From positions 1 through 64,000 of the forward strand of contig JAFQOT010000012.1 in assembly GCA_017403065.1 (NCBI GenBank): a DNA stretch of 64,000 nt, in the 5' to 3' direction. Positions within the stretch are counted from its first letter, which is position 1, and each line of letters opens with the position of its first letter. Under the pieces are notes generated by a model. That model had not been told where the DNA came from. It saw only the letters and a program-made list of their open reading frames with translations, and searched no databases. Positions 1 to 64,000 of the stretch are shown here, one piece after another. Made by a program: the position numbers and the translations under genes. This DNA comes from Clostridia bacterium. GTDB taxonomy: Bacteria; Bacillota; Clostridia; Oscillospirales; Acutalibacteraceae.

Positions 1-183
1 ATCCCCGAGGGCTATGTGCTGATCTTCGGTCATACGCCCACCTGCTACTTTCACAACGCATACCCGTGGAGTATATGGAAAAGTGACGAGGCCATTGGCA
101 TAGACTGCGGTGGTGGTTTTGAGGACGGGCGGCTTTCTTGTCTCCGCTTGGATGATATGAAAGAGTTCTACTCGAAGGAATAA
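1..183 (+). CDS. metallophosphoesterase, C-terminal fragment (cut by window start)
   Basis: The first 60 codons are open and end at TAA. The peptide has a GHTP motif about 12 residues in, followed by DCGGGFEDGRLSCLRL. This is the usual end of calcineurin-like serine/threonine phosphatases and ApaH/PrpE-type enzymes, where the GHT histidine binds one of the two metals and the DCGG(G) block follows. The catalytic GDxHG and GNHD blocks lie outside the window, so substrate and activity cannot be judged. The next gene starts 15 bases downstream, so the two are probably co-transcribed as part of the accessory island. Confidence 0.75.
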   Translation: MPEGYVLIFGHTPTCYFHNAYPWSIWKSDEAIGIDCGGGFEDGRLSCLRLDDMKEFYSKE

Positions 184-198
184 TGAAGGAGGTCGACA

Positions 199-849
199 AT
201 GGGAACTCATTACGCAATATACGCCGAAGTTCGTGTCGGCAACAAATGGTACAATCTGAATCCGCTATTCCAACGCGCGGATGGCAAGATTGATGTGTGT
301 CCTGTGATCTCTGGTCGAAATTGGCTTCGGGAAACTTACGAGGAAATGGAAGAAGATCGATATGCCTACGGTCGTCCCGAGGATATTAGCCAGGAAGTCA
401 GGACGGTGTTCTATCATGAGGATGATGAGCCATACGACCCGTATCTGCACATCAATACATACAAGGATTTTTATAACCGATCCATCTTCTTGGTGAACTA
501 TGGGAAAGCCATAAAGAACCGAGTGAAGAAAGACAAGCCCACACGATACCGTGGATATGCTTCCAAGGTAAGCATTGCAGCCTTTGAGATTGATGAGTAC
601 GACTCCATTGGTCATTGGCTCACCCCCGAGGAATACGAAAAGCTGTCCGAAAAGGAAAAGCAAGAGTATTCCTATTACGAGTGGGACGAAGCTGATGATT
701 GGTATAAGGTTTACAATCTCATCGTTGACAGAGTGGACACTATGCTCGGGTACTTCTGCCGATGGGCAGATTATGCAATAAAAGATGTGAACCTGGACGA
801 AGCAAACCCGACTGCCGACTATGTACGGCTGATTGTCTACAGAAGCTGA
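199..849 (+). CDS. hypothetical island protein, 216 aa
   Basis: I do not recognise this protein. An AAGGAGG ribosome-binding site sits 6 bases before the ATG, so the start is well supported. The product is soluble-looking, acidic, and rich in Tyr, Trp, Asp and Glu, with no signal peptide, no hydrophobic helix and no cysteine pattern suggesting metal binding. The segment around residues 140-160 is highly charged and probably helical. It lies in a same-strand run with the phosphatase fragment upstream and two further unknown genes downstream, on DNA that is visibly more GC-rich than the later polysaccharide region. This fits cargo of an integrated element. No function is proposed. Confidence 0.6.
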   Translation: MGTHYAIYAEVRVGNKWYNLNPLFQRADGKIDVCPVISGRNWLRETYEEMEEDRYAYGRPEDISQEVRTVFYHEDDEPYDPYLHINTYKDFYNRSIFLVNYGKAIKNRVKKDKPTRYRGYASKVSIAAFEIDEYDSIGHWLTPEEYEKLSEKEKQEYSYYEWDEADDWYKVYNLIVDRVDTMLGYFCRWADYAIKDVNLDEANPTADYVRLIVYRS

Positions 850-871
850 AAGAAAGAAAAAGGATTCAGTT

Positions 872-1093
872 ATGAAAAAGGCGGCACCGATCAACATCAT
901 AGTTCACTACCCAACAACTGAAGAAGGCTGGCGTGAACTTCGAAGGCGTATGGCAATTGTCCACGCCGATGCTGTGCTGAATTCTGTGCAGAAACTTAAT
1001 TGTCCGACCTGGCAAAAGATCAAGTTGGTGGAAGCAATTATAGAAGATGCAAAGAAAGAGATAGAGTCAGAGAAAGGAGAAACATATGGATAG
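872..1093 (+). CDS. small hypothetical island protein, 73 aa
   Basis: The frame is open further upstream, but the ATG at 872 is the better start: an AAAGG-type site lies 8 or so bases before it and it clears the stop of the previous gene. The peptide begins MKKAAPINIIVHYPTTEEG and is mostly helical and charged, with no membrane segment. Its 3' end overlaps the next gene by 8 bases, a coupling pattern expected of a real gene in a transcription unit. The opening resembles small conjugative-element proteins of gut Firmicutes, but I cannot assign a family. Confidence 0.5.
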   Translation: MKKAAPINIIVHYPTTEEGWRELRRRMAIVHADAVLNSVQKLNCPTWQKIKLVEAIIEDAKKEIESEKGETYG

Positions 1094-1694
1094 ACAGATT
1101 ACTGCCAATTATGAGGCACTAACAGCTTTTCTTGAAAGTCATCTGCAAGAAAATCAGAGATACAAAGCCGGTAGACTCTATGAAACCTATACGGAGATGT
1201 ATCCCGAAGACGGAATTAGGCAAAAGGACTTTGCAATGTTTCTCCGATATCAGGTTGAAAAAGAGGATGGATTGCTCAAAAGAACCGCGCACGGTATTTA
1301 CGAGAAGCGAACTGATCCCGATGATCACGGTATTAAGTTCCCGAGAAAGGATCGGGACATTGCGACAAATCAGAATCTCGACATCCTATACTTAGATAGA
1401 ATCCATGTCAGCCCCCAGGATGCAGATCTTGAAAAACTGTATGACGATACAATTAACCTCATGGCGAGGATGCGGTATGCGGTGAAAAATATTCAGGCAT
1501 ACGCACAGCCCTGTCCCGAATTCCAGTTGGAGCTTGAATCATACCTTGCTGGAATGATGAAAAATATGGATAATGCAGCCACAGGAGTTTCTGCTATTAT
1601 GGCATGGTGTGATGATCACTTCGATGAGATTGCACTCGCCCGTGACATTGGAACAGAAGAACCCGAGGAAGAAACAATGATTCTGCAGATGTAA
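1086..1694 (+). CDS. hypothetical island protein, 202 aa
   Basis: Unrecognised. It starts inside the last codons of the preceding gene, with GAAAGGAGA just upstream of the ATG. The N-terminal 70 residues (ITANYEALTAFL... to GIYEKR) alternate helices and basic residues in a way compatible with a small winged-helix or DNA-associated fold, but no clear signature is visible. Residues 110-190 are helical and could form a coiled coil, and the C-terminus is very acidic (EEPEEET). No signal peptide or membrane segment. It is followed closely by the excisionase/Cro-like regulator, so it may take part in control or transfer of the island; that is inference from position only. Confidence 0.55.
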   Translation: MDRQITANYEALTAFLESHLQENQRYKAGRLYETYTEMYPEDGIRQKDFAMFLRYQVEKEDGLLKRTAHGIYEKRTDPDDHGIKFPRKDRDIATNQNLDILYLDRIHVSPQDADLEKLYDDTINLMARMRYAVKNIQAYAQPCPEFQLELESYLAGMMKNMDNAATGVSAIMAWCDDHFDEIALARDIGTEEPEEETMILQM

Positions 1695-1720
1695 AATATG
1701 CAAGAAAGGAGATGCTCAAA

Positions 1721-2515
1721 ATGACTGTAGAGCGTTGGTGTTCAATGAAAGAAGTCTGTGAGCATCTCGGCGCAAGCCATGACTCTGTCGTGCATTGGGT
1801 AAAGAACAACAATCTACCTGCCGTTAAAATCGGACGGCTTTGGAGATTCAAAATGAGCGAGGTCGATGAATGGCTTCTGTCAGACGATGCGGAAAGAACG
1901 AAGGCTGGAAAGCACAAGTGGAATGGCAATACACGAATTAGTTTCAAGCCTCTTTTTAAGCTTCTCATCGATAAGGACATTAAGAAAAAAGACCTTGCTG
2001 AAATGGCAAATATCAGTATAGCGACCATCACCAAGATGGGAAAGGACGGCAGCCATGTTCAGTCCGATGTCTTGGAAAGGATATGTCTTGCTCTTGGTTG
2101 TAAAATCGGAGATATTGTTCAGATCATAAAAATTGAAGAACCCGAAATAGAAATTGCACCGGAAGATAATAATGAACCCGTTGTTCTTGACTCGGCGGCT
2201 TGTGAGGAATACGGACTCAGCGAAGCTGATCAAGAAATTGTCCATTTCATCTATGAGCAACTGAAGTATTACCGTGAACAACCACCTCGCTTTATGATCA
2301 ATCAGGCGCAAAGTGAGTTTGGAATTTCCTCTCCCCAGGAAGCCATATCAAGAATTCCCACGGATAGATTCTACTCACTGATTCTCAACGAAGTGCTTGA
2401 ATATTGGGGACAAGACGGTTCGTCTTTTGCAAAAAGGCACATACCATTTCAACTAATAGAATCGGGATATTTTGAACCCGAGGAACAGACCTTTGGGGAA
2501 ATAAAAATGACCTAA
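1721..2515 (+). CDS. two-headed DNA-binding protein: excisionase-type wHTH plus Cro/C1-type HTH
   Basis: The start at 1721 is preferred over an ATG at 1712, which abuts the GAAAGGAG site; 1721 gives normal spacing. Residues 1-50 form an excisionase/MerR-like winged helix (SMKEVCEHLGASHDSVVHWV, then LPAVKIGRLWRFKMSEVDEWL), the fold of phage and ICE Xis proteins. Residues about 65-135 match a Cro/C1-type HTH (DIKKKDLAEMANISIATITK, then LERICLALGCKIGDIV). The remaining 130 residues are unrecognised. Having both heads in one chain suggests a regulator that joins excision to transcriptional control. A recombinase gene lies 100 bases downstream. Target sites are unknown. Confidence 0.7.
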   Translation: MTVERWCSMKEVCEHLGASHDSVVHWVKNNNLPAVKIGRLWRFKMSEVDEWLLSDDAERTKAGKHKWNGNTRISFKPLFKLLIDKDIKKKDLAEMANISIATITKMGKDGSHVQSDVLERICLALGCKIGDIVQIIKIEEPEIEIAPEDNNEPVVLDSAACEEYGLSEADQEIVHFIYEQLKYYREQPPRFMINQAQSEFGISSPQEAISRIPTDRFYSLILNEVLEYWGQDGSSFAKRHIPFQLIESGYFEPEEQTFGEIKMT

Positions 2516-2571
2516 ACGAATAAATATGTTCTGAAAAGTTTCAGAAAACCGTAGAAACACATCCGATTTCG

Positions 2572-2580
2572 TGGTATAAT
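2572..2580 (+). promoter_or_regulatory. extended -10 promoter of the recombinase gene
   Basis: TGGTATAAT is a perfect -10 hexamer with a TGn extension, 36 bases before the recombinase ATG. No good -35 box is visible 17 bases upstream, as is tolerated for extended -10 promoters. Confidence 0.5.
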
Positions 2581-2616
2581 TAAGTAAAGAAAAAAAGAAA
2601 GGGGTGCTACATCCGT

Positions 2617-3033
2617 ATGGATAAAGTGGCTACTTATGTAAGGGTCAGCAATCACAGCAATGCGGAGAATGCAGTCCGCAATCAAACAAAAAAAGTTATG
2701 GACTTTTGCGAAGCAAAGGGATACGAGGTTTGTGACTCGGCAGCGGTAATCGGCAACCGAGAATTGGCATATCCCATGATAATGAAGCTGCTGAAAGAAG
2801 CCAAAGAGAAAGGCATCACAAAGATAGTTATGGCATCGACCAATCGCATCGTTGGCACGGTCGATGAGCTTGCAGAAATCAGAAAGGCATTCGAGGAATC
2901 GGGTGTTGCGATTGAAGCGATGGATGGATCTCACCAAGCAAACAATACGACTGACATGGTCGCTTCCTTCTTAGCACATGCTGAAATCCAGGAAGACGAT
3001 GGACAGGAAACGCCTGTAATGAAAATGACTTAA
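2617..3033 (+). CDS. serine recombinase, stand-alone catalytic domain (138 aa)
   Basis: The N-terminus MDKVATYVRVS carries the resolvase/invertase Y-x-R-x-S motif with the nucleophilic serine, followed by QTKKVMDFCEAKGYEV and a helical segment as in the family. The block that usually reads SxDRxxR is here ASTNRIVG: the arginine is kept but the aspartate is asparagine. The chain stops after the catalytic domain; the C-terminal HTH of small resolvases and the recombinase/zinc-ribbon domains of large serine integrases are absent. It could be a short accessory resolvase, a dominant regulator, or a remnant. A GAAAGGGG site lies 12 bases before the ATG, slightly far. The stop is followed 4 bases later by an 18-bp direct repeat. 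Confidence 0.7.
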   Translation: MDKVATYVRVSNHSNAENAVRNQTKKVMDFCEAKGYEVCDSAAVIGNRELAYPMIMKLLKEAKEKGITKIVMASTNRIVGTVDELAEIRKAFEESGVAIEAMDGSHQANNTTDMVASFLAHAEIQEDDGQETPVMKMT

Positions 3034-3037
3034 TTGG

Positions 3038-3055
3038 GGTGATATCTTTTTCGGT
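3038..3055 (+). repeat. direct repeat GGTGATATCTTTTTCGGT, copy 1
   Basis: An 18-base sequence identical to 3163-3180 and related to 5044-5058 (GATATCTTTTTCAGT). It lies 4 bases after the recombinase stop codon, a typical place for an attachment core or a recombination scar. Unlike the other two copies it is not followed by a hairpin. Confidence 0.7.
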
Positions 3056-3162
3056 TCTCAATGAAAAAGGACGAGAAAGACCACCAACCATTACACAGAC
3101 CGAGAAAAAATATAAAAAAAGTCCGAAAAAGCCTTGACACAAGCGGTTTTTCCTAAAAATCC

Positions 3163-3235
3163 GGTGATATCTTTTTCGGTGCTACGAGCCAAAAATCCTC
3201 ATTCGTAAGAATGGGGATTTTACTTTTTCACTCTT
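3163..3235 (+). repeat. stem-loop repeat module, copy 1
   Basis: Order of parts: GGTGATATCTTTTTCGGT (3163-3180), an 11-base spacer, a 13-bp hairpin with a GTAA tetraloop (3192-3204 pairs with 3209-3221, one wobble), then the T-rich tail TTTTACTTTTTCACTCTT (3218-3235, overlapping the last stem bases). A CTCTTCA heptamer then repeats to about 3246. The same order and spacing recur at 5044-5116 with a different stem sequence. It could act as an intrinsic terminator for the recombinase, but the conserved 5' box is not explained by that. Confidence 0.7.
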
Positions 3236-3263
3236 CACTCTTCACTATTTTCTACGCTTTTAC

Positions 3264-3479
3264 ATTAAACTTTCTGAATCCACCTTATATACCATTTTAA
3301 AACGCTTGGAAATCGCGAATATGCTGACCGTCCGCACCGCAGAACACGGCGGCAGGCTTCGAAAATATTACCGCATAACCAGCGAGGGACTGAAACGTAT
3401 TGAGGATTTCAAGGATGAGTGGAAAGAAATTCTGTCTATATATCGATTCGTAACCAAGGAGGATAACGGCAATGAGTAA
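3264..3479 (+). pseudogene. padR-family regulator, 5'-truncated remnant
   Basis: Reading in frame up to the stop at 3477-3479 gives KLSESTLYTILKRLEIANML, then GGRLRKYYRITSEG and EDFKDEWKEILSIY. This is the recognition helix, wing and start of the dimer helix of PadR regulators. The first half of the winged helix is missing and the frame upstream of 3264 is the CTCTTCA repeat tail, with no start codon before the internal ATG at 3321. The stop overlaps the DUF1700 start by 8 bases, the normal padR-DUF1700-DUF4097 operon arrangement. I infer that an insertion or deletion at the island edge removed the 5' half. Confidence 0.75.
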
Positions 3480-4071
3480 ACAAGAGTTTCTTGCGCAATT
3501 ACGCAAAGGTTTATCAGGCTTACCCCAAAAGGACATTGAGGAACGCTTGACATTTTACAGTGAAATGATAGATGATCGAATGGAAGAAGGGCTTTCGGAG
3601 GAAGAAGCCGTTTCAGCAATAAGCTCTGTTGATGAAATTATCGCACAAGTGATAGCAGAAACTCCTCTTGTGAAAATCGCAAAGGAAAGAATTAAATCTA
3701 AAAAACGGTTGCGTGTAGGTGAAATTGTCCTTTTAGCGCTCGGCTCTCCTATATGGCTTTCTTTGAGCATTGCCGTACTTGCCGTTATCCTCTCCCTTTA
3801 CATATCCTTGTGGGCTATAATTATTTCTTTGTGGGCAGTCTTTACTTCGCTTGCCGTCTGTTCTATTTGCGGTGTATTGGCGTGTATTGTTTTTACCTTA
3901 GGCGGCAACTCTGCTTCGGGTATTGCTATATTTGCCGCAGGTATTGTTTGCGCAGGGCTTTCTATCTATATGTTTTACGGATGCAAAGCAGCAACAATGG
4001 GTACTTTGTTAATCACAAAGAAAATAGCAATATGGATTAAGAATTGCTTTATCAAAAAGGAGGTAGCGTAA
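3472..4071 (+). CDS. DUF1700 (HAAS-type) membrane protein
   Basis: The N-terminal 65 residues (MSKQEFLAQLRKGLSGLPQK, then ERLTFYSEMIDDRMEEGLSEEEAV) are the characteristic helical domain of DUF1700/HAAS proteins. Three to four hydrophobic helices follow between residues about 85 and 180, so it sits in the cell membrane. An AAGGAGG site precedes the ATG. Genes of this family are usually the middle member of padR-DUF1700-DUF4097 operons linked to envelope stress or antimicrobial peptide response, and here the PadR remnant overlaps the start and the DUF4097 gene overlaps the stop (TAATG). With PadR broken the operon is probably no longer controlled by it. Confidence 0.85.
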   Translation: MSKQEFLAQLRKGLSGLPQKDIEERLTFYSEMIDDRMEEGLSEEEAVSAISSVDEIIAQVIAETPLVKIAKERIKSKKRLRVGEIVLLALGSPIWLSLSIAVLAVILSLYISLWAIIISLWAVFTSLAVCSICGVLACIVFTLGGNSASGIAIFAAGIVCAGLSIYMFYGCKAATMGTLLITKKIAIWIKNCFIKKEVA

Positions 4072-5036
4072 TGAGAACGAGAACAAAAGTATGGCTTATT
4101 ATAGCAGCTTTTCTTGTGTTGATTGGCTGTTTCCTCTTTTTAGGCATTATGTCAATGCTTGAATGGGATTTTGCGAAATTATCAACGTTCAAATATGAAA
4201 CCAATAATTATGAAATAGCTGAAAATTTTAATAACATATCGATCATAACCGATACAGCCGATATTTTATTTGTACCTTCTGAAACCCCAAAAGCTTCCGT
4301 TGTCTGCCACGAACAGAAAAATGCGAAACATTCGGTTACAGTTAATAACGGCAAGATTATAATCAAGATTGTTGATACGCGCAAATGGTATGAGCATATT
4401 GGTATAAACCTCGGCACGCCGAAAATAACAATATATATTCCGCAGAACGAATACGGTACGCTTTTTGTGAAATCCAGTACCGGTAATGTAGAAATACCCA
4501 AAGAATTCAAATTTAAAAATATTGATATCACAGAAAGCACAGGCAATGTAACAAACTATGCTTCCGCTTCGGAAAATATAATAATCAAGACAAGTACAGG
4601 CTATATTTGTGTTGAAGATGTATCCGCAAACACACTTGATCTTTCCGTTTCAACGGGCGAAATAGCGGTTTCTAATGTAACCTGCGAAAGTGATGTTAAA
4701 ATCAATGTTTCCACAGGAAAGGCGAATCTGACCAACATCGAGTGCAAAAAAGTTGTGTCGAATGGAGACACGGGAGATATTTATTTAAATAATACCATTG
4801 CCACAGAAAAGTTTTTTATTGAAAGAAGTACTGGTGATATAAAGTTTAATAAGTGCGATGCTGCTGAGATTTTTGTCGAAACCGATACCGGCGATATCAC
4901 AGGTAGCTTGCTTGCCGATAAGATTTTTATTGTTCAAACTGATACGGGCAACGTGAATGTACCCAAAACAGCAACCGGTGGGAAATGCGAGATCACGACC
5001 GCAACCGGTGATATTAACATACGCATAAAGCAGTAA
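4071..5036 (+). CDS. DUF4097 family beta-solenoid surface protein
   Basis: The start at 4071 overlaps the preceding stop (TAATG) and has AAAAAGGAGG before it. Residues 1-35 are a basic N-terminus plus one hydrophobic helix ending LFLGIMS, acting as signal anchor, so most of the 321-residue chain is outside the membrane. From residue 120 on, the chain is a run of roughly 20-residue repeats each with (S/D/A)TG followed by a hydrophobic residue (STGNVEIP, STGNVTN, STGYICVED, STGEIAVSN, DTGDIYLNN, STGDIKFNK, DTGDITGS, DTGNVNVP, ATGDINIR). This is the one-turn-per-repeat pattern of DUF4097 adhesin-like solenoids. No enzymatic site is seen; a scaffold or sensing role at the membrane is likely. Confidence 0.8.
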   Translation: MRTRTKVWLIIAAFLVLIGCFLFLGIMSMLEWDFAKLSTFKYETNNYEIAENFNNISIITDTADILFVPSETPKASVVCHEQKNAKHSVTVNNGKIIIKIVDTRKWYEHIGINLGTPKITIYIPQNEYGTLFVKSSTGNVEIPKEFKFKNIDITESTGNVTNYASASENIIIKTSTGYICVEDVSANTLDLSVSTGEIAVSNVTCESDVKINVSTGKANLTNIECKKVVSNGDTGDIYLNNTIATEKFFIERSTGDIKFNKCDAAEIFVETDTGDITGSLLADKIFIVQTDTGNVNVPKTATGGKCEITTATGDINIRIKQ

Positions 5037-5043
5037 ACAAGCC

Positions 5044-5116
5044 GATATCTTTTTCAGTACAACTTAACAAAAACCTTCTCGGACGAAGTTCGGGAAGGTT
5101 TTACTTTTTCACTCTT
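5044..5116 (+). repeat. stem-loop repeat module, copy 2
   Basis: GATATCTTTTTCAGT (5044-5058), an 11-base spacer, a 12-bp hairpin (5070-5081 pairs with 5091-5102, one wobble), and the tail TTTTACTTTTTCACTCTT (5099-5116), identical over 18 bases to copy 1. The stem bases differ from copy 1 but pairing and spacing are kept. It follows the DUF4097 stop by 7 bases, so it may also terminate that transcript. Confidence 0.7.
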
Positions 5117-5190
5117 TTATCTGTCCGAAATTCTTAACATGTCTCAGTATATTTTGCAAGGCTTCTTTATATAAACTCTTTCGACAACTG

Positions 5191-5219
5191 TTGACTTTTA
5201 TCGACTAAAGTGATAGAAT
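5191..5219 (+). promoter_or_regulatory. promoter of uraA-upp
   Basis: TTGACT, 17-base spacer, TAGAAT with a TGA extension directly upstream; transcription would start about 35 bases before the uraA ATG. No room for, or sign of, a PyrR-type attenuator. Confidence 0.65.
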
Positions 5220-5263
5220 TTATAATTGAAAAGACCCTATATAAAATTTAAGGAGAGATAAAA

Positions 5264-6640
5264 ATGGCTAAAAATCTTGTTTTTGACATCCACGACAAAC
5301 CTCGATTCAGTCAGCTTCTCGTTTTTGCAATTCAACAGTTGCTCGCAATTATGGCGGCAACCATCGCCGTTCCCGCAATAGTTGGTAACGGTATGTCGGC
5401 TTCGGCAGCTCTGTTTGGTGCAGGCGTTGGAACACTGGTTTATCAACTCTTTACCAAATTCCGCAGCCCTGTTTTCTTAGGCTCGTCCTTCGCATTCATC
5501 GGTTCTATGGCAGCTGCTTTTGCAGGCGCAGTATCTGTAAACCTTGGCTATCTCGGTCTTATTATAGGCGCCGTATTTGCAGGTCTTGTTTATGTAATTA
5601 TCGCCCTTGTAGTTAAATTTGTTGGCGTTGGCTGGATTAACAAGCTTATGCCAGCCGCAGTTATTGGACCAACAGTTGCAATTATCGGTCTTTCTTTAGC
5701 AGGCGCTGCTATTAAAGACGTATTCTCATACGGCCCTCAAGACAGCAACGGCGCTTTTATTATGACAGGAAACCTCTGGATTTCTTTCATTTGCGCAATG
5801 GTAACACTTATTGTTGTTGTTCTTTGCTCAACCTACGGTAAAAAGATGACCAGGCTCATCCCATTTATTATCGGTGTACTGTCAGGCTATGCAGTAGCTC
5901 TGATATTCACCGTAATCGGTTACAAAACAAATATCGATATGTTTAAAATTATTGATTTTGCTCCCTTTAAAGCATTAGTTGCAAACGGGGTTAACCTTAA
6001 CACCTTTGTTGCTGTTCCCGACTTTACCTTCTTGACCGCCTTTAAGGGCATTAAAGATTTCCAATGGAGCTATGTTGCAACAGTTGCTGTGGCTTATGTT
6101 CCGGTTGCATTTGTTGTATTTGCCGAGCATATTGCCGACCACAAAAACCTTTCAAGCATTATTGACAGAGACTTGCTTGAAAACCCAGGACTTCACCGTA
6201 CATTACTGGGCGACGGTGTAGGCTCTATAGCAGGCGCATTCTTCGGCGGTTGTCCAAATACAACCTACGGCGAATCGGTAGGTTGCGTAGCAATTACAAG
6301 AAACGCTTCTATAGCTACAATTACCACAACTGCTATTATGGCTATCTTAATTGCATTCGTATCCCCCTTTGTTGCATTTTTGGATTCTATTCCAGGTTGC
6401 GTAATGGGCGGTGTTTGTATAACACTTTACGGCTTTATTGCAGTATCAGGTCTTAAAATGATTCAGAAATTAGACCTTGAAAACCACGCAAATCTCTTTA
6501 CCGTATCGGTAATACTTATAGCAGGTATCGGCGGTATGTCTATGGCTATTGGCAAAGTGACCCTGACTTCTATCGCTTGCGCATTGATTCTCGGTATTAT
6601 TGTCAATGTTCTTCTCAATAAATTTAAGAAGCCTGAATAA
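5264..6640 (+). CDS. uraA: uracil/xanthine permease, NCS2 family (UraA type)
   Basis: Imports uracil (possibly xanthine) with a cation across the cell membrane. The 458-residue chain has 12-14 hydrophobic segments; [20 protein letters not shown] near the start is the first helix of UraA-type NCS2 carriers, and [20 protein letters not shown] at about residue 330 matches the conserved family motif (GGxPNTTYGENxGxxxxTR) that lines the substrate site. An AAGGAG site precedes the ATG. The upp gene follows after 23 bases, so uptake and phosphoribosylation of uracil are encoded together; this context favours uracil as the substrate. Length is normal for the family. Confidence 0.88.
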
Positions 6641-6663
6641 AGGGCTTCAAGGAGGCAACACAA

Positions 6664-7305
6664 ATGAAGAATTACGATAATGTAGTTATTTTCGACCATC
6701 CACTAATTCGCCACAAAATTGCTATTTTGCGCGATGAGCGTACCAGTATGAAAGAATTTCGTGAATTAGTAGAGGAAATCACTACTCTTATGACATACGA
6801 AAGTCTGAAAGACGGTGTTCAAACCACCGAAGTCGAAGTAAAAACTCCTCTTGAAACCTGTATACAAACTGTTGTATCTGATAATTCTGTTGTTATTGTT
6901 CCTATTCTGCGCGCAGGACTCGGTATGGTAAACGGTGTACACGTGTTGTTCCCCTCTGCAAGAGTTGGCCATATCGGTATGTACAGAAATGAGGAAACCT
7001 TAACACCTGAAACCTACTACTGCAAATTACCGTCAGGCATTGAAGATAAGCTTGTTATGGTTGTTGACCCTATGCTTGCAACAGGCGGAAGCGCTTGCGA
7101 TGCAATTCAATTACTCAAAGATAAAGGCTGTAAGCATATAAAATTTATGGCTATAATCGGTGCCCCTGAAGGGGTTAAAAAATTGGCAGAAACGCATCCC
7201 GATGTAGATATTTATGTTTCTACACTTGACAGATGTCTTAATGAACACGGCTATATTCTCCCAGGTCTTGGAGATGCGGGTGACCGTCTTTTCGGCACAA
7301 AATAA
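6664..7305 (+). CDS. upp: uracil phosphoribosyltransferase
   Basis: Converts uracil and PRPP to UMP in pyrimidine salvage. The PRPP-binding loop is clear ([20 protein letters not shown], about residues 136-155), as are ILRAGLGMV and the C-terminal uracil-binding segment [17 protein letters not shown] that is diagnostic of Upp. The length of 213 residues is typical. It lies 23 bases after the uracil permease with its own AAGGAGG site, so it is transcribed with it. A strong intrinsic terminator follows 29 bases after the stop. Confidence 0.95.
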
Positions 7306-7334
7306 ATCACTTAATTAGAAAAAATATTCGTTTT

Positions 7335-7368
7335 GCCCAACAATACATAAGAATGTTGGGCATTTTTA
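7335..7368 (+). terminator. intrinsic terminator after upp
   Basis: GCCCAACA (7335-7342) pairs with TGTTGGGC (7354-7361), followed by ATTTTTAT. It closes the uraA-upp transcript. Confidence 0.85.
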
Positions 7369-7443
7369 TTCGATAAAGGCGAGTGATATTGCTTTACAGT
7401 TATATTATGCTTTCGCATATGTGTCGTTTTTCATAAAAATATG

Positions 7444-7472
7444 TTGCATTTGTTTTAAAAATATGTTAAAAT
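7444..7472 (+). promoter_or_regulatory. promoter of the AzgA-type permease
   Basis: TTGCAT, 17-base spacer, TAAAAT with a TGT extension, 36 bases before the ATG. The short leader leaves no space for a purine riboswitch. Confidence 0.6.
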
Positions 7473-7508
7473 TTTATTAAAATTTATAATATATTTTAGG
7501 AGGTTTTT

Positions 7509-9014
7509 ATGAACAAGTTTTCAAAACTCGTGGGTTTCGACCCCGTGGCAAAGCAAACAAGCGTCAGAACTGAGTTTGTAGCAGGTATAGTCACCTTTCT
7601 TGCTATGGCTTACATTTTGACCGTAAACCCCACCCAAATCGTTGGCGCAGGCAGTCCATACTGGGCATCTGTATTTATCGCAACCGCTTTGGGAGCAATC
7701 ATCGGTACACTTTTAATGGCATTTCTTGCTAAAATGCCACTGGCTCAGGCTTCAGGTATGGGTCTTAACTCTATGCTTGGCGGTATTATCGGCGGATGGG
7801 GCGGCTATGGCGCAGCCTTTACTCCCGGTCAGGCTTTTATGCTGGTTTTAATATCAGGTCTTCTGTTCCTTCTTTTATCACTTATTAAGGTAAAGGGTAA
7901 GACCTTCCGCGAACTCGTGTTTGACGGTATGCCCGTTGCTGTAAGAGGAGCTATTTCTGTAGGTATCGGTCTGTTTATCGCTTACATCGGCTTCCAGAAT
8001 GCAGGTATAATTGTTCACAACGGCTTTACTCAAGTTGGTTTGGTTGACTTTACCAACTGGGGCGAGCAGGCAGTTAATGCCCTTGTTCCTCCATCAAATG
8101 CCGCAAGAACTGCAGCTGTTGCTTTTTCCGGCCTATTCTTTATAGCTATACTTGACAAGCTTAAGGTTAAAGGCTCGGTTATTTTTGGTATCCTTGGCGC
8201 TACTTTAATCGGTATCCCTCTCGGAGTTACCAATCTAAGCATTCTTGCCGGCAATGGCGACATTTCTTGGAAATTCTGGGAAAACTTCGCTAACTTCTTT
8301 ACCGGTGAAAACAGCGTATTCTTCTCTTTTGTTGATGTTTTCAAAACAGGTATTATGCCTAACGGAGTTTCTATATTCACAATAATAATGATTATCATAA
8401 CTTTATGTATGATAGATATGTTTGATACTATGGGAACCATCGTTGGTTGCTGCGGCGGTAACAGAGTCCTTTCTGATGAGAATAACAAGCCTCACAACTA
8501 CGGTAAAATTATGCTAAGCGATGCTGTGGCTACCTGTACAGGCGCTATGCTTGGTACCTCTACTGTTACTACCTTTGTTGAGTCTGGCGCAGGCGTATCA
8601 GCAGGCGGCAGGACAGGTCTTACCGCCTTCAGTACTGCTTGTATGTTCTTCCTTTCTATGTTTGCTCTTCCTCTGTTTGCTGCTATTCCATCTGCTGCTG
8701 CGGCATCTGCTCTCATTTACGTAGGTGTTTTAATGATGAAGAACAACTTAAAGAGCATTGACTTCGGTAACGCTATCAGCTCAACCTCTGCTTTCCTTAC
8801 CATTACTGTAATGGTTCTTTCATACTCTATCACAAAGGGTATCGGTATCGGTCTTCTTTCCTATACTGTTATGTCTGTTATTGTATATTTAGTAGAGCTT
8901 ATTAAATATGCTATAAACAAGAAAGAAAAGCCCGTTTGGAACGTTTCTGCAGTTACAATTATTGTATCCCTTCTCTTCTGCGTATACTTCTTTGTTCCTG
9001 CAACATTGTTCTAA
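7509..9014 (+). CDS. NCS2 adenine/guanine/hypoxanthine permease (AzgA/PbuG type)
   Basis: Purine base importer in the cell membrane. The opening (KLVGFDPVAKQTSVRTEFVA, then GIVTFLAMAYILTVNP) is the signature of the AzgA/PbuG branch of NCS2, distinct from the UraA branch upstream. QASGMGLNSML near residue 80 and FDTMGTIVGCCG near residue 300 are the conserved helix-1/3 and helix-8 motifs, and TSTVTTFVESGAGVSAGGRT is the highly conserved substrate-site stretch. About 12-14 hydrophobic helices over 501 residues, normal for the family. AGGAGG stands 6 bases before the ATG. It has its own promoter and terminator, so it is monocistronic. Which purine it prefers cannot be told. Confidence 0.88.
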   Translation: MNKFSKLVGFDPVAKQTSVRTEFVAGIVTFLAMAYILTVNPTQIVGAGSPYWASVFIATALGAIIGTLLMAFLAKMPLAQASGMGLNSMLGGIIGGWGGYGAAFTPGQAFMLVLISGLLFLLLSLIKVKGKTFRELVFDGMPVAVRGAISVGIGLFIAYIGFQNAGIIVHNGFTQVGLVDFTNWGEQAVNALVPPSNAARTAAVAFSGLFFIAILDKLKVKGSVIFGILGATLIGIPLGVTNLSILAGNGDISWKFWENFANFFTGENSVFFSFVDVFKTGIMPNGVSIFTIIMIIITLCMIDMFDTMGTIVGCCGGNRVLSDENNKPHNYGKIMLSDAVATCTGAMLGTSTVTTFVESGAGVSAGGRTGLTAFSTACMFFLSMFALPLFAAIPSAAAASALIYVGVLMMKNNLKSIDFGNAISSTSAFLTITVMVLSYSITKGIGIGLLSYTVMSVIVYLVELIKYAINKKEKPVWNVSAVTIIVSLLFCVYFFVPATLF

Positions 9015-9064
9015 TTTAACATTTTAATACAAAATGCTTTTAGCATAGACCTACGCATATCTAC

Positions 9065-9104
9065 AAAAAGGTAAGGCTCTTTTTAAAAGAACCTTACCTT
9101 TTTT
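9065..9104 (+). terminator. intrinsic terminator after the purine permease
   Basis: AAAGGTAAGG (9067-9076) pairs with CCTTACCTTT (9092-9101) around an AT-rich inner stem, then a T run. Confidence 0.8.
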
Positions 9105-9153
9105 CTGTACTTGTAAAAATAATATAATACGGTTATTTTCGTTTAAATAAGCC

Positions 9154-9182
9154 TTGCTATTATTGTCGCGCTTTGTTATAAT
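9154..9182 (+). promoter_or_regulatory. promoter of the SGNH hydrolase gene
   Basis: TTGCTA, 17-base spacer, TATAAT with a TGT extension. Transcription would start near 9189, giving a leader of about 80 bases that consists almost entirely of hairpins. Confidence 0.65.
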
Positions 9183-9199
9183 TAGATAGGTTAGGCGAA

Positions 9200-9259
9200 A
9201 CAAAATCTTTGATTTTGTCACAAATTTTATTGAAAATTTGTCCTTTCCCATTGAAAGGA
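9200..9259 (+). repeat. three consecutive hairpins in the leader of the SGNH hydrolase gene
   Basis: Perfect palindromes 9200-9218 (8-bp stem, TTT loop), 9220-9241 (9-bp stem, ATTG loop), and 9241-9259 (TCCTTTC with GAAAGGA, 7-bp stem). The last one buries the ribosome-binding site GAAAGGAG of the following gene in its right arm. The first two recur almost unchanged at 10446-10487. Confidence 0.65.
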
Positions 9260-9267
9260 GTATCATT

Positions 9268-10056
9268 ATGGACTGGGAAAAAGAACTTTATGACCAAAAC
9301 GAAAAACCGCTTGACAGATTAGTCGACGGTTATAGCCACACCAGTATTTTCAGAAAAATTGCCTTCGTAGGTGACAGTCTTTCTTCAGGAGAATTTCAGG
9401 TTTTAAATGCTGAAAATAAATACACCTATCACGATTTGTATGAATACTCTTGGGGACAGTATATCGCCAGAAAAAACGGTCTTACAGCCTATAACTTTTC
9501 TAAAGGCGGAATGACCGCAAAAGAATATATTGAAAGCTTTGCCGAAAAAAGAGATTTTTGGGACAAAGAAAAAGCCTGTCAGGCATACGTTATCGCCTTA
9601 GGTGTTAATGATATTTACAACAGAGGAATGGAAATCGGCAGTTTAGAGGATATTGATGCTACAGATTACCGAAAAAATAAACCTACCTTTATAGGTAATT
9701 ATGCCGCAATTATCAGCCACTATAAAGAAATCAGCCCAGATGCAAAATTCTTTTTTGTATCCTTTCCAAATACTACAAAACGCAATAAAGACGAAAGAAC
9801 CCACACTGTTATAAAAAGATTGTACGAGCTTGCGGAATATTTTGATAATTCCTATGTTATAGACCTTTATAAATACGGTCCTTTATATGACGATAAATTT
9901 GCGGAAAAGTTTTACCTTCACGGTCATATGAACCCAAGCGGATATATTCTTACCGCAAGAATTATTGATTCTTACATTGATTATATAGTACGGCATAATC
10001 CTGATGATTTCAGGTATGCAGGCCTTATCAATTCAGGAATCGAATATGAACGCTGA
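9268..10056 (+). CDS. SGNH/GDSL-type hydrolase
   Basis: Probable esterase or lipase-like hydrolase. FVGDSLSSGEF near residue 30 is block I with the nucleophilic serine (GDS), NFSKGGMT is block II with the oxyanion glycine, ALGVNDIY is block III with the GxND asparagine, and HGHMNPSGY near the C-terminus supplies the catalytic histidine of block V. The start at 9268 is set by the GAAAGGAG site 6 bases before it. There is no signal peptide, so the enzyme is likely cytoplasmic; substrate unknown. It is transcribed alone, downstream of a hairpin-rich leader that hides its ribosome-binding site. Confidence 0.82.
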   Translation: MDWEKELYDQNEKPLDRLVDGYSHTSIFRKIAFVGDSLSSGEFQVLNAENKYTYHDLYEYSWGQYIARKNGLTAYNFSKGGMTAKEYIESFAEKRDFWDKEKACQAYVIALGVNDIYNRGMEIGSLEDIDATDYRKNKPTFIGNYAAIISHYKEISPDAKFFFVSFPNTTKRNKDERTHTVIKRLYELAEYFDNSYVIDLYKYGPLYDDKFAEKFYLHGHMNPSGYILTARIIDSYIDYIVRHNPDDFRYAGLINSGIEYER

Positions 10057-10077
10057 TTCTACAATTTCCACTTTTTC

Positions 10078-10106
10078 TTGACAAAGTTTATAAATACGTG
10101 TATACT
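10078..10106 (+). promoter_or_regulatory. orphan consensus promoter facing tRNA-Thr
   Basis: TTGACA, 17-base spacer, TATACT: one of the best vegetative promoters in the window, but no plus-strand gene follows. The transcript would begin near 10112, pass a hairpin at 10160-10199 and run antisense into the tRNA gene. Confidence 0.55.
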
Positions 10107-10154
10107 TTAAGTGGCGAGAAAATGACATTTTTAACCATCAGATAACTAAAAATA

Positions 10155-10199
10155 TAAAAAATCGCTGCCAAATATGCTATTGCAAATCTGGCAGCGATT
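10155..10199 (-). terminator. terminator of tRNA-Thr
   Basis: An 11-bp stem (10160-10170 with 10189-10199) with a T run on the minus strand, 5 bases after the tRNA end. Read on the plus strand it lacks a T run. Confidence 0.8.
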
Positions 10200-10203
10200 A
10201 CTT

Positions 10204-10279
10204 TGGAGCTGAAGATGGGACTCGAACCCACGACCTGCTGATTACGAATCAGCTGCTCTACCAACTGAGCCACTCCAGC
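10204..10279 (-). tRNA. tRNA-Thr (anticodon CGU)
   Basis: On the minus strand the gene begins GCTGGAG and folds into a complete cloverleaf: acceptor GCTGGAG with CTTCAGC (one G-U pair), D-arm with GGCTCAGTTGGTAGAGC, anticodon stem around loop TTCGTAA (anticodon CGT in DNA), T-arm GTGGGTTCGAGTCCCAT, discriminator T, and an encoded CCA end. G1-C72, C2-G71 and G35-U36 are threonine identity elements. It decodes ACG. A terminator follows; a partial copy of the palindrome repeat lies just upstream. Confidence 0.95.
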
Positions 10280-10306
10280 ATAATAAATACTACAGTCATT
10301 AGAATT

Positions 10307-10410
10307 AAATGAGTGTCGTGCAAAATTAAATATTTTAATTTTGCCAAAGCCACTCTAAAAGTGGCTTGCCGAAACGCTTTTAAGCGTTTCGACTGACTAC
10401 AGTCATTATA
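10307..10410 (+). repeat. 104-bp direct repeat, copy A (four tandem palindromes)
   Basis: Differs from 10500-10603 by one base, in a loop. It contains four perfect hairpins in a row: an AT-rich 10-bp stem, an 8-bp stem (AAGCCACT), a 10-bp stem (CGAAACGCTT) and a 5-bp stem (GACTG). No reading frame of note. Confidence 0.85.
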
Positions 10411-10423
10411 ATTGAATAGGTCA

Positions 10424-10487
10424 GGCGAAACAATTCTGTTTCGCCACAAAATCTTTGATTTTGTTACAAATTTTATTCAAAATTTGT
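10424..10487 (+). repeat. three tandem palindromes between the 104-bp copies
   Basis: Perfect hairpins at 10424-10445 (GGCGAAACA stem, 9 bp), 10446-10464 (8 bp) and 10466-10487 (9 bp). The last two and the flanks match 9200-9241 upstream of the SGNH hydrolase. A TATAAT at 10407-10412 also parallels the one at 9177. Confidence 0.8.
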
Positions 10488-10499
10488 CCTTTTCCATTG

Positions 10500-10603
10500 A
10501 AATGAGTGTCGTGCAAAATTAAATACTTTAATTTTGCCAAAGCCACTCTAAAAGTGGCTTGCCGAAACGCTTTTAAGCGTTTCGACTGACTACAGTCATT
10601 ATA
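10500..10603 (+). repeat. 104-bp direct repeat, copy B
   Basis: Near-identical copy of 10307-10410, offset by 193 bp. Hairpins lie at 10514-10536, 10540-10560, 10563-10584 and 10584-10597. The whole stretch 10280-10655 holds no gene beyond these repeats. Confidence 0.85.
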
Positions 10604-10655
10604 ACAACTTACAAATATTAAGTCAAGTAAAAACAAAGTAGAATTGAGGGATAAT

Positions 10656-11051
10656 ATGGCAGACACAATTAACGCCCGTGTTGCCCGTTGCAGAAAATTA
10701 AGGGATATGACACAGGCTGACGTTGCAGAAAAGTTAGGAATGAAATGCAGCACCTATTCACAAATGGAGCGAAAAGGTAATATAAGCGCTCAGATGGTTT
10801 TGCATTTGGCAAATATTTTCGAGATTGAACCTGACGTTATTTTGTACGGTGAAAATATGCCTTTGCGACCCACCGTTGTTGCCGATCCAATACTACCGCA
10901 ACCCGAACCAAAACACCCCATACACGTTGACCCACCTTTAATTCTTACCGACAGGGAAACAAACATAATTAGAATTATACGTAATCTCAGTAAGGATAAA
11001 AAGGAAGAAGCTATAAGTTATATTTTATCTTTACACAACAATAAAAAATAA
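10656..11051 (+). CDS. XRE-family transcriptional regulator, 131 aa
   Basis: A Cro/C1-type HTH fills residues about 5-65: RVARCRKLRDMTQADVAEKL, then STYSQMERKGNISAQMVLHL and FEIEPDVILYG. The second half is a proline-rich linker (about residues 70-95) and a short charged helix (ETNIIRIIRNLSKDKKEEAI), probably for dimerisation. The ATG at 10656 has GAGGG 6 bases before it, whereas an upstream in-frame TTG does not. It stands alone between the palindrome array and a terminator, so it may regulate itself; targets are unknown. Confidence 0.8.
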   Translation: MADTINARVARCRKLRDMTQADVAEKLGMKCSTYSQMERKGNISAQMVLHLANIFEIEPDVILYGENMPLRPTVVADPILPQPEPKHPIHVDPPLILTDRETNIIRIIRNLSKDKKEEAISYILSLHNNKK

Positions 11052-11058
11052 GCTTTAT

Positions 11059-11090
11059 ACTCTGCCATTATACTTGGCAGAGTTTTTTTA
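11059..11090 (+). terminator. intrinsic terminator after the XRE gene
   Basis: ACTCTGCCA (11059-11067) pairs with TGGCAGAGT (11075-11083), followed by TTTTTTAT. Confidence 0.88.
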
Positions 11091-11188
11091 TATCTAAAAT
11101 ATAATTTTGGGAATAAAATACCTCACGGATTTTATTCAAATTATTGATTTTTTCTTTGATTTGTTATATATTTATATTAGGTGAAATT

Positions 11189-11887
11189 ATGAATATTTTA
11201 AAAATCTTGGAAAGCGGTCCTGTGATAAACTTTTTTACGGTTATTATAGGCACAGCTATAGGCCTGCTAATAAAAAAAGGTATTCCAAATCGAGTGCGGA
11301 CAACCCTTATGACCGCAATGGCGCTTTGCGTACTTTACATAGGTGTTACAGGGTTGTTTCAGGAAGATGTAAACATTTTGGCTATTATTTTTTGCTCTGC
11401 ATCAGGCGCGGTAATAGGCGAGCTTATTGATTTGGACAAAATGATAAACAATTTAGGTTTAAAGCTTGAAAGCTCATTTAAAAATAAATACGGCAAGATA
11501 GCTGAGGGCTTTATAGCTGCCACCCTGCTTTTCTGTGTGGGCGCTATGACAGTTGTCGGCTCAGTAGAGGCAGGAATAAAGGGTGATAATTCTACCCTTT
11601 ATTCAAAATCGGTTATTGACTGTGTTACCTCTCTTTGCCTTGCGTCAAGCCTTGGTATAGGGGTTGTCTTTTCTGCATTCTCGGTTTTAGCTATTGAGGG
11701 TGGCATCGCCCTTTTGGCTAACTTTATAGCCCCCGTTTTAAGTGACGCTTCAATAAATCATATGTCGGTAATAGGCTCACTTTTGATTATAGCTTTAAGC
11801 CTTAATATGCTTGGTATCACAAAAATTAAGGTTATGAATTACACCCCCGCATTGATTTTACCCTTATTACTATTTTTAAAGGTTTGA
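11189..11887 (+). CDS. DUF554 family membrane protein
   Basis: A 232-residue integral membrane protein with about seven hydrophobic helices. GTAIGLLIKKGIPNR near residue 25, SGAVIGELIDLD near residue 75 and FIAATLLFCVGAMTVVGSVE near residue 115 are conserved DUF554 stretches (YdfK/YqgA-like), a family suspected to be a small-molecule transporter or channel of unknown substrate. The start at 11189 follows an AGGTGA site; an upstream in-frame ATG would add an unlikely hydrophobic leader. The next gene begins 4 bases after the stop, so the two are co-transcribed. Confidence 0.85.
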   Translation: MNILKILESGPVINFFTVIIGTAIGLLIKKGIPNRVRTTLMTAMALCVLYIGVTGLFQEDVNILAIIFCSASGAVIGELIDLDKMINNLGLKLESSFKNKYGKIAEGFIAATLLFCVGAMTVVGSVEAGIKGDNSTLYSKSVIDCVTSLCLASSLGIGVVFSAFSVLAIEGGIALLANFIAPVLSDASINHMSVIGSLLIIALSLNMLGITKIKVMNYTPALILPLLLFLKV

Positions 11888-11891
11888 AAGT

Positions 11892-13190
11892 ATGAAAAAT
11901 AAAAGAAGTGCTCGTAAAAATTTAGTTTCATATATCGGTTTGTTCAGCTGGATTTTGGCTTTAGCTCTTATCTGCTTTATAGTGCTTACAGTTATTCCTC
12001 AAGGAAGCCAAAAAAAGCCTGAAGTCAACGCTTCAAAGCCCAAGGAAACCGTTTCTCAGTTTAAAGAAACCACCGCCACAGTAGTGAATATAGGCGATAT
12101 TATGGTTCACAGCCCTCAGCTTAAGGGCGCTTATGTAGCCTCAAAAGATGAATATGATTTCAGCCCGTTTTTCAAAGAGGTTTCACCCTATTTTAAAAAC
12201 AGTGATTTAGCTGTAGGTAATTTAGAGGTCACCTTTGGCGGAAGCGAATGGGGTAAATATACAGGTTATCCTGCATTTAACTGCCCTGACAGCCTTGCAG
12301 ACGCTATTAAAAATTCTGGACTGAATCTTCTTTTGACAGCCAACAACCATAGCTATGACACAGGCTTTCACGGATTAAAAAGAACAGTAAATGTTTTAAA
12401 ATCAAGACAGCTTGATTTTGTAGGTACTAAAGAAACCCTTCAAGACCCATCATATCTTGTAAAAAATGTTAATAATATAAATATAGGAATAGCAGATTAT
12501 ACCTATGAAACCTCAGGCGAGCTGGCTGACAGAAAATATCTTAACGGAGCTATTATCAATAAAGAGGCGAATGATTATATCAATAGCTTTTCCTACGACA
12601 GAATTGAAGATTTCTTTGTCGACGCCAAAAACACGGTTGACTCAATGAAAAAAGACGGCGCAGAATACATTGTGTTTTATCTTCATTGGGGTAATGAATA
12701 CAAAACAAAAGAGAGTATCCATCAGCAAAGAATTGCCCAAAGACTGTGTGATATAGGTGTTGATATGATTATAGGCGGTCATCCCCACGTAATTGAGCCT
12801 ATCGACCTTTTAACCTCAAGCGACGGAAAGCATAATACCGTATGCCTTTATTCCCTCGGAAATGCCGTATCTAATCAAAGACAAGAAATTATGGACAGTT
12901 GTCCCACAGGTCATACAGAGGACGGTATGATTTTTGAATTTACATTAAAGAAAACCCAAAAAGGTGTTTCTCTGCATAGTATGGATTTGACTCCTACCTG
13001 GGTAAATAAATATGTAGGCGGCGGTGGCTGGCAATATACAATTTACCCGTTAGACAGTGAAATTGATTCAAAGCTTAGCGCACAGGCTTTAGAAAAAGCT
13101 AAAAAATCTTATGAACGTACAAAAGCAATTGTAGCCCAAGGACTTACCAAGTGCCAAGAGGCTATCGGTTGTGAAATAACCTTTAAATAG
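11892..13190 (+). CDS. CapA-family (poly-gamma-glutamate synthesis type) metallophosphoesterase-like protein
   Basis: Residues 15-40 are a hydrophobic signal anchor after a basic N-terminus, so the 432-residue protein faces outside. The CapA (PGA_cap) domain spans about residues 58-350: VVNIGDIMVHSP, AVGNLEVTFGG, LLTANNHSYDTG, YIVFYLHWGNEY and GGHPHVIEP carry the conserved Asp, Asn and His residues of the dinuclear metallophosphoesterase fold. CapB/PgsB and CapC/PgsC partners are absent nearby, so poly-gamma-glutamate capsule formation cannot be concluded; lone CapA-like proteins are common in Clostridia. It follows the DUF554 gene by 4 bases and precedes the phosphohexomutase by 11 bases. 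Confidence 0.82.
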   Translation: MKNKRSARKNLVSYIGLFSWILALALICFIVLTVIPQGSQKKPEVNASKPKETVSQFKETTATVVNIGDIMVHSPQLKGAYVASKDEYDFSPFFKEVSPYFKNSDLAVGNLEVTFGGSEWGKYTGYPAFNCPDSLADAIKNSGLNLLLTANNHSYDTGFHGLKRTVNVLKSRQLDFVGTKETLQDPSYLVKNVNNINIGIADYTYETSGELADRKYLNGAIINKEANDYINSFSYDRIEDFFVDAKNTVDSMKKDGAEYIVFYLHWGNEYKTKESIHQQRIAQRLCDIGVDMIIGGHPHVIEPIDLLTSSDGKHNTVCLYSLGNAVSNQRQEIMDSCPTGHTEDGMIFEFTLKKTQKGVSLHSMDLTPTWVNKYVGGGGWQYTIYPLDSEIDSKLSAQALEKAKKSYERTKAIVAQGLTKCQEAIGCEITFK

Positions 13191-13201
13191 GAGGTCATCA
13201 A

Positions 13202-14911
13202 ATGATTAAGGAAAAATACGAGCTGTGGTGTCAAAAAGCAATCGGCGACCCCGACCTTATAAGTGAGCTTAAGGAAATGAAGGGAAATGATGAGCTTATT
13301 TCCGAAGCCTTTTACAAGGATTTGGAATTCGGTACTGCGGGTCTTAGAGGAGTTATAGGAGCGGGTACCAACCGACTTAACATATACACTGTTGGTAAAG
13401 CCACTCAGGGTCTTGCTTCTTATGTTAATTCTAAAACTAAAAACGGCAGTGTTGCAATAGCCTATGACAGCCGTATAAAATCCGACATTTTTGCTAAAAT
13501 TTCGGCTCAGATTTTGGCGGCAAACGGAATTAAGGTTTATCTTTACAAAGAGCTTATGCCCACACCTATGCTTTCCTTTGCGGTGCGTCACTTTAAATGC
13601 GACGCAGGTATTGTTATAACCGCAAGCCATAATCCCGCTAAATATAACGGTTACAAAGCGTACGGACCTGACGGCTGCCAGTTAGGACCTGAGGCTGCAG
13701 AATATGTTCTTTCAATAATGAATCAGGTAGACACCTTTACAGGCGTTAAAACAATGGATTTTGACCTTGCTGTAACCAAAGGAATGATTGAATACATTTC
13801 TTGTGATGCTATAAACACATATTTAAGCCTTGTAGAAGATACCCGCGTTTCAAAGGACCTTGACCTTTCTGATTTAAAGGTTGTATATACCCCATTACAC
13901 GGCGCAGGTAACAAACCTGTACGCGCTGTGCTTGACCGTATAGGCGTTAAACAGCTTCACGTAGTAGCTGAACAGGAAAAGCCTGACGGCAACTTCCCTA
14001 CCGCTCCATATCCCAACCCTGAAATTCGCCAGGCATTTGAATGTGCATTAAAATTAGCCCAGACTGTAAAGCCTGACCTGTTGCTTGCAACCGACCCTGA
14101 CTCTGACCGCGTAGGTATCGCCATACCAAATGGTGAAGAATACAGACTTTTCTCAGGCAACGAGGTAGGCGCATTACTGCTTAACTATGTTTTATCTGTA
14201 AGATATGAAAATAAAACCTTACCCGAAAATCCCGTTGCAGTTAAAACCATAGTTTCAACCGAAATCTGCAATAAAATCGCCCAAAAATACGGCTGTGATT
14301 TAAAAAATGTTCTCACCGGCTTTAAATTTATCGGCGAACAGGTATTATTGCTTGAAGAGATAGGTCAAGAGGACCGATTTGTATTCGGCTTTGAAGAAAG
14401 CTACGGCTATTTATCAGGCAGCTTTGTAAGAGATAAGGATGCTGTTATAGCCTCTATGCTTATATGCGAAATGACCGCTTACTATAAATCCAAGGGCAAG
14501 AATCTTATTGAGGTACTAAATGACCTTTATGAAGAATTTGGATATTATTACAGTGTTCAAAAAAGCTTTACCTTTGAGGGTCAGTCGGGTATGAAGCATA
14601 TAAAAAGTCTTATGGCACAGCTTCACGAAAATGCTCCCGATGAAATCGATGGTAAAAAAGTAAATGTTATTAAAGATTACGAAACCTCAGTCAGCCGTAA
14701 CCTGATTACAGGCGAAACCGACACAATAAATCTTCCTAAATCAAACGTTGTTTGCTTTGAATTTTCTGACGGCAGCTCATTTATAGTTCGCCCTTCAGGA
14801 ACAGAACCTAAAATTAAGCTTTATATCAGTGCCTTAGGCACAGATGATAAAACCGCTTCACAAAAGGTTGAAGAGCTAACAAACGCAGGTATTAAGCTTT
14901 TAGGTTTATAA
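13202..14911 (+). CDS. phospho-sugar mutase (phosphoglucomutase/phosphomannomutase)
   Basis: Interconverts hexose 1- and 6-phosphates, supplying glucose 1-phosphate for polysaccharide and sugar nucleotide synthesis. Diagnostic blocks of the alpha-D-phosphohexomutase family are all present: VITASHNPAKYNGYK (phosphoserine loop, about residue 143), DPDSDRVG (Mg site, about residue 300), GFEESYGYL (sugar-specificity loop, about 400) and RPSGTEPKIK (phosphate-binding loop, about 535). The length of 569 residues matches the PgcA-type enzymes of Firmicutes. AGGAGG precedes the ATG. A bidirectional terminator follows. Confidence 0.93.
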   Translation: MIKEKYELWCQKAIGDPDLISELKEMKGNDELISEAFYKDLEFGTAGLRGVIGAGTNRLNIYTVGKATQGLASYVNSKTKNGSVAIAYDSRIKSDIFAKISAQILAANGIKVYLYKELMPTPMLSFAVRHFKCDAGIVITASHNPAKYNGYKAYGPDGCQLGPEAAEYVLSIMNQVDTFTGVKTMDFDLAVTKGMIEYISCDAINTYLSLVEDTRVSKDLDLSDLKVVYTPLHGAGNKPVRAVLDRIGVKQLHVVAEQEKPDGNFPTAPYPNPEIRQAFECALKLAQTVKPDLLLATDPDSDRVGIAIPNGEEYRLFSGNEVGALLLNYVLSVRYENKTLPENPVAVKTIVSTEICNKIAQKYGCDLKNVLTGFKFIGEQVLLLEEIGQEDRFVFGFEESYGYLSGSFVRDKDAVIASMLICEMTAYYKSKGKNLIEVLNDLYEEFGYYYSVQKSFTFEGQSGMKHIKSLMAQLHENAPDEIDGKKVNVIKDYETSVSRNLITGETDTINLPKSNVVCFEFSDGSSFIVRPSGTEPKIKLYISALGTDDKTASQKVEELTNAGIKLLGL

Positions 14912-14917
14912 AAAATA

Positions 14918-14954
14918 AAAATCGCCATAGATTTAATAAATCTATGGCGATTTT
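14918..14954. terminator. bidirectional terminator between convergent units
   Basis: AAAATCGCCATAGATTT on the left pairs with its complement ending 14954 across a short AT loop, with A and T runs on both sides. It serves the mutase on the plus strand and the DUF2344 gene on the minus strand. Confidence 0.85.
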
Positions 14955-14955
14955 G

Positions 14956-15600
14956 TTATATAAAGGGGTTTCCTTGCTTATCTAAAATTGAAGTTCTGGT
15001 TACTGTGTAAAAAACAGGCTCTAAACCAAAAATTTCGAAAAAAGCGTCCATCACAAGAGCGGGATTAAGATTATCCTCACTACCTGCAACCAGCTGTAAC
15101 GTAAGGGTATTATCCCCTACACAGCAAGCTTTAATTTTTGGCATTATGTCAACCTTTTTTACCTTTCCTTTTTTACCTTTCTTTTCAACCGTTACCGATT
15201 CTTTACTAAAAAAGTCGGCAAATAAGCTTTTTAAATCACAATTTATTTCATCAAAAGCTAAAACATAATCGGCAAAACCGATTTCTTTTGTAGGCTTTAC
15301 AGGGTTGGTAGCCTTAATAATTTCAATATCAGGAGGGCAAACCGCCTGTAACGAAGCTAAAACCTTGTCCAAGGGATATTCATCATCTATAATACGAATA
15401 TCCATCACTTCATTAGTTCCCTCATAGCCTAAAGATAAGGGCAATGCAAAATTCATATAAATATGACGGTTGAAGCCTTCGGTATACCAGATAGGTATTC
15501 CCGATTTTTTAATAAGACGGGACATAACCCTTGTCATATCCAAATGGGAAACAAATTTCATTCTGCCCATTTTTTTAAAGTAAATTCTAACGTTTTTCAA
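14956..15600 (-). CDS. TIGR03936/DUF2344 radical SAM-linked protein
   Basis: The family begins K-N-V-R-x-x-F-x-K-x-G; here KNVRIYFKKMGRMKFVSHLD appears right after a TTG codon at 15600, with GGGGAGGG 7 bases upstream, so I choose TTG over the in-frame ATG at 15618 that lies inside the ribosome-binding site. The 214-residue protein keeps the SHLDMTRVMSRLIKK and EGFNRHIYMNFALPLSLGYE blocks. Function is not established; it is always paired with the TIGR03960 radical SAM protein, sometimes fused. Here the two reading frames overlap by 14 bases, implying coupled translation. The usual neighbours rng and rplU are not present in this window. Confidence 0.85.
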   Translation of the reverse strand: MKNVRIYFKKMGRMKFVSHLDMTRVMSRLIKKSGIPIWYTEGFNRHIYMNFALPLSLGYEGTNEVMDIRIIDDEYPLDKVLASLQAVCPPDIEIIKATNPVKPTKEIGFADYVLAFDEINCDLKSLFADFFSKESVTVEKKGKKGKVKKVDIMPKIKACCVGDNTLTLQLVAGSEDNLNPALVMDAFFEIFGLEPVFYTVTRTSILDKQGNPFI

Positions 15601-17431
15601 AGCAAACACCCTCCCCATAGCAATTTGCTCCGCAGTTTGAGCATTTTTCACGGCAGTTAGGTGTGGTCCTTTCCCCGTGAGCCGCCTTAGACTCATTTAT
15701 GAGAAAGCTTTTAGAAACAGCATAATCTAAATGCTCCCAAGGAGTAATTTCCTCATAAGAGCGGGTTCTGTTTGCATAAAAGGCAGGGTCAATACCACAT
15801 TCATCAAATGCATCCATCCAATTATCAAGATTAAAGCATTCGCTCCAGCTGTCAAAACGGCAACCCTTTTTGTACGCCTTTTCAACTACATCCCCAAGTC
15901 TTCTGTCACCACGGGCGAGAACGCCCTCTAAAAAGCTTGTTGAGCTGTCGTGATAACTAAGAGAAATCTTTTTAGTAGTAATACAGCTTTTTAAAAATTC
16001 GTGACGTCTTCGTATTTCATCCCTTGTAATCTGTGGCTCGAACTGGAAGGGAGTAAAAGGCTTTGGAACAAAGGTAGAAACACTTATAGAAACCGAAACA
16101 GCCTTACCCTTAGGCTTTTCAGGCATAGAATAGTATGTGTTGACAATTTTCTGTCCCAAATCAGCAATACCCTTTAAATCCTCGTCCGTTTCGGTAGGAA
16201 GTCCCATCATAAAGTAAAGCTTAACTGCGGTATATCCGCCCTTAAAGGCGGTTTTACAGGTGTTTATAATTTCCTCTTCGGTAACATTTTTGTTTATAAC
16301 ATCTCTAAGCCTCTGTGTTCCCGCCTCCGGCGCAAAGGTAAGACCGCTTTTCCTTACATGCTTAATTTTTTCTAAAAGCTCGTCAGAAAAGTTGTCAATT
16401 CTTAAGGATGGCAAGGCAAGACTTACGTATTTTTCGGTAGTCCATTCAAGCATTTTGTTAAGTAATGGCTCAATTTCTGTATAATCGCTTGTGCTTAAGG
16501 AAGACATAGAAATCTCGTCATAGCCTGTGCTTTCGCAAAGAGCCTTTGCTTGATTATTTATCGTATCGACGCTTTTCTCCCTTACAGGACGGTAAATAAA
16601 TCCTGCCTGACAAAAACGACAACCTCTTACACAGCCGCGAAAAATTTCCTGTACGACTCTATCGTGAACAATATCAATAAAGGGTACTACAAACTTATCA
16701 GGATAATATACCTTGTCCATATCCTTAATAATACGCTTTTTCACCGTTGCAGGCGTATCACCCTTAGGTGTGACAGAATTAACCGTACCATCAGCATTAT
16801 AGGAAATATCATAAAGAGCGGGCACATACACACCCTCAATTTTAGAGGCAGCAGCTAAAAATTCAGCCTTGGTTTTGCCCTCTTTTTTGTATTCTTTATA
16901 AAGATCAATAACCTCTAAATCTACCTCTTCGCCCTCGCCTAAAAAGAAAATGTCAACAAAATCGGCTAATGGCTCAGGATTGCAGGCGCAAGGCCCTCCC
17001 GCAACAATAATAGGGGTGAAATCCGCTCTGTCCTTAGAGCGCAAGGGTACCCCTGCCAAATCAAGCATATTCAATACATTTGTATATGCCATTTCGTACT
17101 GTAAAGTAAAGCCTATAAAGTCAAAATCTTTTATAGGGTCGCGGCTTTCAAGTGCAAACAAAGGCAAATTGTTAGCCCTCATAACCTCCTCAAAATCTAT
17201 CCACGGCGCAAAAACACGCTCACACCAAATATCCTCTCTTTCATTGAAAAGCGAGTATAGAATTTTCATTCCTAAATGGGACATACCTATCTCATAAGTA
17301 TCAGGAAAACAAAAGGCAAAACGCACGTCTACCTTAGATTTATCCTTAATAACACTGTTTATCTCTCCTCCGGAGTATCTACCGGGCTTTTGAACCGACA
17401 AAAGCAATCTTTCAAAATTTTTATTGTCCAT
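15587..17431 (-). CDS. TIGR03960 family B12-binding-like radical SAM protein
   Basis: A 614-residue radical SAM enzyme. The N-terminal ~190 residues form a Rossmann-like domain of the cobalamin-binding type (FPDTYEIGMSHLG, GGPCACNPEPLADFVD, LGEGEEVD). The SAM cluster motif CVRGCRFCQAG (CxxxCxxC) lies near residue 270 and is followed by the barrel and YFMMGLPTETDED. The C-terminus carries five cysteines in 25 residues (NCREKCSNCGANCYGEGVC), likely an extra metal or Fe-S site. The reaction is unknown for the family; partnership with DUF2344 is universal. A GAGG-like site and ATG define the start. Confidence 0.85.
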   Translation of the reverse strand: MDNKNFERLLLSVQKPGRYSGGEINSVIKDKSKVDVRFAFCFPDTYEIGMSHLGMKILYSLFNEREDIWCERVFAPWIDFEEVMRANNLPLFALESRDPIKDFDFIGFTLQYEMAYTNVLNMLDLAGVPLRSKDRADFTPIIVAGGPCACNPEPLADFVDIFFLGEGEEVDLEVIDLYKEYKKEGKTKAEFLAAASKIEGVYVPALYDISYNADGTVNSVTPKGDTPATVKKRIIKDMDKVYYPDKFVVPFIDIVHDRVVQEIFRGCVRGCRFCQAGFIYRPVREKSVDTINNQAKALCESTGYDEISMSSLSTSDYTEIEPLLNKMLEWTTEKYVSLALPSLRIDNFSDELLEKIKHVRKSGLTFAPEAGTQRLRDVINKNVTEEEIINTCKTAFKGGYTAVKLYFMMGLPTETDEDLKGIADLGQKIVNTYYSMPEKPKGKAVSVSISVSTFVPKPFTPFQFEPQITRDEIRRRHEFLKSCITTKKISLSYHDSSTSFLEGVLARGDRRLGDVVEKAYKKGCRFDSWSECFNLDNWMDAFDECGIDPAFYANRTRSYEEITPWEHLDYAVSKSFLINESKAAHGERTTPNCREKCSNCGANCYGEGVCFEKR

Positions 17432-17491
17432 TTAAACATTCCTTAGATATTATTTATTCTTTATTTTACAATAATTATCAAAATCTTTCAA

Positions 17492-18085
17492 CTACATTTT
17501 AATAATACTCATAATAATTAAGTAAAGCACCATTATATAAAGAGATAAATTTGTTTTTCCCTGTACTGTCAGGTAAATTGCACCTATTAAAGCTAAAAGT
17601 CCTATAAAAAAAGTGACCGCCTTTAGTATAAGATTTGCTCGGTTTAATTGCATCCTTTTAGCAAGTATTGAAAACAATATAGTTCCGCCGTCAAGACCGC
17701 AAACAGGTAGCATATTAAAACTGCCAATAATTAAATTTATCAATGCATAATAAAGCGTTATCTGATTTTTAAAGGTTAAATAATTAAAATACAAGGTAAA
17801 AAACAAAAGGTAATTAACTAAAGGTCCGCAAAGGGCTATTAAAATATCGTTTTGGTATTTCTTTGAAAAAGAGGCGGTAATCTGCACCGATGTAGGTATA
17901 AGCTTTATTCTTTTTGGGGCACAGTCTATAAGCCACATACAGAAAAGATGACCTATTTCGTGACTAAACACAGCAAAAAGGGTTGGCAAAGCCATACCCG
18001 TTTTATCTGTGGCAAGCATTATTGAAATTACCGCCATAAATAAAAATGATACATAAATTTCTGTACCAAAAAGCCTAAATCTCAT
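17492..18085 (-). CDS. site-2 protease family M50 metalloprotease (SpoIVFB-like)
   Basis: A 197-residue polytopic intramembrane zinc protease. FSHEIGHLF (HExxH, about residue 44) gives two zinc ligands and the catalytic glutamate, and NMLPVCGLDGG (about residue 118) is the NPxxxxDG-type third ligand motif, with Asn-Met replacing Asn-Pro. Five to six hydrophobic helices. The size and compact form match SpoIVFB, which cleaves pro-sigma-K in the forespore outer membrane of sporulating cells. The upstream tiny membrane protein overlaps its start by 11 bases, in the position of spoIVFA. That it acts on pro-sigma-K is inferred; sigK is not in the window. Confidence 0.8.
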   Translation of the reverse strand: MRFRLFGTEIYVSFLFMAVISIMLATDKTGMALPTLFAVFSHEIGHLFCMWLIDCAPKRIKLIPTSVQITASFSKKYQNDILIALCGPLVNYLLFFTLYFNYLTFKNQITLYYALINLIIGSFNMLPVCGLDGGTILFSILAKRMQLNRANLILKAVTFFIGLLALIGAIYLTVQGKTNLSLYIMVLYLIIMSIIKM

Positions 18086-18290
18086 AATTTTCCTCTATAA
18101 CCTCGTTAATATCGGTATTTACACAAATATTTTTAATGTACCATTCCTTTACCCTTTTAAATTCTTTTTTAAAAAAATATTTGGTTACTAAAAGGGTCGC
18201 TATCACCATGATTACACATATACTTTGGGTAATAATTATATGGGGCATTCTCTCTTTAGGCTTTGTATTTAATATTTCCTCTTGTTCCAT
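18075..18290 (-). CDS. small single-pass membrane protein, 71 aa (SpoIVFA position)
   Basis: A clear AAGGAG site 7 bases before the ATG and an 11-base overlap with the protease gene show that this is a real gene. It has one hydrophobic helix at residues about 18-40 (IIITQSICVIMVIATLLVTK) followed by a basic stretch and an acidic end (NEVIEENYEI). Position and topology recall the membrane part of SpoIVFA, the anchor and inhibitor of SpoIVFB, but the peptidase-M23/LytM domain of that protein is missing. It may be a reduced partner of the protease. The family assignment is inference from context, not similarity. Confidence 0.6.
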   Translation of the reverse strand: MEQEEILNTKPKERMPHIIITQSICVIMVIATLLVTKYFFKKEFKRVKEWYIKNICVNTDINEVIEENYEI

Positions 18291-18301
18291 TTTGTTTCTC
18301 C

Positions 18302-18330
18302 TTGTGAAACGGTTAAATTTGTGATATACT
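18302..18330 (+). promoter_or_regulatory. promoter of the YgiQ-family gene
   Basis: TTGTGA, 17-base spacer, TATACT with a TGA extension; 37 bases before the ATG. It overlaps the upstream region of the divergent protease operon. Confidence 0.55.
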
Positions 18331-18366
18331 TATTCTGTTAAATTTTATTACAGAAAGGTAGATATT

Positions 18367-20241
18367 ATGCCTTTTTTACCCCTTACAAAAAAGGAAATGG
18401 AAAGCTACGGTTGGGATACTGCTGACTTTATAATCGTTACAGGCGACGCTTATGTAGACCATCCAAGCTTTGGCACAGCTATAATTTCCCGTGTTCTCGA
18501 AAGCGAAGGCTTCAGGGTATGCATTATTTCTCAGCCTAAAACTGATGAGGATTATATGCGCTTTGGCAAGCCAAGATTGGCTTTTTTGGTAAACAGCGGT
18601 AACATTGACTCTATGGTGGCCCACTACACTGCAGCTAAAAAGCGCAGAAGTGACGATGCTTACACCCCAGGGGGCAAAGCAGGTGCAAGACCCGACAGGG
18701 CGGTTACTGTTTACTGTCAAAAATTACGTCAGCTTTTTGGAGATGTACCCATTGCAATAGGCGGTATTGAAGCATCTCTCCGCCGTTTTGCCCATTATGA
18801 CTATTGGGAAGACAGGGTTAAGCCATCTATTCTGATAGACTCTACCGCCGACCTTTTAATGTTCGGTATGGGGGAAAAGCACATTTCCCAAATAGCCCAC
18901 CTTTTAGCAAGCGGCGTTAAAATACAGGATATCACCGATGTTTTAGGAACCTGCTATAAAATCAAGGCAGAGGAATATGTGCCTATTAAAAATTCAAGGG
19001 AATGTCCCTCCTTTGAAATGGTAAAAAATCCTGATGACAGAGGAAAATATCAATATGCCCTGTCCTGTAAAATACAGCAAGCCGAGCAGGATTCCGTCAT
19101 AGGCAAAACCGTCATTCAAAAGCACGGCAAATATATTATAGTGCAAAATCCTCCTATGCCTCCCTTGTCTACAAAAGAAATGGACAAGATTTACGCCCTT
19201 GACTATATGCGAGATTACCACCCAAGCTATAAAGCCTTAGGTGGCGTGCCCGGAATTGAGGAGGTTAAATTTTCAATTATCCATAACCGCGGTTGCTTCG
19301 GCGCTTGTAACTTCTGTTCTCTTGCCTACCATCAGGGCAGACAAATCGCTTCAAGAAGCCACGAATCTGTAATCGAGGAAGCAAAAAAAATCACCCAAAT
19401 GGATGATTTTAAGGGATATATTCACGACGTTGGCGGACCAACAGCAAATTTCCGCTACAGCTCTTGCAGCAAGCAGCTTAAAGCGGGCTTTTGCACTGAC
19501 AAAAAATGTCTCGCTCCAAAAATGTGTCCGGCAGTAAAGGTTGACCACGAGGATTACCTGAAGCTTTTAAAAAAGCTTAGAAATCTGCCGAAAATCAAAA
19601 AGGTATTTATTCGTTCAGGCATTCGTTTTGACTACGTTGTCGCTGACAGTAATGAAGAATTTTTTAAGGAGCTTGTAGAAAACCACGTAAGCGGTCAGCT
19701 AAAGGTTGCCCCTGAGCATTGCTCTAATCAGGTACTAAAATATATGGGCAAGCCCACCTTTGATGTTTATCAAAGATTTGAAAAACGGTTTTATGAGCTT
19801 ACAAAAAGTATAGGAAAAAAACAGTTTTTAGTGCCCTATCTTATGTCTTCACACCCGGGAAGCACCTTAAAAGAGGCTATAGAATTAGCGGTGTTTTTAA
19901 AGAAAAACAATCTTCACCCCGAACAAGTACAGGATTTTTACCCCACCCCAGGTACAGTTTCGACCTGTATGTTTTACACAGGACTTAACCCCTATGATAT
20001 GCAGCCTGTTTATGTACCGAGAACACCTCGGGAAAAGGCAGAGCAACGGGCATTGCTACAGTATTTTAAGCCTGAAAATAAAGCCTTTGTTTTGTCCGCT
20101 CTTAAAAAAATGGGTAGATATGACCTTATCGGTACAGGAAAAAACTGCCTCGTTGCCGACAACAAATCACAAGGTTTAAATAAAAGTGCCCCTAAAAAAC
20201 GAAAAACCATTCGCAATATTCATAAACCAAAAAAGAAATAA
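18367..20241 (+). CDS. YgiQ family radical SAM protein
   Basis: A 624-residue member of the YgiQ/UPF0313 family. The N-terminal domain ([20 protein letters not shown], then [18 protein letters not shown]) is the family's B12-like fold. [17 protein letters not shown] near residue 305 holds the CxxxCxxC cluster ligands, and [20 protein letters not shown] and [16 protein letters not shown] continue the barrel. The lysine-rich tail is usual. Substrate and product are unknown. It has its own promoter and a bidirectional terminator, so it is monocistronic. Start supported by AGAAAGG before ATG. Confidence 0.9.
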
Positions 20242-20250
20242 AATATCACA

Positions 20251-20285
20251 TTGCCCAACTTCAATTAAGAAGTCGGGCAATTTTA
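20251..20285. terminator. bidirectional terminator between ygiQ-type gene and spoIIID
   Basis: TTGCCCAACTTC (20251-20262) pairs with GAAGTCGGGCAA (20269-20280), one mismatch, with TTTTATT after it and a matching A/T run on the other side overlapping the spoIIID stop. Confidence 0.8.
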
Positions 20286-20531
20286 TTCTCCTTTATATTT
20301 TCGTCTTGTTGCAAGACCGCCTCTTATATGCCTCTCCTGCTTGTTCTTTTCCAATACAGACTTAACCTCTTTATATAGCTGAGGATTATCATATCTCAAT
20401 TTTTCAGTTACATCCTTATGTACTGTGGATTTACTTATTTTAAACACCTTTGCGGTAGCTCTTACAGTGGCCCCTGTATCTAATATGTATTCGCCCAAAA
20501 TAACCGCTCTTTCCCCTATTGACTCCTTCAT
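20283..20531 (-). CDS. spoIIID: sporulation transcriptional regulator SpoIIID
   Basis: An 82-residue DNA-binding protein acting in the mother cell after sigma-E. The N-terminus KESIGERAVILGEYILDTGA, the HTH TVRATAKVFKISKSTVHKDV and the basic tail HIRGGLATRRKYKG are near-diagnostic of SpoIIID across Clostridia and Bacilli. Length is normal. TAGGAG lies 8 bases before the ATG, and a sigma-E-like promoter stands about 27 bases before that, in line with sigma-E control of this gene in known spore formers. It is direct evidence that the host is an endospore-forming Firmicute. Confidence 0.95.
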   Translation of the reverse strand: MKESIGERAVILGEYILDTGATVRATAKVFKISKSTVHKDVTEKLRYDNPQLYKEVKSVLEKNKQERHIRGGLATRRKYKGE

Positions 20532-20557
20532 ACAATCAACTCCTAATTTACTGTTTA

Positions 20558-20586
20558 ATTGTATGAAAATTAACTTTTAAATATGT
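20558..20586 (-). promoter_or_regulatory. sigma-E-type promoter of spoIIID
   Basis: On the minus strand ACATATTT (-35), a 13-base spacer, and CATACAAT (-10), matching the sporulation sigma-E consensus (about kmATATTt and CATACAnT). No vegetative-type promoter is seen here. Confidence 0.75.
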
Positions 20587-20597
20587 GTAATAATTAA

Positions 20598-20633
20598 AAA
20601 AATAAGTGTTTCACTAACGAAACACTTATTTTT
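20598..20633 (-). terminator. terminator of the polysaccharide operon
   Basis: A perfect 15-bp stem (20598-20612 with 20619-20633), AT-rich at its base, with a T run on the minus strand. It lies 120 bases beyond the last gene of the operon. Apart from it, 20590-20754 holds nothing I can recognise. Confidence 0.75.
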
Positions 20634-20754
20634 ATATAATTTTTAAACTTTCCTTTAGTGAGCAAAATTACCAAAATAGCATATTTACAATTCTAATTTT
20701 TGAAAAATCATTCATTATACGTCGTTTATACCGCCATTCAGAAAGGTCACTTAA

Positions 20755-21642
20755 TCAATAGTGGTATTTCTGCTTGTTTTCGTTGTTTTTCATATTTGAA
20801 AAAATATCAATATTGCTGGTATTCTTTTTTTCACCAATAATAACCCCTAAACCTATCTTTCTTATTAAAATAGCAAGAATTGCAGATAGCGTACCAAAAA
20901 AGAGGAAATTTATGCCAAACATAAAAATAGGTTTAATATTCGCAGCAAAAGTAAAAGTTATATAACATAAAGGTGAATAGAATAAATAAATTCCAAAACT
21001 ATTAAACGAAATCTTATCCAATAAAGGAAAGTAAAAATTTAGTTCACGTAAAAGAACTATAAAAAGCAACGGATTGACTATCCAAATCAATGGTCTGAAA
21101 CTATTTGCAACAACAAACAAAACAACAGTAAGAATGATTACTAAATACTTGCCTCGTATATATATTTTTTCAATTATATCATTGTATATATTTATAAAAT
21201 ATCCAAACATAAAAAAGCAATAGAAATAAGATGTTTGTCGTATAAATTCATTACTGATATATCCACTTAAATAAGAAATTCCTATAAGAATTACCACTAA
21301 CAATATATCAAATAAAAATATGCCCTTTGAAAGTTTTTTCCAAATTTTCACTATACAAAATGTCAAGACAAACATTAAAAATAGTGAGGGCAAAAACCAA
21401 AGGTGACCAACGTCTTTTAATGATAATATTTGAAAAAATATTATTTCAAACACACTTTTATTTTGATAGTTTGGATAATTGATTGAAATTCTTAGTGGTA
21501 AAAGCCAAAATAATGCAAAAAATACAAATGGGACTAACAGACGAAACGTTTTGTCTTTAATCAATTTTAAAAAGTCAGAAAATTTTAAAGCAAACCTTTT
21601 GTTTGCATATAAAAAACCAGAAATCATAAAAAACAAGGGCAT
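20755..21642 (-). CDS. acyltransferase-3 family membrane protein, main part (frameshifted from its N-terminus)
   Basis: About nine hydrophobic helices of the OafA/acyltransferase-3 type, a family that O-acetylates surface sugars. QMPLFFMISGFLYANKR opens the frame and matches the second conserved block of the family. The first block (RAITILLVVLGHS, with the essential histidine) is encoded just upstream in a different frame (see 21666-21812). The main frame remains open back to 21669, so the two halves overlap around a TTTAAAAAATT stretch. Two bases too many, or one too few plus a stop, separate the frames. It is the last gene of the polysaccharide operon. Confidence 0.7.
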   Translation of the reverse strand: MPLFFMISGFLYANKRFALKFSDFLKLIKDKTFRLLVPFVFFALFWLLPLRISINYPNYQNKSVFEIIFFQILSLKDVGHLWFLPSLFLMFVLTFCIVKIWKKLSKGIFLFDILLVVILIGISYLSGYISNEFIRQTSYFYCFFMFGYFINIYNDIIEKIYIRGKYLVIILTVVLFVVANSFRPLIWIVNPLLFIVLLRELNFYFPLLDKISFNSFGIYLFYSPLCYITFTFAANIKPIFMFGINFLFFGTLSAILAILIRKIGLGVIIGEKKNTSNIDIFSNMKNNENKQKYHY

Positions 21643-21665
21643 TTGTACAATATTGATGTAATTTT

Positions 21666-21812
21666 TTAAAGTGTTGAAAAAAGGCTATTTATATCGGAAG
21701 AATATAATCCCCAATTAGAAGAATAAATAATTATACTATGACCCAATACAACTAAAAGGATTGTTATTGCTCTTATATTTGAGATAGAAGCAATCTTGCC
21801 CTTGGTCAGCAT
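21666..21812 (-). pseudogene. N-terminal 48 codons of the acyltransferase, cut off by a frameshift
   Basis: ATG at 21812 with a strong AAAGGAGG site upstream encodes MLTKGKIASISNIRAITILL, then VVLGHSIIIYSSNWGLYSSD and a TAA at 21668-21666. NIRAI...LVVLGHS is the first helix and catalytic histidine block of acyltransferase-3 proteins, which normally runs straight into the QMPLFFMISGF block found in the next frame. As read, translation from the good start site ends here, so the enzyme is probably inactive unless the shift is an assembly error. Confidence 0.7.
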
Positions 21813-21851
21813 TGTATTTAACCTCCTTTTCTGTACAGCGGTTAATAACTA

Positions 21852-22250
21852 CTATTGTAAAGTTTCATTAAGAAACTTTACATAATCAAATCCGTCTAAA
21901 TATCTCTTTCCTGATATTCCTTTATAACGCATAATTTTTGCTACAGGTTTATTTTCTTTATAACAAGAAACCACAAAATCATTTTTTAAACCTTCAATTT
22001 TTTTATGTGTTAAAATAACCTTTTTGTACGGAATTTTTTCAAATTCATACAATAAATTTTCATCATAAATATCATCGTAAAACTCATAAATAAACAATAC
22101 ATTATTGAAATCAACACGTTTATATCTTTCTTCCCATTTCTGTTTTGCATCGTCAAAATTTTTATAGTGACGAAAATATATAATTATTTCATCATGATCA
22201 TTATCATTAGGAATAAGTTTGCCAACAGGGTATTCTACCCCCCACTTCAA
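21852..22250 (-). CDS. DUF1919 protein, C-terminal part (frameshifted)
   Basis: The peptide starts at WGVEYPVGKL, which is the central block of DUF1919 (exopolysaccharide biosynthesis family), and continues with DDAKQKWEERYKRVDFNNVL and a family-like end. The N-terminal half is encoded upstream in another frame (22207-22521). A run of six G at the junction, where five would restore one frame, points to a single-base insertion. The family's role is undefined; members occur in capsule and exopolysaccharide clusters and are thought to modify or transfer sugars. Confidence 0.7.
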   Translation of the reverse strand: MKWGVEYPVGKLIPNDNDHDEIIIYFRHYKNFDDAKQKWEERYKRVDFNNVLFIYEFYDDIYDENLLYEFEKIPYKKVILTHKKIEGLKNDFVVSCYKENKPVAKIMRYKGISGKRYLDGFDYVKFLNETLQ

Positions 22251-22521
22251 TTTGTCTTAATTCGCATTTAGAATAGTATTCAAAATTTTGAGCGAATTTT
22301 ACAAAATTTTCCTTAAAAAATAAATTTATGGTGGGCGAAAAAATTTTTAATCCTAAATTATGATATATAATTCCACCAATACAATTATTACAAACAATCC
22401 TAGGGTTAAGATTCTTATTTCTCTTCCGTAATTTTTGTAAAAAATACCTCTCTCTGCATTTTTTAATATAACAAAATGGGAAAATGCTAAATATTAGTTC
22501 CAAAAAATCACCACAAATCAT
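22207..22521 (-). CDS. DUF1919 protein, N-terminal part (frameshifted)
   Basis: NPRIVCNNCIGGIIYHNLGL, then FSPTINLFFKENFVKFAQNF and YYSKCELRQI are the conserved N-terminal stretch of DUF1919 (typical form: SNNCWGG.IY..LGL...SPTVNLF). After CELRQI the frame departs from the family (EVGGRIPCWQTYS) and stops, while the expected continuation appears in the next frame. The start codon overlaps the end of the upstream gene and has only a weak ribosome-binding site, so translation is probably coupled. Confidence 0.7.
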   Translation of the reverse strand: MICGDFLELIFSIFPFCYIKKCRERYFLQKLRKRNKNLNPRIVCNNCIGGIIYHNLGLKIFSPTINLFFKENFVKFAQNFEYYSKCELRQIEVGGRIPCWQTYS

Positions 22522-22523
22522 AT

Positions 22524-23801
22524 TTACTTTCGATCGTTCATTTCATAATCGAAATTTTTTTCCAGCATACCTAAGCTTTTAAATATTTGGATACGACTCA
22601 TATCGTTTTCGAATGCAACACTGTCATCTGTTATTTTAGATTTGTTGTTTTTCTTGAAAACAAAAGTAAAAATGCGTAACACAATAACAAAAGGATATAA
22701 ATATTTATGTTTTTTTAAATAGGAATATTTCTTAGAAAGATGCGGAATTGTAGGAAATAAAATTCTTAATCTATCTTTAAATGTGTTTTTTTCTATGGTC
22801 ATTTGACCTTCATACTTTATAGAATCTCTCTTATGCTCAGCATAAAATTTCATAGCCATTTGATTAGTAGACTTAAATGTTCCTATCCAACCGCCGCTTT
22901 CGAGGTCATCATACATACACTGTATCAGATAATCCTGTGTCTCAACATAATACGGAAAATCTGTTTCTGAAAAATTACAATACTTAATCATAAAATTAAG
23001 TACTGCGTGATAAAATGTAAGCATACCGCTTTTTTTGAGTATAGAATGAAATTCTTCAAAATCTATTTGATCAGCATAGTTTTTAATATGCAATGCCACA
23101 TCCATCATCGCACGTATACTAAGACCACCAGAAACAAAATGTTTGGCAAGATGAAAAAATAAAAAAATCAGTTGTGGGTTGGTTTTTAAAGTATAAAATT
23201 TATAATTATCTATTTGAGTTAAAACAGGCTCGCGGTCAATCGATAGCTTACCTTCTTCTGAAGCAAACCAAATATTAGAAACATCGTCTTCAAAAAATTT
23301 AAGATGGAGTTCCAATTCTCCCCAAATTTTGTGAATTAACCTATCGTGATGTGAAAATTCAGTTCTGCGGCTAGCCAACGTATAACCCATTTCGCAAAGT
23401 ATTTTTATAGCCTTTTTTTCATCATCTTCTTTAACCAACAAATCTATATCGCCTGAAATTCTGCTAAACGGATTAGCATATATATTGCTTACCGAATATC
23501 CTTTAAGACATACATAATCAATATTGTTTTGCTCAAAACGCTTGAAAATTTCTATCATAAAGATAAATCGCCCAAAATTAAAATAAAATAATTTTTCCGA
23601 TTTTTCTAACATTTGCTTGTAGGTTTCTTCCGAAAGATCAAACTTACTTTCTTTTAAAGCATCTAAAACTACTGAAAAACAACTTTGCTTTTTGGCCACT
23701 TTTAACACCGTTTCAAAGTCATCTATATCGTCAATTTTAAACGACTTACCTTGTGCTATACTTCCGAAGATATACAGCATATCGTTAAACGCCTTACTCA
23801 T
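22524..23801 (-). CDS. nucleotidyltransferase-fold protein (NTP_transf_5 type)
   Basis: A 425-residue protein of the uncharacterised nucleotidyltransferase family found in polysaccharide clusters. The fold's active-site motif is visible near residue 110-130: VCLKGYSVSNIY, then SRISGDIDLLV (G-D-x-D-L), followed by FSHHDRLIHKIWGELELHLK. The start at 23801 has GAAAGGA 6 bases upstream; a TTG further up would place the start inside that site. Members are suspected to transfer nucleotidyl or related groups during capsule assembly, but no reaction is known. It follows the sugar dehydrogenase by 21 bases. Confidence 0.75.
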   Translation of the reverse strand: MSKAFNDMLYIFGSIAQGKSFKIDDIDDFETVLKVAKKQSCFSVVLDALKESKFDLSEETYKQMLEKSEKLFYFNFGRFIFMIEIFKRFEQNNIDYVCLKGYSVSNIYANPFSRISGDIDLLVKEDDEKKAIKILCEMGYTLASRRTEFSHHDRLIHKIWGELELHLKFFEDDVSNIWFASEEGKLSIDREPVLTQIDNYKFYTLKTNPQLIFLFFHLAKHFVSGGLSIRAMMDVALHIKNYADQIDFEEFHSILKKSGMLTFYHAVLNFMIKYCNFSETDFPYYVETQDYLIQCMYDDLESGGWIGTFKSTNQMAMKFYAEHKRDSIKYEGQMTIEKNTFKDRLRILFPTIPHLSKKYSYLKKHKYLYPFVIVLRIFTFVFKKNNKSKITDDSVAFENDMSRIQIFKSLGMLEKNFDYEMNDRK

Positions 23802-23822
23802 GTCGTTTCCTTTCAATAAATA

Positions 23823-25151
23823 TTACAGGCGCCAATATCTATAATTTTCATCAGAAATATCTTCTACATTATAGATGCCCTTTACATCAACCAGAACACG
23901 TGTGCCATCCGCAAAATACTTATCTAATTCCTGTGGGGAAATAGCCTTAAATTTATCGTGTGCAACAGCCAAAATAATACAGTCGGCATTTTCAATGTCT
24001 GAAAGTTCTTTTAAATCTACACCATATTCGTGTTTTGCATCATCTGAATCGGCATACGGATCTACAACTAAGGGTGTCACACCATATTCACCCAAACGAA
24101 GAATTATATCTTCAACCTTACTGTTACGTGTATCCGGACAATTTTCCTTGAATGTTATGCCAAAAATTACTACATTTGCGTCTTTAACAGTTTTGCCAGC
24201 TAAGATCATTTCTTTAATAGCTGCATCTGCAACAAATGCACCCATCCCGTCATTAACCTTTCGACCAGCCGCTATTATTTGACTGTGATAACCAAGTCTT
24301 TCTGCCTCATAAATAAAATAATATGGGTCAACACCAATACAATGACCGCCTACAAGGCCCGGTCTAAATCCTAATGCATTCCACTTAGTATTCATTGCAT
24401 CTACAACTTCATTAGTATCAATACCCATACGGTCAAATACCATTGCCAATTCATTCATAAATGCAATATTTATATCTCTTTGACTATTTTCAACCACTTT
24501 AGCAGCTTCAGCCACCTTAATAGTAGAAGCTCTATGTACACCAGCTTCAATAACAATTTCATAAACTTTAGAAATAATATCTAAAGACTCTTGGTCCATA
24601 CCAGATACTATCTTTTTAATATTTTCAAGCCTATGAACCTTATCACCTGGGTTTATACGCTCCGGACTATATCCGATTTTAAAATCTACACCGCATTTAA
24701 GACCAGATTCTTTCTCTAAAATCGGAACGCATATATCCTCAGTAACACCGGGATATACCGTAGATTCATAGACAACTATCGATCCTTTAGTTAGATTACG
24801 ACCTAAAATTGTCGAAGCGCCAATTACCGGACTTAAATCAGGTGTTTTATCCTGTGATACAGGCGTAGGAACTGCTACTATATGAAATTTCGCCTGTTTA
24901 AGAGCGGTTTCATCACATGTAAACTCAACTGTAGATGCTTTGATAGCTTCATTTCCAACCTCTTTTGTTGGATCAAAACCATTTTTGTAAGCCTCGATCT
25001 TTTTCTTATTCACATCAAAACCAACAACATTTATATGCTTAGCAAAAGCTACGGCTATGGGCATACCTACGTAACCTAATCCTATCAAGGAAAGAGATTC
25101 TTTTTTATGAATAAGATTTTCATAAAGAGAAGTAAATTCATTAGTATTCAT
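23823..25151 (-). CDS. wbpA: nucleotide sugar dehydrogenase, probable UDP-GlcNAc 6-dehydrogenase (WbpA-like)
   Basis: Oxidises C6 of a UDP-sugar to the uronic acid using two NAD. LIGLGYVGMPIAVAFAKH (about residues 22-39) is the NAD-binding loop; YESTVYPGVTED, GYSPERINPGD and the catalytic cysteine in LVGGHCIGVDPYYF (about residue 270) are the family's hallmark blocks, and FKENCPDTRNSK lies in the C-terminal UDP domain. This variant of the active-site block is typical of enzymes acting on N-acetylated UDP-sugars (WbpA, WbpO, TviB). The wbpE, wbpD and wbpB-like genes directly upstream in the operon favour UDP-GlcNAc as substrate; UDP-GalNAc remains possible. 442 residues is normal. Confidence 0.85.
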   Translation of the reverse strand: MNTNEFTSLYENLIHKKESLSLIGLGYVGMPIAVAFAKHINVVGFDVNKKKIEAYKNGFDPTKEVGNEAIKASTVEFTCDETALKQAKFHIVAVPTPVSQDKTPDLSPVIGASTILGRNLTKGSIVVYESTVYPGVTEDICVPILEKESGLKCGVDFKIGYSPERINPGDKVHRLENIKKIVSGMDQESLDIISKVYEIVIEAGVHRASTIKVAEAAKVVENSQRDINIAFMNELAMVFDRMGIDTNEVVDAMNTKWNALGFRPGLVGGHCIGVDPYYFIYEAERLGYHSQIIAAGRKVNDGMGAFVADAAIKEMILAGKTVKDANVVIFGITFKENCPDTRNSKVEDIILRLGEYGVTPLVVDPYADSDDAKHEYGVDLKELSDIENADCIILAVAHDKFKAISPQELDKYFADGTRVLVDVKGIYNVEDISDENYRYWRL

Positions 25152-25171
25152 TTTAACACAACCTACAACTT

Positions 25172-26299
25172 TTATAATAATTCTAATAAGCTTTTACAAA
25201 TATAATCTATTTCTTCATCATTTAAATACGGATGCATAGGCAAACTTAATACATGCTCTGTTGCATAAACCGTATTTGGATAATCATCATTTGACAAAGA
25301 CATACCTGCATAGGCTGATTGTTGATGTAATCCTCGAGGATAATAAACCATTGTGGGTATGCCTTTTTCTTTAAGTTTTTCTTGAATTTCTTTTCGCTTT
25401 TCAGCAGATTCAATATAAACTGTATACTGTGCCCAACTTGAATAAAAACCATCAGGAACAATAGGGGTAATCAACTTATCTCCCAAGCGAGCAGTATATC
25501 TGTTAGCAATATTATTAACAGAATCAAGTTCATATTCAACAAAGCATTTTAATTTTGGCAGCAAAACTGCAGCCTGTAAAGTGTCCAGCCTTGAGTTCAT
25601 TCCAATACGCTGATTATCGTATTTATCAATAACGGATCTTCCTTGGACTCTTAAAGAGCGTAACATTTGATCCATTTCCGGATCATCTGTAAATATAGCT
25701 CCTCCATCACCATAACAACCTAATGGCTTTGCCGGAAAAAATGATGTTGTTGAAGCATCGCCAAACGAACAGGCCTTTTTTTCGTTGATACTACCGCCAA
25801 ATCCCTGTGCTCCATCTTCGAGTATGAGCATATCATATTTTTGAGCTATGGCTTCTATTTTTTCATAGTCTGCTGGTTGCCCAAACAAATCTACCGGAAT
25901 TATAACTCGAGGCTTTAATTTACCTTCTTTTTTTACTTTTTTAATCATAACCTCAAGATGCTCAGGATCCATATTAAAAGTACGTTTATCAATGTCAACA
26001 AATACAGCAGTTGCACCTAATATTGAAGAGGTTCCCGCAGAAGCAAAATATGTAAAATCAGATGTAAAAACAGCATCGCCAGGGCCAATGCCCCAAGCCA
26101 TCAAAACTAACTGTAAAGCATCTGTACCGTTACCACAGGTAACACAATATTTTCTGCCCACATATGCTGCCAGCTTTTCTTCAAGTTCATTCACTTTTTT
26201 ACCCAATATAAAACCCGAACTATCAATAACTTCTTGTATTCCGGTATCAATCTCCGTTTTTAGACGGTCGTATTGAGTCTTTAAGTCTCTAAATTGCAT
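25172..26299 (-). CDS. wbpE: DegT/DnrJ/EryC1 aminotransferase (WbpE-like)
   Basis: A PLP-dependent sugar aminotransferase. CGNGTDALQLVL (cofactor phosphate pocket, about residue 55), LEDGAQGFGG (Asp contacting the pyridine nitrogen) and SFFPAKPLGCYGDGGAI with the Schiff-base lysine (about residue 185) are all in place. FPAKPLGCYGDGGA is the form seen in WbpE, which aminates the 3-keto group of UDP-2-acetamido-2-deoxy-3-ketoglucuronate. Neighbours with WbpB, WbpD and WbpA features support this role. Start and 375-residue length fit the family. Confidence 0.87.
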   Translation of the reverse strand: MQFRDLKTQYDRLKTEIDTGIQEVIDSSGFILGKKVNELEEKLAAYVGRKYCVTCGNGTDALQLVLMAWGIGPGDAVFTSDFTYFASAGTSSILGATAVFVDIDKRTFNMDPEHLEVMIKKVKKEGKLKPRVIIPVDLFGQPADYEKIEAIAQKYDMLILEDGAQGFGGSINEKKACSFGDASTTSFFPAKPLGCYGDGGAIFTDDPEMDQMLRSLRVQGRSVIDKYDNQRIGMNSRLDTLQAAVLLPKLKCFVEYELDSVNNIANRYTARLGDKLITPIVPDGFYSSWAQYTVYIESAEKRKEIQEKLKEKGIPTMVYYPRGLHQQSAYAGMSLSNDDYPNTVYATEHVLSLPMHPYLNDEEIDYICKSLLELL

Positions 26300-26300
26300 A

Positions 26301-26876
26301 TTACACCTCCAACAATCTCAAATATTGTCCATCAAATGTATAATTACGGTTACAATGCGAGCAAACTGTTTTGCCGTGTAATCTTTCTCCACATTCACAT
26401 ACCCAATCCACTTGTCTGGCGGGAACACCTAACATAAGCGCATAATCAGGAACATCGGAAGTAACTACAGCTCCAGCACCAATCATAGCCCATTTTCCTA
26501 TTGTATGACCGCAAACTATTGTAGCATTAGCGCCAATTGATGCGCCAGTTTTAATCAATGTTTTTTTATAGGCAGCGCTACCCTTTGGATATTTTGCTCT
26601 TGGAGTTAAATCATTTGTAAACACACATGACGGTCCGCAAAAAACATAATCACCAAGTTCAACACCCTCATAAACAGATACATTATTTTGCAGTTTACAA
26701 CCGTCGCCAATTTTCACATTGTTTGATACATTAACATTTTGACCTATAGAACAGTTAGAGCCTATACGCGAACCTTTTTGTATATGACAAAAATGCCATA
26801 TTTTAGTGCCACTCCCGATTTCAACTTGTTCATCAATATAACTGCTTTCGTGAACAAAAAATTTATCTTTGCACAT
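26301..26876 (-). CDS. wbpD: left-handed beta-helix N-acetyltransferase (WbpD-like)
   Basis: A hexapeptide-repeat acetyl-CoA transferase. SSYIDEQVEIGSGTKIWHFC at the start and QNVNVSNNVKIGDGCKLQNN are the conserved opening turns of the WbpD/WlbB group, which acetylate the 3-amino group of UDP-2-acetamido-3-amino-2,3-dideoxyglucuronate. FTNDLTPRA (Asn/Asp near the active site) and MLGVPARQVDWVCECGERL, with a C-terminal cysteine pair repeated as CSHC, follow. 191 residues is typical. One base separates it from the aminotransferase gene, and 3 bases from the oxidoreductase gene, so the three are tightly coupled. Confidence 0.88.
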   Translation of the reverse strand: MCKDKFFVHESSYIDEQVEIGSGTKIWHFCHIQKGSRIGSNCSIGQNVNVSNNVKIGDGCKLQNNVSVYEGVELGDYVFCGPSCVFTNDLTPRAKYPKGSAAYKKTLIKTGASIGANATIVCGHTIGKWAMIGAGAVVTSDVPDYALMLGVPARQVDWVCECGERLHGKTVCSHCNRNYTFDGQYLRLLEV

Positions 26877-26879
26877 ATA

Positions 26880-27953
26880 TTAATCGAACCTTCCCTTAAA
26901 ATCTAAAGTGCGAACATTTCCAAGAGGAAGTTTTACAGGTTTACCGGTAGCAGCAGATTGATAAATAGCGAGAACTAATTCCAAAGCTCTTTTTCCGTCT
27001 TCACCAGAAACTAACGGTTCCCGATCATTTTCAATAGCATCTATCACATCGGCATATAACGGCGTATGGCCAAAACCGTATACATTAGGCGGATTTTCGC
27101 TATAATTTTGAATAACTTCCCGCGAATCGTCCAATTCATCGGCAAAGTTCCATACTTCAATCTGATTAACCGATTGACCGCCAGCCTTAATTGTACCTTT
27201 CTCACCGAATATGTATAATGTTTCTTCTAAATTCTTAGGATAAATATCAGTAGTACCCTCAACGATACCATAAGCACCATTCTTAAATTTAATCAAAGCA
27301 ATTCCTAAATCTTCCGCATCAATATATTCATGATTAAGCTTATCAGTATAAGCAAATACTTCATCGACTTCATCACCCATCATCCAACGCAACAAGTCTA
27401 TATTATGAATACACTGATTCATTAACGCACCGCCATCTTGCTCCCATGTTCCACGCCACTTAGCGCGAGAATAATATTCCCAATTACGATTCCAACGAAT
27501 ATGCGCGGTTGCATAAAAAAGTTTTCCAAAACGTTTCTTTTCATAAGCGTCTCTAATTTTTTTGATTGATTTATTAAATCTATTCTGATGGTTAGCACAT
27601 ACCTTTACACCTTTTTTGCGAGCTGCTTCAATAATATTTGTTGCATCTTCTATTGATAAAGCTATAGGCTTCTCAACAATAATGTTGCAACCCGCCTCTA
27701 TGCAATCAAGTGCAATAGTAGCATGCTTACCAGATTCAGTTGCAATCGCAACTAATTCAGGTTTTTCCTTCTCAAGCATTTCGCGATAATCTGTATAACG
27801 CTTTATGTCATTAGATAATTCAAATTTAAGAGCTTTTTCTTCCATGCAATCAGGCTCAATATCACAAATTGCCAATATTTCCAAATTGTTTGCTAAAGCA
27901 GCAGCGATATGATTAGGCGATATTCTTCCGCATCCTATAAGTGCATATTTCAT
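26880..27953 (-). CDS. wbpB: Gfo/Idh/MocA oxidoreductase (WbpB-like, UDP-GlcNAcA 3-dehydrogenase)
   Basis: NAD-dependent oxidation at C3 of UDP-GlcNAcA. MKYALIGCGRISPNHIAAAL is the nucleotide-binding loop; EKPIALSIEDA is the family's EKP motif (about residue 93) with the catalytic lysine, and GGALMNQCIHNIDLLRWMMG supplies the active-site histidine. The ATG at 27953 has AGAGGA 9 bases upstream; a TTG six codons earlier overlaps that site. Known partners WbpE and WbpD follow, so three successive enzymes of one pathway are adjacent. Confidence 0.88.
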   Translation of the reverse strand: MKYALIGCGRISPNHIAAALANNLEILAICDIEPDCMEEKALKFELSNDIKRYTDYREMLEKEKPELVAIATESGKHATIALDCIEAGCNIIVEKPIALSIEDATNIIEAARKKGVKVCANHQNRFNKSIKKIRDAYEKKRFGKLFYATAHIRWNRNWEYYSRAKWRGTWEQDGGALMNQCIHNIDLLRWMMGDEVDEVFAYTDKLNHEYIDAEDLGIALIKFKNGAYGIVEGTTDIYPKNLEETLYIFGEKGTIKAGGQSVNQIEVWNFADELDDSREVIQNYSENPPNVYGFGHTPLYADVIDAIENDREPLVSGEDGKRALELVLAIYQSAATGKPVKLPLGNVRTLDFKGRFD

Positions 27954-27979
27954 TTTAAAATTCCTCTTCAATAAATTTT

Positions 27980-28690
27980 TTATAAAACAGAATCCAAATC
28001 TGTAATATTATTTTCAAGGTTACGATAAGTTTCTTTTGCCCTGTTTTCAAGAAACCCTTTCAGAATTTCTGATATATTTTTCTGTTTTTCTCCGTACCAT
28101 ATTGGATGTGTCAATATTTGAAGTTGCTTATATTTATTACTGTTAACAATATCTTCTGGCGATTCTCTCCATCGCATACGGGAATCACTGATATATTTAA
28201 ATTCTTTAAAAAACTTAGGACTATATGTATTTATAATACCGTCAATAGAAATATTACTTTCTATTTGGGATATTGTGGGACGATGAATTGAAAATGATTC
28301 AATTTTGATATTAGTAATATTTGAAAGCAAATCTATTTCATTTTTTAAAGCCTTTTTTAAAGTTTCATTATCTGCGCCTTCATATAGTTTGGCATCAAAA
28401 TGCAAACCTATTTTATGGTTATAATTTATTATTTTTTTTATTTTATCACATGTAGGAGTATATTGCAAATTATAAAATTCTGTATTAAGTAAAACATAAT
28501 ACGTGGATGTTATACCCATTTGATTTTCAAGTTCTGCAATATTAAGAGCAGAATCAACAGACAAGTCAACATCGTGGCGTAATATACATATTTTCTCATC
28601 GTTCTTGAAATTATGAAAATCAGAAATTCTATATTCTTTATCCAAAATGTTTTGCAGCAACCGTTTATAACTATCAAAAGTAAATCCCAA
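27980..28690 (-). CDS. polysaccharide deacetylase-like protein (WbmS-type NodB fold)
   Basis: A 236-residue protein with the NodB-fold motif CILRHDVDLS near residue 50 (HDVD: base Asp and metal Asp), followed by STYYVLLNTEFYN, IGLHFDAKLY with a second metal-site histidine, FSIHRP and LTHPIWYG. These blocks match the WbmS-like carbohydrate-esterase subgroup seen in O-antigen and capsule clusters rather than peptidoglycan deacetylases. No signal peptide, so it would act on intracellular sugar nucleotides or lipid-linked units. Substrate unknown. The stop of the polymerase-like gene precedes its start by a single base. Confidence 0.72.
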   Translation of the reverse strand: MGFTFDSYKRLLQNILDKEYRISDFHNFKNDEKICILRHDVDLSVDSALNIAELENQMGITSTYYVLLNTEFYNLQYTPTCDKIKKIINYNHKIGLHFDAKLYEGADNETLKKALKNEIDLLSNITNIKIESFSIHRPTISQIESNISIDGIINTYSPKFFKEFKYISDSRMRWRESPEDIVNSNKYKQLQILTHPIWYGEKQKNISEILKGFLENRAKETYRNLENNITDLDSVL

Positions 28691-29953
28691 TCAAATATCC
28701 CCCTTCCACATTAACATTTTATCATCACACATAGAAAGTGTTGAATATCTGCCAATCAAATAATATACGATTATACATACTATCGGCATATCTGTAATTG
28801 CAGCTGTAATATCAGATAAAAGCATAACACAAATCAAACATAAAGTATATGTCCTATATATACTAGGCTTTCTTTTGTAAGTTTTTATAACTATAGTAAT
28901 CCAGGTAATAAAGTAACCTATCATTCCAATTATACCCTGTTCAAATAACAGCAGAATATAAAAAGAGTCTGCATATATACCTAAATTTTCCGCAGTTGAA
29001 TAGCCGTTTCCGTATCCGAAAAATATACGTCCGGGATTATTAGAAAATCCTAATTCTATAATTCTTTTCCAATTATCACTTCTACCTGTCATTGAGGAAA
29101 TATCTATAACTCGATTAGAATAATCTTCGAATTTAGGAATTAAAATATTTATAGCTATTATACACAGAATAAAAATACAAAACTTTGCTGGTCGATTTAA
29201 AGAAGGAGAAAGCATTGAGCATAAAACCAAAACACAAGAAATGCAAATTACAGCAGTTTTCGACACCGAAAAAACTACAGATGATACAATAACCAATATC
29301 ATAACTGAATTAAATGCGTTATATGTCCTATTTTTTCTCGATTCTTTATCAAAAAACAAACCAACAAACACTATTCCTAAAATCACACAAACCAAACCAT
29401 AATAGTTAGGACTGCGCAACGTACCAACCGCTCTTCCAACATCTTCTGCAACGTAAGAAATCAATCTCGTTTCTGTATCATACAGCTCAAAAACAAATTG
29501 TCTGAAGCCTTCGTTCAGATTTTGTCCCAAACCCACAAAAAATTCTATTATAAGAATAATTGCAACCAATTTAATATTGCTTCGCTCTCTATATTTGGTA
29601 GCATAATATGAACCTATTACCATAGAAATATAAGGCAATGCTGAGGTTAATATGTCTGCAAATTGTGTTCTTAATCCAACACCGCTTATTAAGCCTATTG
29701 GAACACTAATATACATAAAGATTACAAAATATTTTCCATATGTGCTTATATTAGAATCTTCGATTCTTCTCTCACTTGATTTTTTAAATATTGCATAACA
29801 ATACACGTAACAAGCAAAAAGTATTTGTAAATAATTAGTTCCGCCTATAGGTATCATAAGTAATGTTACTAAAAAAATCAACCACGGAAATACTAAACCA
29901 TTTTCTCCTGCAACGGTATTATAATCTCTTGTATAACTCATTGTATGCCTCAC
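28691..29953 (-). CDS. O-antigen polymerase/ligase-like membrane protein (Wzy)
   Basis: About 11 hydrophobic helices with a long extracellular loop in the C-terminal third containing SMTGRSDNWKRIIELGFSNN and a GYGNGYS segment, the pattern of Wzy polymerases (O-antigen ligase domain family), which join repeat units outside the membrane. I place the start at the GTG at 29953, which has AAAGGAG 5 bases upstream, rather than at upstream in-frame codons. The gene overlaps the end of the glycosyltransferase before it by 35 bases. Wzy sequences are too variable for linkage prediction. Confidence 0.75.
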   Translation of the reverse strand: MRHTMSYTRDYNTVAGENGLVFPWLIFLVTLLMIPIGGTNYLQILFACYVYCYAIFKKSSERRIEDSNISTYGKYFVIFMYISVPIGLISGVGLRTQFADILTSALPYISMVIGSYYATKYRERSNIKLVAIILIIEFFVGLGQNLNEGFRQFVFELYDTETRLISYVAEDVGRAVGTLRSPNYYGLVCVILGIVFVGLFFDKESRKNRTYNAFNSVMILVIVSSVVFSVSKTAVICISCVLVLCSMLSPSLNRPAKFCIFILCIIAINILIPKFEDYSNRVIDISSMTGRSDNWKRIIELGFSNNPGRIFFGYGNGYSTAENLGIYADSFYILLLFEQGIIGMIGYFITWITIVIKTYKRKPSIYRTYTLCLICVMLLSDITAAITDMPIVCIIVYYLIGRYSTLSMCDDKMLMWKGDI

Positions 29954-31031
29954 AAATACTCCTTTTTCCGTATAAGTCAACTGTTTTTTCAGATATAAAC
30001 AAAGAATCGTAGTTATTTATATTTTCATACATAAATCGCAAAGCTTTTTTTAATTGCTCTTCATTATCTACATCTATCAGTATACCGTTTTCTTTATTAA
30101 CCAGCTCCTCTGGTCCACCGCAACGAGTTGCTATAACTGGTAATCCGCAAGCCATAGCCTCTATATAAACAATACCAAATGTTTCATATCTACTTGGCAA
30201 AACAAAGCAATTACCTTTGCTGTAAAAGTCACCGACATTTTCATGATCTACTGCGCCAACAAATCTTATATTATGCCTGTTATTATCAGCTTTCACAAGT
30301 GCCTCCAACTGATTTTGATATTCGCCTTCTCCTCCAACTATTAGACTAACCTTTTCATTTGGAGAAAACTCGTTAATAAAGGCTTTTATTAGCAAGTCAA
30401 TACCTTTAGCCTTTCGTAAAGTACCAAGACAAACAAAGGTAAACTCTTTTGACTGAGACATTTTTACATCTATATCAAGCATATTTCCGATTACGCGAAT
30501 ATCAGATACATATTTGCTAAGTTCGTTAGCCAAACATTGACTCACAGCTACTTTTGCATTTGCCCGTTTGTCCATTTCTTTTAATATACCTATATCATTT
30601 TTCGAAAGACTTCCACGTATCACTTTACTACTATGCTCTGTATAAACGATAGGTATTGAATTCTTTTTGAGATAAGGCATAGCGTAAACTCCGGCTGAAA
30701 AAGCGGATTGTATATGAATAACATCAATTTTTCCGTGTTTTTTATTTATCAGTTTAATCAATTTATTCATATAGTATTTACCAAGAATATTATAAATCCA
30801 ACGACATCTTGGCACAGGAGATGGAACAAACCACATATACTCGGTTATTTTTTCTCTTTTCCTTATATCCAGACCAATTTTATCAATTTTGGCAAAAAAC
30901 TTTACGTGAATACAAGCGACTATTACCTCTTCAGCAGTATCAGCGATCCCTTCGGCTAACTGCCTAAAAAAAATGCCGCTATTTTGACTATTGGGGCGAG
31001 GATACCAGGAAACCAGATGAACAATTCTCAT
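29919..31031 (-). CDS. glycosyltransferase family 4
   Basis: GT-B fold retaining transferase of 370 residues. HLVSWYPRPNSQNSGIFFRQ at the N-terminus forms the acceptor-side loop, VYTEHS marks the first domain, and LGTLRKAKGIDLLIKAF with FVLPSRYETFGIVYIEAMAC and GLPVIATRCGGPEELV give the donor-binding E-x7-E motif (about residue 280). It adds one sugar to the lipid-linked repeat unit at the inner membrane face. Donor sugar cannot be read. The start overlaps the next upstream gene by 4 bases. Confidence 0.85.
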   Translation of the reverse strand: MRIVHLVSWYPRPNSQNSGIFFRQLAEGIADTAEEVIVACIHVKFFAKIDKIGLDIRKREKITEYMWFVPSPVPRCRWIYNILGKYYMNKLIKLINKKHGKIDVIHIQSAFSAGVYAMPYLKKNSIPIVYTEHSSKVIRGSLSKNDIGILKEMDKRANAKVAVSQCLANELSKYVSDIRVIGNMLDIDVKMSQSKEFTFVCLGTLRKAKGIDLLIKAFINEFSPNEKVSLIVGGEGEYQNQLEALVKADNNRHNIRFVGAVDHENVGDFYSKGNCFVLPSRYETFGIVYIEAMACGLPVIATRCGGPEELVNKENGILIDVDNEEQLKKALRFMYENINNYDSLFISEKTVDLYGKRSICEAYNELYKRL

Positions 31032-32005
31032 TTATTTTTTTTCCTTTTAACTATTAGTCTGAGTAAAAACACCTGTTTAGAAACAAAAATAGCTCTTAAA
31101 AGTTTTGATTTAAAACCGTTAGAAAATCTTTCTTTCCATACGCGATTTTTATACCAATCGAACTTCCAATTTTTCAAATATGTATATGCCTTTAAAATTT
31201 CTTTTCGTGTGCCACTTGATTCACATAGTTTCATAATAAGTGACTGTATTCTAAATATTACCTGAGCGTCCCTTTGTTCAGGAAAACTTTCAAGGGCTAC
31301 ATCATAGCGAATTATGTCTGCTATTTGATATAAGTGATTTACTTTTTTGTTTGGCGAAGCCATTATAGAACCTTTTCTTTGACGGTAATAAATTAGTGGT
31401 TGGTGTATACTACAGACAGAATTACACCTTGCTAAAAGCAAAGGAGTAGTTCCTGTATCTTCATATATAAGACCTTCAGGATAACGTATTCCCGTGTCTT
31501 TAAAGAGTGATGTTTTATAAAGTTTGTTCCACGCTACAACAGTAAAATCACATATAACATTTTTATTCTCAGAAATTAAAGATTTGCCCTTTAAAACAGG
31601 ATCTACATTTACAGTACTTCCGTTTTCGTAAAACTTAACAAACCCACCCTCGACTATATCAACATTTTCTTTTACTGCCGCCTCGTACAAATCTTTTAAA
31701 AAGTCAGGCATAGCAATATCATCAGAATCAAGAAAAGCTATATATTCGGTTTCGGTAATTTCTATTCCACTGTTTCTCGCACCCGATAGTCCCTTGTTTT
31801 CCTGATTGATAATTTTAAAAATCTCAGGGTATTTCTCCACATATCTTTCGGCAATCTGACCACTTGAATCAGTAGATCCATCGTTAACAAGTATACATAA
31901 AAAATCGGTAAAAGTTTGATTAACAACACTCTCTAAACATTCCTCAAGGTAATTTTCTACCATATAAATAGGAATAACCAATGTTATTTTTTTCAAATTT
32001 TTCAC
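31028..32005 (-). CDS. glycosyltransferase family 2
   Basis: GT-A fold inverting transferase, 325 residues. TLVIPIYMVENYLEECLESV and VNDGSTDSSGQIAERY are the nucleotide-binding opening, NKGLSGARNSGI follows, and AFLDSDDIAMPDFL provides the metal-binding DxD (about residue 90). The C-terminal third is basic and amphipathic (KLLRAIFVSKQVFLLRLIVK), likely holding it at the membrane. It sits between the pyruvyltransferase and the family 4 transferase in the polysaccharide operon. Confidence 0.87.
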   Translation of the reverse strand: MKNLKKITLVIPIYMVENYLEECLESVVNQTFTDFLCILVNDGSTDSSGQIAERYVEKYPEIFKIINQENKGLSGARNSGIEITETEYIAFLDSDDIAMPDFLKDLYEAAVKENVDIVEGGFVKFYENGSTVNVDPVLKGKSLISENKNVICDFTVVAWNKLYKTSLFKDTGIRYPEGLIYEDTGTTPLLLARCNSVCSIHQPLIYYRQRKGSIMASPNKKVNHLYQIADIIRYDVALESFPEQRDAQVIFRIQSLIMKLCESSGTRKEILKAYTYLKNWKFDWYKNRVWKERFSNGFKSKLLRAIFVSKQVFLLRLIVKRKKNK

Positions 32006-32012
32006 CGCTCTT

Positions 32013-33071
32013 TCAATAAAATTTAGATTTTATATAATCCTCTAAATTCTTAAATTCGTTTATATAATTTTTTGACTTATTTGCTTTATCAAACAACTGC
32101 AAAGCAAACCCACTTGCTGATTTAGGATCTGCAAGACAAATATTGCCTGAATTTCTAAGCCACTTGTACCCTCCGCGAACTTTATGGTCTCTAGACTCTA
32201 AAACTACGCAAGGGGTACCAGTTATATATGAAAATATTCCGCCGTGGAAACGATCAGTAATAACAAGTTTTACATTTGAATAATCAACTAACATATTATA
32301 TACCGCATTAAAACGCTTTTTTTTGCTCACTCTGTGTCCAATATGGGTATCCTTTACTACACACTCTGCACTAAGTTGCGTTTTAACACAGTCTTTTATA
32401 ACAGGGAAAAAGCCATCATCTAATCGGCGTTCTCTGTCATTCCTTAAACAGAACAGAACCTCATTTTTTCTTTCAACCACAGGTAAATCCACATTAAAAT
32501 TAAGCACCATATCAGGATACAACTCAACCTTACAATCAAGTTTTTCTTTTGCTATTTTAAGACTAATTTCATCCCTTGCGCATACAAGCAAATCAGGGTG
32601 TGCAGAATAAATTTTTCGCATACTGTCCGCAAAATCCCCATCTTCTGAGAAGAAAACACTTTGCGGTAGTACAACTATACTGTTTTTCTTATAGTTTTTT
32701 ATGATATAAAGGCGGTAATTCTCTTCCGACGGATACCACGTTCCTAAATTTCCACCGCCATGAAGTAATATAACATCACCCTTGCGAATCATAATTTTAA
32801 GCATAAAACGGTAAAGCGGTGTCAATTCTCCGTAAACCATTTCATAAACCTTTATGCCATTGAATTTTTCTTTCATCCATTTTAAAGATGCTTCGGCGAT
32901 CGCTAAATCACCAACATTTCCGTGTAGTGGGGACTGCAAGTAAATCATTGCTTTGTTACATCTGAAAATTGCTGAAAAAAATGAGTCAATATTATTCTTA
33001 ACATTATAAATATCTTCTCTAAACAGACGGTATATCTTTACAACTGCACTCTTTTTCAGTCTCTGCAACAA
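32013..33071 (-). CDS. polysaccharide pyruvyl transferase family protein
   Basis: Transfers pyruvate from PEP to form ketals on surface sugars (family of CsaB, WcaK, EpsI/O). HGNVGDLAIAEASLKWMKE, LLHGGGNLG and CARDEISLKIAKEKL are family blocks, and VITDRFHGGIFSYITGTPCV with VLESRDHKVRGGYKWL is the conserved C-terminal active-site region. The start is uncertain: AAGGGGG ends 8 bases before a TTG at 33071, and a second TTG follows directly; an upstream TTG at 33089 lies too close to that site. The pyruvate would give the polymer a negative charge. Confidence 0.8.
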   Translation of the reverse strand: MLQRLKKSAVVKIYRLFREDIYNVKNNIDSFFSAIFRCNKAMIYLQSPLHGNVGDLAIAEASLKWMKEKFNGIKVYEMVYGELTPLYRFMLKIMIRKGDVILLHGGGNLGTWYPSEENYRLYIIKNYKKNSIVVLPQSVFFSEDGDFADSMRKIYSAHPDLLVCARDEISLKIAKEKLDCKVELYPDMVLNFNVDLPVVERKNEVLFCLRNDRERRLDDGFFPVIKDCVKTQLSAECVVKDTHIGHRVSKKKRFNAVYNMLVDYSNVKLVITDRFHGGIFSYITGTPCVVLESRDHKVRGGYKWLRNSGNICLADPKSASGFALQLFDKANKSKNYINEFKNLEDYIKSKFY

Positions 33072-33089
33072 TCTCTTTTCCCCCTTCAA

Positions 33090-34499
33090 TCAATTATTTT
33101 TAATTTTTCGTCTAAACACAGAAATCACATTACTGATAATCGGCCAAGCCAATATACATCCTATAATTGTTGCAACCACCGTTAGTAATATATTGGCAAC
33201 AATGCCACTAGTAAAATAATACAAAACGTAAACAAATGCCAATGCTACAATATTTTTGATGAAAACACCTTTATTTATTTTGATTTGTACATATTTTTTA
33301 ACATCTATAGTTCGTATAGTAAGCATTACTATATTCGCAGCAAAAGCGCCTATTGCAACACCCCAAATACCAAGCTTCTTTGTTAACAATAACACTATTA
33401 TAACATTTACAAAACCAGAAATCAAAGATGTATACATAATATTTTTTGTGTTCTTCTTACCCAAGTACGCAGTTCCTAAAAAAGAATTTAACGCCGATAT
33501 TCCTGCCGAAATTATCATAATTGGTATAAATACCCACACTGATTCATATTCATTTGACAAAAAATATAAAATATAAACCTTTGAAAGTGGCATCAAAACT
33601 ACCGACCCTGCAAAAAGAGCATTTATATATAGATTATATATATCGGTATAAGTCTCATCTTTCTCGTCTGTGTTATATACTGTGATGCCAATTTCTTGCC
33701 AAGCAAGATAAAAAATGCCAGTCACCATAGTAATTAATGTTGGAAAACGGTTTACAACAGCAAATAATCCTTGCATATCACGTCCGCAAACACCACCTAA
33801 ATAAAGACGGCTAAATGTAGTTATCATTTGCCAAGATAATGTATTGGGAATAAGCGGTATACTGTATTTTACCATTTCAAAAATAACTTTACGACTTATG
33901 GAATTAATAGAAATAAATCTGTATAGTTTTGCACCAAAAAACATAACAAAACATAACACAAAGGAAGTTCCTATAGCCGAAAGAAACAAGGCCTTTGCTT
34001 TGTATCCAAAGCCTAATATAAACATTAAATTCAATGCGACAGTTGTTAAGGTGCTTATTACACCGCCGAAAGCATATAACTTGTTATATCCTAAAGAACG
34101 TACTATTTGTTGAATAACAGTATGCCAAGCATGCATTACAAAATATATGTAAAACAAAACTAAATAACTTTTATTCAAAGAAAAAGCAACAAACGGCAGT
34201 ATAGCACAAGATGACGCCGTACCTAATACAAGCAGAAGAAAAGCATTAGAAATATATTTAGACTGTTCATCTCTGCCTTTAGCCTCAAGTAACATTCGTA
34301 TTACAGCGTCACTTATTTGAATAAAGATAATAGGATAAAGTAATGTTGTAAAACTCTGCGCTAAATCAAATTCTCCATAATCCGTAGGAGAAAGATAGCG
34401 TGTATAAAGCGGCAACATAAAAAATGCTAATATCTTGGTTGCAAAATTGCCGATGAAATATATTATAGAATTCTGAAAAAGTTTCTTTTTACTGTTCAT
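33090..34499 (-). CDS. oligosaccharide flippase (Wzx-like, MATE/MOP superfamily)
   Basis: A 469-residue protein with about 14 hydrophobic helices. The N-terminus SIIYFIGNFATKILAFFMLP, followed by LYTRYLSPTDYGEFDLAQSF, is a classical Wzx opening, and NTLSWQMITTFSRLYLGGVC and FLGTAYLGKKNTKNIMYTSL match internal family positions. It moves lipid-linked repeat units across the membrane for the Wzy polymerase encoded five genes later. Length is normal. Confidence 0.87.
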   Translation of the reverse strand: MNSKKKLFQNSIIYFIGNFATKILAFFMLPLYTRYLSPTDYGEFDLAQSFTTLLYPIIFIQISDAVIRMLLEAKGRDEQSKYISNAFLLLVLGTASSCAILPFVAFSLNKSYLVLFYIYFVMHAWHTVIQQIVRSLGYNKLYAFGGVISTLTTVALNLMFILGFGYKAKALFLSAIGTSFVLCFVMFFGAKLYRFISINSISRKVIFEMVKYSIPLIPNTLSWQMITTFSRLYLGGVCGRDMQGLFAVVNRFPTLITMVTGIFYLAWQEIGITVYNTDEKDETYTDIYNLYINALFAGSVVLMPLSKVYILYFLSNEYESVWVFIPIMIISAGISALNSFLGTAYLGKKNTKNIMYTSLISGFVNVIIVLLLTKKLGIWGVAIGAFAANIVMLTIRTIDVKKYVQIKINKGVFIKNIVALAFVYVLYYFTSGIVANILLTVVATIIGCILAWPIISNVISVFRRKIKNN

Positions 34500-34502
34500 A
34501 TA

Positions 34503-35987
34503 TTATCTTCTAATTTTCCTTAAAATTGTTTCTTTAATCCAAAAAACATAGGAACATATCCAATATAAATATCTGTGTTTTTTAATAGCAGAAGTCAGTC
34601 CACTATCTGGGTTAGTTGGATACTCTGCAAGTTCTTTCCAACAAATTTCAATAATGCGTTTATGAATTTTTTTCTGTTGTCTGTGTTTGCGATCAACAGT
34701 AACCCAAAGACTTAATATTTCACCGCAATTATACGGACTTACCATATCTATAACCGCATCAATTAAGAGGTGCGTTCTTTGATCCCAGCGACCGCAACGA
34801 TATTCCCAATAAAACATATCAAATGCAGAAATTCCCGACTTTTTACAATAAGGTTTTATTTCCTTGAGCCATTTTTTAAGTTCGCAGTAAGCTTCCCTGC
34901 TTGAATTATGAGCCTTTACAAGCAAATAAGAGGATGTACAAAAAAATTCAGGCAATAAATTTCCATAAACGCTTTTGCCGACAGGCGCAATGCCACCTGA
35001 CAAAAAATATCTTCCATTTAATTCACTTTGACTATATGTATAACAAAGCGAAGGTGTAAAAGTTTCAGGATCATTCTCTATTTCATTAGCATAATATTCT
35101 ATCAACTCATCAGTAGCTGTTAAATCAGGAATTTGCATATAATCAAGATTATAATCATCAGCAATTTTTTTAGGAATAACTATATCAGAGGTATTGTGGG
35201 TAAAATGCTTGTGGCGATAGGTATAATACTTGATCTTTGATGCATTTTCTTTACCTATAGCAGCAAGAATTGTACGACTGTCAATACCTCCAGTTAAAGG
35301 CAAAGACCACTCACCGCGTTTTAGCAAACCTTTCAATATATTACGAAGATATTCAGCCGTAACTGCACAAACTTCTTCAAGATTTCCCTTTTTATAAGAA
35401 TCGTTTGGGAAAAATCTTTCCGACTTGACATCAGATAAATTCAATATATGATTAGGTAATACCGATTTAATTTCCTTATACATTGTGCGGTCATTTGGTA
35501 ATGCCTCGCCTATGTTGGTGTTTTTCTTGATTTTTATTGCCTCGGGATCCTCGGTATATCCCAAAATATCTGCAAGCAATTTTGCATTAGAACATACAAC
35601 TGTACTTTTCTTATATACTGCATAATTTATAGCATACGTAGAACAAGCATCAGGTAGCATTACAATTTCACCATTTGAAACGGCTATAATTACATAGTGA
35701 CCTGCAATATACTGTCCCTCTTTAATAAGCGCTTGTTTTGACTCACAAAAAGCCGAAAGTAATCCATTGGCAATATCATTATTTGTAAGATTACTGTCTC
35801 TACAGTCAACGAAGATTCCTAAAACAATTATCCTCTTATCACCACAAGTTTTATCAGCAATATCAAGTGATTGAGCATCATAGTATAAAACATATTCATC
35901 AGTTACATTAACTTTCTCATGAAAACTGTAATCAATATCATTTTTATTACATAAAAGATATGCTTTACGGTTTTTCTTTGTCATCAT
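34503..35987 (-). CDS. asparagine synthase-like protein without glutaminase nucleophile
   Basis: Residues about 215-490 hold an AsnB-type ATP-pyrophosphatase domain: WSLPLTGGIDSRTILAAIG is the PP-loop (SGGxDS form with Thr for the first Ser), and SGGIAPVGKSVYG follows. The first 200 residues resemble the class II glutaminase fold (GHYVIIAVSNGEIVMLPDAC) but the chain does not begin Met-Cys, so the nucleophilic cysteine is missing and glutamine hydrolysis is unlikely. In O-antigen clusters such proteins (WbpS-like) are thought to amidate uronic acids. The GlcNAc3NAcA-type uronate made by neighbouring genes would be a fitting target; free ammonia or another amine may be used. Confidence 0.75.
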   Translation of the reverse strand: MMTKKNRKAYLLCNKNDIDYSFHEKVNVTDEYVLYYDAQSLDIADKTCGDKRIIVLGIFVDCRDSNLTNNDIANGLLSAFCESKQALIKEGQYIAGHYVIIAVSNGEIVMLPDACSTYAINYAVYKKSTVVCSNAKLLADILGYTEDPEAIKIKKNTNIGEALPNDRTMYKEIKSVLPNHILNLSDVKSERFFPNDSYKKGNLEEVCAVTAEYLRNILKGLLKRGEWSLPLTGGIDSRTILAAIGKENASKIKYYTYRHKHFTHNTSDIVIPKKIADDYNLDYMQIPDLTATDELIEYYANEIENDPETFTPSLCYTYSQSELNGRYFLSGGIAPVGKSVYGNLLPEFFCTSSYLLVKAHNSSREAYCELKKWLKEIKPYCKKSGISAFDMFYWEYRCGRWDQRTHLLIDAVIDMVSPYNCGEILSLWVTVDRKHRQQKKIHKRIIEICWKELAEYPTNPDSGLTSAIKKHRYLYWICSYVFWIKETILRKIRR

Positions 35988-36012
35988 GCTCTTTCACTCC
36001 GAACCTTTAAGA

Positions 36013-37122
36013 TTATTCTAAAATGCTTGAATACATATTAAGTAACTTTTCTATTTCTTTTTCCCAAGAATATATATTCATAACGGCATTATAGCCGTTA
36101 ACTCCCATTTTCTCAGCTTGTTCAGGATTTTCGGTTAAAAACTTTATTGCATCAGTAATAGCATTTACATCATACGGATTAACACAAATACCGCAGTTAT
36201 GTATGTCTATTATTTCCTTCCAAAGCGGTATATCTGAACAAATTATTGCGATACCGTGGCTCATATATTCAAACATTTTTATGCATAACGCATTCATAGC
36301 ATTCGTTGTTGGATGTTCAATCAAAAAGCCTATTTTAACATTGCTCATTGTTTTCTGCAGTTCGCTAAAAGGTACAATTCCGTGAAAAGAAATACTATCT
36401 TGTGGACAAACTTCAAGCATTTCTTCTTTTAAAGTGGTAGGTCTTAATTCACCGTAAACATTAAAGTGAACTCGAGCGTTTTTGCAAGCCTCTGCCATTT
36501 GAATTGCGCCACGATTTTTAGTAAGACATATACCTGTATAAGCAGCATCAATCGTTCTATCTGCATATAAACTTGGTTCACTTAAATTTTCAATTATTGG
36601 ATAATTACATATATCCACAACATTTTTCCCGCCCCATAGACGATACTTTTCTGCAAGATATGGTGTTGCTGTAATAACTCCCGAAAGTTTTCTTGCCGCC
36701 TTTATTTCGTTTCGTTCAAGCAGTTTGGAAAAAAGACCTTTTAATAATTTAGGTATCCAATCTTTTTCATATACCGAACCGACAACATCCTCGTGAATAT
36801 CATAAACCACTTTATAGCCATGTTTAACAAGCTTAAGACCAATATTCACAAGTTCTGAATCTTCAATATGGTAAATATCGGCATTTATTTCAAGCGCCTT
36901 TTTATATACTCTATCGGTTGATAATAACATTCTTTTAATTCTATTATTTTCTTTTTTGACCGATATTATGTTAACTCCGTTTTTAATTTCATCGGGTCTG
37001 CCATCAGCGCAAATTAGCGTTACCTCATAGCCGTTTTTGCGAAGAGAAGTTGCTTCTTTTTCAAATACGCGAGAATCCGTTCTCAAGTGAACAGATGTTA
37101 AAATACATGCCTTCAATTTCAA
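36013..37122 (-). CDS. glycosyltransferase family 4
   Basis: GT-B fold, 369 residues. LTSVHLRTDSRVFEKEATSL at the N-terminus is common in capsule and O-antigen family 4 transferases; VVYDIHEDVVG and GVITATPYLAEKYR mark the first domain. The donor region is somewhat degenerate: FLIEHPTTNAMNALCIKMFE and YMSHGIAIICSDIPLWKEII correspond to the E-x7-E segment, with glutamates conserved. Start overlaps the end of the WbqC-family gene by 4 bases, so translation is coupled. Sugar specificity unknown. Confidence 0.82.
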   Translation of the reverse strand: MKLKACILTSVHLRTDSRVFEKEATSLRKNGYEVTLICADGRPDEIKNGVNIISVKKENNRIKRMLLSTDRVYKKALEINADIYHIEDSELVNIGLKLVKHGYKVVYDIHEDVVGSVYEKDWIPKLLKGLFSKLLERNEIKAARKLSGVITATPYLAEKYRLWGGKNVVDICNYPIIENLSEPSLYADRTIDAAYTGICLTKNRGAIQMAEACKNARVHFNVYGELRPTTLKEEMLEVCPQDSISFHGIVPFSELQKTMSNVKIGFLIEHPTTNAMNALCIKMFEYMSHGIAIICSDIPLWKEIIDIHNCGICVNPYDVNAITDAIKFLTENPEQAEKMGVNGYNAVMNIYSWEKEIEKLLNMYSSILE

Positions 37123-37832
37123 TCTTCCTTTTGCTGTAAAGTTTGCTTCAAAAGCTCACGCGAATCATCTATTCCTATATTAAACAACATATCAAGCCCA
37201 CATAAACCAGGCACAAAATTTTCAGTATATATCTGTTTGTATTCAGGAAGGGTAAACTTTTGAAATTGAACCTTTATGCCCTCTTTATCAAAGGACTCCA
37301 CATCCATATATTTTCTTGCTCCATTACCTGAAAGATAAATATCGGCATTAACTTCTTTGCACAAATCCAATACCAAATCATTTTTTTTACCTGCGGTTTC
37401 AGGAAGCTCGCTTTGATAAATCAATTTTGTTTTGACGTCTAATAATTCACGCATAAGTAATACCGATTGATTAGTAACTTCAAACAAGGTTTTATACTCT
37501 TTTTCAAATAAGCCGCCTATTACATCCCAAATTTCTTTAAAGTAAGGCGCTTTTGAATAGGTATCCTTAATAAAATTTATATGATTTTTCTGCCAGGGTA
37601 CCGCAGAGTTAATTTCTAATTGCCGATATTTCCTATGCATATAATCCTTTTTGTTAAAAGGTATGGTAATATATTTTTCAGAACCATTTTTGCATAAAAG
37701 CTTATGCCTGAACATAAATGAACTATCACTTAACTGTACGTCATCCAAAATAATAAACGCATCTGATTTAGCCATCTTGTTCATATATCCCAACCAAGGG
37801 AAATAATGTAATTGATGTATACCAACCTTCAT
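37119..37832 (-). CDS. WbqC family protein
   Basis: A 237-residue member of the WbqC-like family. GIHQLHYFPWLGYMNKMAKS and DAFIILDDVQLSDSSFMFRH are the hallmark N-terminal stretch (xHQPxYxPWxGYxxKxxxxDxFxxxDDVQ), and YLSGNGARKYMD follows at about residue 165. The family occurs in glycan clusters and is believed to work with acyl- or formyl-type modification of amino sugars, but its exact reaction is unsettled. Here it is next to two family 4 transferases and two acetyltransferase-like genes, which fits a sugar N-acyl modification. Confidence 0.85.
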   Translation of the reverse strand: MKVGIHQLHYFPWLGYMNKMAKSDAFIILDDVQLSDSSFMFRHKLLCKNGSEKYITIPFNKKDYMHRKYRQLEINSAVPWQKNHINFIKDTYSKAPYFKEIWDVIGGLFEKEYKTLFEVTNQSVLLMRELLDVKTKLIYQSELPETAGKKNDLVLDLCKEVNADIYLSGNGARKYMDVESFDKEGIKVQFQKFTLPEYKQIYTENFVPGLCGLDMLFNIGIDDSRELLKQTLQQKED

Positions 37833-37872
37833 ATCTGTTATAAAATACTTTGCAAGTATTTTCCTTTCTTTA

Positions 37873-39114
37873 TCAATCAGTTACTTCCATAATTTCCATT
37901 AATTTTGCTGTAAGATTTTTAAAATCGTAATCCTTTGCGGCTTTTTTACTGCCTTCACACATTTTATCATACTCTTGCTTAGGCATATTAAAAAATTCTT
38001 TAATTGCTTCTGCTAAAGCTTCAGGTGTTTGCGTTTTTAGCGTTTTACCTGCATTGTATTTTTCAATCAAATCGTATGCTACAGGCAAATCCGAAATAAT
38101 AGGTTTTCCGCTTGCGAAATAGTCAAATAATTTATTAAGACTACAACCAAAACGCATTATGGGTGTTCCTGTCACATGAATTAAATTTATATCCCCTTTT
38201 GATAACACATAAGGTATATACTTTTTATTTACAGAGCCTTTAAAAACTATATTTTTAAGGGCTTTTTCCTCGCAAATCGTTTCAAGTTTAGCACGCTCGT
38301 CACCGTCACCGTAAATAATAAACTTGATTTTAGGAATATCCTGCAATTTTTCTGCAACATCAATAAGCATACCTAGACCGTTAACTCTGCGAACTGCGCC
38401 AGTATACATAATTTTGAACGTATCTGGTGAATCTAAGTCTTTATCTTCAAGCTTGTTCATTCCACAACATTCAATGTATTGTTCCAAATCTATACCGTTA
38501 TTAATATGAAAAACCTTTTTTTCGTCAATATGGCCACCGTGAGATTTATCCCAACCTTTTTCACGGATATAATCTATTCCGCCCTCCATAGTAAATATTA
38601 TTTTAGGAGCTTTAGTATATAGATTTCTTTCATAACTGTATAATAGCTTCATTAAAATATTTTTAGCAGAAATAATACCATAAGAAACAAAAGTTTCGGG
38701 CCAAAGGTCTGCAATTTCAGCTACACATTTACATTTATATTTTTTAGCCAGCTTGATACCGCACATACAAGCCATAGGTGTTACAGACGTTGCAAGAATA
38801 GCATCAGGCTTTTCAAATCTTTTACAAACCTTAGGTAACCTTAATGGATACTGAAACATATTAAGTATTCTTGCTATACTGTTTCCTGCATAAGATGAAG
38901 TTTTTACATAAACATAATGTATTCCGTCCACATAATCTTCCTTGTATAAAGAGCCATCATTTATAAGATTAGTGTTTGAATTATGTACTGTAGAAGCTGC
39001 AAAAATTGTAACATCATGACCTGCTTCTATTAAATACTTTGCAAAATTTGCAGGCCTCGCTAACGGGTAATATTTTGTTGGCACAGCATAATGGTTTATA
39101 AGCCAAATTTTCAT
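37873..39114 (-). CDS. glycosyltransferase family 4 (WbuB-like)
   Basis: A 413-residue GT-B transferase. IWLINHYAVPTKYYPLARPA, then NFAKYLIEAGHDVTIFAAS is the opening of the WbuB-like subgroup, which adds amino sugars to a lipid-linked acceptor. IMYTGAVRRVNGLGMLIDVA and FGCSLNKLFDYFASGKPIIS carry the donor phosphate and E/K contacts. Its start overlaps the end of the following 3' neighbour's reading frame by 4 bases. It may act second, after the initiating phosphoglycosyltransferase encoded just upstream in the operon. Confidence 0.85.
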   Translation of the reverse strand: MKIWLINHYAVPTKYYPLARPANFAKYLIEAGHDVTIFAASTVHNSNTNLINDGSLYKEDYVDGIHYVYVKTSSYAGNSIARILNMFQYPLRLPKVCKRFEKPDAILATSVTPMACMCGIKLAKKYKCKCVAEIADLWPETFVSYGIISAKNILMKLLYSYERNLYTKAPKIIFTMEGGIDYIREKGWDKSHGGHIDEKKVFHINNGIDLEQYIECCGMNKLEDKDLDSPDTFKIMYTGAVRRVNGLGMLIDVAEKLQDIPKIKFIIYGDGDERAKLETICEEKALKNIVFKGSVNKKYIPYVLSKGDINLIHVTGTPIMRFGCSLNKLFDYFASGKPIISDLPVAYDLIEKYNAGKTLKTQTPEALAEAIKEFFNMPKQEYDKMCEGSKKAAKDYDFKNLTAKLMEIMEVTD

Positions 39115-39962
39115 ATATTTCGTCCTTTAACTTTTTTACATTTTCTTGCTATAATATCCATTTTAATAATAGCATCTATACTATGAAATATATTAACTTT
39201 TTTTCCAATTTTTTCTATGGGTTTTTTAAATATGCGTAACACTTTAACAGCAGCTTTCATTATCGGACGATAAGCTATATTTAAATTACAATAAGCCTTT
39301 CTAAAAGAAAAATGTTCTTCATAAAACGACTGCATACTCGTAACGTGATTAATAGTTCGTTCACCGCTAAAAACATAATCCAAATCTAAAGTATTAAGAT
39401 AGTAGTCAAGCATAACATATGTCAATGCCTCTGCAATACGTAACCCTAAGAAATCAGGATGATATTTTGACTCAGAAAAATCAACGCATTTATCAAACTT
39501 AATACATTTTCTATATGCCACAAGCTTTCCGTTTGTTTTTAAAAAAGCTCCCCAACACTCAATATTACTGGATTTATCAAGCATTTCTTTTTCAAAAAAT
39601 TCTTCTTTGGATAATTCTTTTGAAAATTCATACTTAGAAAAGGCTCTGGTATAAACCTCATATATTTCATCAATATACTCTAAAGTATCAAGTTGTCTTA
39701 CTTCAACATTTTTAAGACCGCTTATAATTTTTTTACGCTTTTTAGATTTCATATCATCAAGCGAAATTTTTCCGTCTCTAATACAAAACCACCACTCAGT
39801 TTCATAACCGCAATCAAAATCGGTTGTCCACCTTGCGAGCAGAGGTTTTTTCGGATTTTTCCAAATAGTTCCGTCGGTAATAACAGATGTATCGGCTTCT
39901 TCGTGCGGAGCCTTTTTAGGAAGCATCGCACGATTATAATAATACCAATTCTCTGTTTTCAT
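39111..39962 (-). CDS. unrecognised protein of the polysaccharide operon, possible GNAT fold
   Basis: I cannot name a family with confidence. The middle of the 283-residue chain (EYIDEIYEVYTRAFSKYEFS, then CWGAFLKTNGKLVAYRKCIK and LGLRIAEALTYVMLDYYLNT) has the strand-helix rhythm of a GNAT or FemAB-like acyltransferase, but no acetyl-CoA loop is clear. The C-terminal 60 residues are basic and amphipathic (IMKAAVKVLRIFKKPIEKIG), suggesting membrane association. The start is chosen at 39962 with GGTGA 5 bases upstream; a GTG three codons earlier is an alternative. It lies beside a clear GNAT gene. Confidence 0.6.
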   Translation of the reverse strand: MKTENWYYYNRAMLPKKAPHEEADTSVITDGTIWKNPKKPLLARWTTDFDCGYETEWWFCIRDGKISLDDMKSKKRKKIISGLKNVEVRQLDTLEYIDEIYEVYTRAFSKYEFSKELSKEEFFEKEMLDKSSNIECWGAFLKTNGKLVAYRKCIKFDKCVDFSESKYHPDFLGLRIAEALTYVMLDYYLNTLDLDYVFSGERTINHVTSMQSFYEEHFSFRKAYCNLNIAYRPIMKAAVKVLRIFKKPIEKIGKKVNIFHSIDAIIKMDIIARKCKKVKGRNI

Positions 39963-39980
39963 TATTTTCACCGCGATTCT

Positions 39981-40472
39981 TTAAGAAATTTTTACTTTTT
40001 GATGCTTTCCTGTTTTAGAACGGATAACACAATATCCTGTTTCTATAAAGCCTGCTTTTTTGATACCTTTTATTGAAGCAATATTTGTGTCATCAACTAT
40101 CATATAAAAATTAGATGCATTTTCCAATGTTTTAACAATAAAATCAAGAGTTTGCGGATAATAACCTTTTCCCCTTGCAGATTCATTAGTAAAGCAAGGA
40201 CCGATTTCATAATCACACTTATTTAAAAACGGAAATTTTCTGCAACTTGGTACAACCAAAGAGGTGTGTAAAATCTTACCTTCTTGCTCTACATAAAAAA
40301 TCCGCGCCTTACCATAAGTTGTTACACACCACATTATTCTTGATAAAAATAAATTAAAATTAAAAGCTTCACCCTTTATAAAAAGACTGAAAATTTTTAA
40401 ATTTTGGCACTTGACCGATACTTTACAAGGTAAACGTTCTGCATTTTTATCAAGATAATATAGTCTTCTCAT
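39981..40472 (-). CDS. GNAT family N-acetyltransferase
   Basis: A 163-residue acetyltransferase. CDYEIGPCFTNESARGKGYY is the strand 4 to helix 3 region with the acetyl-CoA pyrophosphate loop (R-G-K-G-Y), and NIASIKGIKKAGFIETGYC is motif B. In the operon it follows the initiating phosphoglycosyltransferase by 5 bases. It may acetylate the 4-amino group created by the PglE-like aminotransferase two genes upstream, as PglD does in the diNAcBac pathway, though it is a GNAT and not a hexapeptide protein like PglD. Confidence 0.8.
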   Translation of the reverse strand: MRRLYYLDKNAERLPCKVSVKCQNLKIFSLFIKGEAFNFNLFLSRIMWCVTTYGKARIFYVEQEGKILHTSLVVPSCRKFPFLNKCDYEIGPCFTNESARGKGYYPQTLDFIVKTLENASNFYMIVDDTNIASIKGIKKAGFIETGYCVIRSKTGKHQKVKIS

Positions 40473-40477
40473 ACCAA

Positions 40478-41158
40478 TTATTTGCCTTTCATCAACAAAA
40501 GTGACTCAGCTAAATTTTGGCGGTAATCATCCTCTGTAACAGCACCTGTTCTTAACAAATAGTCACCAAAATCTTCTGCCGTTTCCATATTTTCATCATT
40601 TATATTTTCTCTTTTGAAAACTTTAATCAGTGTTTCAAATATTATTCTTATATCACCAAAAAATGTTACATTTTCTATGTACTCTAAATCAAAAGCCAGT
40701 TTGTTTTCCCACTTAATAGCGTTTCTTCCGTTTACCTGAGCAAGACCAGAAAGTCCAGGGCGAACAGTATGACGAAGCCGTTGCGTATCGGTCATAAACA
40801 CCATATCACGCACCAACTGGGGCCTTGGCCCTACAACCGCCATATCACCCTTTAGGATATTAAAAAGTTCCGGTAGTTCATCTAAAGAAGTTGAACGTAA
40901 AAATTTACCATATTTTGTAAGACGTATATCATCAGGTAAAAAATTTCCGTCCGAATCCTTTTCGCAGGTCATTGTTCGGAATTTTATAAGCCTGAATATC
41001 TTTTCGTCTTTACCCGGACGCAACTGCGTAAAAAACGGATTACCCTTCATTGCAAAAGCGCCAACCACAGTTAAAACTAAAATCACAGGGGATAAAACAA
41101 TTAAAGCGCAAAGTGACAGAAAAAAATCCAAAGGCCGTTTTAGGTATTTTTCATACAT
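40478..41158 (-). CDS. initiating phosphoglycosyltransferase (PglC/WcaJ-type sugar transferase)
   Basis: Transfers a phospho-sugar from a UDP-sugar to undecaprenyl phosphate, starting repeat-unit synthesis. The small monotopic form: a re-entrant hydrophobic helix (YLKRPLDFFLSLCALIVLSP, residues 4-23), KFRTMTCEKD, STSLDELPELFNILKGDMAV with the catalytic Asp-Glu pair (about residue 95), and VGPRPQLV. 226 residues fits the PglC/EpsL group without the WcaJ N-terminal domain. An additional 30-residue acidic tail (ENMETAEDFGDYLLRTGAV) is present. The upstream PglE-like aminotransferase suggests that the first sugar is an amino-trideoxy sugar. Confidence 0.9.
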   Translation of the reverse strand: MYEKYLKRPLDFFLSLCALIVLSPVILVLTVVGAFAMKGNPFFTQLRPGKDEKIFRLIKFRTMTCEKDSDGNFLPDDIRLTKYGKFLRSTSLDELPELFNILKGDMAVVGPRPQLVRDMVFMTDTQRLRHTVRPGLSGLAQVNGRNAIKWENKLAFDLEYIENVTFFGDIRIIFETLIKVFKRENINDENMETAEDFGDYLLRTGAVTEDDYRQNLAESLLLMKGK

Positions 41159-41169
41159 AGCCTAACCCC

Positions 41170-42306
41170 TTAAAACATACTTTTTATTATTTCAATTATG
41201 ATATCCTGTTGTTCAGCCGTCATTTTGATATCACTTGGCAGACAAAGTCCCCGCGCGAAAATCTGCTCACCAACTGAAGTATCCGATATACTTATAAAAT
41301 CGTTATCTTTGAATACCGGCTGCATGTGCATTGGTTTCCAAATCGGGCGCGCCTCGACATTGGCGTCGTTGAGTTTATCCATAATACTCATCGGGTCGAC
41401 AGCGCAGTCCTCATCAATAAGGATACAGGAAAGCCAGAAATTCGGTCTTGTATTTTTAAGATACGGATTCATCTTTACAGGCAGATTTTTAAAGCCTTGC
41501 TCGTATCTGCGGTAAATCTTCTCTTTTGCCTCTCTGTGCTCTTCAAGGTGGATAAGTTGACCTCTACCGATACCCGCAACAACATTAGACATACGGTAAT
41601 TATAACCGATTTCCTCATGCTGATACCAAGGTGCCGACTCTCTGGCCTGAGTAGCCCAGAAAAGTGCCTTGTCCCGCGCCTTTTTATCGTTAGTTATAAG
41701 CATACCGCCGCCCGAAGAAGTGATAATCTTATTACCGTTGAAACTAACAATATTATAGTTACCGAAGGTGCCGCATTGACAACCCTTATATGTCGCTGAA
41801 AGCGCCTCTGCCGCATCCTCAATAAGTATAGCATTATGCTTTTTGCAGATATCTAAGATTTCATCCATTTTAGCGGGTGAACCGTAAAGATGGGCAAGGA
41901 CAACAACCTTAGTATTCGGATATTTCTCAAAAGCTTTTTGAAGAGCTACGGGGTCCATATTCCAAGTATCAAATTCGGAATCTATAAATACCTGTTTTGC
42001 GCCCTCATATGATACGGGATTTACCGTTGCGGCAAAAGTGGTATCCGAACAAAACACCGTATCGCCCGCCTTTACCCCAGCAAGTTTCATCGCAAGATGG
42101 AGTGCGGCAGTTCCTGCTGACAGGGCAAGACAATGATATGTATCATCGAGATTTTGGCTGAGATATTCAGACATTTCAGCCTCAAAGCCGTCACAGTTGA
42201 ACCCAAGTGGAGCTATCCAGTTTTTATCGAACGCCTCTTTAATAAACTGCATTTCCTCACCGTGCACAGTTGCAGTAGAAAGAAAAATTCGCTTTTCAAA
42301 TCTCAT
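41170..42306 (-). CDS. DegT/DnrJ/EryC1 aminotransferase (PglE-like), first gene of the polysaccharide operon
   Basis: PLP sugar aminotransferase of 378 residues. LSAGTAALHLAM, LIEDAAEALSATYKG and IVSFNGNKIITSSGGGMLIT with the Schiff-base lysine (about residue 180) are clear. SFNGNKIITSSGGGM is the variant of PglE/WeeJ-type enzymes acting on UDP-4-keto-6-deoxy-GlcNAc. The 4,6-dehydratase that would make that substrate is not in this window. The start at 42306 follows GGAAGTG by 9 bases; a long upstream in-frame extension has no such site. A near-consensus promoter lies 74-102 bases upstream. Base composition here is less AT-rich than in the rest of the cluster. Confidence 0.87.
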   Translation of the reverse strand: MRFEKRIFLSTATVHGEEMQFIKEAFDKNWIAPLGFNCDGFEAEMSEYLSQNLDDTYHCLALSAGTAALHLAMKLAGVKAGDTVFCSDTTFAATVNPVSYEGAKQVFIDSEFDTWNMDPVALQKAFEKYPNTKVVVLAHLYGSPAKMDEILDICKKHNAILIEDAAEALSATYKGCQCGTFGNYNIVSFNGNKIITSSGGGMLITNDKKARDKALFWATQARESAPWYQHEEIGYNYRMSNVVAGIGRGQLIHLEEHREAKEKIYRRYEQGFKNLPVKMNPYLKNTRPNFWLSCILIDEDCAVDPMSIMDKLNDANVEARPIWKPMHMQPVFKDNDFISISDTSVGEQIFARGLCLPSDIKMTAEQQDIIIEIIKSMF

Positions 42307-42379
42307 TTTTTTACACTTCCAATACCCAATATCAAAATATAAGCAGGACATAACCATTATATAATATGTATATATAAAC

Positions 42380-42408
42380 ATAATACTACTTTACAAGGCA
42401 AATGTCAA
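42380..42408 (-). promoter_or_regulatory. main promoter of the polysaccharide operon
   Basis: On the minus strand TTGACA, 17-base spacer, TATTAT. Transcription would start near 42373, giving a leader of about 67 bases and then roughly 21.5 kb of co-oriented genes with no other clear promoter. No anti-terminator gene is seen in the cluster. Confidence 0.75.
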
Positions 42409-42450
42409 TGTAAAAAACATGGGATTATTGTCACTTTTGCCCAAAAATTT

Positions 42451-43152
42451 TCAATTATCTTTGCTGATTTTTTGTATTTTTATTACTGTTAATTGTGAAG
42501 CTTTAACCTTAAATTTTATACTGTAGTCGGAAAAATCAAAGCCGTATTCCCTATCGTCATCACTTTGGTAGGCAGGTCTTGGGTCGTGAGCTAAAATTTC
42601 TCTTAAAGCCGAAAGCTTTTCTGACGGCATTTCATTTTTTAAGCTTTCAGGAATAAAAACCTCTAATTTCTCACCGCCCACATAATCGGAAAACCCACCT
42701 TTAGCATCAGGGTGGGAATCGGTATAGGGTATATACGGTTTTATATCATAAATGGGGGTATTATCCATTAAATCCGCTCCCGAAATTTCAATTATCGGTC
42801 CTTGAGGGGAATTGTGGATAATGTTTTCTATTTTAACGCTTGAAAGCCCTATGGGATTAGGTCTAAAGGGTGAACGTGTAGCAAATACACCTACCCTCTT
42901 GTTTCCGCCAAGTCGGGGTGGCCGTACCGTAGGTGACCATTTTTTCGTAACGCTTTTCGAAAATTTCCATAAAATCCAAAGATGCGAAAAACCCTCTAAA
43001 CCTCTTAAAGCAGAGCTATCGCGGTATTCAGGCTGAAAAATTATTTTACCCTTAAGACTTTTAACAATACCGCTTTGACGGGGAATGCCGAATTTATCAG
43101 GAAAATCCGTCTTGACAAAGCCTATTATTTCTAACGGTGTATTATCCTTCAT
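42451..43152 (-). CDS. trmO: tRNA (N6-threonylcarbamoyladenosine-37-N6)-methyltransferase TrmO (TsaA domain)
   Basis: Methylates t6A37 of certain threonine tRNAs using SAM. The YaeB/TsaA-like beta-barrel domain is complete: IGFVKTDFPDKFGIPRQSG, LEGFSHLWILWKF, VGVFATRSPFRPNPIGLSSV and ISGADLMDNTPIYDIKPYIP are the conserved blocks that define the family. 233 residues includes the C-terminal extension (LAHDPRPAY) typical of TrmO. The start overlaps the end of a membrane-protein gene upstream by 11 bases. A tRNA-Thr gene in this window is a possible substrate, though with anticodon CGU this is unverified. Confidence 0.9.
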   Translation of the reverse strand: MKDNTPLEIIGFVKTDFPDKFGIPRQSGIVKSLKGKIIFQPEYRDSSALRGLEGFSHLWILWKFSKSVTKKWSPTVRPPRLGGNKRVGVFATRSPFRPNPIGLSSVKIENIIHNSPQGPIIEISGADLMDNTPIYDIKPYIPYTDSHPDAKGGFSDYVGGEKLEVFIPESLKNEMPSEKLSALREILAHDPRPAYQSDDDREYGFDFSDYSIKFKVKASQLTVIKIQKISKDN

Positions 43153-43813
43153 TTTCGTCTTCTACAATCTTAATATTACGCTTAGGGTCGCTTTTCTTTT
43201 TTAAAGTATAATCATAAGGGTTATAATTATTTAAAAACTCGTTCCATTTTTCTTCACTTATATTATCAGCATCCGCCTGATTTAATTTATAATTATTAAA
43301 TAGATTTTCAACAACCCTTTTATACATACGGTCGGTTTTTATTCTTGCTCTTATGGCAATCACCGTCATCCATACAGTTAAAAAAGCCATAATTGCTATT
43401 GGAATAAAATGACGCCAGTAAAACGACCATTTAAACCCAAAAAGACCGTTTATACTTTCATCTAAAAGGTTTGAAAAAACAGGAAGCAGAAAACTTAAAG
43501 ATAGTATGCTTGTTATTCCCGCGGTTAAATGCAGTTTAAATCTGGATAAAACTATACTAGCAAGTATAGCTACAGTACAAACGCATACGGTTATAAGCTG
43601 ATTTGAAACCTGAGAAAGAATTTCCTCTCCGCTTTCGATTTTCAAAAATAAAGAGCCTACAAAAAACAAATTCATAACAAATGTATAAATATATAAAATA
43701 TTATAAATTGTTTTCAGGGTTTTAAAAAGCTTACCGTCTGTCTTTGCATAGCTAATACCCTTTTTGTACTCTAAAATTTCAACACGCTTTAAAATACCGT
43801 CTAATTTTTTCAT
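43142..43813 (-). CDS. hypothetical membrane protein with four helices
   Basis: Not recognised. The ATG at 43813 has GGAG 7 bases upstream. Four hydrophobic segments lie at residues about 38-58, 70-92, 96-118 and 132-155, framed by a basic N-terminus and a 60-residue charged cytoplasmic tail (EEKWNEFLNNYNPYDYTLKK, then DPKRNIKIVEDENEG). No enzymatic motif. It is co-transcribed and translationally coupled with trmO (11-base overlap), though a functional link is not evident. Confidence 0.6.
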   Translation of the reverse strand: MKKLDGILKRVEILEYKKGISYAKTDGKLFKTLKTIYNILYIYTFVMNLFFVGSLFLKIESGEEILSQVSNQLITVCVCTVAILASIVLSRFKLHLTAGITSILSLSFLLPVFSNLLDESINGLFGFKWSFYWRHFIPIAIMAFLTVWMTVIAIRARIKTDRMYKRVVENLFNNYKLNQADADNISEEKWNEFLNNYNPYDYTLKKKSDPKRNIKIVEDENEG

Positions 43814-43866
43814 AATACGACTCCGAAACAAATAATTTATATATATTATACTGTTTTATTATTAAC

Positions 43867-43894
43867 TTGACAAGTTTTTTTAATTTTATATAAT
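43867..43894 (+). promoter_or_regulatory. promoter of trmL
   Basis: TTGACA, 16-base spacer, TATAAT, 26 bases before the ATG; near-consensus. It lies between divergent genes. Confidence 0.75.
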
Positions 43895-43919
43895 ATTAAA
43901 TAGCATAGAAGGTGATAAA

Positions 43920-44426
43920 ATGCAGATAAATATTGTAATGGTAGAGCCTGAAATTCCGCAAAATACAGGCAATGTTGCCCGTACCTGCGCCGCAACTGGA
44001 GCAAGGCTGCATCTGGTTGGTCCTATGGGTTTTAAAATTGATGACAAAAAGCTTAAAAGAGCAGGTCTTGATTATTGGCATTTTCTTGATATAAGCTACT
44101 ATGAAAATATAGAGGAATTTTTCGAAAAAAATCGGGGCAAGGGCGAATTTTACTTTTTCACTACAAAGGGCCGCAAAGCTCATTCTCAGGTAACCTATGA
44201 GGATAATTGCTACCTTTTATTTGGCAAAGAAACCAAGGGTCTGCCTGAAGAATTACTAATAAAACATCCAGACACCTGTGTAAGAATTCCTATGCAGGGG
44301 GAAATAAGAAGTCTTAATCTTTCTAATTCAGTTGCAATAGCTGTTTATGAGTGTCTTCGTCAATGGGATTATCCCGAACTTGAGAACTTTGGACAGCTTC
44401 ATAATTACCGTTGGGAAGATACTTAA
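43920..44426 (+). CDS. trmL: tRNA (cytidine/uridine-2'-O-)-methyltransferase TrmL
   Basis: A 168-residue SPOUT methyltransferase that modifies the wobble base of leucine tRNAs. INIVMVEPEIPQNTGNVART at the start holds the N-P/E-Q-N-T-G-N-x-A-R motif, YLLFGKETKGLPEELL is motif 2, and RIPMQGEIRSLNLSNSVAIA is motif 3 forming the SAM-binding knot. Length and all motifs match TrmL (CspR/YibK). AAGGTGA lies before the ATG, behind a near-consensus promoter. Confidence 0.93.
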   Translation: MQINIVMVEPEIPQNTGNVARTCAATGARLHLVGPMGFKIDDKKLKRAGLDYWHFLDISYYENIEEFFEKNRGKGEFYFFTTKGRKAHSQVTYEDNCYLLFGKETKGLPEELLIKHPDTCVRIPMQGEIRSLNLSNSVAIAVYECLRQWDYPELENFGQLHNYRWEDT

Positions 44427-44442
44427 TTATTTAAAAATTGTA

Positions 44443-44470
44443 TTGAAAAATACATAAAATGTGGTAAAAT
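44443..44470 (+). promoter_or_regulatory. promoter of pgk-tpiA-gpmI
   Basis: TTGAAA, 16-base spacer, TAAAAT with a TGG extension, 34 bases before the pgk ATG. Confidence 0.6.
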
Positions 44471-44504
44471 ATAAAATGATGAATTTTTGAAAGGAAGTAT
44501 TTAA

Positions 44505-45716
44505 ATGAACGCTCTTAACAAAAAGACTGTTGACGACATTAACGTAAAAGGCCAAAAGGTGCTTGTTCGTTGTGATTTCAACGTACCGCTTAAAAACGGT
44601 GTAATTACTGATGAAAACAGAATCAATGCAGCATTGCCCACAATCAAAAAGCTTATTGCTGACGGTGGCAGGGTTATTCTTTGCTCACACCTCGGTAAAC
44701 CAAAGGGCGAGCCAAAGCCTGAATTATCCTTAGCTCCTGTAGCAAAGGCTCTTTCTGAAAAGTTAGGTAAAGAGGTTGTTTTTGCCGCTGATGACAATGT
44801 TGTAGGCGAAAACGCAAAGGCTGCTGTTGAAAATATGAAGGACGGCGATGTTGTTCTTTTACAAAACACACGCTACCGCGCAGAAGAAACCAAAAACGGC
44901 GAAGCCTTTTCTTCCGAGCTTGGCTCTTTAGCAGATATTTTTGTAAACGATGCTTTCGGTACAGCCCACAGAGCTCACTGCTCAACTGTTGGTGTTGTTT
45001 CTCACGTTAAAGAAGCAGTTGCAGGTTACCTTATCGGTAAAGAGCTTAAATATTTAGGCAACGCTGTTGAAACTCCTGTTCGCCCATTTGTTTGTATTTT
45101 AGGCGGAGCTAAGGTTGACAGTAAGCTCCCTGTTATTGAAAATCTTTTAACCAAAGCCGACACTCTTATCATCGGCGGCGGTATGGCTTACACCTTCCTG
45201 GCAGCTAAAGGCTATGGTGTTGGCACATCACTTATTGATGAAACAAAAATAGACTATTGCCGTGAAATGATGGAAAAAGCAGACCAAAAAGGCGTTAAGA
45301 TTTTACTTCCTATTGATTGTACAATCACAAAATCTTTCCCTGACCCAATTGATGCACCTATAGAGGTTTCTGTTGTTGATGCAGATAAAATCCCATCAGA
45401 TATGATGAGTCTTGACATTGGTACAAAAACCGCTGAACTTTACGCAAATGAGGTTAAAAACGCTAAGACTGTTGTTTGGAACGGACCTATGGGCGTATTT
45501 GAAAACCCAATTTTAGCAGCCGGTACTATTGCAGTAGCTAAATCTCTTGCTGAAACCGATGCTGTTACCGTTATCGGCGGCGGCGACTCAGCAGCTGCAG
45601 TTAACACCTTAGGCTTCGGCGATAAAATGACTCATATTTCTACCGGCGGCGGAGCTTCCCTTGAATTTTTAGAGGGCAAGGAGCTTCCAGGTATTGCAGC
45701 TCTTAATGATAAATAA
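44505..45716 (+). CDS. pgk: phosphoglycerate kinase
   Basis: Glycolytic enzyme making ATP and 3-phosphoglycerate from 1,3-bisphosphoglycerate. [20 protein letters not shown] (residues 17-36) is the Pgk signature; [47 protein letters not shown] and [11 protein letters not shown] (nucleotide loop, about 365-375) are all present. 403 residues, normal. GAAAGGAAG precedes the ATG. First of three glycolytic genes; gapA and eno are not adjacent in this window. Confidence 0.97.
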
Positions 45717-45785
45717 TTGATTCTAAAGTTTGCGGGACGGTGTTTTACGCCGCCCTGCATTGCTGTGTTTAAAGGAGTAATTAAA

Positions 45786-46553
45786 ATGAACAAAGATTTA
45801 CGAAATGCTGTTATTGCAGGTAACTGGAAAATGAACAAAACCCCTGCTGAAACCACAGCCTTAATCAATGAAATGAAGCCACTTGTTGCTGATGCTGACT
45901 GCAAGGTAGTGCTTTGTGTGCCTTTTGTTGATATTGCTGCTGCAGTTGAAGCTGCAAAGGGCTCTAACATCGAAATTGGCGCCGAAAACGTACACTTCAA
46001 GGCTTCAGGCGCATATACAGGTGAAATTTCAGCCGATATGTTAGTAGCTTCAGGAGTTAAATATGTTGTTATCGGCCACAGCGAAAGACGTCAGTATTTT
46101 GGTGAAACCGATCAGACAGTAAATTTACGTACCTTAGCTGCTGTTAATGCAGGTTTAACCGCTATTGTTTGCGTAGGTGAAACCCTTGAGCAAAGAGAAC
46201 TTGGCTACACAGAAACCTTGCTTAAATACCAGACAAAGATGGCTCTTACAAACTTAACTAAAGAGCAGTTAAAAAATATTATCATAGCTTACGAGCCTGT
46301 TTGGGCTATAGGCACAGGCGTTACCGCTACTGCCGAGCAGGCAGATGAGGGCAACGGTTACGTTCGCGAAGCTATTGCCGAGGTTTACGGCAAAGATGTT
46401 GCCGAAACTGTAACCATTCAGTACGGCGGCTCTATGAATCCTAAAAACGCTGATGAATTAGTTGCAAAGGTTAATGTTGACGGCGGACTCATAGGCGGCG
46501 CATCACTTAAGGCTGAGGATTTTGCAGTAATTGTAAAAGCAGCCTCTAAATAA
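45786..46553 (+). CDS. tpiA: triosephosphate isomerase
   Basis: Interconverts DHAP and glyceraldehyde 3-phosphate. VIAGNWKMNKTPAET opens the barrel with the substrate-binding lysine, VIGHSERRQYFGE holds the catalytic histidine, AYEPVWAIGTGVTATAEQAD the catalytic glutamate and the flexible loop, and QYGGSMNPKNA the phosphate-binding end. The ATG at 45786 is preceded by AAAGGAG; the frame is open upstream but without such a site. 255 residues. Lies about 70 bases after pgk. Confidence 0.97.
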   Translation: MNKDLRNAVIAGNWKMNKTPAETTALINEMKPLVADADCKVVLCVPFVDIAAAVEAAKGSNIEIGAENVHFKASGAYTGEISADMLVASGVKYVVIGHSERRQYFGETDQTVNLRTLAAVNAGLTAIVCVGETLEQRELGYTETLLKYQTKMALTNLTKEQLKNIIIAYEPVWAIGTGVTATAEQADEGNGYVREAIAEVYGKDVAETVTIQYGGSMNPKNADELVAKVNVDGGLIGGASLKAEDFAVIVKAASK

Positions 46554-46570
46554 TCAGGAGATTTGAATTT

Positions 46571-48106
46571 ATGAAAAAACCTGTAGTTTTATGTATTATG
46601 GACGGTTTTGGGTTTGATTCAGAAAAAAGCGGAAATGCAGTTTATACCGCAAAAACCCCCCGTCTTGACAGTATTTTTGATAATTGCCCATATACCAAAA
46701 TCGGTGCTTCGGGTATGGATGTTGGTCTTCCTGACGGACAAATGGGTAACAGTGAGGTAGGTCATACAAACATCGGCGCAGGCCGTATAGTTTATCAGGA
46801 GCTTACCAGAATTACAAAGTCAATTTCTGACGGTGACTTTTTCCAGAATGAAGCATTTTTAAAAGCCGTAGAAAATTGCAAAAAGAATGACAGCGCGTTA
46901 CATTTAATGGGTCTTTTGTCAGACGGCGGTGTTCACAGCCATATTGACCACTTATACGCATTGGTGGAATTAGCAAAGAAAAACGGACTTTCCCGCGTTT
47001 ATATTCACGCGTTACTTGATGGACGTGATGTTCCACCCTCCTCTGCAGCAGACTTTATCGATACTTTGAACACAAAGCTTGCGCAAATCGGATGCGGAAA
47101 ATTAGCTACCGTTATGGGCAGATTTTACGGAATGGACAGAGATAACCGTTGGGAACGTGTAAATAAAGCCTATGCCGCTTTGGTTTACGGCGAGGGTGTT
47201 ATTACTGCCGATGCTGCTAAAGAGGTTCGCGCTTCTTACACACGTAAAGACCAAGACGGAAAATTCATCACCGATGAATTTGTTGTTCCTACCGTTGTTG
47301 AGGGAACCGAAAGAATTAAAACAAATGACAGTGTTATATTCTTTAATTTCCGTCCTGACAGAGCAAGAGAGATCACCCGTACCTTCGTTGACGATGATTT
47401 TAACGGCTTCGAAAGAATAGGCGGCAGACAAAAGGTGCACTATGTTTGCTTTACTCAATATGATGCTTCAATGCCTAATGTAGACGTTGCATTCAAACCA
47501 CAGACCTTAGAAAACACCTTGGGTGAGTATCTTGCCAAGAAAAATATGACACAGCTTCGTATTGCCGAGACAGAAAAATACGCCCACGTAACATTTTTCT
47601 TTAACGGCGGACGTGAGGTTATGTTTGACGGTGAAGACAGAATACTTGTAAACTCACCAAAGGTGGCAACCTACGACCTGCAGCCCGAAATGAGTGCCGT
47701 TGAAGTATGCTACAAGGTTTGTGAAGCTATTGAAACAGGCAAATACGACGTAATTATTCTTAACTTTGCTAACTGTGATATGGTTGGTCACACAGGATTT
47801 TTCGAAGCGGCTGTTAAAGCGGTTGAAACTGTTGATGAATGTGTAGGAAAGGTTATGGACAGTACACTTAAAATGGGTGGCGTAATGCTGCTTACTGCTG
47901 ACCACGGTAACGCCGACCGTATGCTTGATACTGACGGCTCACCCTTTACGGCTCACACAACAAACCCTGTTCCCTTTGCGGTAATCGGTAAAAATTGTAC
48001 CTTACGTGAGGGCGGAAAGCTGTGTGATATTTCACCAACTATTTTAAAGCTTTTAAATATTGAACAGCCTGCCGAAATGACAGGAAGCTCAATAATTGTT
48101 GACTAA
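46571..48106 (+). CDS. gpmI: 2,3-bisphosphoglycerate-independent phosphoglycerate mutase
   Basis: Metal-dependent mutase interconverting 3- and 2-phosphoglycerate. LCIMDGFGFDSEKSGNAV carries the first metal aspartate, GQMGNSEVGHTNIGAGRIVY the catalytic serine (about residue 60), FYGMDRDNRWER and FFNFRPDRAREITR the substrate arginines, and TADHGNADRMLD the second metal site. 511 residues is standard. It follows tpiA by 17 bases with CAGGAG upstream. A strong terminator closes the unit. Confidence 0.97.
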   Translation: MKKPVVLCIMDGFGFDSEKSGNAVYTAKTPRLDSIFDNCPYTKIGASGMDVGLPDGQMGNSEVGHTNIGAGRIVYQELTRITKSISDGDFFQNEAFLKAVENCKKNDSALHLMGLLSDGGVHSHIDHLYALVELAKKNGLSRVYIHALLDGRDVPPSSAADFIDTLNTKLAQIGCGKLATVMGRFYGMDRDNRWERVNKAYAALVYGEGVITADAAKEVRASYTRKDQDGKFITDEFVVPTVVEGTERIKTNDSVIFFNFRPDRAREITRTFVDDDFNGFERIGGRQKVHYVCFTQYDASMPNVDVAFKPQTLENTLGEYLAKKNMTQLRIAETEKYAHVTFFFNGGREVMFDGEDRILVNSPKVATYDLQPEMSAVEVCYKVCEAIETGKYDVIILNFANCDMVGHTGFFEAAVKAVETVDECVGKVMDSTLKMGGVMLLTADHGNADRMLDTDGSPFTAHTTNPVPFAVIGKNCTLREGGKLCDISPTILKLLNIEQPAEMTGSSIIVD

Positions 48107-48122
48107 TATATAAATAATTAAA

Positions 48123-48160
48123 GGAGACACTTCTTTAAAAAAAGAAGTGTCTCCCCTTTT
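48123..48160. terminator. bidirectional terminator after gpmI
   Basis: A perfect 14-bp stem (GGAGACACTTCTTT at 48123-48136 with 48141-48154), then CCTTTTTAT. It also faces the end of the minus-strand reductase gene. Confidence 0.88.
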
Positions 48161-48172
48161 TATTTGCAAAAA

Positions 48173-49024
48173 TTATACTCCTGAATAGGCGGAAAATCCA
48201 CCGTCTATAGGTAAAACCACACCGGTAATAAAACCTGCGGCTTGGTTGTTTAAAAGGAATAATAGTCCACCGTCTAACTCGTGAGATTCGCCAAAACGAG
48301 CCATAGGGGTAGCAGCTAAAATTTTACCTGTTCTTGCAGTAGGTGTTCCGTCAGGATTAAATAAAAGCTTTTCGTTCTGCTTTGTAGAGAAAAATCCCGG
48401 AGCAATAGCGTTAACACGAATTCCTACCTTGCTGAAATGAACAGCAAGCCATTGTGTAAAATTGGAAATTGCTGCCTTAGCGCCTGAGTATGCAGGTATT
48501 TTTGTCAGCGGTGTATATGCATTCATACTTGAAATATTTAAAATATTACAGCCCTCTCTTCCAACCATCTGACGCGCGAATGCCTGTGTAGGAATAAGAG
48601 TTCCTAAAAAGTTAAGATTAAATACAAATCCTACCCCGTCACTGTCTAAATCAAAAAAGCTTTTTGTGTCGGCATCAATATCTCCAAGCTCGAAATATTC
48701 CTTATCTGTAGTAGCCTTTGGATTATTACCGCCGGCTCCGTTAACAAGAATATCGCATTTTCCTAAATCTCTTTGCACCGCATCTGCCACAATGTAGCAT
48801 GTCTCTTTATCAAGTACATTGCAGGCGTAAGCCTTGGCAATGCCCCCCTCTTTTTCAATTTCCTTTGCATAAGCATCTGCCGCATCAAAATTAAGGTCTA
48901 AAAGAGCTACCTTCGCTCCTGCTCTTGCCAGGGTTTTAGCAAAGGCTGAGCATAATACACCTCCTGCCCCTGTTACAACTGCAACCTTGCCTGTTAAATC
49001 TGTATTTAATACGTTTTTCTCCAT
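48173..49024 (-). CDS. SDR-family oxidoreductase, probable D-mannonate oxidoreductase (fructuronate reductase)
   Basis: A short-chain dehydrogenase of 283 residues. KVAVVTGAGGVLCSAFAKTL is the nucleotide-binding loop, VNGAGGNNP the structural N-A-G-G motif, ISSMNAYTPLTKIPAYSGAK the Ser-Tyr-Lys catalytic set, and APGFFSTKQN follows. The GGNNP stretch and the insert around residue 120 are typical of the SDR forms (YjmF-like) that reduce D-fructuronate to D-mannonate next to uxuA. The uxuA gene ends 2 bases upstream of this start, supporting that role. The ATG at 49024 has GAAAGG upstream. Substrate assignment is by context. Confidence 0.8.
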   Translation of the reverse strand: MEKNVLNTDLTGKVAVVTGAGGVLCSAFAKTLARAGAKVALLDLNFDAADAYAKEIEKEGGIAKAYACNVLDKETCYIVADAVQRDLGKCDILVNGAGGNNPKATTDKEYFELGDIDADTKSFFDLDSDGVGFVFNLNFLGTLIPTQAFARQMVGREGCNILNISSMNAYTPLTKIPAYSGAKAAISNFTQWLAVHFSKVGIRVNAIAPGFFSTKQNEKLLFNPDGTPTARTGKILAATPMARFGESHELDGGLLFLLNNQAAGFITGVVLPIDGGFSAYSGV

Positions 49025-49026
49025 TT

Positions 49027-50073
49027 TTAAGCCTTTCCTTTCTCGCAAGCTTCAAAAAGTCCGTTAATATACGCAGCGCCTAATGCTCTGTCATATAATC
49101 CGTATCCCGCTTTTCCTGTTTCGCCCCAAATCATTCTTCCGTGGTCAGGACGTACATATCCGTCAAAGCCTGTTTCTACAAGCGCTTTAACAATTTCATA
49201 CATATCAAGATTACCGCAGCCAGAAAGATGACCGTTCTCCTCAAAGCTTCCGTCCTCCATAAGCTTAACCTGACGTATATGCATAAAGGCGATTCTACCC
49301 ATAGCGCTGTATTTTCTAACCATTTTAGGTACGTCATTAAAGGCAGCGCAGCCAAGAGAACCTGTACATAAGCACAAGCAGTTAGACCCACTGTCAACCA
49401 ATTTTAAAAATCTGTCAAGATTTGCCTCATTTGTTATAATACGTGGGATTCCAAATATTGGATAAGGTGGGTCATCGGGATGAATAGCCATTTTTACTCC
49501 GCATTCCTCAGCTACAGGAATAATCTTTTTCAAGAATTTTTCAAGATTTTTCCAAAGCCCCTCTTCACCTAACTGACCGTAGGCTGAAATCAGCTCGCGT
49601 ACCTGATCCTGAGTATAGCTTGCATCCCAACCGGGTAGGTGAATATCATCTTTTAAAGGGTCTAAATCCTTCATTTGATCCCAATACATTACAAGACTTG
49701 TTGAGCCATCCTCAGCTTGCTTGTCAAGCTGTGTCCTTGTCCAGTCGAAAACCGGCATAAAGTTATAGGTAATGCATTTTATACCGTATTTTGCGCAACG
49801 GCGAATGTTTTCACAGTAAACCTCAATAAGCTCATCTGCATTATCTCTGCCAAGCTTGATGTTTTCGTGCACAGGTATAGATTCAACAATATCAAAAAGC
49901 ATACCGTTTTCCTCTACCTGTGACTTCATTTTAGCAATACTTTCCTCAGGCCAAACCTGACCTGGCGCCACATCATAAATAGCGCTTACAACCGACCTCA
50001 TATTAGGAATTTGCCTTATATACTGAAGGCTGATAGGATCGCTCTCGCCATACCATCTGAAAGACATTTTCAT
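49027..50073 (-). CDS. uxuA: mannonate dehydratase
   Basis: Dehydrates D-mannonate to 2-keto-3-deoxygluconate in hexuronate breakdown. MSFRWYGESDPISLQYIRQI is the conserved UxuA opening, followed by DVAPGQVWP, ITYNFMPVFDWTRTQL, MAIHPDDPPYPIFGIPRI (metal-site histidine), CLCTGSLGC and FDGYVRPDHGRMIWGE. About 348 residues, normal. The ATG at 50073 has AGGTGA 5 bases upstream. It is transcribed away from an AraC regulator, whose gene starts 145 bases beyond, so that protein is the likely regulator. UxaC, KdgK and KdgA are not adjacent. Confidence 0.93.
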   Translation of the reverse strand: MKMSFRWYGESDPISLQYIRQIPNMRSVVSAIYDVAPGQVWPEESIAKMKSQVEENGMLFDIVESIPVHENIKLGRDNADELIEVYCENIRRCAKYGIKCITYNFMPVFDWTRTQLDKQAEDGSTSLVMYWDQMKDLDPLKDDIHLPGWDASYTQDQVRELISAYGQLGEEGLWKNLEKFLKKIIPVAEECGVKMAIHPDDPPYPIFGIPRIITNEANLDRFLKLVDSGSNCLCLCTGSLGCAAFNDVPKMVRKYSAMGRIAFMHIRQVKLMEDGSFEENGHLSGCGNLDMYEIVKALVETGFDGYVRPDHGRMIWGETGKAGYGLYDRALGAAYINGLFEACEKGKA

Positions 50074-50170
50074 AAAATTCACCTACATTTTTATTATTTT
50101 GCAAATTTATCATTACATATTATATAATATTTTATTTTTTAAATCTATTTCATAAAAAAACACAAAAACA

Positions 50171-50199
50171 TTGAAAATATAAACATTTAGGTATATAAT
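50171..50199 (+). promoter_or_regulatory. promoter of the uxu-linked AraC regulator
   Basis: TTGAAA, 17-base spacer, TATAAT, 19 bases before the ATG and just before AGGAGGTGA. The remaining AT-rich gap (50083-50170) should hold the divergent uxuA promoter, but I cannot pick a clear one. Confidence 0.65.
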
Positions 50200-50218
50200 G
50201 AATAGGAGGTGAGAAAAA

Positions 50219-51010
50219 ATGCCTAACATTATTATTGATTCACAAAAAAAGCATACTGAAATTCCCGATTTAGAGGAATTTTATATGCACACCCATAACT
50301 TTTACGAAATTTTCTGTTTTTTGTCAGGAAACGCGCAATACTTTGTTGAGGGAAATATCTATTCATTAAAGCCCGGAGATATACTTATAATGAAAAAATC
50401 CGAAGCCCACAGTCTGCTTATTAAAACTAAAGCCCCTTACGAAAGAATTGTTTTAAACTTTAACGAAAAAGCCATTTTAAGTGATCGGGCAGAGAAAATT
50501 ATCGCATTTTTAAACCAAAAACCCTTGGGCAAAAAAAACCGTTACCCCTTTGCTATTTTTAAGGATAAAAATTGGCTTTATTACCTTGAAATGATTTGCA
50601 ATTCTAAATCAGTAGACGAGCAAAGTATATATCTTACCGTTTTATTAAACGAGCTTTACGAAAACTTTTCAAAAATTGATTCAGGTGAAAAAATCAATGA
50701 CAATATGACCGATGTTATAAAATATATAAACCAACACTTGAATGAAGATTTAACCCTTGACAATCTTTGCAACCGATTTTTCCTCAGTAAAACCCACCTT
50801 AACCGAAAGTTTAAACAAATTACAGGCTCTACCGCCTGGGAATATATTTTAGCAAAAAGGCTGATTTTAGCCAAAGAGCTTTTACAGGGGGGAGTCAAGC
50901 CCACAAGTGTTTTTTCACGTTGCGGTTTTAACGATTATTCTTCCTTTTTTAAGGCATATAAACGCAAATTTTCAGTTAATCCTAAAGAGGATTATATACC
51001 TAATAATTGA
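50219..51010 (+). CDS. AraC-family transcriptional regulator with cupin sensor domain
   Basis: Residues 1-90 form a cupin sensor (MHTHNFYEIFCFLSGNAQYF, then NIYSLKPGDILIMKKSEAHS), residues about 160-260 the double HTH: DLTLDNLCNRFFLSKTHLNR, then KFKQITGSTAWEYILAKRLI and VFSRCGFNDYSSFFKAYKRK, all as in AraC activators that bind a sugar-like ligand. 263 residues. AGGAGGTGA precedes the ATG. It is divergent from uxuA, so it probably controls the uxuA unit in response to a hexuronate-derived compound. Confidence 0.87.
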   Translation: MPNIIIDSQKKHTEIPDLEEFYMHTHNFYEIFCFLSGNAQYFVEGNIYSLKPGDILIMKKSEAHSLLIKTKAPYERIVLNFNEKAILSDRAEKIIAFLNQKPLGKKNRYPFAIFKDKNWLYYLEMICNSKSVDEQSIYLTVLLNELYENFSKIDSGEKINDNMTDVIKYINQHLNEDLTLDNLCNRFFLSKTHLNRKFKQITGSTAWEYILAKRLILAKELLQGGVKPTSVFSRCGFNDYSSFFKAYKRKFSVNPKEDYIPNN

Positions 51011-51083
51011 ATTTTTTGTAAATATGATATTCAAGCCACTCTATACCTTTAAAACAAAAAAATTAGTTTGATAATCAAAAGAA

Positions 51084-51123
51084 AAAACTAACGAAGTGCA
51101 ATGAAATTTACTTCGTTAGTTTT
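51084..51123. terminator. bidirectional terminator between the AraC gene and the ETF gene
   Basis: AAAACTAACGAAGT (51084-51097) pairs with ACTTCGTTAGTTTT (51110-51123), with T runs on both strands. Confidence 0.85.
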
Positions 51124-51130
51124 ATTATTA

Positions 51131-52513
51131 TTATTTAAGTACTTCCTCAATAGGTTTGATAATGCCATAGTCAGCATAATCGAATATGGGCGCGTTCGGG
51201 TCAGGATTTATTGCAATAATTGTACCCGATTTTTGCATACCTGCAATATGATGCACTGCGCCCGATACACCTACTGCGATATATACAAGCGGGCTTACAG
51301 TTTTGCCAGTTAATCCAACCTGCATATTGTAGGGTAAAATATCGTTGTCAACGGCTTTGCGTGTAGTTACAAGCTCTGCCGAATGCTTTTCAGAAAAAGA
51401 GCGAACAAGGTCTAAACTGTCTTTCGCGCCATAGCCCGCCGCAACCATTATATCTGCGCTGTTTTGGGTTGTTCTTACAGTCGCCATAGCAGGCTTTGTG
51501 TGACTTATAATCTTAGCGATAACGCTGCCCGAAAGGGCGGGACGGTACATATAAAGCTCGTCTCCGTCAGTTTCAAGCAAGGTGCAGTCTGCGCAAAGAC
51601 CCAACCCCAGCATAGCGCTTACCTGAGCCGACAGTTTTTTGGAAAGACAATCGCTTCCCCACAAGACAGCATTGGGCTTTTGCTCGCTTATTTTTTGGGC
51701 TAAATCCTGAGCATTAGTAATAGGCAATACAGTTATATCATCACTAACGGTTTGGGCAAACTCACGGGGGCCCTCACCTACTATAAATACCTTATCAAGC
51801 TTTTCAAGGTTTGATACCGTCTGCTTTATTTTATCCTTGCTTTTCTTAAGTGAGTCAGCTATAACCCCGTTTAGCTCATCAGCAGAAATGACTTTGCATT
51901 TTCTCTTTCCCGACTCATTTTCAAAGGTTTTCACAACCCTTGTCGGAGAGCCTTGAAGTCCGCATTTTTGTATATCTGCGCCAATATCCTCAGCAGACCA
52001 GACCTCAACCTCACCCATTTTTGATATTATGCTGGGCAACCTGAGATTATTGATACGCTCAACAGTAATAAGAGCAGGCAAGCTTTCGGTCTGTACCCCC
52101 AAATCTCTCGTGGTACAGGTTATACTGTCACCTATTTCATCAATACTCATAACATTTGTTATAAGGCTTGTATCAGCCAATACTGAAAGCATAGGTCCTG
52201 TCTGGGCAGTATCGCCCACCAGAGTTTGTCTGCCGCAAAAAATCAAATCGGGATTGATTTTCTTTACTGCTAAGGAAAGTGCATAAGCTGTAGCCAAGGT
52301 ATCAGCGCCGGCAAAAGCCTTGTCGCATAACAGTATTGCTTTTTTAGCGCCTAAACGGGTGAGCTTTAAAAGAAAATCCTTAGCAGACTGAGGTCCCATA
52401 CTAATTATTATAACCTCAGCGTCTTTTATCCTTAGTGCCTCTTCATAAGCGCAGGCATCAAAGGGATTTATTTCTCCGTCAAGTCCCTGACGTATACAAA
52501 CGAGTATTTTCAT
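51131..52513 (-). CDS. fused electron transfer flavoprotein, EtfB-EtfA in one chain
   Basis: Residues 1-200 are EtfB: KILVCIRQGLDGEINPFDAC, YEEALRIKD, FCGRQTLVGDTAQTGPMLSV and ESLPALITVERINNLRLPSI. Residues about 235-460 are EtfA: VFIVGEGPREFA, a nucleotide-like domain, then AAGYGAKDSLDLV, LPYNMQVGLTGKTVSPLVYI, AVGVSGAVHHIAGMQKSGTI and IAINPDPNAPIFDYADYGI, the FAD-binding end of EtfA. The linker is about 30 residues (EtfA's N-terminal half is shortened). ETFs are normally heterodimers. It is the last gene of the operon that also encodes an FAD oxidase and an Fe-S protein, so it likely takes their electrons. The ATG is 1 base after the kinase stop (TAATATG). Confidence 0.87.
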   Translation of the reverse strand: MKILVCIRQGLDGEINPFDACAYEEALRIKDAEVIIISMGPQSAKDFLLKLTRLGAKKAILLCDKAFAGADTLATAYALSLAVKKINPDLIFCGRQTLVGDTAQTGPMLSVLADTSLITNVMSIDEIGDSITCTTRDLGVQTESLPALITVERINNLRLPSIISKMGEVEVWSAEDIGADIQKCGLQGSPTRVVKTFENESGKRKCKVISADELNGVIADSLKKSKDKIKQTVSNLEKLDKVFIVGEGPREFAQTVSDDITVLPITNAQDLAQKISEQKPNAVLWGSDCLSKKLSAQVSAMLGLGLCADCTLLETDGDELYMYRPALSGSVIAKIISHTKPAMATVRTTQNSADIMVAAGYGAKDSLDLVRSFSEKHSAELVTTRKAVDNDILPYNMQVGLTGKTVSPLVYIAVGVSGAVHHIAGMQKSGTIIAINPDPNAPIFDYADYGIIKPIEEVLK

Positions 52514-52514
52514 A

Positions 52515-53984
52515 TTATCTCTCATTATATATCGGTGCTAACGCATCGTGAATTTTTTTGTATGTTTCAAATACCTTGCGGTATTTTTCAGTGTTTTCAG
52601 AATTTGGATATATAATATCGGTTTGCTTTACACACTTTTTAACCGCATCCTCAGCATCCTTAAATATACCCACAGCAATACCTGCAAGCATCGCAGAGCC
52701 AAAGGAGGAATCTGAGCTTTCAGTGGTTTTAAGCGCCAAGCCTAAAGTATCTGCAATCATCTGACGCCAAAGCTTACCCTTAGTACCGCCGCCTATTGCA
52801 GTTGCAACAGTATTATAGGGTATATTCAAAGAATCAAGGTATAATTTACTGTCAAGCAACGAATATGCCACACCCTCAAGCACCGCGCGTGTGAAATGAG
52901 CCTTTGTATGAGTTGCACGAACTCCTGTAAAGCTGCCGCAAAGCATTGGGTCTGCATAGGGTGTTAATTCACCGTTTAAATAAGGATGGAAAATAAGTCC
53001 GTCACAGCCTATAGGTAGCTCTGCCGCCCCCATATCAAGCTCTTTGTACTCGCCGCCAAAGGTATCTCTGTACCAACGGTATGAAGCGGCGCATGACTTT
53101 GTAGCTGTGCCTGGATACCAAAGACCGTCTGCTATGTGTGAATAGTTAACAAGATGTCTGTCAGGATAAGGCTTATCAGTTATAACACAAATTCTGCCTG
53201 CTGTAGCAAGCTTGACCGTAACATCGCCTTTCTTTACAGCGCCAGAAGCGAAAACCTCCATAACAGTATCGGTAGTGCCGCATATAACGGGTGTTCCTGC
53301 TTTAAGACCTGTAGCTTCTGCCGCAGCTGCTGTAATATTACCGATAGTATCTGTTGGATTAACAACCTTTGGCAGCATATCAACAGTTATGTAAGCAAGC
53401 TTGCAAAGCTCTTCATCCCACTGCATTTTGTTAAGGTCAAAGAGCATACTTCCCTCAGCCTCTATATAATCGGTACAGAAAACACCGGTTAAAAAATAAC
53501 GAATGTAATCTTTTTCAAAGAATATATATCTAATTTTATTAAAAGTCTCAGCCTCGTTTTCGCGAAGATAAATAAGCTGTGGTAAAGTCCAGATAGTGTC
53601 AGGCTTATGAAATGTCTTTTTAAATATCTCATCCCCTAAGCTATCACGCAAAACATCGGCTTGCTTGCGGCTTCTGGTGTCTGTCCAGTGCATAGCATTA
53701 CGCAAAGGCTTAAAATCCTTATCGCATACAAGAGAAGTATGTGTTGCCGAGTCAATAGCAACAGCCAATATATCGCTATTATCAATACTACCTTTAGAAA
53801 TTACCGCTTTGCAGTTTTCGCAAAGCGCATTTATCCAGTCGCGTGGGTCTTGCTCGCAAGCTCCGTTTTGGGGATAAAGGGTTGGATATTCAACCGTATT
53901 TTCAGCAATTATATTACCGTCTGTATCAATAAGTGTAGCCTTTGACGCTCCACCGCCGAAATCTATTCCTAAAAGATATTTCAT
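52515..53984 (-). CDS. FGGY-family carbohydrate kinase
   Basis: Phosphorylates a sugar, ketose or polyol with ATP. LLGIDFGGGASKATLIDTDG is the phosphate-1 loop (with GGGAS in place of the usual GTSS), AVAIDSATHTSLVCDKDFKP, AMHWTDTRSRKQA and CGTTDTVMEVFASGA cover the catalytic domain, and AIGGGTKGKLWRQMIADTLG the C-terminal FGGY signature region (GGGxxSxxWxQxxAD). 489 residues, as for xylulokinases and relatives. A ketose from the FucI-like isomerase in the same operon is the probable substrate; the exact sugar is unknown. Confidence 0.87.
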   Translation of the reverse strand: MKYLLGIDFGGGASKATLIDTDGNIIAENTVEYPTLYPQNGACEQDPRDWINALCENCKAVISKGSIDNSDILAVAIDSATHTSLVCDKDFKPLRNAMHWTDTRSRKQADVLRDSLGDEIFKKTFHKPDTIWTLPQLIYLRENEAETFNKIRYIFFEKDYIRYFLTGVFCTDYIEAEGSMLFDLNKMQWDEELCKLAYITVDMLPKVVNPTDTIGNITAAAAEATGLKAGTPVICGTTDTVMEVFASGAVKKGDVTVKLATAGRICVITDKPYPDRHLVNYSHIADGLWYPGTATKSCAASYRWYRDTFGGEYKELDMGAAELPIGCDGLIFHPYLNGELTPYADPMLCGSFTGVRATHTKAHFTRAVLEGVAYSLLDSKLYLDSLNIPYNTVATAIGGGTKGKLWRQMIADTLGLALKTTESSDSSFGSAMLAGIAVGIFKDAEDAVKKCVKQTDIIYPNSENTEKYRKVFETYKKIHDALAPIYNER

Positions 53985-53996
53985 ACTTTTACTCCT

Positions 53997-54923
53997 TTAA
54001 ATAAATAGTGTAAACATAATGGGAATCGTAACAACAGACATTAAATGTGATATAAGCGCCATACTGGCACCCGGTGTGGTATCGCCGTTATAAGCCGCAG
54101 GAAATACCACCGTATTAAGCCCCAAAGGCATAGCAGTAGCGCACAGGGTCAGCATAATTACAGTGGAATCTGTTTTTAAAAGCTTTAATACCAAAACAAA
54201 AATTACCGGTAAAATAACAAGTCTTATAATAGAAGCCAAATAAATCCTTTTTACCTTAGTTAAGGTTTTTATACTAAAATTCGCCACAATAAAGCCTGTA
54301 AGAATCATTGCTAAGGGTGACATACAAGCGCCTGCTGAAGATATTGCGGTTATTAAAAACTTGGGCAAAGGAAAACCAATAATACCTGCAATAGCGCCAA
54401 AAAGCATAGACATACAAATAGGATTTAAAAATACCTTTAAAGTAAGTTTGCTGTTGGGTTTTGTTTTAGGTATTAGCGATGCCGTACCAAAGGAATATAC
54501 ATAAAGACAAAGAGGCAAGGTGAAAATCATATAATCAAATAATACGTCTTCACCGAAAATTCCCAAAACCACTGCATTTCCCATAAAGCTGAAATTGGAA
54601 ACCGCAAAGGAATATGTATAAATTTTCTGCAAATAATCATCTTTTGCAAAAAATCTTGATAAAAATATACCTATAACCAAGGAAACAAGCATTAAAACCG
54701 TTCCGTAAACAATATAGAGCCATTTTTCGCTCAGATTTTCAATAGTACAATACTTATAAAAGGTATTGAACACAAGACAAGGCACTAAAACATTAGTTTC
54801 AAGTCTTGATATAGCTATAGAAGTATTAAGCGGTAAAATACCCTTAAAATTGAGAAAATATCCCAAAGCCATAAAAGTAAATAATACGAACATCTGATTG
54901 AGTGTTGCTGAAAAAACCTGCAT
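53997..54923 (-). CDS. AEC family transporter (auxin efflux carrier type)
   Basis: A 308-residue membrane protein with ten predicted helices in two halves. FTFMALGYFLNFKGILPLNT, then TSIAISRLETNVLVPCLVFN at the start and FVLVLKLLKTDSTVIMLTLC, followed by AMPLGLNTVVFPAAYNGDTT near the end are typical of AEC permeases, which carry malate, malonate or other small carboxylates. It is the only transporter in this operon, so either it imports the (acid) substrate or exports a carboxylate product. Confidence 0.87.
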   Translation of the reverse strand: MQVFSATLNQMFVLFTFMALGYFLNFKGILPLNTSIAISRLETNVLVPCLVFNTFYKYCTIENLSEKWLYIVYGTVLMLVSLVIGIFLSRFFAKDDYLQKIYTYSFAVSNFSFMGNAVVLGIFGEDVLFDYMIFTLPLCLYVYSFGTASLIPKTKPNSKLTLKVFLNPICMSMLFGAIAGIIGFPLPKFLITAISSAGACMSPLAMILTGFIVANFSIKTLTKVKRIYLASIIRLVILPVIFVLVLKLLKTDSTVIMLTLCATAMPLGLNTVVFPAAYNGDTTPGASMALISHLMSVVTIPIMFTLFI

Positions 54924-54941
54924 TTTAAATCGACTTGCCTT

Positions 54942-55592
54942 TTAATATTTTATTTCGTAGTTAGTGCCTGTAATTCCCGGCACTACTCCCCTGTTTATTA
55001 GGGTTTTATTTTCAATATGTGATATTATCCATTTATTTTTGCGGAAAATCAATGGGTCTTTTTTCTCTATAGTAAGGTCAGTGTTTGTGCCTTCAGGAAG
55101 CGCAACAACACATCCGAAGCCTTCATCACTTACTTGGCATGGGCAAAAATGTAAGGTAGTTGCATAAATCTCTACTACTGTGCCGGCAGGGAGATAAAAA
55201 GCCTTAAATTTAGAAGAATCTATCTCACCGTCCTGAATATCCCAAATATGACCAAGAATTAAAACCAAAGGTGTCACTGCAATATTGATTTCGCTTGAAG
55301 TATGCCATTCGGTTGCGTTCATAAAGTTGCTGTGACCCCAACAATAACCTACTTGTGTAGGAAGTGTGCCAAAGAATCTGTTTTTAATTTCAGTTGCAAT
55401 ATTTAAAGCTTCAAATTCCTTACAAGACGGCATATATGAGGAGGCTTGCTCTGGATTTTTGATTTTCTTTGCCGTCTTAATAATTTCTTCTGCATTCAGT
55501 TCTTTGATTATTCTTCCAAAGGTTGAAAATTCCTTGTCCCTTACATCATAAAATTCGATTTCGGGATTCATTTTTTTAAGCTTCAATAACAT
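54942..55592 (-). CDS. DUF4867 family protein (cupin-like)
   Basis: A 216-residue soluble protein of a family found in sugar catabolic operons of Clostridia. VGYCWGHSNFMNATEWHTSS and EINIAVTPLVLILGHIWDIQ hold conserved His, Trp and Glu residues and FYLPAGTVVEIYATTLHFCP a cupin-like barrel with two more histidines, so a metal site is plausible. An isomerase or epimerase role has been suggested by context for such proteins, but no reaction is known to me. The ATG at 55592 has AAAGGTGA 5 bases upstream. Confidence 0.8.
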   Translation of the reverse strand: MLLKLKKMNPEIEFYDVRDKEFSTFGRIIKELNAEEIIKTAKKIKNPEQASSYMPSCKEFEALNIATEIKNRFFGTLPTQVGYCWGHSNFMNATEWHTSSEINIAVTPLVLILGHIWDIQDGEIDSSKFKAFYLPAGTVVEIYATTLHFCPCQVSDEGFGCVVALPEGTNTDLTIEKKDPLIFRKNKWIISHIENKTLINRGVVPGITGTNYEIKY

Positions 55593-55603
55593 TAAATTCA
55601 CCT

Positions 55604-56455
55604 TTATTCGACGATTGTAATGGAATGAGTATATAAAAATTCTTTACCACTATCCAAAACAGAAATTCCCTCTTTTTTTGTTATGTCATAACTGCTACCT
55701 ACAATGTCCTGTACGCCGTTCCAAGGTTCTAAACACATATAAGGTGAATTTGGCTTATGCCAAAGTAAAAAATAGTTAGCATCAGGGAAATCAACGCGAA
55801 CAGCCTTACCCGTTTTTCTGTTCCTGAGTGTTGCAGATTTAGATTTTAAATCCTTAAACACAAGAGCATCAATAGTAAAATATTTGTCATAAAGAGGTAA
55901 ATAATTTTGATTTTTTATAATAGGAAGCTTCTGTTGAGAAAGCAAATTTCCGTAAAGAACATAGGAATCAAGTGTCTCATTTTGCGGAAATAAAACGTCG
56001 TAATCTTCTATTCCCTCAGGGGTAGCGTAGCCTTCGTGAGAGCCAATGTTGAAATACATTGTTTTGGCGGTTTTATTTATTACGGAATAATCGATTTTTA
56101 AGGTTTTTCCGTCTAAAGTATAACCCACCCTAAGCTCGTAATCAAAGGGAAATTTTTGTTTTGTTTCATCATCTGATTTATGTAAAAATACCACACTGTT
56201 GTCAGTCTTGCTTTCAACACTAAAGGTTTTAAAACGTGCATATCCGTGCTTTTCTAACGTATACTCTTTGCCTTCAAAAATATATTTGTCATCCTTAAGA
56301 CCGCCGCAAATAGGAAACATAAGCGGACAAGCACCTGGCCAAACCTCAGGCTTGCCCTCCCAAATATATTCATTGCCGTCTAAACTGAGGCTTCTTAGCT
56401 CTGCGCCTAATTCGTTAATTTTAGCGGTTAAAAATTCATTTTTTATAATGACCAT
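55604..56455 (-). CDS. aldose 1-epimerase family protein (LacX-like)
   Basis: A 283-residue galactose-mutarotase-fold protein of the LacX/YeaD-type branch. KNEFLTAKINELGAELRSLS is the typical opening; WPGACPLMFPICGGLKD and EKHGYARFKTF carry the substrate-binding residues and active-site histidine (HGYAR), and YFNIGSHEGY the second histidine; WHKPNSPYMCLEPWNGVQD includes the catalytic glutamate. The ATG at 56455 follows AGAGGT by 7 bases; a 21-codon upstream extension lacks support. It would equilibrate anomers or hexulose phosphates for the pathway. Confidence 0.85.
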   Translation of the reverse strand: MVIIKNEFLTAKINELGAELRSLSLDGNEYIWEGKPEVWPGACPLMFPICGGLKDDKYIFEGKEYTLEKHGYARFKTFSVESKTDNSVVFLHKSDDETKQKFPFDYELRVGYTLDGKTLKIDYSVINKTAKTMYFNIGSHEGYATPEGIEDYDVLFPQNETLDSYVLYGNLLSQQKLPIIKNQNYLPLYDKYFTIDALVFKDLKSKSATLRNRKTGKAVRVDFPDANYFLLWHKPNSPYMCLEPWNGVQDIVGSSYDITKKEGISVLDSGKEFLYTHSITIVE

Positions 56456-56518
56456 AACAATACCTCTTTTCAGCGCAATAGAGATATGCTCACAAAAGCA
56501 TATCTCTACTTTCTTCAT

Positions 56519-57313
56519 TTATTTATTTTCAATCCAAGCGTGGTCTGGATCAGAGCTTCTGTTGAAGCCTTGATAATCACCTGCCATAAGCCATAAAAAA
56601 TAGGTTTTATAACCAGGTGTTGAAACGGTGGTATGATAACCGTAAGGGAATTCTACCAATTCGTCATTTTTTACTCTGTATGACTCGTCAATCTCACCGT
56701 CAGCAGTATAAAGACACTGAACAGCAAAGCCCTGCTTAGGATCGAACAGGAAGTAATAAATTTCCTCTGCGATACACTCGGTGGGCATATTATCCTCATC
56801 GTGCTTATGTGGTGGGAAGCCTGCCCAGTTACCCTCTGTGCAATAGCACTCACCGATTGTGAGTATTTTAGCATTTGAATTGCCGTCAATAAGAAAGCTT
56901 GTTTCTCTCTGATAAGGTACATCACCCAAAAGCTTTAATACAACATGATCCTCACGAAGCACCTGAGGCTCGGTTTTCTCTGCTACAGGAGTAGCGCAAA
57001 CTGCTATTTTAATATTATCAATAGCTTCTATAACTAATTTCTGTTCGCGAGGCATATAAAAGCTTTCAGCTTTGCGGTTTTCAAAAACGTTGGCTCTGTT
57101 GCCTACATTTTCATAAACCTCGTCATTTACCTTCACATTGCAATGACCCTCAAGCATAATGAAAGCGGTTTCCTTATCCTCGGTATAAAAATCCAGTGAT
57201 TGACCTGCGGTAAGCTCGATTATACCAAACTCAAGCTTTTTAAGACTACATTCACCTATTTTACAAATAGGGGTATAACCGTTTGCAGATTTGTATGATT
57301 TCTTAAAGTTCAT
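56519..57313 (-). CDS. 5-deoxy-glucuronate isomerase family protein (IolB-like)
   Basis: A bicupin of 264 residues in the KduI/IolB family. GIIELTAGQSLDFYTEDKET opens the first barrel; GNWAGFPPHKHDEDNMPTEC, then IAEEIYYFLFDP is the second, with the His-x-His...Glu metal ligands seen in IolB. IolB converts 5-deoxy-glucuronate to 5-dehydro-2-deoxygluconate in inositol breakdown. The PfkB kinase and class II aldolase next to it fit the IolC and IolJ steps, but iolG, iolE and iolD are absent, so another uronate-like substrate is possible. The ATG at 57313 is 7 bases after AAGGAG and overlaps the kinase gene end by 11 bases. Confidence 0.8.
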   Translation of the reverse strand: MNFKKSYKSANGYTPICKIGECSLKKLEFGIIELTAGQSLDFYTEDKETAFIMLEGHCNVKVNDEVYENVGNRANVFENRKAESFYMPREQKLVIEAIDNIKIAVCATPVAEKTEPQVLREDHVVLKLLGDVPYQRETSFLIDGNSNAKILTIGECYCTEGNWAGFPPHKHDEDNMPTECIAEEIYYFLFDPKQGFAVQCLYTADGEIDESYRVKNDELVEFPYGYHTTVSTPGYKTYFLWLMAGDYQGFNRSSDPDHAWIENK

Positions 57314-58214
57314 AACCATTCTCCTTTAAGTAATTCTTTGTAGTTTCAAAGTTAGGCACACTCTCTCTGGCACCTACACCCATACATTTTAATCCTGATA
57401 CTGCGCTAGAGAAATAACAGCATTTTAGATATTCGTATCCCTTAACAACTGCAGCCGCAAATGCGCCGTGGAACACGTCGCCCGATCCGTTAGAGTCAAG
57501 AACCTTTGCGGGATAAATAGGATAAGAAACAATTTCTTTACCGTCATAAATTATTCCGCCGCGCTTACCCTGTGTTATTACAACAACCTCAGGACTGTAA
57601 GTTTCGTAAAGCTTTTTAGCTGCTTCTTCGGCAGTCTTGCAGCCTGTGTGACCTAAAGAAAATTCTTCAGACGGAATCATAATATCGGTTAAAGCCAAAA
57701 GTCTTTCTACACCATCATAAAGTCCGCCGCAGTCATAAAGCACCTTTGTGCCGTTTTCTTTGGCTATTTTTGCCGCTTCTACAGCCGCATCCATTTCATT
57801 TCCGTCAACCATAAGCAGTTGAGCATCTTTAACAGCCTGTTTTTGAACATCGCTTAATTTGAGAGGCGGTAAATCCCCCTTATCAAAAACGCAAGTGCGT
57901 GTTGTTGTATCAGCGCAGAGCCAAAGCACCGATGCAAAAGAACGGTAGCCTGATTTAATTTCAATAAGGTCTGTTTTAACACCGTATTTTTCGAAATCTT
58001 CTTTTAAAAATTTTCCGCCGCTGTCATCTGATAAAACACCGATATAAGCGGTATCCTCACCTAACTTCTGCGCCGCAACAAGACCCGTGGCAACGGGGCC
58101 ACCGCCGGCGGTTTTACTGACAGTAGCCCTCATTTTTGTATCTTCTGTTGGGTATGTAGGGATATTGTAAAGGGTGTCAAAAACATTAGCACCTATTCCT
58201 ACTATTTTAGCCAT
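57303..58214 (-). CDS. PfkB-family carbohydrate kinase
   Basis: A ribokinase-fold kinase of 303 residues. VGIGANVFDTLYNIPTYPTE, then AGGGPVATGLVAAQKLGED (substrate lid and GG motif, residues 33-51) and LDSNGSGDVFHGAFAAAVVK (PfkB signature with the catalytic aspartate, about residue 245) are clear; the Gly-Ser-Gly-Asp form replaces Gly-Ala-Gly-Asp. Context next to IolB- and aldolase-like genes suggests that it phosphorylates the acid fed to the aldolase, as IolC does. Confidence 0.85.
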   Translation of the reverse strand: MAKIVGIGANVFDTLYNIPTYPTEDTKMRATVSKTAGGGPVATGLVAAQKLGEDTAYIGVLSDDSGGKFLKEDFEKYGVKTDLIEIKSGYRSFASVLWLCADTTTRTCVFDKGDLPPLKLSDVQKQAVKDAQLLMVDGNEMDAAVEAAKIAKENGTKVLYDCGGLYDGVERLLALTDIMIPSEEFSLGHTGCKTAEEAAKKLYETYSPEVVVITQGKRGGIIYDGKEIVSYPIYPAKVLDSNGSGDVFHGAFAAAVVKGYEYLKCCYFSSAVSGLKCMGVGARESVPNFETTKNYLKENGYEL

Positions 58215-58217
58215 ATC

Positions 58218-59057
58218 TTATGCCTTTCCATTTGCACCGACAAGATTGATTCTTGTGATACAGAAATCCTTAACTGCTTCAATAGGCTTTTTCATAAAGT
58301 TGTCGATAGCAACCTGTCTGTCAGGCTTTTGTAATTCCTCAAGGCAACAATCAAGGAAAGTATAGCAAATATCGGTAGCAAAATTCATCTTTCGAATGCC
58401 TGCTTTAACAGCTTTCTTAATTTCTTCATCAGGAACGCCTGAGCCACCGTGAAGAACAAGCGCAGTATTATTTGTAGCCTTGCGAATAGCCTCAATACGC
58501 TCAATATCAAGTTTCGGAGGCTTAGAATATTTACCATGAGCAGTGCCTACAGCTACAGCCAGGCAAGCAACGCCGGTTTCTTCAACAAATTTCTTTGCAT
58601 CTTCAGGTGTGGTGAACTCATCCATATCCTTATCGGCGGTAGTTCCCACGTGACCAAGCTCACCCTCTACCTGTACATCAACAAAACTACAGGTTTCAAC
58701 AACCCTTTTTGTAAGCGCAATGTTTTCTTCAAAGGGAAGTGTTGAGCCATCAAGCATAATACCTGTAGCACCATAACGGAGTGAACGTGTGGTTTCGAGT
58801 TCACTTGGTCCGTGGTCAAGATGAAAACATACAGGAACAGATGCTTTATGAGCTGCCGCAACAATAGAAGGAGCTAAGAAATATCCGCATTCCTCCTTCA
58901 TAAGACGGGGATAAACCTGCATAATAATGGGAGCTTTTGCTTCTTCAGCAGCCTTTAAAACACCCATAACTGTTTCCATATTATAAACATTAAAAGCAGG
59001 GATACAAAAACCGCCCTTTTCTGCAAGGTTCAGAATATATTTTAAGTTAACTAACAT
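58218..59057 (-). CDS. class II (zinc) fructose-bisphosphate-type aldolase
   Basis: A TIM-barrel zinc aldolase of 279 residues. FCIPAFNVYNMETVMGVLKA at the start, VCFHLDHGPSELETTRSLRY with the zinc histidine and catalytic aspartate (about residue 80), HVGTTADKDMDEFTTPEDAK, VGTAHGKYSKPPKLDIERIE and LVLHGGSGVPDEEIKKAVKA are the GatY/KbaY/IolJ-type blocks. It cleaves a phosphorylated ketose or keto acid to DHAP and an aldehyde. Which one is not readable; IolJ-like cleavage to malonate semialdehyde is one option. Follows the Fe-S protein gene by 2 bases. Confidence 0.88.
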   Translation of the reverse strand: MLVNLKYILNLAEKGGFCIPAFNVYNMETVMGVLKAAEEAKAPIIMQVYPRLMKEECGYFLAPSIVAAAHKASVPVCFHLDHGPSELETTRSLRYGATGIMLDGSTLPFEENIALTKRVVETCSFVDVQVEGELGHVGTTADKDMDEFTTPEDAKKFVEETGVACLAVAVGTAHGKYSKPPKLDIERIEAIRKATNNTALVLHGGSGVPDEEIKKAVKAGIRKMNFATDICYTFLDCCLEELQKPDRQVAIDNFMKKPIEAVKDFCITRINLVGANGKA

Positions 59058-59059
59058 AA

Positions 59060-60145
59060 TTATTCACCTAAAATTAAATCTTCAAGAGAGATAATCTCTA
59101 CATCCTCGGCTACAGCCTTGAGTGATACATACTCAGCAACACAAGCAGTAACGATAGCGTTAGCTCCAACACTTGTTGCATTGAAAATTCTACGTTTTGC
59201 TACAAGCTTTATAACCTCAGGCATATACTGAGCCATAAGTATGTTACCAGCCCAAACTGTTTCTGCACGGTTAAGGAGCATTTCGCTAAGAACTGCGTAA
59301 GACATAACAATCTCGCGTGCTTCTTCGGTTTCTTCTAAATCACGGGATAACTGATAAGGATCCTGGAATACAACTGCCTTACCGCTGTTTTTAGCCTCTA
59401 ACTTACCGTCCTTTAAAAGACCAGCTACAAAGCTTGTGTATGTAACAACATTAGCATTAACCTCAATGCCGTACTCTTTGTAAAGCTGCTTAATAGCCTT
59501 AGCATCGTTAGGGTCATATACTACAACTGTTTTGAACTCACCCAATGCCTTAGCGCAAGCTTCCATCTGAGCCTTGGTTTCATTAGCAGCGCCGATAAGG
59601 AAGTCAAGCTGAACACCGCTTGGAGCTTCATTTTCAAGAACTGTGAAATCTACGCCTGCTTTGTCTAAAACTTTTATAGCCTTATTAGCTTGCTCACAAG
59701 CCATAAATTTAGCATCAACGCCTAAGAAAAGAAGTGTATCTTTCTTTGCAGAATGAGCCTTAATTGCATCAGCTAATGTTGAGCAGGTTTCGGTTTTGCC
59801 ATAAGCATTACCTGTTTCTAAGCAATTAGCAACCAACGTGTTAATATATTCAGGAAGCTTACCCTCAAGGGCTGCCTGAAGTCTGGTTTCCTTTGTGAAC
59901 ATAACAGGATCCCAACCGGTTGTACAATCGTGTACACAAGCGCCACAGGTGCAGCACTCATAAATATTATCCATAATTTCCTCAAGCTCAATAGCTTCAC
60001 GATTTACAAGAGAAATACCGAGAGCGCGAGCACGAGCTGTATTTCTTTCCTGACCGGTAGCATTACCGATAGGGCAAATGTGATGACACATCCAGCAGAA
60101 ACGGCAGGAATCAACATGCTGTTTACATTTTTCTGACATTATCAT
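59060..60145 (-). CDS. two-[4Fe-4S] protein, GlcF/HdrD-like but lacking CCG cysteines
   Basis: Residues about 14-25 (CRFCWMCHHICP) and 64-75 (CCTCGACVHDC) each hold a CxxCxxCxxxC ferredoxin ligand set. The following 280 residues have the length and rhythm of the two CCG domains of GlcF, LldE or HdrD, but their cysteines are replaced: the first CCG site reads EAPSG, DPCHLGR reads DPYQLSR, and the second CCG reads WAGN. So only the two cubane clusters remain and no noncubane cluster can form. Placed between an FAD oxidase gene and the rest of an operon ending in a fused ETF, it is likely an electron wire between the two. Confidence 0.8.
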   Translation of the reverse strand: MIMSEKCKQHVDSCRFCWMCHHICPIGNATGQERNTARARALGISLVNREAIELEEIMDNIYECCTCGACVHDCTTGWDPVMFTKETRLQAALEGKLPEYINTLVANCLETGNAYGKTETCSTLADAIKAHSAKKDTLLFLGVDAKFMACEQANKAIKVLDKAGVDFTVLENEAPSGVQLDFLIGAANETKAQMEACAKALGEFKTVVVYDPNDAKAIKQLYKEYGIEVNANVVTYTSFVAGLLKDGKLEAKNSGKAVVFQDPYQLSRDLEETEEAREIVMSYAVLSEMLLNRAETVWAGNILMAQYMPEVIKLVAKRRIFNATSVGANAIVTACVAEYVSLKAVAEDVEIISLEDLILGE

Positions 60146-60168
60146 AGTTCTATTTCCTCCCTTATATA

Positions 60169-61605
60169 TTAAAGACCGAGCTTGAACGGATTCATAATGC
60201 CGTTGGGGTCAAGTGTCTTCTTAAGTCCTTCAAATACCTGCATTGCAGGGCCGTACTGTTCTTTCATAAGACGACCAAGCTTGATACCAACACCGTGGTG
60301 ATCATTAACAACACCGCCGTGAGCGAGAGCTGTTCTTACACCGCAGGTCCAGATAGCCTGATGGAGACGGAGTGCCTCAACAGGATCTTGTGGAACATCC
60401 TTACCGTCAACAATAAATCTATCATAAACCATTGCGCCCCACTCATACCAGTGTGAGAAGTGAGCAATAAACTTAGCCTGTGGGAAGTTAGTTTCAATAG
60501 CTTCCTTCATAGCCCAGTAGATTTCTTCAATCTTACCGTAAGGAGCTATTGTATCCATAGTACCGAAGCACTGAGGAATATCCATCATATGACCGGGATA
60601 GAAGAAAGTAATCTTCTCTTTCCACCATTTTTCACCGTATTCAGAGCCTAAGTCCTCAGCACCGTACTTAGCAAATGTTTCAAGAAGAATCTTTTCTTCA
60701 ACATCAACCATTTCCTTAACGCCTTCGTAAGCAACGTTCATAAATGCGCCCTTACGCTCAACGCCAACGATTTTCTTAATAAGAGAAGCAGTTTCTGCCT
60801 CGTCATAAAGACGCATAACAGATGGCTTGAACTTCTGAAGTAATTCGCGGCTTGCCTTGAAAGCACCTTCCATATCCTGGAACAAGAAACCACGGAAACG
60901 TCTGTCCTCAGGCTGATCGAAAATACGAATTTGAGCCTTGGTGATGATACCTAAAGTACCCTCTGAGCCGATAAAAATCTGGTTAAGGTCAGGACCTGCA
61001 GCATGCTTAGGAGCAGAACAGGTTTCAATGATATCACCGTTTGGAAGAACAACCTCCATCTTAAGTACCATATCGTCAATCTTACCGTATTTGGTAGAAA
61101 CAACACCGATACCTCTGTGAGCTAAGAAGCCACCAACGGTTGAACAAGTAAGAGAAGAAGGATAGTGCATTGTAGCCTTGCCAACCTCGTTCGCAGCCCA
61201 CTCAATGTGCTTATAGATAGCACCTGTGCCGCACTCTATGTACATACCTTCAGTATTAACTTCATAAATCTTATTCATTCTCTTGGTATCAAGAATAATA
61301 CCGCCTGCAACAGGAATTGCGCCACCCTGTGTGCCGCCGCCTGCACCCCAAGTGGTAACAGGGAGCTTATAGTAGTTGGCAATCTTTAATACTTTAGAAA
61401 CTTCCTCAGCATTTTCGGGGCATACAACAATGTCAGCCTCGGGCATACGGCAACCGCGGTCAGCCCACATACGGGAAAGCCAATAATAGTCAACACTGTG
61501 TGTTACCTTGTCGATCTGACGGGTTGAACAGTTAGCAACGCCTACTGCATCTTCAAGCTCGGTCAGAATCATGGCAAACAAAAATTCGTTCATCTGGATT
61601 TGCAT
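60169..61605 (-). CDS. FAD-binding oxidase (FAD_binding_4, alkyl-DHAP synthase/GlcD-like)
   Basis: A 478-residue VAO-type flavoprotein. The FAD domain shows ADIVVCPENAEEVSKVLKIA, LPVTTWGAGGGTQGGAIPVA and YPSSLTCSTVGGFLAHRGIG; VVLPNGDIIETCSAPKHAAG and FIGSEGTLGIITKAQIRIF follow. The C-terminal domain ends GGVVNDHHGVGIKLGRLMKE and LDPNGIMNPFKLGL, with the paired histidines of alkyl-DHAP synthases and related oxidases. No covalent-flavin histidine is obvious. Substrate is unknown: a hydroxy acid, sugar acid or polyol. AAAGGAG precedes the ATG. Electrons probably pass to the Fe-S protein and ETF of the operon. Confidence 0.85.
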   Translation of the reverse strand: MQIQMNEFLFAMILTELEDAVGVANCSTRQIDKVTHSVDYYWLSRMWADRGCRMPEADIVVCPENAEEVSKVLKIANYYKLPVTTWGAGGGTQGGAIPVAGGIILDTKRMNKIYEVNTEGMYIECGTGAIYKHIEWAANEVGKATMHYPSSLTCSTVGGFLAHRGIGVVSTKYGKIDDMVLKMEVVLPNGDIIETCSAPKHAAGPDLNQIFIGSEGTLGIITKAQIRIFDQPEDRRFRGFLFQDMEGAFKASRELLQKFKPSVMRLYDEAETASLIKKIVGVERKGAFMNVAYEGVKEMVDVEEKILLETFAKYGAEDLGSEYGEKWWKEKITFFYPGHMMDIPQCFGTMDTIAPYGKIEEIYWAMKEAIETNFPQAKFIAHFSHWYEWGAMVYDRFIVDGKDVPQDPVEALRLHQAIWTCGVRTALAHGGVVNDHHGVGIKLGRLMKEQYGPAMQVFEGLKKTLDPNGIMNPFKLGL

Positions 61606-61635
61606 TTTTATATCTCCTTTTAATAAAATATTTAA

Positions 61636-63039
61636 TTATTTAACACTATCATCAACCTTAAGGTTGGGGAAGTATTTACAAAATTCTTTGATTTCCTTTG
61701 TGTAATTACCACGCATTTCAACAAAATGGTGAATATACGGACCGTCAATAAGTCTATCCTCTACAGCCTGTAAATCCTCGAATTCTCCCCATATATATGT
61801 ACCGTGGGTCTGGGGGCCTTCGGTGGTCTTACAAACTAATGGTAATATCATATAATCGCCGTGCTCTTGGTCAATACGCGCAACTGTGTATTCGCCGTCA
61901 CGTCCACGAAGCCAAGCGCGCTGATTTACAAGACGCGCCTTTGTTCCCTCTGCCTTTTCACTAGCAGGGAAAGGTCCGCAATGCCATAAAAGCTCGGCAT
62001 TTTTATTTTCAGGATGGCGAACAGTAAACTCGCCAAACAGCGGTCTTCCCTCACCCAAGGTTGCACATTTAAGCAGCGCCATTGTCATAGCACAGTGCAT
62101 ATCGCTTTCGCAAGAAATCATATATCCCATTTCATTAAGTAAACCGTATAATGCACAGGGAGCAAGTCCGTCAAACATAACGGGAGTTGCTGTCCAACAC
62201 TCAGCCGAAATAACATCAAGATTAAACTCTTCAAAAAGGTGCTTATACATAGCCACCATTGTAGCCATAGGCTTTATGTATTTAGGAGTTAAATCGTCAA
62301 GCTCGTAATTTGTGAGAAAATACTGCTCATACTCTGCAATTTCATCCGCATAGTCGGTTTCTGCGGTTTTCATTCTCTGCTCGATAATTGCGAAGTTTAT
62401 AGGAATAATTCTAATACCGAATTTTTCCATCAATTCCCCTTCGTTCCAAATAACCGAGAAAAACGGTGCCGGACGGACGCCAACCTGACCTATTCTCATA
62501 CCCTTGAAGTTTTTAACCATACAAGCAACTCTGATAAAGCTTTCAAGTCCCTCTTTGAATTCAGGGCTTTCCACTCTACAACAAGGCAAATGAGAAAAAG
62601 GAATGTGATAACGTTGCATCTGACGAGAAACGCCAAATAAACCGCACTGTGAATCAGTAGGACGCATACCGTCTACATAATATTCATCATCAAGCGGTGC
62701 CCACAAAAGTACAGGCTTTCCGAGAGCCTCAGCAATATCTGCCGCTGCCTCTTCGTTACCAAAGTTACAGTTGATAATCATTACGGCATCTACATTTTCA
62801 TTTTTAAATCGCTCAATAACCTCTTTAGCTGATGCATCATCAAAAACAAGATTCTCTATACCAATACCTTTGTTATCAACAAAGCTTACCTTATCGGTTG
62901 TAAAATTTTCTTCTATGTAATCTACGAACTTTTTACCTCGCTGTTCAGCAGAATACCATGTAAGGAAAGTGCCACGAGGACGGTCGGTAGTGTTACGGCG
63001 CATAGCAACCAAGCCGATTTTCACATTATAATCAAACAT
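61636..63039 (-). CDS. L-fucose/L-arabinose isomerase family protein
   Basis: A 467-residue sugar isomerase-like protein and first gene of the operon. KIGLVAMRRNTTDRPRGTFL opens an N-terminal Rossmann-like domain, as in FucI/AraA, with VDAVMIINCNFGNEEAAADI (FucI typically reads ...NFGNE..A) and PVLLWAPLDDEYYVDGMRPT, DSQCGLFG. Later blocks include SAECWTATPVMFDGLAPCAL (metal-site glutamate) and GEFTVRHPENKNAELLWHCG. Known members isomerise aldoses to ketoses. Specific sugar unknown; sequence does not permit choosing among pentoses, hexoses and deoxy sugars. Confidence 0.82.
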   Translation of the reverse strand: MFDYNVKIGLVAMRRNTTDRPRGTFLTWYSAEQRGKKFVDYIEENFTTDKVSFVDNKGIGIENLVFDDASAKEVIERFKNENVDAVMIINCNFGNEEAAADIAEALGKPVLLWAPLDDEYYVDGMRPTDSQCGLFGVSRQMQRYHIPFSHLPCCRVESPEFKEGLESFIRVACMVKNFKGMRIGQVGVRPAPFFSVIWNEGELMEKFGIRIIPINFAIIEQRMKTAETDYADEIAEYEQYFLTNYELDDLTPKYIKPMATMVAMYKHLFEEFNLDVISAECWTATPVMFDGLAPCALYGLLNEMGYMISCESDMHCAMTMALLKCATLGEGRPLFGEFTVRHPENKNAELLWHCGPFPASEKAEGTKARLVNQRAWLRGRDGEYTVARIDQEHGDYMILPLVCKTTEGPQTHGTYIWGEFEDLQAVEDRLIDGPYIHHFVEMRGNYTKEIKEFCKYFPNLKVDDSVK

Positions 63040-63072
63040 ACTATCACTCCTTAACTATACATTTACATAAAA

Positions 63073-63101
63073 ATTATATCAACCGTACCAAAAATTATAA
63101 A
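63073..63101 (-). promoter_or_regulatory. promoter of the isomerase-to-ETF operon
   Basis: On the minus strand TTTATA, 17-base spacer, TATAAT, 34 bases before the isomerase ATG at 63039. It lies beside the divergent AraC promoter. The weak -35 suits activator control. Confidence 0.55.
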
Positions 63102-63133
63102 TGTTATAATCAAAACACTTTTTGTAAAAAACG

Positions 63134-63162
63134 TTTCATTTTGTTGAAATTTGTGTTATACT
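63134..63162 (+). promoter_or_regulatory. promoter of the second AraC gene
   Basis: TTTCAT, 17-base spacer, TATACT with a TGT extension, 31 bases before the ATG. Confidence 0.5.
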
Positions 63163-63193
63163 GTAATACACAGGAAATCAAGGAGTTGTTTTT

Positions 63194-64000
63194 ATGAAAA
63201 TAATACCGTTTGAAGAGCTATACAATTCAGATTTTGTTATAACCGAATCTTTATCAAAGGGACAAAACTGGTATACCCGTAATAATTTTTATTCTTGCAT
63301 CGGCAAACCCAAGCCATCCCACACACTACTTTGGTTTAAAAACTGCCGCGCAAAAATAACAGATTGTAATGGCAAAGTGTTGATGGCAGAAAAAAACCAA
63401 ATCGCATATATGTCCAAGGGAATTGAATATACAGTAGATTTTTTGGATACTTCTGCTAATCAGGACGACAGCGTAGTATTTCATTTTCAGCTTAAAAACA
63501 CCGATAACGAGGAAATAGCCCCCACTCTTTCACCCAAAATTTGTATAAAAAATGTTGATACAGCATTAGCTCTCTCTATCAAATCGGCAGCGGAGGAGTT
63601 TAATAAAAGTATCGTATGCGTACCCACAATCACCAGTGTTATTTATCAAATTTTAGCCATTGCATGCCAGACGCAGCGTAAAAAGGTTGTAAACCGTAAG
63701 TACAAATATATCAGCGAAGGCATTGAGCTTATGGAAAGCAACTCTGATAAAACACTTAACGAAATTGCCGAAATTTGTGGTGTAAGCGAGGGCTATTTCA
63801 GAAAGCTTTTCCGTGAGTACAGTGGTGAAAACCCCGTTGATTTCAGACAAAAGCACCGCATTGAAAAAGCAAAACAGCTACTTTTGATGGATACGCATTC
63901 CATAAGCGAAATTGCATACGAGCTTAATTTTGCAGATATTTACCATTTCAGCAAGACATTCAAAAAAATTGTTGGTGTCTCACCTCAAAAATATATAAAA
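63194..64000 (+). CDS. AraC-family transcriptional regulator, 3' end cut by window
   Basis: AGGAG at 63181-63185 and ATG at 63194 open a frame that runs to the window edge (269 codons) without a stop. Residues 1-150 are a sensor domain of unclear fold, with KNQIAYMSKGIEYTV recalling a cupin. Residues about 165-269 hold the double HTH: KTLNEIAEICGVSEGYFRKL, FREYSGENPVDFRQKHRIEK, HSISEIAYELNFADIYHFSK and KIVGVSPQKYIK, which is normally within 5-10 residues of the end. Divergent from the 11-gene catabolic operon, so it is the likely regulator of it. Confidence 0.87.
   Translation, partial: MKIIPFEELYNSDFVITESLSKGQNWYTRNNFYSCIGKPKPSHTLLWFKNCRAKITDCNGKVLMAEKNQIAYMSKGIEYTVDFLDTSANQDDSVVFHFQLKNTDNEEIAPTLSPKICIKNVDTALALSIKSAAEEFNKSIVCVPTITSVIYQILAIACQTQRKKVVNRKYKYISEGIELMESNSDKTLNEIAEICGVSEGYFRKLFREYSGENPVDFRQKHRIEKAKQLLLMDTHSISEIAYELNFADIYHFSKTFKKIVGVSPQKYIK

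Follow-up and report, generated by a model that had tools for sequence, protein, structure and literature searches.

We found that the hairpin array between a tRNA-Thr gene and an HTH_3/XRE gene, in the 64,000-nt stretch of DNA analysed here (the window), contains a full copy of a dispersed, non-coding, AT-rich element of about 200 bp with a double-cloverleaf fold. It is probably a small non-autonomous mobile element of Clostridia whose folded halves are read in trans, and the best reading of the data is a new MITE-like family in which an enzyme acting in trans recognises those halves. The region between the two genes matches the original prediction, which described it as a chain of seven palindromes with two repeats: examination of the sequence and a repeat search recovered all seven hairpins and both repeats at the predicted positions. 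Only six of the palindromes are kept in the family; the seventh (10584-10597) forms the right terminus and is non-palindromic in most other copies. The single hairpin had been taken as the reused unit, whereas the unit that is repeated proved to be the whole element of ~195 bp.

The window carries the element in several states of preservation. The full copy and the tandem copy to its left have one AT in common (10408-10409), and immediately upstream of the tandem copy lies the 12-base remnant of a third. The 105-nt copies at 10307-10411 and 10500-10604 are 99% identical, differing at a single loop position of the fourth hairpin, and 10446-10510 recurs at 9200-9264 with 92% identity. One element may have inserted directly beside an older one, which would then have lost its left half. 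The decayed copy comprises a left cloverleaf without H1, has lost nearly all of the right half while keeping both tips, and terminates within the ATG of a GDSL hydrolase gene. The Shine-Dalgarno sequence of this GDSL-type hydrolase gene (GAAAGGAG, 9253-9260) comes from the decayed copy, whose terminal AT doubles as the first two bases of the start codon (ATG 9268-9270); it is possible that the element was co-opted here as a translation start.

Element copies and adjoining genes in the window, with the basis for each assignment
Feature	Position	Strand	Basis and details
tRNA-Thr gene	10204-10279	minus	
HTH_3/XRE gene	10656-11051		
Full double-cloverleaf element copy, ATAATT...GTCATTAT, both AT dinucleotides counted	10408-10602	+	CM R1 198 bits; blastn full-length copies 80-89% in relatives; DNA MFE fold
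Left cloverleaf	10410-10498	+	Closing stem 10410-10420 with 10488-10498; arms H1 10424-10445, H2 10446-10464, H3 10466-10487
2-nt spacer between cloverleafs	10499-10500	+	Alignment; GA in the window copy, GC in most copies
Right cloverleaf	10501-10600	+	Closing stem 10501-10512 with 10589-10600; arms H4 10514-10536, H5 10540-10560, H6 10563-10584
Tandem copy without left cloverleaf (deleted), right half only	10303-10407	+	
3'-most 12 bases (ACTACAGTCATT) of a third copy, beside the tRNA gene	10289-10300	+	Direct repeat D5; sequence
Decayed copy	9178-9269	+	CM R1 52.8 bits for 9176-9271; sequence

Folded with DNA parameters as a single strand, the full copy reaches -52.9 kcal/mol, whereas dinucleotide shuffles average -17.3 ± 2.9 and none of 200 was as stable (z -12.4); its minimum free energy fold is the double cloverleaf. 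RNAalifold applied to 81 aligned copies gave two adjacent four-way structures, each consisting of a closing stem and three hairpins. Across the 75 pairs of these 81 copies, 96.1% of cells are paired and 42 pairs show two-sided compensatory changes, compared with 17.4 ± 2.3 in shuffled and 16-22 in slid controls. Within a diverse set (n = 26), 51 of the 75 pairs changed on both sides against 27.5 in the control, and the covariation score was 0.397, with 0.115 for shuffled and 0.04-0.07 for slid controls. Because the alignment of this set had been guided by the structure, both the 51 and the 0.397 are somewhat favoured. Some of the compensatory change might stem from a mutational process in which one arm is corrected to match its partner. 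One copy (L163) is near-perfect in all eight helices, and another (L044) consists cleanly of a single half. There are also derivatives of 54-67 bp (L168, L086, L234, L228, L241) that retain both ends around one hairpin and are either in-place deletions or minimal mobile forms.

The ends of the element are imperfectly inverted. When the left end is set against the right end, 77.6% of cells are paired, with 8 two-sided changes; set against its mid-element partner, 91.7% are paired, with 84 two-sided changes. The closing stem of the right half is 97.0% paired and varies little. We therefore rejected global end-to-end pairing, as these co-variation counts (8 versus 84 two-sided cells) favour local closing stems. 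Unlike in an ordinary terminal inverted repeat, then, co-variation ties the left end to the element's middle and hardly to the right end, so that each half folds on its own, the two being separated by a 2-nt spacer.

Of 60 related genomes, 16 gave full or partial matches in a blastn search with a 201-bp query, with up to 14 in a single genome, and the full-length matches in relatives were mostly 72-89% identical. The exact 26-base end pattern was found at 72 loci, in genomes titled Clostridia, Oscillospiraceae, Ruminococcaceae or uncultured bacterium; where record titles state a source, it is the ruminant gut (goat, sheep, deer, water buffalo, yak). Unique full copies (n = 82) are 195-203 or 208-211 bp long. 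With a covariance model derived from the aligned copies, versions of the element were detected in 10 of the 394 genomes searched from the order, which fall in 8 of 168 sampled genera. Most of these versions are strongly diverged (for example in genomes G218, with up to 256 bp and a long additional arm, G163, G178 and G144). With a second covariance model, six matches of the same plan were found in G631, which belongs to a different order of the same class, and beyond G631 the phylum sample held no further credible covariance-model matches. A match in G808 was discarded as probably misbinned: it lies on a short contig in a bin with 5% contamination, and its coordinates equal those of copy L165. 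The genomes compared are mostly draft assemblies.

These diverged versions with the same plan have been amplified species by species, and the amplification in G218 looks recent, given the near-equal scores of the copies within this one genome. In the genus of G218 (L174, L181, L188, L194), the second arm of one half has been swapped for an arm of ~60 nt. A different short repeat (CGGGAAAACCATTTTTTGAAAAAATAGGTTTTCCCG..., bases 1-57 of the query) occurs dozens of times in G218 and is probably a terminator-like inverted repeat. Virus, phage and plasmid collections and viral contigs gave no match to the element. We found no earlier description of it in a limited set of papers, which does not prove absence.

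Comparison of occupied and empty sites bears on how the copies were dispersed. Orthologous empty sites were read by eye from alignments for copies L144, L102 and L074, and G286 has the empty site orthologous to L174. A joined-flank search added empty sites for L166 in G028 (91% identity, CCGCCC[AT]AAACA), L114 in G022 and L038 in G454, further, more diverged sites being left out as too ambiguous to read. The readable empty sites each have a single AT, and in occupied sites an AT flanks the element at either end; the left junction of L114 reads GT instead of AT, which is a later change. The paired AT is probably a 2-bp target duplication, although AT could also be carried by the element. A TA duplication is ruled out at L166, whose AT is preceded by C. 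Among the flanks, TT precedes the element in 71-72 of 91 and AA follows it in 63 of 91, giving a target consensus TT-AT-AA and a preference that is symmetric (TT left, AA right) and not strict. Insertion into promoter -10 boxes was considered and rejected, as there is no -35 box enrichment at the correct spacing by the element ends. In G631, copies L294, L298 and L301 lie within or beside another repeat containing GTTATAACACAAACTACGTGTTGAAACG, and L301 shows this repeat unoccupied at TTATAA. Taken together, the dispersed copies, the orthologous empty sites and the 2-bp AT at both junctions support the transposition-like process that had been proposed.

A link to Y1/TnpA-REP-like (RAYT) transposases had also been suggested, and it fared less well: neither G001 nor G163, both rich in copies, has a match to the Y1 transposase (PF01797). 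IS30 transposases are present in only 4 of 18 copy-bearing genomes and absent from G001, G163, G218 and G144, while the DDE_3 domain of IS630 (PF13358) was found in 0 of 15 genomes. G001, which is 96% complete and has at least 14 element copies, is without Y1, IS30 and IS630 transposases alike; absence from copy-bearing genomes is inconsistent with a role for any of these three as the mobiliser. Serine recombinases (PF00239) occur in 20 of 20 genomes and are hence uninformative, and the many-copy genome G046 has one weak match only. A pattern search of 10 genomes with 3 mismatches recovered no autonomous partner or parent insertion sequence with the same ends, in drafts that can miss insertion sequences, and the 20 regions read around unpaired ends held only full, shortened or 54-67 bp derivatives. 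In the single-contig genome G144 (C1, e.g. 1294313-1294669) there are seven near-identical Y1 transposase genes, and the element occurs at only one place. By analogy with what has been proposed for RAYTs and REPINs (PMC3116915), a trans-acting gene most likely moves the element.

These observations also bear on whether the element is an ordinary IS-derived MITE, with a DDE transposase that binds the outer ends and internal palindromes that are incidental ballast. Such an origin would fit a non-coding, AT-rich unit of ~200 bp with roughly inverted ends and a short target duplication, and it would fit the internally deleted derivatives that retain both ends. We nevertheless consider it unlikely: the ends show no mutual co-variation, each pairing with its own inner partner, and incidental palindromes would not persist via compensatory changes across families. 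Moreover, IS30 and IS630, the 2-bp-duplication families considered, are missing from most or all of the copy-bearing genomes tested, and no longer element with these ends was present in the 10 genomes searched.

The strong covariation could also be expected of a structured RNA (a 5' leader, a small RNA or a terminator cluster) that was spread by recombination and whose fold is selected as RNA. Consistent with this, copies are intergenic, at median distances of 48 and 44 bp to the adjoining reading frames, and some lie immediately upstream of a ribosome-binding site; however, their orientation relative to adjacent genes is mixed, with all combinations occurring, and the ends lack -35 box enrichment. 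In Rfam only the tRNA scored above threshold, and no described RNA family matches the element. The mismatches within stems provide a further line of evidence. Over all copies, leaving aside one column pair that is constantly T-G, we counted 105 G.T and 95 A.C mismatches; the diverse set gave 29 and 27. Between 36 close copy pairs, single changes led to G.T 50 times and to A.C 53 times, with 24 compensatory doubles and 3 other doubles, and variants common to several copies are balanced as well. By comparison, tRNA stems in the same DNA, used as a control, gave 19 G.T and 0 A.C (Fisher p about 1e-5). Since a one-strand RNA should tolerate G.U far more often than A.C and a DNA structure found on both strands should not, the ratio near 1:1 suggests a DNA-level constraint, although neutrally decaying copies also drive it toward 1:1. 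The constraint on the fold thus looks like one at the level of DNA and not of one-strand RNA, and with G.T not favoured over A.C on either strand we regard the RNA explanation as improbable.

Local shuffling of independent hairpin modules, as originally predicted, or an assembly duplication could account for array pieces of varied length recurring within 1.3 kb, but is very improbable for the element as a whole, as the six arms keep one constant order in 81 of 81 full copies, full copies lie at unrelated loci and in other species and are thus not unique to this locus, and the pieces that had appeared recombined are truncated or internally deleted forms of this one element, many of which retain its own termini.

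We therefore return to a mobile element recognised through its folded halves. An enzyme supplied in trans would recognise each half as folded DNA, whether a hairpin-rich single strand or a cruciform, and not as a terminal inverted repeat sequence; it would cut at the outer AT boundaries and insert the unit at another AT through a cut staggered by 2 bp. Selection would work on copies that are still moving, while the others would decay, mainly via internal deletion. More tentatively, the DNA-cloverleaf pair may define a class of mobile DNA of its own, in which an undescribed recombinase reads the shape of each half, such that the sequence could drift via compensatory change and the unit stay mobile. 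Small bacterial mobile repeats have mostly been interpreted as decayed insertion sequences whose ends match, and this element departs from that description: in two orders of Clostridia, covariation shows each of its halves maintained as a fold of its own, apparently as DNA. It offers a testable case in which DNA shape would be the signal recognised instead of terminal sequence, and it suggests that common gut bacteria hold a mobilising enzyme yet to be discovered. The covariance model is now available to annotate repeats that would otherwise be seen as unexplained hairpin arrays.

Several known systems share parts of this design. In IS200/IS605-type elements, folded single-stranded ends are recognised and insertion occurs beside a short AT-rich motif; the target of the element described here differs in being symmetric and not strict, and G001 and G163 have no Y1 gene. 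Bacterial MITEs such as RUP, Correia/NEMIS and ERIC usually form one long stem-loop by end-to-end folding, and most have TA tips (PMC2229807). Like them, the element is non-coding, about 100-200 bp, AT-rich, intergenic and dispersed, with a short target duplication and a stable predicted fold; in contrast, its two halves close on themselves, its ends do not co-vary and its junction dinucleotide is AT. Measured against what defines a MITE, it is short, non-coding and dispersed, and AT stands twice at occupied sites and once at empty ones, as for a target site duplication, although AT could be carried; the TA duplication of IS630-type (RUP-like) elements is excluded at L166, and their DDE_3 transposase was absent from the 15 genomes tested. 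It works like a MITE, yet matched ends, a defining MITE trait, are doubtful and no parent was found in the 10 genomes searched.

REPINs consist of two paired palindromes, and RAYTs have been proposed to act on them in trans, with a folded single strand as the proposed substrate (PMC3116915). They resemble the element as non-autonomous mobile units of two structured halves, and the element differs in its six arms in two cloverleafs and in that G001 and G163 lack a Y1 transposase. The Bacillus cereus repeats bcr1-bcr18, of 100-400 bp, are likewise confined to one bacterial group, vary in copy number by strain and are proposed to be mobile, and have been linked to repetitions of a TTTAT motif (PMC6542083). 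The flank tables hold no TTTAT direct repeat at the element ends, only the TT-AT-AA preference, and the AT junction and double cloverleaf set the element apart from these repeats by description. The CIR repeats of Caulobacter and Brucella also have two separate arms and a linker and not one end-to-end stem (PMC2229807); each CIR arm is one long inverted repeat, whereas each half of the element is a closing stem with three hairpins.
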